Source: Myxococcota bacterium (GTDB lineage Bacteria; Myxococcota_C; UBA6777). Taken from it: a stretch of 29,484 nt of DNA. Each line of letters starts with the position of its first letter. Position 1 is the stretch's first letter. The position numbers and the translations under genes were made by a program. Location of the stretch: the NCBI GenBank assembly GCA_023150835.1, contig JAKLKB010000119.1, positions 1 through 29,484 of the forward strand, in the 5' to 3' direction. The notes beneath the pieces were generated by a model. The model saw only the letters and a list, made by a program, of their open reading frames with translations. It was not told where the DNA came from and did not search any database. Shown here piece after piece: positions 1 to 29,484 of the stretch.

Positions 1-1
1 A

Positions 2-637
2 ATCCTTCGTTCGTTTCAACATCTTGTCAAAGGAGAAAAAGAGCTTTATGTCGTAGAAAAAGCTTTGTGGAAAGAGATTGCTCGTACGCTCTCTCTGCTC
101 CCTAAAAAGCATCTCAAGCGCCTTTTACGATCTCGCTCTGAGGAGGTACGCTCTTTTGCTGTGCATGCTCTTCTTTTAAAAGGCGAACCTATTCAAACCC
201 TTCTTCCTGTTCTAAAGAAACTATCCTTGTCGAAAAAGCCAAATATTCGCTGGTTCTCCTGTTTTAATCTTTATGTTGCCCTCTCGCAAAAAAACAAAAC
301 AGCAATGGCTCTCCTTGTATCAGCTTTAAATCAAGAAAGAAATATGCAGAATGTAGTTTCTATTGGAGATTATATCTACCCTTTTTTGAGAGATGCTAAG
401 GAGATTGATTTTTTGTTGAATAAACTCTATCCTATTTTTAATGTACAGTTCCAAACCGAGATTTTGACGCTCATTAGAATTCGACAAGGCGAAATCTCCA
501 TTCAAACACAAGAAAAAGTCTTTTCCTTCCTTCTTGATTACAAGAGGTGGAAAGGCATACCTCTTTATGATGGACGGAGGTATACCTCATTCGTTCATAA
601 GATCCAAAGACGTCGCAAAGCAAGGAAGAAGCCGTAA
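2..637 (+). CDS. HEAT-like repeat protein, 5' end outside window
   Basis: The reading frame is open from base 2 to the TAA at 635-637, so the true start lies upstream of the window and about 211 C-terminal residues are seen. The protein is rich in Lys, Leu and Phe and has repeated amphipathic helical pairs (for example SEEVRSFAVHALLLKGE and KKPNIRWFSCFNLYVALS) that look like HEAT or Armadillo repeats. No catalytic motif is visible. The DNA is clearly more AT-rich than the 55-60% GC typical of the rest of the window, which suggests acquisition by transfer. It lies directly before an Rhs core fragment. In Rhs loci AT-rich genes in this position are often immunity genes, so an immunity-like role is possible but unproven. 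The last ~20 residues are Arg/Lys-rich and may be read through a recombination junction. Confidence 0.6.
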   Translation: MLRSFQHLVKGEKELYVVEKALWKEIARTLSLLPKKHLKRLLRSRSEEVRSFAVHALLLKGEPIQTLLPVLKKLSLSKKPNIRWFSCFNLYVALSQKNKTAMALLVSALNQERNMQNVVSIGDYIYPFLRDAKEIDFLLNKLYPIFNVQFQTEILTLIRIRQGEISIQTQEKVFSFLLDYKRWKGIPLYDGRRYTSFVHKIQRRRKARKKP

Positions 638-1263
638 AAAAATTGCCCTCACGCTACGAACACGAAGCTCACGGCAACCTCACCTTGATGCCGCATCTTC
701 CGACGATGAACTGGGATGCTTTGGATCGACTTCACGCAACCAGCCGACAGGTGGTGACAAATGGCACTCCTGAAACGACATACTATGTCTACGATGGAAG
801 CGGACAACGCATGCGAAAAGTCACCGAAAGACAAGCCAACACGGGTGCGACACCTACGAGGAAGAACGAACGCTTGTATCTTGGGGACAGGGAAGTGTAT
901 CGCAGCTTCCAAAGTGACGGTGTCACCGTAGAGATGGAGCGAGAGAGCTTGTCCGCGATGGAAGAACAACAGCGTATCGCCTTGATCGACACCAAAACTG
1001 TGGACGCTGGAACTGCTGTAGCATCGCCGTTGTCTGTTTGGCGGCTACAGTTGGGAGACCACCTTGGCTCCGCAAGTCTCGAAGTCACCGAGGACGTGGC
1101 GGCTGGGGTACTCACGTATGAAGAGTACCATCCCTTTGGCACTTCCTCTTACCGCGCAAACAACAACGCCCTCGACGTCAGCGAGAAACGCTATCGCTAC
1201 ACTGGCAAGGAGCGGGACGAAGAAAATGGCTTCGGTTATCACGGCGCACGTTATTACACGTGA
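601..1263 (+). pseudogene. Orphan Rhs/YD-repeat core fragment, no toxin tip
   Basis: The frame is open from 601 to the TGA at 1261-1263. There is no convincing start; TTG at 643 is the first nominal one. The product matches the C-terminal part of the Rhs core: YEHEAHGNLT, then YYVYDGSGQRMRKV, YLGDREVYR, LGDHLGSASLEV, YEEYHPFGTSSY and RYTGKERDEENGFGYHGARYY. In intact Rhs proteins this is followed by a P-x-L-G-R-W segment, a DPxGL-type boundary and a variable toxin domain. Here the frame stops one residue after ARYY, so the boundary and any toxin are missing. The 5' end is also truncated within the core. I read it as an orphan Rhs fragment left by recombination and then cut at its 3' end next to a degenerate insertion sequence. 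A functional product is unlikely. Confidence 0.85.
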
Positions 1264-1352
1264 GTTCGAGCAAGAAAAAAATTGTACCCACTTGTTTTCT
1301 CTGACAAAGTGTCATTGCAAAACGACCCCCCAGAGAAAGCAAGGGTACGATC

Positions 1353-1700
1353 ATGGATCGAACCGAAATCTTTTGCCATGTCGACGATTTTTATGGGGCG
1401 TTTGGGAAGGACTGGACGGGCAAGGATTCTATCGGTTGTTTTTTTGGCTTCAAGTTGCATCTCGTCGTCAACGACATCGGCGAAATCCTGTCTTTTCGTA
1501 TCACAAGAGCCAACGTTGATGCTCGCAGTCTTTCCACCGGCATGATGCAGGGACTTTTTGGCCGAATCTACGGGGATCGCGGATATATTTCACAAGATTG
1601 ACTCGATGACTTATACGCAAAAGGTATTTCTCTTACGATGACAACACGTAAGAACATGAAAGCTCGGCTGAAGAAACCATCGAGCACAAGTCTTTGGTGA
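1353..1700 (+). pseudogene. IS982-family transposase, internally deleted and interrupted by TGA
   Basis: The first ~20 residues (MDRTEIFCHVDDFYGAFGKD) match the N-terminus of IS982-family transposases. They are followed immediately by part of the catalytic region of the same family: GCFFGFKLHLVVNDIGEIL, then NVDAR, then LFGRIYGDRGYISQD. Most of the first half of a normal ~290-residue protein is therefore missing. A TGA at 1599-1601 interrupts the frame, but homology continues in the same frame (LDDLYAKGISLT, then TRKNMKARLKK) until another TGA at 1698-1700. A Trp-to-stop change is the simplest reading. The segments ATTGTACCC (1281-1289) and GGGTACGAT (1343-1351) are nearly inverted repeats and could be remains of an IS end, but I cannot define both termini. 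It is an inactive relic next to the truncated Rhs fragment. Confidence 0.85.
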
Positions 1701-1752
1701 AGGGCGAGAAAAGCAAGCGCGCTTACATACTTCTTTCAGCGCCTCGTGGGAC

Positions 1753-3180
1753 TCACCGTATCGAGCCTCCCCGTAAGGCCGCAAGAACCCCCAATAAGTC
1801 TTCCAGATCACCCGCCGTCAGTTCCGAGCGCACGCCTTCCCTCGCCAATGCAGAAAGCAGCCCTTTCAAGCTGGGTGCGACCCGCCCCTCTGCCTGTTTT
1901 GCAGCACGTAGCGCGATCCCCAAGGCGCGAAGTTGCTCTTGTGTAGGAGGGGCGGCTCGCCTTCCTTGACTTGGTGGTATCTTCCCCTGCAAACGCAGCT
2001 TTACGGCCATAGCCCGCAGGATTTGGCGCTCACGCAAAGCCCCTGTCATCTCAAGAGAAGCGATCCTCTCCCCCTCCGAAAGACGTTCTCCCTGATATCC
2101 TCCCCCACCCAAAGACACTCTTTTTTCCTCGGTCTCTTCGGCCTCTTCGGTTTCTTCTTCGATCTCTTGGCCAAGAACAGCGGCGTAGGTGAGTTGAAGG
2201 CGGTTGAAAAGATCGTGCGGATCGATGATGAAAAACTCGCTTTTCCCGGGATAGAAGCGCAGTCCTCGACCAACTTCTTGGATAAAGCGGTTGCGGCTGG
2301 TGTTACGGTCTTTGGTGGCTCGACGCATACAGAGCCAGCGCAAGAACGGCAGATCCGCCCCTTCGGTCAATAGATTCACATGAACCAATGCCCCCAAGCT
2401 GCCGCGCCGCAGCGCTTCGAGCAGTCGTTTCTGTAGATCTGGTGGTTGTTCCCCGTGTATAGGGGCTGCACGGCATCCCGCTCGTGAAAGCTTTTGGGCG
2501 AACTGCGTGGCGTCTGGGATGCTCCAAGCACTGATCAGTCCGGGCAAACCACGCAACATCGGTTCGCCCAAGATCGCCTCGATGCAAGCCTCATCAAGCT
2601 GCTTTTTCTCCCGTCGGTACGGCAGGATGGAAGGCGGAACGATCACGCCGTCTGCAAGAGCTTGTTCGGCGGTGTACTCGTAAAGAAGATGATCGTAGAG
2701 GGTAAGGCGTTCTTTGTCCGTGGCGCGGTGAGGGGTCGCCGTAAAACCCAAACGCCAAGCGTTGGGCCAACTTTCCGCCCACGCTTGCATTGTGGGAGAC
2801 TCTGTGCCGTGACATTCATCGGCTATCCATGCGGTAACATCGAGCTTTTTGCGCGCAAGTGTGTGATAGAGCGTTTCCACGCTGTTGTTGCATGTCACGA
2901 TGATCGGGTGGTAGATGTCCTTTTCTTCGGCATAAAAGGCGCTGTGGCGGGTTTGTAGCTCGTGAAAGGTGCTTTGCAGTTGGCGCACGATCTGTTGCGT
3001 GGGGGCCGTGATGACGATGCGTTCGCTGCGGGAAGACAAGGGGATGCTACGCGCAACGAGAGCAAGCAAGATGCTTTTCCCACCCCCCGTCGCTGCACGT
3101 ACAAGCCCATGCGTTCGGGCCTGCCAAGCGCGCATCACGACAGGATATGCGGCGGCTTGCCAAGCCCGTAGCTTTTTCAT
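1753..3180 (-). CDS. SF2 DECH-box helicase (ResIII/DEAD-like)
   Basis: This 475-residue ATP-dependent nucleic-acid translocase is placed in superfamily 2 by its motifs: Walker A ATGGGKS at residues 30-36, motif Ia TAPTQQIV near 58, motif II DECH at 121-124, motif III GFTATPHR, and motif VI QEVGRGLRFYPGK. An acidic linker (EEETEEAEETEE) separates the helicase core from a basic, probably helical C-terminal region. The ATG at 3180 is preferred because it begins two bases after the recombinase stop codon. The open frame continues upstream, but only as a shadow of the recombinase gene. It is the last gene of the minus-strand operon. The family includes restriction-modification, UvsW/XPB-like and phage helicases. 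No nuclease or methyltransferase is nearby, so the substrate is unknown; partnership with the recombinase is an inference from coupling. Confidence 0.88.
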   Translation of the reverse strand: MKKLRAWQAAAYPVVMRAWQARTHGLVRAATGGGKSILLALVARSIPLSSRSERIVITAPTQQIVRQLQSTFHELQTRHSAFYAEEKDIYHPIIVTCNNSVETLYHTLARKKLDVTAWIADECHGTESPTMQAWAESWPNAWRLGFTATPHRATDKERLTLYDHLLYEYTAEQALADGVIVPPSILPYRREKKQLDEACIEAILGEPMLRGLPGLISAWSIPDATQFAQKLSRAGCRAAPIHGEQPPDLQKRLLEALRRGSLGALVHVNLLTEGADLPFLRWLCMRRATKDRNTSRNRFIQEVGRGLRFYPGKSEFFIIDPHDLFNRLQLTYAAVLGQEIEEETEEAEETEEKRVSLGGGGYQGERLSEGERIASLEMTGALRERQILRAMAVKLRLQGKIPPSQGRRAAPPTQEQLRALGIALRAAKQAEGRVAPSLKGLLSALAREGVRSELTAGDLEDLLGVLAALRGGSIR

Positions 3181-3182
3181 GC

Positions 3183-4127
3183 TCAAAGATCCTTGAGCGG
3201 ATTCTTGCTGAACTGTTCGTGGGTACGGATATAGCGGGTGGTGGTGCGGAGAGGGTCTTTGTGGCGGAGTTGCTGGGAAATCCGTCGGATATCCACATCG
3301 GCTTCGGCAAGACTGGTCGCCAACCCTGCCCGACAACTATGCCCCGCAAAGTCCGCAGCATTGAGACCTTGCGCCTCCGCAGCCCGTTTCACGATCCGCA
3401 CAAATGTTTTCTCGGATACATGGGCGTTTGCGTCGCGTGGTGAAGGAAACAACCATCCCGCATCTTGCGTGGCTTGGTGTTGTTCTCGGCGCTGCTTGTA
3501 CCAGTCCAACAACGCCGTAAAGTCCCGCCATTCCGTTGGGATCGCAATGGTCTCTTCTTTTCCTTCTTGGTTGGTCTTGGAGGCGGCAAGTGAGATCAAT
3601 AACCCCCGATCTTCCGATGTGATGTCAGTCAACCGAAGCGAGACCAGTTCACTCCGACGAAAGCCCGTCGCAAAACCCCATTGCAACAACGCCTGTTCCC
3701 AAGGTTCCCAAAAGCACTTCCGCAAGCCTTGGTCCAAAACCCCCAGCGTCATCGGCTTTTTGCGTATCGGCTTGTGTTTCAGTTGACGGCGCAAACCTTG
3801 TCGGAAGAGTTGAAATGACCCAGAGAACGGAGGCAGCGAAGTTTGCGCAGCTTCATACCCATGACGGATGGCGACGAGGGCTGCGTTCAGCGTGGGTAGC
3901 TTTTTCTCTTGCTCGACAAGATGTGTTAGGTACAACATCAACGCCTCTTCGGTCGGTGGTTCGGCCACTTCGTGCTGTTTTCGCCACGCTTGCCATGACT
4001 GCCACATCGAGCGATATGCGCGCTTGGTGTTGCCAGACCATGCGTTCTCAAGGATCTCCCGCGCCTTCCCGACCAGACGAACCTTGTCAGGAAGCTGATG
4101 TTGTTGGGAGATCAGAAGAGAGTTCAC
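3183..4127 (-). CDS. Tyrosine recombinase/integrase
   Basis: The 314-residue protein has the two-domain layout of phage-integrase-family recombinases. An N-terminal SAM-like core-binding domain (about 15-115, including NTKRAYRSMWQSWQAW) is followed by a catalytic domain. The catalytic set is complete: Arg157 in GFRRSEL, Lys184 in ASKTNQEG, His263 and Arg266 in GHSCRAG, His289 in LRHKD and nucleophile Tyr299 in TTRYIR. The GTG at 4127 is chosen because it overlaps the TGA of the upstream sigma-like gene (GTGA) and has GGAG eight bases before it. The helicase starts two bases after its stop. It would cut and rejoin DNA at a specific site. No att pair could be identified, so its target and whether it moves this island are unknown. 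Unlike two of its operon partners it appears intact. Confidence 0.9.
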   Translation of the reverse strand: MNSLLISQQHQLPDKVRLVGKAREILENAWSGNTKRAYRSMWQSWQAWRKQHEVAEPPTEEALMLYLTHLVEQEKKLPTLNAALVAIRHGYEAAQTSLPPFSGSFQLFRQGLRRQLKHKPIRKKPMTLGVLDQGLRKCFWEPWEQALLQWGFATGFRRSELVSLRLTDITSEDRGLLISLAASKTNQEGKEETIAIPTEWRDFTALLDWYKQRREQHQATQDAGWLFPSPRDANAHVSEKTFVRIVKRAAEAQGLNAADFAGHSCRAGLATSLAEADVDIRRISQQLRHKDPLRTTTRYIRTHEQFSKNPLKDL

Positions 4128-4717
4128 GCAACCATCTCCAAGAGGTCGAGGTTTTCGTTGAGGTGAGTTTCCACACGGGCGCGCCAAAGTCGAACACGCT
4201 CATAGACTGACGTAGCGGAAATGCCCATCACGCGAGCGATTTGGCGGTAAGTGAATCCCATCGACAACGCATCGGCGATCTTTTTATCGTCCTCGCACAG
4301 ATCAAAAACCCTTCGCAGGGATCGAGCCGCGACCTGTTTGTCCATCCGCTCAAAGTCGTCGCTTGACCCCTGATCTTCTAGAGCAGCGTGCGATTCAAGA
4401 GTCCGCGCTCTGCTCGTTGCTCGAAAGTGACCGATCACGCCGTCGCGCACGAATTTTTTGAGCCACGCGCCTTTCTTCTCGAAGCGGGCCAACATGCGAG
4501 GCCCTCGGCGCAAGAACAACTCCGTCACGCTCTGGGCCGCATCCATCGGATCGATGCCTTCATCCCACTCGCGGCAGAGTTTTGTCGAGTAAGAGAGCGC
4601 GCAGCGATGCACGACTTCGCAAAGGTATCAAAATGCCGCACGTGATCCCTCATTTGCGAGGGCTACGACTTCATGGAGCGATAGTTGTGCAAAGACTGCT
4701 CGTGTATTGCGTTTCAT
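4124..4717 (-). pseudogene. ECF-like sigma-70 factor interrupted by in-frame TGA
   Basis: An ATG at 4717 overlaps the stop of the upstream gene (ATGA). The frame runs 29 codons to TGA at 4628-4630, then continues in the same frame to the stop at 4124. Read across the TGA, the protein looks like an ECF sigma factor: SLHEVVALANEGSRAAF, the stop, then YLCEVVHRCALSYS form the usual first helix of region 2. DPMDAAQSVTELFLRR and WLKKFVRDGVIGHFRATSRAR complete region 2. ALSMGFTYRQIARVMGISA and TSVYERVRLWRARVE form the region 4 helix-turn-helix. The TGA therefore sits inside a conserved helix and probably is a nonsense mutation. Alternatives are readthrough, or restart at GTG 4612, which would give 162 residues but lacks a clear ribosome site and the first helix. 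If functional it would direct RNA polymerase or bind DNA for this island. Confidence 0.6.
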
Positions 4718-4956
4718 GGCGTCTCTTCTTTCATTGTGAAGATCCCGACTGGATCGCTGCCTTCGAGGGATACCCAAAACGGCGGCCCCTGCGGTTCGGG
4801 ATGGGCGGCGGATGGAATCTCTCGGAGCCTCGCACACAACTGCAGCGGTCGCACCTCAATCACCTCGAACAGTCGGTGAAAAGCCTCACCGATCCCGAAC
4901 GAGGTTTGCACCAACACTGCGCCGACACTCGGCATCATCTCCGATATCCGCTTCAT
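4714..4956 (-). CDS. Small hypothetical protein (80 aa)
   Basis: I do not recognise a family. The protein begins MKRISEMMPSVGAVLVQ, has a predicted helix-rich first half (GIGEAFHRLFEVIEVRPLQ) and a Pro-rich second half. There is no signal peptide, membrane segment or metal motif. The start at 4956 is preceded by GGTGA about five bases upstream, and its TGA overlaps the ATG of the sigma-like gene (ATGA), which supports real translation and coupling. It belongs to the minus-strand operon that ends with the recombinase and helicase. Small genes placed before ECF factors can be regulators, but nothing in the sequence shows this. Confidence 0.55.
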   Translation of the reverse strand: MKRISEMMPSVGAVLVQTSFGIGEAFHRLFEVIEVRPLQLCARLREIPSAAHPEPQGPPFWVSLEGSDPVGIFTMKEETP

Positions 4957-4993
4957 GGTTCACCAGATCAGAAGCGGCTGAAGGATGGGGGGA

Positions 4994-5248
4994 TCAGAGA
5001 CTTTGTTGAAGTTGTATGAACCCTTGCTTCATCCAGCGTTGTCCGCGCGCTGTTTTCAGGAAAGAGGTTTCGGGGATCTCGCTCAAGCACATCTGCATCA
5101 AATCGTCGGGAGGGATGTAGCCCACGATAGCTCGGAAGTTTTCGGGGATCTTGGCCTTCACGATCTCGATGATGTTGGCTGGATCTTCGTTCGCTTCGGC
5201 CATCTTTTCGAGCTTTTGGTATTCCTCTTGGGTGACTTCGACTTTCAT
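4994..5248 (-). CDS. Hypothetical protein (84 aa), possible C-terminal part of a frameshifted gene
   Basis: The product starts MKVEVTQEEYQKLEKMAEAN and is acidic and helical, with QMCLSEIPETSFLKTARGQR near the end; I recognise no family. GAGGA lies about seven bases before the ATG at 5248, so independent translation is possible. The same frame is open upstream (IITEEE) and aligns end to end with the protein encoded in the neighbouring frame, which turns Arg/Ser/His-rich and non-natural exactly where this frame becomes sensible. A single-base frameshift near 5255-5265 would join the two into one protein of about 235 residues. Both readings remain open. It lies 37 bases upstream of the 80-aa gene in the same operon. 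Confidence 0.55.
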   Translation of the reverse strand: MKVEVTQEEYQKLEKMAEANEDPANIIEIVKAKIPENFRAIVGYIPPDDLMQMCLSEIPETSFLKTARGQRWMKQGFIQLQQSL

Positions 5249-5699
5249 CTCTTCCTCGGTGATTATATGCGGTAAAAGCCTCCACTGCGCCTTTGCTATC
5301 GCCGCCTTCGATTCTTTGCAAGACCATATCGTACATCTTGTCCTGAAGCTCGCTCTCTTTTTTGCCTCTCAGCAGAGGCCCCAGATCATCGGTCGACATG
5401 GCTTTCTTTGGGGGTTCGGTCATGATCTCATCCACCTGCACGATGCAGCCGTCCAAGGGTTTGCCGTCGCGGAATAGGCGTACTGAAAAAGCGCCCCCTC
5501 CGCGTCGTTGAAGGTACTTGCTCAAGTCTTCGGGGCTTGGTAACGGTTCCGGCCAGTTTCGCACTTTTTCCCAAGCAGCACCTTCAAGTTGGCCATCCCA
5601 TTTGTTGCGGTACGCCTCCAAGCCATCGGCGTATTTGTAGAGGTGCGCCAACAGTGGAGCGAAGCCCTTGACATGGCCTCTTCGGGCATTCTCCACCAT
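5249..5699 (-). pseudogene. Hypothetical protein, apparent frameshift at 3' end
   Basis: The convincing coding stretch runs from about ATG 5699 (MVENARRGHVKGFAPLLAHL) through WDGQLEGAAWEKVRNWPEPL, VRLFRDGKPLDGCIVQVDE and KKESELQDKMYDMVLQRIEG to EAFTAYN near 5260. Beyond this the frame stays open to 4968, but the residues become Arg/Ser/His-rich and overlap the 84-aa reading frame completely, which is typical of an out-of-frame shadow. I infer a frameshift that separates this part from its natural C-terminus at 4994. The start is uncertain because the upstream frame is also open. No family is recognised. It follows the zinc-ribbon gene closely, whose stop is at 5710. A sequencing indel would give the same picture. 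Confidence 0.5.
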
Positions 5700-5709
5700 C
5701 TCCAGATAG

Positions 5710-5913
5710 TCAAGAAACCCCTCTCCATCGACGGAAAGCGTTGGACAGGCGCTTGATAAAGCGCACGATCCCGTTTTCTGCAAAAAATGTCCCGCAGCCA
5801 TTGGAGCATGTCGCGTATAATTTTCTGTTTTTGTCTTCAAGAACGGCAAGAGCTTTGGACTTTCCGCAACAGAAACATTCCATGCGGAACAACACAGGCT
5901 TGCGAACGGACAT
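5710..5913 (-). CDS. Small zinc-ribbon-like protein
   Basis: The 67-residue product has two cysteine pairs, CFCC near residue 12 and CSNGC about 20 residues later, separated by a short basic strand region. This arrangement suggests one Zn site of the ribbon or treble-clef type, common in small phage and plasmid DNA-binding proteins. The C-terminus (IKRLSNAFRRWRG) is strongly basic. ATG 5913 gives MSVRKPVLFRMECFCCG. An ATG at 5943 in the same frame would add ten residues but lies inside a direct-repeat region that looks like an operator, so the shorter form is preferred. It is the first gene of the minus-strand island operon. A DNA-binding role is inferred only from composition. Confidence 0.5.
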   Translation of the reverse strand: MSVRKPVLFRMECFCCGKSKALAVLEDKNRKLYATCSNGCGTFFAENGIVRFIKRLSNAFRRWRGVS

Positions 5914-5936
5914 TTTTTTGACCCCAAAGAGCCATA

Positions 5937-5990
5937 CATTCATGCCATACCATCAATGCCATGCCATACCATGAATGAATGTATGTATAC
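5937..5990 (-). promoter_or_regulatory. Direct-repeat region at head of island operon
   Basis: CATGCCATACCAT occurs at 5941-5953 and again at 5960-5972, 19 bases apart. ATTCAT (5939-5944) and ATGAAT (5971-5976) form inverted flanks, followed by ATGAATGTATGTATAC. The region lies immediately upstream of the first gene of the minus-strand operon, where a promoter and operator would be expected. Two sites roughly two helical turns apart fit a dimeric repressor, but no binding protein is known. From about 5990 to 6231 I see no gene or other clear feature. Confidence 0.35.
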
Positions 5991-6231
5991 AGCCAACGGT
6001 GAGGAGGCCGCTTGAGGGGTGGGTTTTGTTCGGAGTTTTTTGAGATGACGAGATTGGTTTCGCCAAACCACGTTGGGAGGGTATGGGTCTAGTTGGGAAA
6101 CGCGCCTGAAAGCTTTGTTGGGATGTGGAAAGTGAGGGAATTGGGGTGGGGTAGCAGTGGGGTAAAATGGGTGTCGAAAAGTGACCTTTTTTGACGAAAG
6201 CTGACCGAGTAGAGAGAGATGTCCAGAAACG

Positions 6232-6270
6232 AAAAAAGGCCGCAACATCGGGTCTGATGTGCGGCCTTTT
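6232..6270 (-). terminator. Rho-independent terminator downstream of tRNA-Asn
   Basis: AAAAGGCCGC (6234-6243) pairs perfectly with GCGGCCTTTT (6261-6270). One unpaired A is followed by a second stem ACATC/GATGT and a six-base loop. On the minus strand the stem ends in a run of six Ts. It begins about five bases beyond the tRNA 3' end and probably ends that transcript; the T-runs on both sides would also let it stop transcription from the left. Confidence 0.9.
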
Positions 6271-6274
6271 GAAG

Positions 6275-6347
6275 CTCCCCAACGCGGACTCGAACCACGG
6301 ACCCGGTGATTAACAGTCACCTGCTCTACCGACTGAGCTATTGGGGA
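6275..6347 (-). tRNA. tRNA-Asn (GTT)
   Basis: The 73-base cloverleaf is complete on the minus strand. The acceptor stem is TCCCCAA with TTGGGGA and discriminator G. The D stem is GCTC/GAGC, and the anticodon stem GGTGA/TCACC carries loop CTGTTAA, hence anticodon GTT. The T arm has the loop TTCGAGT. CCA is not encoded. A strong terminator follows. tRNA genes are frequent integration targets and a recombinase gene lies 2 kb away, but I found no second copy of the tRNA 3' end in the window. Confidence 0.97.
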
Positions 6348-6535
6348 TCGTCGGGGTTTGTATATAGCGAAGTGATCCGAGGCTGTCAACAACTTTTTGC
6401 GCAAGGAAGCGCCACGTAGAGAAAACGTTGCGTTTCCGCTTGCGTTTTCCGAAGGCGAACGCACAATGTAGAACCGCCGCGTAACCCCTCGGACCCTGCG
6501 CGGTTCACGGTCTCTTTTCATCGATCGAGGACAAG

Positions 6536-7108
6536 ATGGACGCCTTAGAAGCCCTACGCACGCGCCGCACCACACAAAACTACCAACCGAGTGAGATCCC
6601 GCAGGAGATCTTGCTCACGGCTCTGGAAACAGCCCTCTACGCTCCGAACCATCGGCTAACCTACCCGTGGCGGTTTGTGATCGTTGGACGCGAAACACGC
6701 CAACAACTGAAAGAACAAGCCAAACAAGCCAAGCTGCAAACACGCTCCACACCCGCAAGCCCAGAAGAACTCGCCAAGCTGGATCAACAACTCTCCGAAA
6801 AACTGCTCTATCCCGCTGCGATGGTCGTGTTTTGTTGCGCACAAAGCAAAGATCCTGTCCGTCAGCGCGAAGATTACGCGACGGTGGCTTGCTCGATCCA
6901 AAACTTTAGCCTCGCGCTGCATGCGATGGGCTATGGCTCCAAATGGGGGACGGGCGATCTGACGACCGCCGCATCGACGTACCAACTTCTTGGGATCGAA
7001 CGCGAACAACACGAGATCATCGGCTTTGTGTGGGTGGGACAACCAGAGGGAGCGATCCCTCGGCCCAAACGCCCCGATCTTCACGAAGTCTTACAAACGC
7101 TTCCCTGA
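6536..7108 (+). CDS. Nitroreductase family protein (YdjA-like)
   Basis: The 190-residue protein is full length for small FMN-dependent nitroreductases, which reduce nitro or quinone compounds with NAD(P)H. The N-terminal EALRTRRTTQNY carries the Arg-Arg-Thr phosphate-binding motif for FMN. APNHRLTYPWRFVIVG is the diagnostic second motif of the YdjA-like branch, and MGYGSKWGTGDL with GFVWVGQPE near the end completes the FMN pocket. ATG 6536 has GAGGA about five bases upstream. It is a stand-alone gene, divergent from tRNA-Asn. The physiological substrate cannot be deduced. Confidence 0.9.
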   Translation: MDALEALRTRRTTQNYQPSEIPQEILLTALETALYAPNHRLTYPWRFVIVGRETRQQLKEQAKQAKLQTRSTPASPEELAKLDQQLSEKLLYPAAMVVFCCAQSKDPVRQREDYATVACSIQNFSLALHAMGYGSKWGTGDLTTAASTYQLLGIEREQHEIIGFVWVGQPEGAIPRPKRPDLHEVLQTLP

Positions 7109-7117
7109 TCGAACGCG

Positions 7118-7223
7118 CTCCCAGCCTCCAAACCAACAGATGAGTGACGCAGCGGCTGCATCGAAAAGTGGCGTGCATCCCGACCTTTTGGACTCCCAGC
7201 CTCCAAACCAACGGAGGAGTGAC
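7118..7223 (+). repeat. Two-copy 31-bp direct repeat
   Basis: CTCCCAGCCTCCAAACCAAC is present at 7118-7137 and 7193-7212, each followed by a close variant of GATGAGTGAC. The copies are 75 bases apart just after the nitroreductase stop. The gap from 7109 to 7493 has no credible gene. It contains this repeat, then the GC-rich dispersed piece at 7304-7361, then the leader of the phosphoesterase gene. Confidence 0.8.
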
Positions 7224-7303
7224 TTGTGGCCAAAAAAAGCCGCGTTCGCGAACGCCCAAGCGACAGTGCCGTTGTGTTGAAAGAGTTGTGCTCTGTTCGC
7301 CGA

Positions 7304-7361
7304 TACGGGGTCAAGGGGGCCGCGACCCCTTGCGGGGCGTGGGGTGGAACCCCACATCACC
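7304..7361 (+). repeat. GC-rich dispersed intergenic repeat, short copy
   Basis: TACGGGGTCAAGGG followed by GCCGCG and CCCTTG matches the reverse complement of 22269-22240. It is followed here by the hairpin GTGGGGT-GGA-ACCCCAC. The related site near 22.2 kb carries an analogous GGGGC-GTT-GCCCC hairpin. It is non-coding and looks like a REP/MITE-type element. Confidence 0.6.
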
Positions 7362-7493
7362 AGACCAGCGGCGTCACTTCTACCAACGGATGGGTTCGGC
7401 TCAAAATGCGAACCTGCACAGCGCAGCCTCCGTATGCGCCCCCGAGATCCGTTCCCTGCTTCTTTGTTGCTTTACTTTCGGAGGTTTCGGACC

Positions 7494-8546
7494 ATGCGCG
7501 TGCTTTTGCTGACAGACACCCACAACGAGTTGGCGATCATCAACGAACTCGCTTTTAGCGAGCGCATTGATGCTTGCATCCACTGCGGAGACTTCGGCTT
7601 TTACGACGGTGAAAGCCCTGATCGCCTCACCCAACGCGAGCTCCAACTTCGTATTCGACACTCCGATCTTCCCCGAGATCTACGTAAGAGATCGTATGAG
7701 ATGGGGCGAGAACAAGCCCTCGAAGTGATCCGCACCCACAAGATGCTCGAAGGCTTTGTTCCGTATCTTTCGGGGCAATCGCGATTTTCGGTGCCTGTTT
7801 ATGCAGTATGGGGGAACCATGACGATCATCAAGTCATACGAAAACTGATCAACGGCACCTATCAAGTCCCCAATCTCCATCTTTTGCATGAAAACAATGC
7901 TCCTTTTTTAGGAAATACCCGGATCGCTCTTTTGGGAGTCGGTGGTAATTTTTATCTTGAAGGAGACAAGCTGTTTGCATCGGAATACACGGGACACGGC
8001 GGAACGATTAGAGCTTCTTGGTTACAATACGCCCGATTGATCGAGCAATTCAAGCATCTTCAACAAACGCAATCTCCGCGTGCAACGATCTTTGTGAGCC
8101 ATGTTTCGCCCGCGAAAAGCGAAGCGCGTTTGATCGAGCGAATTTGTCTTGTGTTGGGGATCGATCTTTCGGTGAGCGGACACATGGATCCCCCGATCTG
8201 CCATGCCTACAGCCTGTTTGCGATCTGCGAGCCGCAAGAAGTCGTGGGTCGTTCACAAGCCGCTTTTGAGACGTTGTGTCGACGGTGGGAGCAAGAGCGC
8301 GAGACGAGTGGGCTGAGCGCAAAAGAACAGGCATGGATCGAGGATTCGCTCCGTGCGCTCGATATCCCCGATATGGCCGAACCCGAGAGAGGAAAGCGCG
8401 CACCTGTAGGTTCGTTCGAAGATCACTACTACAAAACGCAATTTATCAATCTGGCGGACACGCCCGAAGGGTGGGCGATCTTGGAAGTTGAAGCAGAGGC
8501 TCTTACGCTGCACACCCGATCGCGCTTTCCGCTGCGCTCGGTATAG
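7494..8546 (+). CDS. Calcineurin-like metallophosphoesterase
   Basis: The 350-residue protein carries the full di-metal phosphoesterase signature: DTHN at residues 8-11, CGDFGFYDG near 31, WGNHDD near 104, SHVSP near 201 and SGHMDPP near 227. These supply the Asp, His and Asn ligands for two metal ions. A long insertion between the second and third motifs and a C-terminal helical extension, with AWIEDSLRALD, distinguish it from minimal YfcE-type enzymes. ATG 7494 is chosen because GGAGG lies nine bases upstream; the frame is open further 5' but that part is non-coding in character. There is no signal peptide, so it is probably cytosolic. It is monocistronic, and the substrate (phosphodiester, nucleotide or protein) is unknown. 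Confidence 0.9.
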   Translation: MRVLLLTDTHNELAIINELAFSERIDACIHCGDFGFYDGESPDRLTQRELQLRIRHSDLPRDLRKRSYEMGREQALEVIRTHKMLEGFVPYLSGQSRFSVPVYAVWGNHDDHQVIRKLINGTYQVPNLHLLHENNAPFLGNTRIALLGVGGNFYLEGDKLFASEYTGHGGTIRASWLQYARLIEQFKHLQQTQSPRATIFVSHVSPAKSEARLIERICLVLGIDLSVSGHMDPPICHAYSLFAICEPQEVVGRSQAAFETLCRRWEQERETSGLSAKEQAWIEDSLRALDIPDMAEPERGKRAPVGSFEDHYYKTQFINLADTPEGWAILEVEAEALTLHTRSRFPLRSV

Positions 8547-8657
8547 CGCCAAGCCACGCAGAAAAGGCAAGATTCGCGCTCTTCTTACCCCTCATACGAT
8601 ATGGGAGAGAAGTGTGATCGAAAGGTAAGCGCGATTCGTTGCAGACGCCCTGAGATC

Positions 8658-8679
8658 GGGCAGCCACAGGGGGCTGCCC
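8658..8679. repeat. GC-rich hairpin
   Basis: GGGCAGCC (8658-8665) pairs with GGCTGCCC (8672-8679) around a six-base loop. No T-run follows, so it is more like a REP-type hairpin than an intrinsic terminator. It lies in the 335-base gap 8547-8881 between two convergent genes, which otherwise holds only the palindromic repeat pair and no gene. Confidence 0.6.
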
Positions 8680-8796
8680 CTACATATTGCGATCACACCA
8701 TGGGCGGATCTCGTATCACCCCTCTGGTTTCCTCTCACCTTGCGACGCTCGCAAGGCCTCATGGCAAGGCGAGAGGATGTCCGAAGGACAGGGGTG

Positions 8797-8885
8797 AGCG
8801 TCACACGATATCGTGTCGCCTACTCATTCCTTGCCCGCTTTGCTTTGCAGAAGCAGTAAGCGTCACACGATACCGTGTCGCCTAC
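8797..8885. repeat. Paired 27-bp direct repeats each containing a palindrome
   Basis: AGCGTCACACGATA followed by TCGTGTCGCCTAC occurs at 8797-8823 and, with one T-to-C change, at 8859-8885, 62 bases apart. The core ACACGATATCGTGT at 8803-8816 is a perfect 14-bp palindrome, and the second copy has one mismatch. The second copy overlaps the stop codon of the dehydrogenase gene. It could be a protein-binding site or part of a repeat family. Confidence 0.8.
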
Positions 8886-10249
8886 CCCACCCAAACGCTT
8901 TTGACGTTCACAAAGGCCAAGATGCCTTCGCGACCGAGTTCGCGGCCAAAGCCCGAAGCTTTCGTTCCTCCGAAAGGTAGGCGAGGATCGGACTTGACCA
9001 TCCCATTGAAAAACACATTTCCAGCGTTTAAGCGACCGACCAGTCGACGTATTCGCGAGGTGTCTTGTGTCCACAGACTCGCTCCTAGCCCGTAGGGTGT
9101 CGCGTTGGCGAGATATAGCATTTCTTCTTCATTTTCGAACGAATAAAGAGTGATCACAGGTCCAAAAAGTTCTTCTTGTGAAGCGGGGTGGTGTGGGTCC
9201 ACTCCGCGCAAGATCATGGGCGGGAAAAAGAACCCATGAGGCTTGGGGATGTCTCCTTCAAACAGCACCGATGCTCCGGCCTCTTTGAGCGCTTGTACTT
9301 GCGTCGCCAAGGAATCGCGTAGATCAGCCCGAGCCAACGGCCCGATCTGGGTTGTCGGCTCACAAGCATTTCCCACACGCAGCGCAGCCATGCCTTCGCG
9401 CAAAGCATCGATCCATTGGGCCTCGATAGAGCGGTGGATCAAGAAGCGCTTGGCCGCGATGCAGCTTTGGCCGTTGTTGAGGCAGCGCGACCGCACGCCG
9501 TGTTGTGCGGCCCGCGCAAGATCAGCATCTGGGAACACCACAAACGGGTCACTGCCGCCGAGTTCCATCACCATCGGTTTGAGAGCTTCTCCGCCCACGC
9601 GGGCCACAGCTTTTCCTGCGCGAGTGCTGCCTGTCAACGTCACAGCCGCGACACGAGGATCGGCGATCACTTCGGCGGCTTGCGCGTTGCTCAGGCGCAA
9701 TTGTTGGAATACTCCCTCGGGAAACCCTGCGTCTTGTAGGAGAGAAACGATCTGCTCCGCAAGATAGGGCGTGTTGGGAGCGTGCTTGAGCAGCCCGACG
9801 TTTCCCGCCATCAAGGTGGGAGCCGCAAACCGAAAGACCTGCCAAAATGGGAAGTTCCACGGCATAATCGCCAACACCACACCGAGCGGCTCGTACAACA
9901 CAAACGCCTCGGAACCATCGGAAAGATGGGGGACTTCGCGCAGCATCTCTTCGGCTTCTTCTGCATAATAACGACAAACCCACGCGCATTTCTTGGCTTC
10001 GGCGACGCCCTCCGCAAGCGGCTTTCCCATCTCCAACGCCATCTCATAAGCATACGTCTCTGCGCGCTCTTCGAGCAACGCCGCACACCGAAGCATCGGC
10101 GCTGCACGTTGCGCAAAGGAAGCTGCGCGCCACGCAGAAAAAGCCGCATCTCCCCGCGCCAAGGCTTGTTCGATCTCTGTTTGGCTTGCCAAGGCGTAAG
10201 AACGTAAAAGTTCTCCTGTGTTCGGGTTTCGACGTTCGTATCGCACCAT
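8882..10249 (-). CDS. NAD(P)-dependent succinate-semialdehyde-type aldehyde dehydrogenase
   Basis: The 455-residue length and motifs place it in the aldehyde dehydrogenase superfamily, closest in style to Sad/YneI-type succinate-semialdehyde dehydrogenases. IMPWNFPFWQV and LLKHAPNTP belong to the cofactor-binding domain. TLTGSTRAGKAV forms the dinucleotide loop. VMELGGSDPFVV supplies the general-base Glu, and NNGQSCIAAKRF the catalytic Cys. EELFGPVITLYSF and LPFGGTKASGFGRELG complete the C-terminal signature. It oxidises an aldehyde to the acid; succinate semialdehyde is the likely but not proven substrate, linking GABA breakdown to the TCA cycle. ATG 10249 follows an AGGAG only three bases away, so the adjacent GTG at 10246 may be used instead. 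It is divergent from the MoxR operon and shows no partner gene such as a transaminase. Confidence 0.88.
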   Translation of the reverse strand: MVRYERRNPNTGELLRSYALASQTEIEQALARGDAAFSAWRAASFAQRAAPMLRCAALLEERAETYAYEMALEMGKPLAEGVAEAKKCAWVCRYYAEEAEEMLREVPHLSDGSEAFVLYEPLGVVLAIMPWNFPFWQVFRFAAPTLMAGNVGLLKHAPNTPYLAEQIVSLLQDAGFPEGVFQQLRLSNAQAAEVIADPRVAAVTLTGSTRAGKAVARVGGEALKPMVMELGGSDPFVVFPDADLARAAQHGVRSRCLNNGQSCIAAKRFLIHRSIEAQWIDALREGMAALRVGNACEPTTQIGPLARADLRDSLATQVQALKEAGASVLFEGDIPKPHGFFFPPMILRGVDPHHPASQEELFGPVITLYSFENEEEMLYLANATPYGLGASLWTQDTSRIRRLVGRLNAGNVFFNGMVKSDPRLPFGGTKASGFGRELGREGILAFVNVKSVWVG

Positions 10250-10413
10250 CTGCTCCTGCTCTGTTTTGACCGCTGCTTACAACGCCTCTCACGCACAGGA
10301 CGCTCGCAGCCGGTTGATGTTTTGGGCCGCTTGATGAAAGAATCAAGCCGTGTAAAGCGCAAGACGCCAACCCCGATCTTCGGTTGAACCCCACAGCATG
10401 GAGCCGATCACAA

Positions 10414-11379
10414 GTGACCCAACCAACGCACACACAGCCCACCCCGACAGACCCCCAAACGGCCCTGCGTGATATCCTCGCCTCGATCCGCCGTGTCGTC
10501 CTCACCCAAGGCGAAGGCGTCGAGCTGACCGTCCTTGGCATCCTCAGCGGAGGACACGTCTTGCTCGAAGATGTCCCCGGGGTCGGCAAAACCACACTGG
10601 CCAAAACCCTCGCCAAGTCCCTCCATCTCGACTTTGCCCGCGTTCAATTTACCCCCGATCTCCTTCCTTCCGATATCCTCGGCTCCACGATCCTCAATCC
10701 CAAAGACAGCACCTTTCATTTCCACCAAGGCCCTGTCTTCCATCACCTCCTGCTTGCCGACGAGATCAACCGCGCCTCGCCGCGTACACAATCCGCTCTT
10801 CTTGAGGCCATGAACGAACGACAAGTGACGATCGACGGCACAACGCACCCCCTCCCCTCGCCGTTTTTCGTGATCGCCACCCAAAACCCCGTCGATCACC
10901 AAGGCACTTATCCCCTTCCCGAAGCGCAACTTGACCGATTCATCGTGCGGATCAGCCTCGGCTACCCAAGCAAAGAAGACGAGATCAAGATGCTCTTTGA
11001 TCGCCAAACCACCGATCCGCTCGATCATATCCAGCCTGTGATGGGCCTCGACACCTTGCGCGCTCTCCAACAACAAGTCCGAGATATCCGAGTGGAACGC
11101 GATGTGGCTCTTTACCTTCATGCCATCGTCGAGGCCACACGGCAACATACAGAACTGGCCCTCGGAGCCAGTCCACGCGCCACCCTCTCCTTTTTTCGCG
11201 CCATCCAAGCCCGCGCTTTCTTACAAGATCGCTCCTACGCCAGTCCCGATGATATCCAAGCGCTCACGATCCCCGTACTCGCTCACCGCATCCGCCTCTC
11301 CAACCAAGCCCGCTATGGCGGCAAAACCACCGCACACGTCCTGCAATCGATCCTCGCAACACAAAAGGTTCCCACATGA
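10414..11379 (+). CDS. MoxR-family AAA+ ATPase
   Basis: This chaperone-like ATPase of the MoxR class is about 321 residues long. Walker A is EDVPGVGKTTLAK near 52-64. The family-specific RVQFTPDLLPSDILG follows, then Walker B LLLADEINRA near 110-120 and the sensor and Arg-finger region ATQNPVDHQGTYPLPEAQLD. The C-terminal lid includes GASPRATLSF. GTG 10414 is preferred over TTG 10384 because GGAG lies ten bases upstream. Its stop overlaps the start of the DUF58 gene (ATGA), indicating coupling. MoxR proteins commonly work with DUF58 or VWA partners to assemble or activate membrane or periplasmic complexes, and the downstream order here is the classic MoxR-DUF58-transglutaminase one. The client is not known. 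Confidence 0.93.
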   Translation: MTQPTHTQPTPTDPQTALRDILASIRRVVLTQGEGVELTVLGILSGGHVLLEDVPGVGKTTLAKTLAKSLHLDFARVQFTPDLLPSDILGSTILNPKDSTFHFHQGPVFHHLLLADEINRASPRTQSALLEAMNERQVTIDGTTHPLPSPFFVIATQNPVDHQGTYPLPEAQLDRFIVRISLGYPSKEDEIKMLFDRQTTDPLDHIQPVMGLDTLRALQQQVRDIRVERDVALYLHAIVEATRQHTELALGASPRATLSFFRAIQARAFLQDRSYASPDDIQALTIPVLAHRIRLSNQARYGGKTTAHVLQSILATQKVPT

Positions 11380-12653
11380 ATCTTTCAAAACTCAACTACA
11401 TCCTTATTCCTAAAAAACCCGAAGAGCTTGAGCGGATTCGGCGTGCTTGGTATGCGAGATATGCTTATGCGTTGGTCTACTTCTTTTTTATGTTTTCGAC
11501 CGAAGGCCAATGGCTGTTGATCGGATGGGTGATGTTGTCCGCGTTGAGTATCAACGTCGAGTTCACCCAATACTACGTGATGTGGAGTGTTGTCACGGGG
11601 CTGCTTTTTGCGTCGTTGCTGTTGCGTCGGGGGCTGATCTTGCATGGGGTACAGCTTCGCTTTACAGGGCCGCAGCGTGCGACTGTCGGCGAAGAAGTCC
11701 ATCTGCTCGTCGAGATCCACAACCACAGCGAACAGCCTCATCAAGCCCTACGGATCGAACGCCCGTTTCTGCCGTGGGATGGGCGTTATCTCAATCCACG
11801 TCCGTTTGTGGAACATCTCGCACCCGACCAAAGTCAGATCTGCCCGATCAAAGCGCGTTTTGTTGCACGAGGCGAACACATCCTCGGAACAGCGAGCGTT
11901 CGCGCTCTCACGCCGCTGGGGTTTGGTCTGGGTCCGCCCGTCTACAGCGAGCCGTTGCGTTTTTTGGTGATCCCGCGTATCGCGCACGTCACCAACGTCC
12001 ATGTCGATACGGTGATGCGCTACCAACCCGGCGGGGTCGCGCTGGCCTCGATTACAGGAGAGTCGCGGGAGATTATCGGAGTTCGACCGTATCGCCCCGG
12101 GGATCTCGTCCGAGATCTTCATGCAAAAACATGGGCGCGCATCGGGATTCCTGTCGTACGAGAGTACCAGCAAGAGTATTTTACACGCATCGGGATCGTG
12201 ATCGATACCGACGGTGGGGAAGCCGATGATCCGATCTTTGAGGCGATGCTCTCGCTGGCTGCGGGGATTACGGCCCAACTTAGCCGAGGAGAAGTGCTTT
12301 TGGATATCCTCGTGATCGGCGACGACATCCACCAACTCACTCTCGGGCGAAGTCTAGGCTTTCTCGAACAAGCCCTCGATCTGCTTGCGTGTGTCGTCCC
12401 CAAACAAGGCTTCCAAGCCCAAACTCTCCAAGCCCAACTGATGGGGCACCTCGATCGCCTGTCTTGTATGCTGTTTCTCTCGCTACGATGGGATCCATCG
12501 CGTCAACACTTTACCGACTGGATCGAGCAACAAGGCACACGCTGTCGCAAGATCCTCGTGGCGGGAGAGACGCCTCTCCTTGATGCGCAAGCCGCCGGCG
12601 CAACGCTTGTTCAAGCCAAGGATATCCAGCAAAATCGGGAGATCGCTGTATGA
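11376..12653 (+). CDS. DUF58 domain membrane protein
   Basis: The 425-residue protein has two adjacent hydrophobic segments near the N-terminus (about 27-45 and 48-80), then a soluble beta-rich region, then the DUF58 signature GVRPYRPGDLVRDLHAKTWAR around residues 235-255. The usual form of this motif has His-Trp-Lys; here the sequence reads LHAKTWAR, so the Trp is displaced. The segment IGIVIDTDGGEADD resembles the start of the VWA-like fold often found in these proteins, with an incomplete metal site. It overlaps both neighbours by ATGA junctions, so MoxR, DUF58 and transglutaminase are probably made in fixed proportion. It is likely an inner-membrane partner of the ATPase. Confidence 0.9.
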   Translation: MNLSKLNYILIPKKPEELERIRRAWYARYAYALVYFFFMFSTEGQWLLIGWVMLSALSINVEFTQYYVMWSVVTGLLFASLLLRRGLILHGVQLRFTGPQRATVGEEVHLLVEIHNHSEQPHQALRIERPFLPWDGRYLNPRPFVEHLAPDQSQICPIKARFVARGEHILGTASVRALTPLGFGLGPPVYSEPLRFLVIPRIAHVTNVHVDTVMRYQPGGVALASITGESREIIGVRPYRPGDLVRDLHAKTWARIGIPVVREYQQEYFTRIGIVIDTDGGEADDPIFEAMLSLAAGITAQLSRGEVLLDILVIGDDIHQLTLGRSLGFLEQALDLLACVVPKQGFQAQTLQAQLMGHLDRLSCMLFLSLRWDPSRQHFTDWIEQQGTRCRKILVAGETPLLDAQAAGATLVQAKDIQQNREIAV

Positions 12654-14551
12654 GAACGAGTCTCTGGCCGCTTCGTGCGTCCATTGCCATCGCGATCCTG
12701 CTGTATGCGTTGACCTTTCGGCAATGGACGGCGACTTACGCCCTGCTGGCCTTGCTTGGACTCACGCTGCTGCCTTTTCGCCTTGAGATCGACCGTATCG
12801 GTGAGATCATCCTTGGTCTTGTCGGACTGGTTGCGGCATATATCCTGACTGTAAGCATCGGCCCTGCCCCCAAGCATCCGATCTCCGAAGGTTTTGCGTT
12901 GGTTCGTGCGTTTGCTTGTTTTTGGTCGCTTGCGTATGCCTGTTTGCGGGTACGCTTTCATGACCCCTTTGGCGGTCATGCAAGCACCTTGTTTCTTCCG
13001 CTGTTTGTGGTGACGGCCTGCGGTGGCGATCACATTGGATATCTCTATCATGCCCTTGTGACGGTCTTTAGCCTTGTGTCCCTTCTGGCCTTGGCTGCAC
13101 TTGATCCCTCTCGTCCTGCTCTCCCCAAGACCACTTCGCGGCGCAAGCTGCTCCTTGTGGTCGCTTTTTTGACAGCAACGCTGGTCGCTACGGGCTTGAC
13201 GCTCGCCATCCCCCCTGTACACCAGTGGATCACCCAGCGCGTAAGCGATTCTTTCCTCAACCGCGCACAAACCGGCTTTAGTATGTACTTTCGTGTTGGC
13301 TCTCTCTCGAATATGCTACAGTCTGAGCGCGCTGTCTTACGCGTACATGGGCGTTTCTCAGACACACTTCGATTGCGTGGCATCGTCTACAACCGCTACT
13401 TTAACAAGCATTGGAGTACGTCGCGCACCCGTTCTCCCAAAGTCTATCGCCTGCCGACTCGGCCCCTCGCGTCTTCTCTCACCGTCGAGCGGATCGCAGG
13501 CGAACGCTATCGCTACTTTGCCCCGCTCGATATCGACCATCTCTCTACACCGAGCGGCCATGTCGATATGGACGAGATGGGCCTCTTGCGCCCGCTCCAA
13601 AAAGAAATGCCCGAACGCCTAAGCTTTCAACTCACCAAGCAACGCAGCCCTGCCCTTGCACCGCCTGTCAAAGCCGATCTGCGCCTCTTCGGGGGTATAG
13701 AAAAGCGCCTACAGCCGCTGGCCTTGGCATGGACGAAAGCACAGTCCAGCTCTCTCGCCAAGATCCAAGCCCTTGTCCACAAGCTTCAATCCGAATACCG
13801 CTATTCTTTGTCCTTCGAGCGTCCACCGCACCTCGAACCGATCATCGACTTCCTCGAATACAACAAACAAGGACATTGCGAATACTTTGCATCGGCCTTG
13901 GCGCTACTCGCCCGAAGCATCGGCCTCCCTGCCCGTGTCATTGGTGGTTATCTTGTGTACGAATACAACGCCTTGGGCGGTTATTATATCGTACGCGAAA
14001 AAAACGCCCATGCTTGGGCTGAGATCTGGCTCCCGAACAAGGGCTGGCAAACCTTTGATGCGACTCCTGCTTCGGGGCTACGCTCCCACAACCGCGATCG
14101 CTCGACGTTATTTGGCGGCACCATCGACCTCCTGCGTGTTTGGCTCGACAAGGCCCAAGAATGGCTGCTCAGCCTCACCCTCACCCAAGTCCTCACGCTG
14201 ATCTTTTCCTTCATCGCCCTCTGGATCGCGATCCGCGTACTGCGTCGATTTCGCCAAAAAGCCCGATCACCAGGCGAATCAGGCCCACATTACCGCGATC
14301 CGCTCGCCACCTACCAAGATCTCCTCCGCACACTCCATCCCACCCTACCCAAACAAGAACACGAAACCATCGAACATTACGCACGCCGTCTGCGCCGCGA
14401 TGAATATCCCCCCCATGTCCATCAGGCCGCACAACTGCTTCTTGATTACGCAGCATTGCGCTACGGCACCCTTGGCAGCGAAGAAGAACTTCAACAGCGC
14501 ATCCAACAATGGCTCCAAGAACAACACATCTCTGCGCATGCTCCGCCCTAA
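12650..14551 (+). CDS. Membrane transglutaminase-like protein (DUF3488/DUF4129 type)
   Basis: The 633-residue product begins with several hydrophobic spans (about residues 5-130 and 165-190), continues with a periplasmic-type region, and has a transglutaminase core. KQGHCEYFASALALLARS gives the catalytic Cys near 410, VREKNAHAWAEIW the His near 453, and GWQTFDATPASG the Asp near 469. Another membrane span (VLTLIFSFIALWIAIRV) follows near 525, then a cytosolic DUF4129-like tail with YEDL/HYARRLR-type helices. This matches the TgpA-like architecture. The active site would face the periplasm and act as a thiol protease or acyl transferase on an unknown substrate. The start ATG overlaps the DUF58 stop. 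Confidence 0.92.
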   Translation: MRTSLWPLRASIAIAILLYALTFRQWTATYALLALLGLTLLPFRLEIDRIGEIILGLVGLVAAYILTVSIGPAPKHPISEGFALVRAFACFWSLAYACLRVRFHDPFGGHASTLFLPLFVVTACGGDHIGYLYHALVTVFSLVSLLALAALDPSRPALPKTTSRRKLLLVVAFLTATLVATGLTLAIPPVHQWITQRVSDSFLNRAQTGFSMYFRVGSLSNMLQSERAVLRVHGRFSDTLRLRGIVYNRYFNKHWSTSRTRSPKVYRLPTRPLASSLTVERIAGERYRYFAPLDIDHLSTPSGHVDMDEMGLLRPLQKEMPERLSFQLTKQRSPALAPPVKADLRLFGGIEKRLQPLALAWTKAQSSSLAKIQALVHKLQSEYRYSLSFERPPHLEPIIDFLEYNKQGHCEYFASALALLARSIGLPARVIGGYLVYEYNALGGYYIVREKNAHAWAEIWLPNKGWQTFDATPASGLRSHNRDRSTLFGGTIDLLRVWLDKAQEWLLSLTLTQVLTLIFSFIALWIAIRVLRRFRQKARSPGESGPHYRDPLATYQDLLRTLHPTLPKQEHETIEHYARRLRRDEYPPHVHQAAQLLLDYAALRYGTLGSEEELQQRIQQWLQEQHISAHAPP

Positions 14552-14601
14552 ACTGCAATCCCCCAAAAAGCCCACTCACATACGCCAAAGGAAGCCCAAA
14601 G

Positions 14602-15291
14602 ATGTCTCAGAAACCACACAACCATCCCCCCCGTCCTACAGGGCCTTTCGTCGAACAATCTCCCCAAAGCCACGACGATCCCCATCACGCCCCCCTCGAA
14701 CAAACCGTCGAGCTGCAAATCGATGCAAATCACCCACTCCACGCACGCCGAAAAGCCCACCAGTCGCCCGCCGCACCAACAGACCAAGAAACCACCGTGT
14801 TACTCTCCCGCCCCAACCTCTCCTCTCCTTCGAGTGAAGCCCTTCCTGCGGCCTCTTCAAGCGTCTCCCCTCTTCCCAAAGCCACCCCCGACGATACCAA
14901 GCCCCATCCCCTGCCCCACCGCGTCCAACCCCCTCGCCACGCTTCGCCTTCCTCTGACGCCCTCCCTGCCGCTGCTTCGATATCTTCTGCGCCCACACCC
15001 ATCCCTCCGTCCGCCACTTCCGCTGCACCTTCGTCCCCGCTCGCCTCTCCATCTTCGTCAAAAAAGCAAAGCCTCTCGTCTTTTTTTACCAGAAAAGATG
15101 GACCGATGGAGATGTATTTATTGCTTGGCGGTGTCGGTCTTCTTTTTTTTCTGGTGTTTGTGTGGGCATTTTTTATTTTGGTTTCGATGCGTTCCTCTTC
15201 CCCCCAAAAACCGACCGATCCGCGACCCACCCCCGCGCAGCAAACACAGCCCGCCAAGATCTCACCTGCCAAAACCTCGCCCTCTAAGTGA
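14602..15291 (+). CDS. Proline-rich single-span membrane protein
   Basis: No family is recognised. About 165 residues of low-complexity Pro/Ser/Ala sequence precede one strong transmembrane helix (MYLLLGGVGLLFFLVFVWAF, from about residue 170) and a short Pro/Lys-rich tail. The ATG at 14602 has AAGGAAG about eight bases upstream; the frame is open upstream but only as a shadow of the transglutaminase end. It starts 50 bases after that gene and ends 74 bases before the GrpE-like gene, so it belongs to the same operon. Disordered Pro-rich arms often bridge partners or span the periplasm. Topology is unclear, but the strongly basic SSKKQS/RKDG segment just before the helix suggests a cytosolic N-terminus. 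Confidence 0.7.
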   Translation: MSQKPHNHPPRPTGPFVEQSPQSHDDPHHAPLEQTVELQIDANHPLHARRKAHQSPAAPTDQETTVLLSRPNLSSPSSEALPAASSSVSPLPKATPDDTKPHPLPHRVQPPRHASPSSDALPAAASISSAPTPIPPSATSAAPSSPLASPSSSKKQSLSSFFTRKDGPMEMYLLLGGVGLLFFLVFVWAFFILVSMRSSSPQKPTDPRPTPAQQTQPAKISPAKTSPSK

Positions 15292-15365
15292 CTTCTTCTC
15301 CAAAGACTCGGTGCATACGCACGGAACGAATCACCCCCGACAAAAAGAGCGATGGAGACGACAAG

Positions 15366-16019
15366 ATGATCGATATGCTTCCTTACTTGCCTTGGCTGTT
15401 CTCGTTACTTTCGTTTGGTTTTGCAATAGGCATCGGATGGTTTCAAGGCCGTAAGTATCGGCGCATGGAGCGTCAGCATCAAGAAGTCTTGCTCGCGCAG
15501 AAGCAACAGCATGAGGCACAACTTGACGCATTCCGACGACAGCATACCGAAACACTGCTTGCGCAACAAGACGAACACCAAGCCATCTTGCGACGCCGAG
15601 AACGCGAGGCGGAAAAGCAGCGCGAACGAGCCGTGATTCCGCTACTTTTGGCCTTGCTCCCCGCACTTGATGCACTCGAACAAGCCCAACGAAGCACACA
15701 CCAGCCCGACACATCACTGCACGATCTCGCCCAAGGAATCGAGATCTTGCAGCACACCTTCCTCCAAGCCCTCGCCCAGCAAGAGATCCACCCGATCCAG
15801 CCAACGAGCGGAGCCCTCTTCGATCCCGAAGAACATGAATCCATCGGGCTGATCGACGCTCCCAACCTACCGCTCAACAGCGTCGCACAGACCTTGCGCA
15901 CAGGGTGGCGGCTGCGCGATACGCTGCTGCGACCTGCGACCGTTCAAACCACCCCGCCCGCTGCTTCTTTCGTCCCTGCCGAACCTTCCTCAACAGCACA
16001 AGGAGATACACCAAACTAA
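15366..16019 (+). CDS. Membrane-anchored GrpE-like protein
   Basis: The 217-residue protein begins with one transmembrane helix (LPYLPWLFSLLSFGFAIGIG, about 5-26). A long Gln/Glu/Arg-rich coiled coil (about 30-85) follows, then a region matching the GrpE core: VIPLLLALLPALDALEQAQ, LAQGIEILQHTFLQAL, and GALFDPEEHESIGLI with TLRTGWRLRDTLLRPATV. The last part corresponds to the GrpE beta-domain that opens the Hsp70 nucleotide site. Canonical GrpE is soluble, so membrane anchoring is unusual. ATG 15366 is favoured over GTG 15288 because GGAG lies eight bases upstream. It closes the MoxR operon, suggesting recruitment of a DnaK-type chaperone to a membrane process. No DnaK or DnaJ gene is in the window. 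Its stop codon overlaps that of the convergent TPR gene by three bases. Confidence 0.8.
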   Translation: MIDMLPYLPWLFSLLSFGFAIGIGWFQGRKYRRMERQHQEVLLAQKQQHEAQLDAFRRQHTETLLAQQDEHQAILRRREREAEKQRERAVIPLLLALLPALDALEQAQRSTHQPDTSLHDLAQGIEILQHTFLQALAQQEIHPIQPTSGALFDPEEHESIGLIDAPNLPLNSVAQTLRTGWRLRDTLLRPATVQTTPPAASFVPAEPSSTAQGDTPN

Positions 16020-17719
16020 GAACGCGAAAGCAAAGCGTTCGCGGGTGCAAGGTTCAAGACGAGGCCCAGCTTGAGTTGCGCCTCCCAAAGTCCGATCCCA
16101 TCCCGATAACGGCGAAACAGATCAATCGACTTTCCAAACAAACCGCGTGCGTCTTCAAAGGCTTCACGCTGCCAGAAAAGCTCACCAACCGCCATCAGAT
16201 AACGGCCCAAGCGTATGCCATCGCCCGCCGCACGAAAGGCATCCCGCGCCTCGACAAGCTGCACTTCTGCTTCTTCGGATTCTCCCGACGCCCCAAGCAA
16301 GCGCGCCGTCGCCATCCGAATCTCCCCCACCAAGACGGGACTCATCGGTTTCGGCACCACCGCGATCGCTTGTTCGATCGCATTGCGCGAAAGATCATGC
16401 CGTTCCAGCCGACAATACACCTCAGCCAACAACAAGCTCGACCACCACCGGACCGCCCATGAATCAGACTCTTTAAACGGCGACAATAGCTGAAACACCA
16501 TGCGCAAGCGGCCCTGCCCAAGATGCCAACGCGCCATCTCCAACGCCGCCAATGCCGCTGCCCAAGGAGTGTCCAGCGTGGAAAGCTGTTGGAGGCTTGT
16601 ATTGAGCGCCGCGATGCCCTCTTCTTTGTTTGCTCCGATCGAACGAATCAACGCCATCTGTCGGCACGGAGCAGAAAGCCCCATCGCATCGACGCTTGGG
16701 ACAGGCTGCTCGGCTTCACGATGCGCCAACAAGTACGCACACAAGCGCGAACGCTCCGACACTCCCTCTTCCGCACGTACAGCCAACACCGCCGCCCACG
16801 CAGGAGAGCCAAGCTCCAAAAGCCCCCGAACGATCGCATCCTCTTCTATCTCCCAAGAAGATCTCTGACTTTGATCCGCAAGGGATAACCACAGCCGTGT
16901 GGCTGCCGGACAGGCTGTCCCTTCGCTGAAACGCGATGCTGCACGATGCCAACGCTGGCTTCGCAAGGCGAAACTTGGCGCAGCCAAACGCAGGCGGTCT
17001 TGGACAAAAGCACCCTCTTGATCCAAGACCCCACAACGACGGAGTTCTGCGCGCCTTCGGATATGATTCGCCCGAGACAGCCGTCCCATCGCCGCCACGT
17101 CCAGACGATCACCAAACACCAAGGCTTGCCCGAGATAATCTGCGGTCTGCCGCGACAAGCGTTGCCCCCACCTTTCGGCCACATCACGCGAAAGCGCCCG
17201 ATAATCCGAGATATGTTGGCTTTGTACAACAGGAGGTTCCACACGCAATCGCTGCATCCCTGCGTGAACAGTCTGCCCTTGTTTGGACAAAAACACGAAA
17301 TGGATCGGTAGCTTGAGATAACCAAGGCACGCCATCCGCAAGAATTCGCCCCACAACGGGGCATCCAGATCAGCCCCCTCGATCCAAGCCACCGTTGGAG
17401 ACGCTTGCAAGACCTCTCCAAAACGCAGAAACCACCGAGACAAGCATACGGATGCGCCCAACCAAAGAGAGGGGATATCGATCTCTTCCGATTGGATTGG
17501 TGGAGGCGTCACGCCGTGACAAGCGCAAAGATGCACCAACGGAGCCAACGGAAACCACGGCTGCGGCGGTCGCAACACCACCAATGGAAGAGACTGCGCA
17601 GCCATCCATCCCAGCCAACGGACTTCGGCATCTTCCACAGAAGAAGACAGCGCGCTCACGCGAGCGATCCCCTCGGAAAAAGGAGAGCGCAACGTGTGTA
17701 AGATATCCTCTTGCCTCAT
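16016..17719 (-). CDS. STAND-like TPR protein with degenerate ATPase domain
   Basis: The product is about 567 residues from ATG 17719, which has GGAG nine bases upstream; ATG 17734 is an alternative adding five residues. The N-terminal ~170 residues look like an AAA/STAND NTPase that lost its P-loop. No GxxGxGK is present, but VAWIEGADLDAPLWGEFLRM resembles the Walker B strand and following helix, and LPIHFVFLSKQ the next strand. A winged-helix-like part follows (LGQALVFGDRLDVAAMGRL). The C-terminal half is helical repeats consistent with TPRs (ALEMARWHLGQGRLRMVFQL and AVGELFWQREAFEDARGLF). It probably acts as a scaffold or signalling protein. It lies 27 bases after an aldo/keto reductase on the same strand, and its stop overlaps the convergent GrpE-like stop. 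Confidence 0.7.
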   Translation of the reverse strand: MRQEDILHTLRSPFSEGIARVSALSSSVEDAEVRWLGWMAAQSLPLVVLRPPQPWFPLAPLVHLCACHGVTPPPIQSEEIDIPSLWLGASVCLSRWFLRFGEVLQASPTVAWIEGADLDAPLWGEFLRMACLGYLKLPIHFVFLSKQGQTVHAGMQRLRVEPPVVQSQHISDYRALSRDVAERWGQRLSRQTADYLGQALVFGDRLDVAAMGRLSRANHIRRRAELRRCGVLDQEGAFVQDRLRLAAPSFALRSQRWHRAASRFSEGTACPAATRLWLSLADQSQRSSWEIEEDAIVRGLLELGSPAWAAVLAVRAEEGVSERSRLCAYLLAHREAEQPVPSVDAMGLSAPCRQMALIRSIGANKEEGIAALNTSLQQLSTLDTPWAAALAALEMARWHLGQGRLRMVFQLLSPFKESDSWAVRWWSSLLLAEVYCRLERHDLSRNAIEQAIAVVPKPMSPVLVGEIRMATARLLGASGESEEAEVQLVEARDAFRAAGDGIRLGRYLMAVGELFWQREAFEDARGLFGKSIDLFRRYRDGIGLWEAQLKLGLVLNLAPANALLSRS

Positions 17720-17746
17720 CCCATCTCGCTCCATCCGTCGCGATCG

Positions 17747-18787
17747 TTAGGGGCGCCCGTCGATGCGGCTGCGAAGCTCGCTGCGAACGAGGTTTCGCAC
17801 ACCATCCGAGGCGAGGAAGTCATGGGGAAAGCCCAAGCTGATCGCGCTGACTTCGTCGAGGCGTTGGAGATGCTCGGACTGCAACACCACCGAGGCCGAA
17901 CCAAGGGAGTCTTCGATCTGATCGACTTTGCGCGCCCCGACGATCGGGATGTAGCGATATCCCTGTGCTTGCACCCACGCATTCGCCACTTGCGCTGACG
18001 AGACGCCCAGTTCATCGGCCACAGCATCGACCACCCGTGCAATCGCCATATTTCGCTCAGAGGTGCGGCCTCTTGAGGCGTTGCCCGCTGCGCGCAATGA
18101 ATCGCTCGGCGATTCTGTGCGCGTGTATTTGCCCGTCAACACACCCCCACCAAGCGGAGCCCACGCCACCACCGACATCCCAAAGTGCGCAGCCATCGGC
18201 AACAACTCGCGCTCAGGTGTGCGTTCCAACAAGCTGTATTCGATCTGTAATCCCACAAACGATGTCCACCCACGCAGATCTGCCAACGTGTTGGACGCCG
18301 AAACCACCCAAGCAGGTGTATCGCTGACGCCGATGTAAAGGACTTTTCCAGCACGGATCAGATCATCCAACCCTCGCATCGTCTCTTCGTAAGGCGTGTA
18401 GTCATCCCACGCATGCACCCACAACAAGTCGATATAATCGGTCTGAAGGCGCTTGAGGCTGTGCTCGACCGACAACACCATATTTTTTCGGTGGTTTCCT
18501 GCGGTGTTTGGATCTTCGTGGTTCATCGCCAAGGTGTACTTGGTCGCCACCACCATCCGATCGCGCTTTGCGCGCAACCACTTGCCCACGATCTCTTCGG
18601 TCTCTCCGCCATGATACTTGTTGGCCGTATCCAAAAAGTTCCCGCCCCGCGCTGCATACGCATCCAAGACTTGATGACTCGTTGATTCATCGGCTCCAAA
18701 GCCCCACTGCTGGCCGAAACTCATCGTCCCCAAGCAGATCTCCGAGACACGCAGGCCCGTCTTTCCCAACAAACGATAACGCAGCAT
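17747..18787 (-). CDS. Aldo/keto reductase
   Basis: The 346-residue NAD(P)H-dependent oxidoreductase has the TIM-barrel tetrad of the family: Asp and Tyr in FLDTANKYHGG, Lys in VATKYT and His in LLWVHAWD. The start LLGKTGLRVSEICLGTMSFG is typical of the YajO/Tas-like branch, and IPIVGARKVDQIEDSLGS near the C-terminus is the NADP-phosphate-binding motif. ATG 18787 is chosen because AAAGGAG lies about six bases upstream; the open frame beyond it reads as non-coding. It reduces an aldehyde or ketone that cannot be named from sequence. It is divergent from the CPBP gene and co-directional with the downstream TPR gene. Confidence 0.92.
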   Translation of the reverse strand: MLRYRLLGKTGLRVSEICLGTMSFGQQWGFGADESTSHQVLDAYAARGGNFLDTANKYHGGETEEIVGKWLRAKRDRMVVATKYTLAMNHEDPNTAGNHRKNMVLSVEHSLKRLQTDYIDLLWVHAWDDYTPYEETMRGLDDLIRAGKVLYIGVSDTPAWVVSASNTLADLRGWTSFVGLQIEYSLLERTPERELLPMAAHFGMSVVAWAPLGGGVLTGKYTRTESPSDSLRAAGNASRGRTSERNMAIARVVDAVADELGVSSAQVANAWVQAQGYRYIPIVGARKVDQIEDSLGSASVVLQSEHLQRLDEVSAISLGFPHDFLASDGVRNLVRSELRSRIDGRP

Positions 18788-18978
18788 TCTCCGCTCCTTT
18801 GGTGCTACATGCAGCAACATCGCTGCTTTGCGCGATCTGATGTACCGCTGTTGTCGCCTTGTGTCGAGGCCCCTCCTTGCGTCGCTTCCGAGATCGCTGT
18901 ATCTATGCTCGCCACAAGCACTCGGCTGGCTCGTCCTTCGGGTGACTTGTTGAACCAACCCGATGTCTAGGGATATCT

Positions 18979-19692
18979 ATGCAAGAATTACTCGCCCCGT
19001 TTCGCGGCCTTGATCGCAAAAGCACCACCGTTTTGTTGGCAGCCCCCGTCTTGATGGTGCTTTCGATGTACCAAGGAAATCACGCCTTTTTTCTCAAGCA
19101 CTACGCCCACCTCGTCACCGACCCAGCTTATCGGCCTTGGGCCGCTTATGCTTACCAATTTGCCGCCTCCAACGTGCTGTTTGTTCTTGTTCCGATCCTC
19201 TTGATCAAGTTTGTGATCCGCGCTCCGCTTGGCGATTTTGGTTTCGGCCTTGGAGACTGGCGTTTTGGCCTAAAAGCCCTCGCCATCGTCACACCGATCG
19301 CCATCCCCTTGCTTTATCTTGGCTCCAACGATCCCGAACTCCTGCGCACCTACCCGCTCGTCAAGATGGCCGCCAAAAACACCCAAACCTTTCTCCAATG
19401 GGCGCTCACTTATATGACCTTTTATATCGCTTGGGAGGCGATGTTTCGGGGCTTTTTGCAGTTTGGCTTGCGCGATCGGCTTGGCGACTTTGGTTCGATC
19501 ATGTTCCAAACGATGGCCTCCGTCTTGATGCACTACGACAAGCCGTTTGCCGAAACTTTTTCGGCGATCTTTGCAGGCATGGCTTGGGGTGCGATCGCCC
19601 TACGAACACGGTCTTTTTGGTATGTGATGATCTTCCATTGGATCTTTGGCCTGTGCAACGATCTCTTTTCGATCTTACGGGCCTCTCCGTGA
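18979..19692 (+). CDS. CPBP family membrane protein
   Basis: The 237-residue protein has about six hydrophobic spans and the layout of CPBP (CAAX protease/bacteriocin-processing, Abi) glutamic proteases. The first motif reads WEAMFRG instead of the usual EExxxR, so the first Glu is replaced by Trp. SVLMHYDKPFAETF supplies the second-motif His, and YVMIFHWIFGLCND the third-motif His and Asn/Asp. Loss of the first Glu may reduce or remove peptidase activity, although one Glu, the Arg and the His residues remain. ATG 18979 has AGGGA six bases upstream. It lies 49 bases before the epimerase gene in the same direction. Confidence 0.82.
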   Translation: MQELLAPFRGLDRKSTTVLLAAPVLMVLSMYQGNHAFFLKHYAHLVTDPAYRPWAAYAYQFAASNVLFVLVPILLIKFVIRAPLGDFGFGLGDWRFGLKALAIVTPIAIPLLYLGSNDPELLRTYPLVKMAAKNTQTFLQWALTYMTFYIAWEAMFRGFLQFGLRDRLGDFGSIMFQTMASVLMHYDKPFAETFSAIFAGMAWGAIALRTRSFWYVMIFHWIFGLCNDLFSILRASP

Positions 19693-19741
19693 GATCGCAT
19701 CGCAACGTCATCGATTGTCTCTCGAACAAAGGAAAAAATAG

Positions 19742-20743
19742 ATGAAAACAATGGTCACAGGTGCGCATGGATTTATGGGTAGTAATCTGACGCGGGTTTT
19801 ACGAGAAGAAGGATACGATGTTCGGGCTTGTGTACGTCCCGGCGGCAACTTTTCGACGCTCGAAGGGATCGATGCCGAACGATTTGAAGCGGATCTAACC
19901 GATCCATCGGCACTTGCATCAGCGTGCAAAGGGATCGATGTGATCTTCCACCTTGCGAGTTGTACGCACGAATGGAACTGGTGGCCCGTGTACAAGCGGA
20001 TCAATGTCGATGGAACCCGCGATCTGCTCGAAGGTGCCGTCGCCGCAGGCGTCAAGCGCATCGTCTATATGAGCTCTCTTGCGATCCACCACTTTCACGG
20101 GATCACCGACGGACACGAAGAGACCCCACAAGACGGATTCTTATTTGAAGGTTATGCGCGTTCAAAGATCGAAGCAGAACAGATCTTAAAAAGCTACCAT
20201 GACGCAGGAAAGATCGAGGTCGTGATTATTCGCCCCGGCACCTTTCCATACGGACCCAACGATCAAACACACATCCGCGTCTTTGACACGATGTACCAAG
20301 GCGGATGGGCCTACGTCAACGGTGGCCGCGCTCTGGTCTCGACCGTGTACATCGACAACCTCGCACACGCGCTGATCCTTGCGGCTCAAAAGCCAGAAGC
20401 CGCAGGAAATGCCTACATCATCGCAGACGATTACCGCTTGACGTGGCGTGCATTTTCCGAAGCCTTTATCAAGGCTCTCGGTGGAAAACCAGTGCGCCTC
20501 AGCGCGCCGCTTTGGTTGGTCTATCCGCTCGGATGGATGCTCGAAACCATCTACCGAACGCTGCGGATCAAAAAACCACCCTTCGTCACACGTTATACAG
20601 TATCACTTGCGGGCAAAGACTTTTACTTTCTTCCTGCACGTGCAGAGAAAGAACTCGGATACAAACCCAAGATATCGTGGGAAGAAGGCGTCCAACGCAC
20701 CGCTCGGTGGTATCTTGAAAAACACGCCCAAAAGAAAAATTGA
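19742..20743 (+). CDS. HpnA-like NAD-dependent epimerase/dehydratase (extended SDR)
   Basis: The 333-residue extended short-chain dehydrogenase has the NAD-binding VTGAHGFMGSNL at residues 5-16, then FHLAS, YMSSLA with the catalytic Ser, and YARSK with catalytic Tyr and Lys. RPGTFPYGPND and VYIDNLAHALILAA are standard for the dihydroflavonol-reductase/3beta-HSD/HpnA group. AAAGGA lies about eight bases before ATG 19742. A GT21-type glycosyltransferase follows 91 bases later. The combination of an HpnA-like reductase with an HpnI/ceramide-glucosyltransferase-like enzyme is known from hopanoid and glycolipid loci, so a lipid or sugar-lipid substrate is plausible. No hopene cyclase is present to confirm hopanoids. 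Confidence 0.88.
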   Translation: MKTMVTGAHGFMGSNLTRVLREEGYDVRACVRPGGNFSTLEGIDAERFEADLTDPSALASACKGIDVIFHLASCTHEWNWWPVYKRINVDGTRDLLEGAVAAGVKRIVYMSSLAIHHFHGITDGHEETPQDGFLFEGYARSKIEAEQILKSYHDAGKIEVVIIRPGTFPYGPNDQTHIRVFDTMYQGGWAYVNGGRALVSTVYIDNLAHALILAAQKPEAAGNAYIIADDYRLTWRAFSEAFIKALGGKPVRLSAPLWLVYPLGWMLETIYRTLRIKKPPFVTRYTVSLAGKDFYFLPARAEKELGYKPKISWEEGVQRTARWYLEKHAQKKN

Positions 20744-20786
20744 CGGTTCGACGGGCCTCACAACATGGACGGTTCGACGGGCCTCA
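20742..20786 (+). repeat. 19-bp direct repeat between epimerase and glycosyltransferase
   Basis: GACGGTTCGACGGGCCTCA occurs at 20742-20760 and 20768-20786, 26 bases apart. The first copy overlaps the epimerase stop codon. It may be a recent tandem duplication or a binding site; no hairpin is evident. Confidence 0.85.
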
Positions 20787-20834
20787 TCAAGAGCGCCAAC
20801 ACTCCCTTCCACATCCCTCGATTTGGAGAGACCG

Positions 20835-21974
20835 ATGTCTCGGCTTGATACGATCTTTTTTTGGATCTGCACCATCTCGACGCTGTATCTGTTTGCCAGT
20901 ATGCTGGCGGTTTTCCGACTGACGCGCAGACGCAATACAGCAACACTTCCTGAGTCGGTGCCCGGGGTTTCGATTATGAAACCTCTCAAAGGCATCGACG
21001 ATGATCTTGCCGAGAATATCCGATCTTTTTGCGTTCAAGATTATCCCCGTTATGAACTCGTCTTTGCCGCAGCCGATCCCAACGATCCAGCCCGAGAAGT
21101 CGTCGAGCAGATCCAGCTCGAACATCCCGATCTGCCGCTGCGTTTCTTTGCCCAAGAACCCACCCCCAGCCTCAACCCCAAAGTCGCCAACCTCGAAACG
21201 ATCGCCAACCATGTGCGCTATGATCTGGTGTTGATTAGCGATTCCAATGTGCGCGTTCCCCCCGATTATCTCTCCGATCTGGTCCGCTCGTACCATCAAG
21301 AGGGCGTCGGGATCGCCACCAACATGGTCTGCGGGGATGGCGAAGAAACATGGTCTGCCGCCCTCGAAAATATGTTCCTCAACGGGATCATCCTCGGCGG
21401 CTTTGCGGTGGCGGCTGCTTTTGCAGGACACACCTATGTTCTGGGAAAGTCGGCGTTGTTTCGGATGAAGCACTTTCTCCAGTTGGGGGGGTTTTCCCCG
21501 CTTCACAAAGTCATCGTAGAAGACGAGATATCGTCGAACTGGTTTCGGAAAGCAGGCTTTCGCATCGTGTATGGAACACGCCCGATCTACACGCACAATC
21601 GCCAATGGACCTTTGCGCAATTTCTGGAACGCCACATCCGCTGGGCGCGAGTGCGTTTGCGAACAGCAACGGCGGCTTATTTTATCGAACCGTTGGCGGC
21701 CCCGCTTGGACCCGCGATCGTGTGGGTGGTGTTGTCGGGTGGGTCGAGGGCTTCGCTGGTGGGTTGTGCGGTGGCTTGGCTGTTGGTTTGGCTGCGCGAT
21801 CAAGCCCATGCGTATTGGATGGAACGCCCGTTTTTTCGGTGGTCTGTGTTCTTCCTTTTGCCGGTGTTTGCGGTGTTCCACTTCTTTTTGCTGGTGTTGT
21901 CGCCGTGGAGCAACCGCATCTCATGGCGCGGAAAAACCTACAAGATCGGACGGCACACAGAGATCCTTGACTGA
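20835..21974 (+). CDS. GT21-type glycosyltransferase (ceramide glucosyltransferase/HpnI-like)
   Basis: The 379-residue membrane protein starts with one N-terminal span (IFFWICTISTLYLFASML) and ends with several (about 275-360). The catalytic region has the D,D,D,(Q/R)xxRW pattern of GT21: VSIMKPLKGIDDDLAENI with FAAADPNDPA, then LISDSNVRVPPDYL, then HKVIVEDEISSNW, then LERHIRWARVR. Enzymes of this family transfer glucose or GlcNAc from a UDP-sugar to ceramide or hopanoid-type lipids at the cytosolic membrane face. ATG 20835 has GGAG six bases upstream; the frame is open much further 5' but overlaps the epimerase. It is the third co-directional gene after the CPBP protein and epimerase. Confidence 0.9.
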   Translation: MSRLDTIFFWICTISTLYLFASMLAVFRLTRRRNTATLPESVPGVSIMKPLKGIDDDLAENIRSFCVQDYPRYELVFAAADPNDPAREVVEQIQLEHPDLPLRFFAQEPTPSLNPKVANLETIANHVRYDLVLISDSNVRVPPDYLSDLVRSYHQEGVGIATNMVCGDGEETWSAALENMFLNGIILGGFAVAAAFAGHTYVLGKSALFRMKHFLQLGGFSPLHKVIVEDEISSNWFRKAGFRIVYGTRPIYTHNRQWTFAQFLERHIRWARVRLRTATAAYFIEPLAAPLGPAIVWVVLSGGSRASLVGCAVAWLLVWLRDQAHAYWMERPFFRWSVFFLLPVFAVFHFFLLVLSPWSNRISWRGKTYKIGRHTEILD

Positions 21975-22003
21975 TCGAAGTGACGCAGTCGGGCTTGTTT
22001 TTG

Positions 22004-22018
22004 TGGGGCGTTGCCCCA
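22004..22018. repeat. GGGGC-type hairpin after glycosyltransferase
   Basis: TGGGGC (22004-22009) pairs with GCCCCA (22013-22018) around GTT. The same hairpin recurs at 22217-22233 and, with one base changed, at 29246-29262. No T-run follows, so it is better seen as part of the intergenic repeat family than a terminator. Confidence 0.7.
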
Positions 22019-22043
22019 TAGGCGTTAGGTTAAGCGGAGGAAA

Positions 22044-22233
22044 GCCCCCCACCCCGCCCTCCCCCGTGAACAGGGGAGGGAGCGAAAGTCGGAAGCAGCG
22101 GGGATGTTGTTTTTTCGTGACGCACGCTGTATGCACGAGACGCAGACGCTACCCGTTCCAACTTCCCCCCGCGATCATCCTCGACCCTCCGGTGTTTCCA
22201 CCTTAACAAGGCGCGTATGGGGCGTTGCCCCAT
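22044..22233 (+). repeat. Dispersed intergenic repeat, copy A
   Basis: This ~190-base stretch recurs in reverse complement at 29249-29480. Shared parts include the stem CCCTCCCC/GGGGAGGG (22057-22064 with 22073-22080), GGGAGCGAAAGTCGGAAGC, GCTGTATGCACGA, CCCGTTCCAACTTCCCCCC, and CCGGTGTTTCCACC followed by TTAACAAGGCGCGTATGGGG. The middle differs: copy B carries extra sequence between the two conserved halves. It is non-coding. The whole gap 21975-22440 holds this element, two GGGGC hairpins and an unassigned AT-richer stretch (about 22290-22380), with no gene. Confidence 0.9.
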
Positions 22234-22379
22234 ACCCCACTGCCAAGGGCGCGGCTCCCTTGACCCCGTATTTGGCGGAGTGAACTTCCGTTTTTCAAAC
22301 AAACAGCACTGCCGCATGATAGGGCGCGGACACGGTTTTTTGTGTATCACACGCAAACAACGCTCTTTTTTCAAGGGTA

Positions 22380-22464
22380 TTGGGAAGTTTCAGCGTTTTA
22401 AGGATTGCTTGTGGCGGAAGCTGTAGGGTGTTGGGAAGCTTCAGCGTTTTAGGGATTGCTTGTG
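22380..22464. repeat. 34-bp direct repeat spanning the 3' end of the epimerase gene
   Basis: TTGGGAAG(T/C)TTCAGCG followed by TTTTA(A/G)GGATTGCTTGTG is present at 22380-22413 and 22431-22464, 51 bases apart with two differences. The second copy contains the gene stop codon. A related repeat (GGCGGAGG(T/C)TGTAGGGC) at 22473-22506 and 22546-22578 lies within the coding tail. The tail thus seems to have grown by local duplication. Confidence 0.8.
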
Positions 22465-23565
22465 AGAGAAGGTTGCGGCGGAGGTTGTAGGGCTTTGGTG
22501 TTCGGGGGCATAGGGATCGGTGGCGGCGGGGAGCGCGGAGTGAGGTTGTGGCGGAGGCTGTAGGGCTTTGGTGTTGGGAGCCTTAACCCATTTGGCTTGA
22601 CACATCCAGTCGACGGTGCGTTGTGCGCCTTCGTCGAAGGGGACTTGTGGGACGTAGCCCAAGATCCGACGGGCTTTTTCGCTTGAAAAAGTCCAATTGG
22701 GCTGAGAAAAGTCGACGGCACGCCAAAAGTTAAACTCGAAGGGCTTGCGCAGGATCAGGCTCAAAAGATGCGTAAAGGTGGCTGCGACAAACAAGACAGG
22801 GATCGGAAAACGCAGCGGTTTGGCGCGTATGCCGAGTGCTTTTGTGACGGCTTGGCCGATCTCCGACCATGTGAGTCCCGAACAGCCCAAGACAAAGATC
22901 TCACCGATGGCTTGGGGGTGTTCGGCAGCAAGCAACATCCCACGAACGAGATCATCCACATGGCAGAGATCCATCCGCGCTTCGGGACGCCACCAACCAA
23001 AGGTGGCGTAGCGGCCTGCGTAAATACAAAGATTCAACAGGTCGATCCATTCGGTGGTTCGGGGTCCATAGATCGCGGTTGGACGGATCACCGTGACGGG
23101 GATATCCGAGAATTCTTGTAGCGCGATCAACTCTGCTTCGCGTTTGCTGCGCGCATACGGCGTGATCGGGACGTGTTTCTCCTCGTCGGCCAAAACTCCC
23201 GTCGGAGAAGGCCCTGAGACCGTTGCGCTCGAAACCAACACAAAACGTCGGAGAGAAGGGGCATGTCGACACAGTTCTAACAATCGGCGTGTCCCGCCTG
23301 CGTTGACGTGAAAAAAATGTTTGGGCGTCAAGCCGATGCGCGCCCCTGCAAGATGGAAGATCCATTCGCTTTGGGCGATCGCTTGCCGCAAGGCTTCGTT
23401 GGGTTGGGTGATATCGCAGTGCAACATCTTGACCTGCGGCCCTTCGAGCCACTCTGCGGATGTTTTTGGGAACAACACGCACGTCACTTCATCCCCGCGC
23501 TCCACCAACGCTTGCACCAACGCGCTCCCAATAAATCCGTTGGCTCCCGTCACCAAGATCTGCAT
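22441..23565 (-). CDS. NAD-dependent epimerase/3beta-HSD-like protein, paralogue 1
   Basis: The 374-residue extended SDR begins MQILVTGANGFIGSALVQAL, with FHLAGARIG, LVSSATVSGPSPTG, YARSKREAE (Tyr and Lys), RPTAIYGPRTTEW and HVDDLVRGMLLAAEHP. A hydrophobic helix near 255-270 and RKPFEFNFWRAVDFSQPNW may contact membrane or lipid substrate. The ATG at 23565 has AAGGAG about nine bases upstream. It is a close paralogue of the next gene upstream (23602-24624) over its first ~330 residues, with 36 bases between them. It alone carries a ~45-residue Pro/Ser/Thr-rich tail (PPPQPHSALPAATD, then SPTTSAATFSHKQSLKR) encoded by local direct repeats. Family members act on nucleotide sugars or sterol-type 3-hydroxyls; the substrate is unknown. 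Confidence 0.9.
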   Translation of the reverse strand: MQILVTGANGFIGSALVQALVERGDEVTCVLFPKTSAEWLEGPQVKMLHCDITQPNEALRQAIAQSEWIFHLAGARIGLTPKHFFHVNAGGTRRLLELCRHAPSLRRFVLVSSATVSGPSPTGVLADEEKHVPITPYARSKREAELIALQEFSDIPVTVIRPTAIYGPRTTEWIDLLNLCIYAGRYATFGWWRPEARMDLCHVDDLVRGMLLAAEHPQAIGEIFVLGCSGLTWSEIGQAVTKALGIRAKPLRFPIPVLFVAATFTHLLSLILRKPFEFNFWRAVDFSQPNWTFSSEKARRILGYVPQVPFDEGAQRTVDWMCQAKWVKAPNTKALQPPPQPHSALPAATDPYAPEHQSPTTSAATFSHKQSLKR

Positions 23566-23601
23566 TCATCCATCTCCTTCACAGTTTTTTATCAGCCTTC
23601 A

Positions 23602-24624
23602 CTAATTCGAACGCAAGAGGTTTTTCGATTTGGGGGCCTTGACCCATTTGGCTTGACACATCCAATCGACGGTGCGCTGAGCGCCTTCTTCAAAAGGGAC
23701 TTGCGGGGTGTAGCCCAAGATCCGCCGCGCCTTTTCGCTCGAAAAAGTCCAATTAGGCTGAGAAAAGTCGACCGCACGCCAGAGATTGAACTCGAAGGGT
23801 TTGCGCAGGATCAGGCTGAGAAGATGGGTCAACGCAGCAGCGAGAAACAACAATGGGATCGGAAGGCGCAACGGTTTGGCCCGAACACCGAGAGCTTGGG
23901 CGACCGTTTTCCCCATCTCGGACCAAGAGCGATCGACACCACCCAAAAGAAAGATCTCGCCGATAGATTGGGGATGTTCAGCAGCAAGCAACATTCCCCG
24001 AACAAGATCGTCGACGTGGCACATATCCATCCGCGCCTCAGGCCGCAGCCAACCAAAGATCGCATAACGCCCCCACTGAGCGCAAAGATTCAACATATCC
24101 ACCCACTCGGTCGTACGGGGTCCATAGATCGCTGTTGGGCGAACGACCGTCACGGGGACATCGGAAAAAGCTCCAAGCGCGATGCGTTCGGCCTCTCGCT
24201 TGCTTTGGGCATAGGGAGTGATCGGATGATCCGTCGTTTCGTCGGCGGCTTGGCCTGTGGGAGACGGGCCACACACCGTCGCACTCGATACCAACACAAA
24301 ACGCCGAAGAGAAGGAGCCGAGGCTCGGCAGATCTCCAACAAGCGGCGCGTCCCTTCGGCATTGACGGAAAAAAAATGTTTGGGCGTCAGACCGATACGC
24401 GCTCCCGCAAGATGGAAGATCCATTCACTTTTGGCGACGGCTTGCCGCAAGGCTTCGTTGGGCTGGGTGATATCGGCGTGCAGCATCGTCACGCTCGGGC
24501 CTTCGAGCCACGTTGCCGAAGTTCCCGGAAACAACACACACGCCACCTCATCCCCACGCTCCACCAACGCTTGCACCAACGCACTCCCAATAAAGCCGTT
24601 GGCCCCCGTCACCAAGACCCGCAT
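23602..24624 (-). CDS. NAD-dependent epimerase/3beta-HSD-like protein, paralogue 2
   Basis: The 340-residue protein is nearly the same as its downstream neighbour: MRVLVTGANGFIGSALVQAL, FHLAGARIG, LVSSATVCGPSPTG, YAQSKREAERIAL, RPTAIYGPRTTEW, HVDDLVRGML and RKPFEFNLWRAVDFSQPNW. The catalytic Ser, Tyr and Lys are present. ATG 24624 is chosen because GGAGG lies seven bases upstream; a GTG six bases earlier would add two residues. It ends KAPKSKNLLRSN without the Pro-rich tail of the other copy. The pair is a tandem duplication on the minus strand, and a 41-bp duplicate of this gene's own start lies just upstream. Transcription as a two-gene unit is likely. Confidence 0.9.
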   Translation of the reverse strand: MRVLVTGANGFIGSALVQALVERGDEVACVLFPGTSATWLEGPSVTMLHADITQPNEALRQAVAKSEWIFHLAGARIGLTPKHFFSVNAEGTRRLLEICRASAPSLRRFVLVSSATVCGPSPTGQAADETTDHPITPYAQSKREAERIALGAFSDVPVTVVRPTAIYGPRTTEWVDMLNLCAQWGRYAIFGWLRPEARMDMCHVDDLVRGMLLAAEHPQSIGEIFLLGGVDRSWSEMGKTVAQALGVRAKPLRLPIPLLFLAAALTHLLSLILRKPFEFNLWRAVDFSQPNWTFSSEKARRILGYTPQVPFEEGAQRTVDWMCQAKWVKAPKSKNLLRSN

Positions 24625-24715
24625 CCACACGCCTCCATCGCGATTTGAGCAGGTCTTTCATCGGAAGACTTCCTCCCCGTCACCAAGACCCACATCCACA
24701 CGCCTCCACCGCGAT
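24604..24715 (-). repeat. 41-bp duplication of an epimerase ribosome site and start
   Basis: The segment 24604-24644 (first codons, start codon and GGAGG of paralogue 2) recurs at 24675-24715 with 39 of 41 bases identical. The second copy would encode M-W-V-L-V-T-G and then diverge into unrelated sequence (GRKSSDERPAQ). It is either the remnant of a third tandem gene or a small local duplication. The gap 24625-24998 otherwise contains only a weak hairpin and no gene. Confidence 0.85.
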
Positions 24716-24737
24716 GGCCTTCCACCCAAAAAAAGGG

Positions 24738-24757
24738 AAAAAGCCGCACCGCTTTTT
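24738..24757. terminator. Possible intrinsic terminator
   Basis: AAAAAGC (24738-24744) pairs with GCTTTTT (24751-24757) around CGCACC. The stem is short and AT-rich with T-runs on both strands. No intact gene ends nearby; if real it may be left from a lost gene upstream of the epimerase pair. Confidence 0.3.
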
Positions 24758-24998
24758 TGATCCATCCCGACACATCGAAACAACCGAACCGAACGAACAG
24801 ACAGGGCGAAACGCGCCCACGCACTTTTCGCGCACCTCTTGACGGCCCCTCGGGATCTAAGCCATAAGCGCAGCATCGAAACGCTTCGGCCTGTTATTTC
24901 GCAAGCACCTTGCGCAAGATACGCCGCCCTGTCAAGCGCAAACCACCCAGACAACACCATCAGCCTTTTCTTGAGAAAACAGCAAAGATAGAACCGCC

Positions 24999-26462
24999 AT
25001 GCAACAACCGATCAAACGCGACGATCTCTTACCCACCAAGGGAACGACCACGCCCCTCCAAGAAATCCCCTCCAAGCGCACGCGGTTGCGCAGTTATAGC
25101 GGATTTCACCACGCAGAGGCGGAGATCCTTACACCATCGAGCGTCGAAGCCTTGGCCGCGATCTTTGCACAGGCACAACACCAAGGCCGTCGGATGAGTT
25201 TGCGCGCATCGGGCTTTTCACTCGATACCCAAGCACTCCACGACGATCTGAGCGTCTCGCTTTCAGCCTTGCGCCAGATCAAGCATATCGACACCCAAGA
25301 AGGAACCTTGGTCGTCGAACCCGGTGCGTTGTGGGGTGATGTGGCGAGAGCCCTTTTGCCGACGGGATGGATGACTCCGATCATGCCCTCTAGCCCGATG
25401 ATATCGGTGGGAGGAACGCTTTCAAGCAATGGTGTATCGCGGATGTCCCCGATTCATGGGCGAGAAGGCGAGCATGTCCTACAGTTTCGCTTGTTGACAC
25501 CACGCGGGGAGATGCTGGCTTGTAGCCGTCAACAGAATGCCGATCTGTTTTACGCAGCCATCGGAGGATTCGGTTATTTTGGGGCGATCACGGAGATCAC
25601 TTATAAGCTCCAGCGCCTCGATCAACGCCGAAATGTTGAAACGCTGATCGATAAGTTCGATCAATACGACGATATCTTTGATCGGCTGCGCGACTGGACC
25701 CGATCTCCCGATGGATGGGACTCTGTTTCGGCTCCGTTGTTGTGTGGGCCCCACTATCAACGAGGGATGATCTTTCGCTCTCGTTACACCGACAAGCCGA
25801 CAGGACCGTTGTATTTTCCGCACCGACAACACCATCCGCTGCGTGTTTTGACCGAGATGTTGATGCGCCATTCGTGGTTTAGCCAACGCATCTGGCGGAT
25901 GATCTACCGCTTCTTTGCCCCACGCAACCAAACCTTTGTCGATCCCTTGCTTGGCTACAGCTTTTTCTTTGACGCTCAACGCAAGATGCGCCGATTCACC
26001 GAGTTTTTTGGCATCCCAAGCCCACTGATCCAACAAGGATTCGTCTTTGAAGGCGAAGGTGGGCGCGCATTTCTCAAAGAAGAAGCAGCCCCCCTACTTC
26101 AAGCGCATCAGATCTGGCCGTTGTTAACCGATGCTTTGTACTTGCCTGCGGATGCGTTTTTGTTTTCGCCCAACTATCAACGTGCAGGATTTGCCGTGAC
26201 AATGGCCTTTGTCGACTTGCGTGGAGATCGATTTGAGCGAACCCGCGCAGTCCTCGAACAATTGAGCGAACGCTGCCTTGCACGCGGAGGTCGCCTTTGG
26301 TTGACCAAAAATGCCTTTGCTTCGCCCGCTTGTTTGCGTGCGATGTTCGAGGCGACACGCTCGCCGATTATGCGCCTCAAACAACAAGCTGACCCACACC
26401 ATCTGATCCGCAGTCCATTCGTCGAGAAGATCTTTGCTCTCCCCACCCACGAAGGAGTCTGA
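24999..26462 (+). CDS. FAD-binding oxidoreductase (PCMH/VAO-type)
   Basis: The 487-residue protein has an N-terminal PCMH-type FAD domain (about 45-210): SLRASGFSLDTQALHDD, LVVEPGALWGDVARALLPTG, then ISVGGTLSSNGVSRMSPIHG and IGGFGYFGAITEITYKL. The large C-terminal substrate domain includes RNQTFVDPLLGYSFFFDAQ and FVDLRGDRFERTR. The arrangement resembles sterol-delta24-reductase and cytokinin-dehydrogenase-like enzymes rather than sugar oxidases, but the substrate is not shown by sequence. ATG 24999 lacks a strong ribosome site. Its stop is two bases before the start of an SDR gene, so the two are probably coupled and may catalyse consecutive steps. The nearby epimerases and GT21 enzyme suggest lipid or sterol-like substrates. 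Confidence 0.87.
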   Translation: MQQPIKRDDLLPTKGTTTPLQEIPSKRTRLRSYSGFHHAEAEILTPSSVEALAAIFAQAQHQGRRMSLRASGFSLDTQALHDDLSVSLSALRQIKHIDTQEGTLVVEPGALWGDVARALLPTGWMTPIMPSSPMISVGGTLSSNGVSRMSPIHGREGEHVLQFRLLTPRGEMLACSRQQNADLFYAAIGGFGYFGAITEITYKLQRLDQRRNVETLIDKFDQYDDIFDRLRDWTRSPDGWDSVSAPLLCGPHYQRGMIFRSRYTDKPTGPLYFPHRQHHPLRVLTEMLMRHSWFSQRIWRMIYRFFAPRNQTFVDPLLGYSFFFDAQRKMRRFTEFFGIPSPLIQQGFVFEGEGGRAFLKEEAAPLLQAHQIWPLLTDALYLPADAFLFSPNYQRAGFAVTMAFVDLRGDRFERTRAVLEQLSERCLARGGRLWLTKNAFASPACLRAMFEATRSPIMRLKQQADPHHLIRSPFVEKIFALPTHEGV

Positions 26463-26464
26463 TC

Positions 26465-27289
26465 GTGCCCAAAGCCAAAACCAACAAACGCATCCTGATC
26501 ACCGGAGCCAGTACAGGAATCGGTCGCAGTGCCACCGAGATCCTCGCAGGCTCAGGAGACACCGTCTATGCTTGCGCCAGAAAAACAAGCGATCTGGAAG
26601 AACTCGCCAAGATCCCCCATGTCATCCCCCTGCTGCTGGATGTCACCTCCCGCGAACAGATCCAAGCTGCCGTCCAAAAACTCGAAGCCGAGGCGGGTTC
26701 GCTCGACGCACTGGTCAACAATGCTGGGATCTCCGTCAGCGGCCCGTTGATGGATCTCCCCGAAGAAGAGATGCGCGCCCAGTTTGAAGTCAACGTCTTT
26801 GGGATCACCAACCTCACCCAAGCCCTTTTCCCGTTGCTTCACAAAGCCAAAGGCCGCGTTGTCAACATCAGCTCCATCGCGGCTCGTCTTGTGACGCCGT
26901 TTCTTGGCCCCTACTGCATGAGCAAGTTTGCGCTCGAAGCCTACTCCGACGCCCTACGTCGCGAACTCCGTCCCCTTGGGATGAAGGTCGTGATCGTCCA
27001 ACCCGGTCCCACCCAAACCGCGATCTGGGGAAAAACCGACCCCAACACCGAGGTTTATGCGGGCTCTGTCTTTGAAGAACGCGCCAAAAAAATCGGTAAA
27101 ATGATGATCGGACGCGCCAACTCAAACGCGATCCCTGCCGAAGATGTAGGCTTTGTGATCTACCAAGCCATCCACGCCCCCCGCCCCAAGATCCGCTACC
27201 TGATCACCCCCGAAAAGCTCCCCCAACTCCTGCTCTCCAAGATGCCTGACTCCGTGATCGACCTCGCTCTCTCTCAAGTCTTTGGCTGA
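26465..27289 (+). CDS. Classical short-chain dehydrogenase/reductase
   Basis: The 274-residue protein is a classical SDR. ITGASTGIGRSA is the cofactor motif, ACARKTSDLEEL follows the second strand, and NNAGIS is the structural motif. SSIAARLVTPFLGPYCMSKFA carries the Ser, Tyr and Lys of the active site (IAARLVTPFLGPYCMSK read as S-x12-Y-x3-K). QPGPTQTAIW closes the substrate loop. The C-terminal ~70 residues, with KIRYLITPEKLPQLLL, resemble retinol-, hydroxysteroid- or ketosphinganine-reductase-like SDRs. GTG 26465 is the start, with GGAG about six bases upstream inside the FAD gene. It reduces or oxidises an alcohol/ketone pair, possibly working on the product of the upstream flavoenzyme. 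Its end faces the HtpG-like gene 40 bases away. Confidence 0.92.
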   Translation: MPKAKTNKRILITGASTGIGRSATEILAGSGDTVYACARKTSDLEELAKIPHVIPLLLDVTSREQIQAAVQKLEAEAGSLDALVNNAGISVSGPLMDLPEEEMRAQFEVNVFGITNLTQALFPLLHKAKGRVVNISSIAARLVTPFLGPYCMSKFALEAYSDALRRELRPLGMKVVIVQPGPTQTAIWGKTDPNTEVYAGSVFEERAKKIGKMMIGRANSNAIPAEDVGFVIYQAIHAPRPKIRYLITPEKLPQLLLSKMPDSVIDLALSQVFG

Positions 27290-27329
27290 TCAGCGATGGC
27301 TCCGCTTGATGTAGCGCGAGCATGGGGTT

Positions 27330-29156
27330 TCAGGCACGCGGCAACATCTCTTCCAAGGTAGAACAAAACAGCCGCAGCGTTTCGCCGAGATCGGCTTGGG
27401 TATCGCGCTGTGCGCGAGGGGACATCATCTGCGCGAGGGCTTTGAGCATCCGCAGCGCGTGTGTGCGTTGCGGGAGAGGTAGCGCGTGGATGGATTGGAT
27501 CAAAGAAGAATTGAGATTGATATAGAGACGATGGAGATGTTCCTCTTTGACCTTTTGCGTAAACTTGCGTGCGAGAGAAAGCACCCCCGAAGCGATCCGT
27601 TTGTCGGCTTCGTCGTCTTCGATCCTGCGTTTCAGGGCGACTTCTTGGTTGGTGACAAGCAACACGGGAAGACTGTCTGGCAAAAAGCGCGCAAAACAGA
27701 GCGTGGTGTCGTTTTGTGCGAGTACTTCGGCAAAGATCGCCCGCATCGTCGCCGAGACTTCTTCGACCGCAAAGACGGCTTCTTCGCCGCGCCGTGTACC
27801 AAGCTCGATCAAGTCCAATCCACGGACTTCGCAAACGCGCTGCACAAAAGGCCGCGCCGCATAACGCCACCCTTGCACAATAGGCCGCGACAAAGCCCGA
27901 AACAGGACTTCTTCGTAGCCTGCTTGTTGGCTTGTCGAGACGTAGATCTTGCCTTGGCTGTGTTTGCGCAGCATCGGCAAGGTCATCTCGCCTTCGGATG
28001 TAGGGAGAGTCAGCTCGTCTTGCAACAGCAGAAACAGGCGCTCATCACACAGCGCCGCCCCAAGCAGCGCTTCGTTATGCCGCATCAAGATCCGCCGCCA
28101 TGCCTCGGGTTCACGGGTCGCGATCTGCGACAGCCCCGCGATCAACGTCTCTTGGATCATCGCCGCAAGCTTTTCAAAGACTTCGTCTTCTTGGATATCT
28201 TCGCGGCTCGCTGTCGGCGTCAACTGGTTGCACTCGATCACTCCACCCACAAACCCCGCCCAACGCGGCAAAAGCTCACGCGAATCTTCTGTGATCAACA
28301 TCCCCCGAACAAACAACACCACACGCCGATTGTCCGAACTTCCGTAGGTGGCCCCATCTTGTACCCACAACACCCCATGCGCAACCGCCTCCTCTCGGGG
28401 GGAAACCGAGATCGTCGCAAGCGGCTCAAAATTCGGCTCAAAACGCTTGGCAAATTCCATCTCCAGACGCTTGACACGAAGCGCCGAGAGCGTGTCCTCT
28501 TCCAATCGCCACGGCGGACGCACACCATTGATCCGATGCGGCGCGTGGATCGGGATCGTCAGCAAACAACAATAACGCTCCAACACAACAGCCACCGCCT
28601 CAAGCCGCGCCAACGTCGCAAAACGCGGACGCAAGTGCAGCACAACACGCGTCCCCACCTCTTCGTTCTCGGCGGCCTCAACGGTATAACGCTGCCCGTT
28701 GCGACTGGAAAAATGCCACGTCCGATCAGGCGTCTGAAACGATGTCGTCCAGACATCCACCCGTTCCGCGATCACATACGCCGACAAAAAGCCCAACCCA
28801 AACGCACCGATCAACTCTTCGCGCTGGCTTCCTTGGCGAAGTAAGCGCGTGTACCCCGCTCCCACCGTCGCAAGATAACGGTGGATCTCGTCTTCCGTCA
28901 GACCCGCCCCACGATCTTGGATCGTCAAACAAGACCGTGTGGTCGAAGCACTCACATCGATCCGTAAAGCTTCTTCTTGGCACGCAGGATCTTCGATCTT
29001 GCGCCGAAAACACGAATCATGGGCATTTTGAATCAATTCTCGCACCGCCACAAACGGCGTCGAATACAGATTCTTGCCCAAAACCTCCATCAGGCCGTCC
29101 ATATCCACGTTGGCGCGTTGCATCTGCGCAGATGCCGATAGTTCGCGTTCTGTCAT
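27330..29156 (-). CDS. htpG: Hsp90/HtpG-family chaperone
   Basis: The 608-residue protein has the GHKL ATPase domain of Hsp90. LYSTPFVAVRELIQNAHDSC provides the Glu and Asn for ATP and Mg, IQDRGAGLTEDEI the Asp/Gly motif, and GAFGLGFLSAYVIAERVDV the lid glycine motif. The middle domain includes LFVRGMLITEDSRELLPRWAGFVGGVIEC with the Arg and ECNQLTPTASRE segment typical of HtpG. Compared with classical HtpG (about 620-640 residues) it is slightly shorter and divergent, with a less typical C-terminal dimerisation region. ATG 29156 has GGAGGG about eight bases upstream. It is monocistronic and convergent with the SDR gene. It may be a second, specialised Hsp90 in this genome rather than the housekeeping copy. 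Confidence 0.9.
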   Translation of the reverse strand: MTERELSASAQMQRANVDMDGLMEVLGKNLYSTPFVAVRELIQNAHDSCFRRKIEDPACQEEALRIDVSASTTRSCLTIQDRGAGLTEDEIHRYLATVGAGYTRLLRQGSQREELIGAFGLGFLSAYVIAERVDVWTTSFQTPDRTWHFSSRNGQRYTVEAAENEEVGTRVVLHLRPRFATLARLEAVAVVLERYCCLLTIPIHAPHRINGVRPPWRLEEDTLSALRVKRLEMEFAKRFEPNFEPLATISVSPREEAVAHGVLWVQDGATYGSSDNRRVVLFVRGMLITEDSRELLPRWAGFVGGVIECNQLTPTASREDIQEDEVFEKLAAMIQETLIAGLSQIATREPEAWRRILMRHNEALLGAALCDERLFLLLQDELTLPTSEGEMTLPMLRKHSQGKIYVSTSQQAGYEEVLFRALSRPIVQGWRYAARPFVQRVCEVRGLDLIELGTRRGEEAVFAVEEVSATMRAIFAEVLAQNDTTLCFARFLPDSLPVLLVTNQEVALKRRIEDDEADKRIASGVLSLARKFTQKVKEEHLHRLYINLNSSLIQSIHALPLPQRTHALRMLKALAQMMSPRAQRDTQADLGETLRLFCSTLEEMLPRA

Positions 29157-29185
29157 CTCTCATCCCTCCGGTTTCGTGTAAGGCG

Positions 29186-29253
29186 CTTTTGGATGTAGGG
29201 CACTTTTGGATGTAGGGCACTTTTGGGGCTAGGGGGCTTTTGGGGCTGGGGCG
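29186..29253 (+). repeat. 17-bp tandem repeat, four units
   Basis: Units begin at 29186, 29203, 29220 and 29237. The first two are identical (CTTTTGGATGTAGGGCA) and the last two are variants (CTTTTGGGGCTAGGGGG and CTTTTGGGGCTGGGGCG). The array lies between the HtpG-like start codon and the dispersed repeat, that is in the likely promoter region of the chaperone gene. The end of the window, 29157-29484, has no gene. Confidence 0.85.
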
Positions 29254-29480
29254 CTGCCCCATACGCGCCTTGTTAAGGTGGAAACACCGGATAGTCTAGC
29301 CTGATCGCCGTTTCTTTTGTCGCCCCCCCTCAATCCCCCCGGCCAACGGGGGGAAGTTGGAACGGGCAGCGTCTGCGCGTCGTGCATACAGCGTGTGTCA
29401 TGAAAAAACAAAATCCCCGCTGCTTCCGACTTTCGCTCCCTCCCCTGTTCACGGGGGAGGGCTGGGGTGGGGGGGCCAAC
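29249..29480 (-). repeat. Dispersed intergenic repeat, copy B (inverted relative to copy A)
   Basis: Read on the minus strand this stretch matches 22044-22233 over both ends: the CCCTCCCC/GGGGAGGG hairpin, GAAAGTCGGAAGCAGCGGGG, GCTGTATGCACGA, CCCGTTCCAACTTCCCCCC, and CCGGTGTTTCCACC with TTAACAAGGCGCGTATGGGG. An extra segment of roughly 40 bases in the middle (about 29290-29352) is absent from copy A. It has no coding capacity. Confidence 0.9.
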
Positions 29481-29484
29481 AAGC

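Follow-up and report, generated by a model that had tools for sequence, protein, structure and literature searches.

Does a GrpE protein that carries its own membrane anchor, and whose gene lies downstream of a MoxR–DUF58–transglutaminase operon, work together with the products of that operon? Positions 10414–16019 of the window, the 29,484-nucleotide stretch of DNA analyzed here (contig C59 of a 7.56-Mb genome, G000), raise this question. They contain five real open reading frames, all on the plus strand, which a first-pass annotation had read as a chaperone-assisted envelope assembly machine. For comparison, we used a sister genome from the same genus (G001) and three genomes that represent the remaining two genera of the clade (G002, G003, and G004); with G000, these represent all species of the order, class, and phylum in the genome collection.

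The first gene (10414–11379) encodes a MoxR-type AAA+ ATPase (Pfam AAA_3, 1.1e-65; AAA_lid_2, 6e-22), for which TTG 10384 is an alternative start, and it has orthologs in the corresponding loci of G002 (L041) and G004 (L042). Overlaps of 4 nt join it to the gene for a DUF58-type membrane protein (11376–12653) and join the latter to the gene for a TgpA-like membrane transglutaminase (12650–14551; Transglut_core, 1.7e-23) with a C-terminal DUF4129 region. The fourth gene (14602–15291) encodes a Pro/Ser-rich membrane protein that matches no Pfam family and has a single strong hydropathy peak, and thus one predicted helix, near its C-terminus (residues 209–227 of the long ORF that begins at 14509); ATG 14602 is a more likely start than position 14509. 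The fifth gene (15366–16019) encodes a GrpE paralog of 217 amino acids, in which a predicted membrane anchor (residues 8–26; positions 15387–15443) is followed by a helix/coil region and the GrpE core. Translation probably begins at ATG 15366, downstream of the GGAG at 15353 in a likely ribosome-binding site read in the sequence (GGAGAC, 15353–15358), which leaves a gap of 74 nt after the Pro-rich gene. GTG 15288 was rejected as the start, as the sister genome shares neither this codon nor the 26-residue extension that it would add. Across the operon, no signal for a promoter or terminator rose above chance. The left end of the window contains a minus-strand gene (3183–4187) for a phage-integrase-type recombinase, next to a helicase gene (1753–3336).

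Multiple observations support the assignment of the fifth protein to the GrpE family and the presence of its anchor. First, it matched Pfam GrpE (PF01025) with an E-value of 4.2e-28 and 98.5 bits, above the cut-off of 25.8, and three anchored orthologs scored within 85–106 bits. Second, sequence alignments to the GrpE proteins of E. coli (PDB 1dkg), Geobacillus (4ani), and Thermus (3a6m) spanned the full coil and the whole β-domain, over which the proteins are homologous and have most core residues in common; by comparison with these proteins, the window protein has an N-terminal anchor, is encoded outside a dnaK operon, and is changed at the positions of Arg73, Tyr178, Arg183, and Val192. Two structure predictions, each from an alignment of four sequences, had pLDDT values of 64–65, and the top Foldseek match of the low-confidence model was GrpE 3a6m (E 0.02); because the β-domain was modeled at a pLDDT of only about 40, below usable confidence, the argument for the fold rests on sequence. 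Third, the N-terminal hydrophobic helix of the window protein was found by two hydropathy scales (Kyte-Doolittle 1.63; octanol scale 13.3), recurs in all five orthologs, begins with the motif [LI]PW, whose Pro and Trp are invariant, and is followed by net positive charge in the window protein. The same hydropathy cut-off found no helix, anywhere in the protein, in 65 GrpE ORFs from other lineages, which were picked from the best matches and long frames in a 386-genome survey, a sampling that rare anchored GrpEs may escape. The order of GrpE core, coil, and N-terminal membrane helix noted at first pass was thus borne out.

The anchored proteins also form a family of their own. Profile scores in the clade were 297–311 bits, compared to 99 bits for the best outside match in the same survey (~380 other genomes), and outside matches never covered the anchor columns. 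In a tree of 76 GrpE sequences, the five anchored proteins formed one group (support 99/96) apart from the dnaK-linked copies, and the order within this group (G004 first, then G000 with G001 beside G002 with G003) agrees with the genus labels and so fits vertical descent. The canonical GrpE gene of the window's genome lies beside dnaK and dnaJ on contig C134; the window copy is not near either gene, and no DnaK or J-protein gene adjoined the anchored GrpE at the loci read. A contig scan for relatives returned only the sister genome and two ordinary GrpEs, scans of viral contigs added no further usable relatives, and our literature search on GrpE found no published membrane-anchored form. By these sequence criteria, the anchored GrpE is a genuine variant within a known family, specific to this lineage, present in all five genomes, and changed at its presumed interface.

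Can this variant still act as a nucleotide-exchange factor? We compared the five anchored proteins with the 65 outside GrpEs, using E. coli GrpE numbering. Gly122, Phe149, Asp/Asn150, Pro151, His154, Glu155, Gly177, Arg186, and Val190 are kept in the anchored group. By contrast, position 73 is Leu or Ile in the anchored clade and Arg or Lys in 62 of 65 outside proteins (this position falls within the coil, and the alignment there is less secure), position 178 is Trp rather than the Tyr found in 62 of 65, position 183 is Thr, Asp, Gly, or His rather than the Arg or Lys of 58 of 65, and position 192, which is Val or Ile in every outside protein, is Thr in four anchored proteins and Ile in that of G004. 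Canonical GrpEs of the same genomes have R/K73, Y/F178, R/K183, and V/I192, as in the outside set. Arg73, Tyr178, and Arg183 presumably touch DnaK in the 1dkg structure. The V192A mutation in E. coli GrpE is reported to make the β-domain unstable and to eliminate the interaction with DnaK (Gelinas et al., 2004, as cited in PMC6987454). In addition, a PROSITE-style GrpE pattern matched 50 of the 65 outside proteins but not a single one of the five anchored proteins.

These altered surface residues are compatible both with a switch to another Hsp70 partner and with a loss of exchange activity. In the latter case, the GrpE fold would be kept as a membrane-anchored dimeric coil that serves as a scaffold or adaptor, and Hsp70 nucleotide exchange would be gone. 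The replacement of near-universal residues and the failure of the pattern speak for this alternative, and the prevalence of Thr at position 192, the loss of Arg73 and Arg183, and the missing DnaK or J-protein neighbor all count against a role in exchange. However, Gly122, Phe149, His154, Gly177, Arg186, and Val190 are still present, GrpE scores remain high, and changes on one surface are also consistent with a change of partner. We consider a pseudo-exchange factor a serious rival, albeit a less likely reading than retained exchange activity.

The proposed partnership with the neighboring genes fares worse. The first three genes are indeed a known trio, adjacent and in the order MoxR–DUF58–transglutaminase in the window, L041, and L042. 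The DUF58 name is based upon a weak Pfam match (E 0.0023; 17.6 bits against a cut-off of 23.4, with orthologs likewise below it) and on the gene's place in this trio; orthologs were found in all five genomes (55–95% identity), and those in L041 and L042 adjoin the MoxR and transglutaminase genes. The DUF4129 match of the transglutaminase is weak, its orthologs contain TgpA_N, and full-length orthologs are present in G001, G002, and G004. A related arrangement exists in Pseudomonas aeruginosa, whose PA2875 and PA2874 we take to be MoxR and DUF58 proteins. There, PA2875-PA2874-tgpA is likewise a co-transcribed cluster that includes a periplasmic transglutaminase, TgpA, but the transcript contains neither a GrpE nor a Pro-rich gene, and the next gene, PA2872, is separately transcribed (PMC3507681).

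An envelope assembly machine of all five proteins would join the products of the trio to the Pro-rich protein and the anchored GrpE. Both G000 and G001 do have the five genes on one strand and in the same sequence, and every one of the proteins except MoxR is predicted to be membrane-associated. Outside this genus, however, the trio occurs without the last two genes, which are absent from L041 and L042, where unrelated genes follow the transglutaminase gene (in G003, the DUF58 gene is at a contig end, so genes downstream are out of view). The anchored GrpE genes of G002, G003, and G004 are on other contigs than the trio, among unrelated neighbors that include no MoxR, DUF58, or transglutaminase gene. 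Moreover, the Pro-rich protein was detected in one genus of three (G000 and G001) and not in the other three of the five genomes searched, although low-complexity sequence can be missed, and in G001 a 197-nt gap with a dispersed palindrome inside divides genes 4 and 5. Finally, the gene order shared by G000 and G001 is not independent evidence, because synteny between these two genomes of one genus extends over the entire block. The anchored GrpE has no conserved tie to the trio, and its adjacency to a MoxR operon is limited to one genus. We therefore regard the five-gene machine as highly improbable; the lack of conservation of genes 4 and 5 with the trio tells against that part of the first-pass annotation and leaves the anchored GrpE itself standing.

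The dispersed palindrome, GGGCAGCCACAGGGGGCTGCCC, occurs at window positions 8658–8679 and also at G001:C142:11826–11847. Counting both strands, there are 536 occurrences in G000 and 126 in G001, some of which may be counted twice as the element is a near-palindrome; its reversed control occurs nowhere. Some copies are in tandem with constant spacings of 39, 51, 64, and 110 bp, and the element is REP- or MITE-like.

On which side of the membrane does the GrpE domain lie? At least two Lys or Arg residues follow the helix in four of the five orthologs, and in G000, G001, and G002 no basic residue precedes it, a pattern that fits a cytosolic C-terminus; in G004, positive charges before the helix equal those after it, and in G003 more precede than follow unless translation starts at an internal ATG. 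A cleaved or uncleaved signal sequence that exports the GrpE domain would account for an N-terminal hydrophobic stretch and for the preceding basic residues in G004, but it is very unlikely, as the charge pattern in G000–G002 is opposite to that of signal peptides and we know of no ATP-driven Hsp70 in the periplasm.

We favor a model, to which we give a probability of roughly one-half, in which the fifth gene encodes a membrane-tethered GrpE paralog that serves, from the cytosolic side, an Hsp70 located at the inner membrane, with no conserved tie to the trio. The hydrophobic segment would anchor the protein in the inner membrane, the GrpE part would lie in the cytosol, and two subunits would pair through their helices as in other GrpEs. 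The dimer would then accelerate the release of ADP by a membrane-located Hsp70, which is more likely to be one of the DnaK paralogs than the housekeeping DnaK, and clients would be let go near the membrane or near sites of export.

Each genome encodes multiple Hsp70s, of which two are near-canonical, and has about eight or nine J-domain matches, and thus offers candidate partners for tethered co-chaperones. The Hsp70s of G000 are encoded on contigs C134, C131, C32, C179, and C86. In each of the five genomes, the gene for an Hsp70 of ~535–545 amino acids lies next to a small gene for a J-domain protein (G000:C179:487–2431, G001:C165, G002:C1:303685, G003:C213, and G004:C34), and this Hsp70 is a candidate partner of the anchored GrpE. 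G000 has four GrpE-domain proteins: the canonical and anchored copies, one with a long Pro/His-rich N-terminus, and a member of a J–GrpE–Hsp70 cluster. The cluster (L025:8079–10909, G000:C86) encodes a J-like protein with TRYSPE instead of HPD together with a GrpE that scores 55.8 bits and a 601-residue Hsp70, both of them divergent, and is apparently a self-contained second Hsp70 system. The Pro/His-rich proteins (L024:6732–8387, G000:C13; L026:6939–8663, G004:C3) have 550–575 residues with a C-terminal GrpE domain, sit on a very long tree branch, and are encoded in both genomes next to an FHA-type protein, so labeled by eye, and a conserved neighbor. On the minus strand of the window (27330–29156) is a gene for a 608-residue HtpG/Hsp90-like protein, a divergent Hsp90 with weak Pfam matches (HSP90, 37 bits; HATPase_c_3, 30 bits).

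As a rule, it is a tethered J-protein that directs an Hsp70 system to a membrane. DjlA is a membrane-anchored J-protein, and Snl1 of yeast is a membrane-anchored exchange factor with a BAG domain; both are likewise Hsp70 co-chaperones tethered to a membrane, but they belong to unrelated families and have no GrpE domain. A more specific and more doubtful version of our model is that the tethered GrpE, with its reshaped Hsp70-binding surface, and one paralogous DnaK form a private pair, giving a membrane-local Hsp70 cycle in which nucleotide exchange, and not the J-protein step, would be localized. In Myxococcus xanthus, possibly a distant relative, MxDnaK2 has a preference for membrane proteins and interacts with a GrpE of its own, MXAN_6672 (PMC11019930); by analogy, this case makes a membrane-side Hsp70 branch in this lineage plausible. 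MXAN_6672 (GrpS) is likewise an extra GrpE that serves a specialized DnaK in a bacterium with several (PMC11019930, PMC10313047). It differs from the anchored GrpE in being co-transcribed with mxdnaK2, and no anchor is mentioned in the passages on it.

Gene adjacency inside one genus can therefore mislead. A tethered GrpE, if our model is correct, would put nucleotide exchange and client release at the membrane, and, given the clade's changes at the interface, a swap of partners among GrpE and DnaK paralogs can be tested directly.
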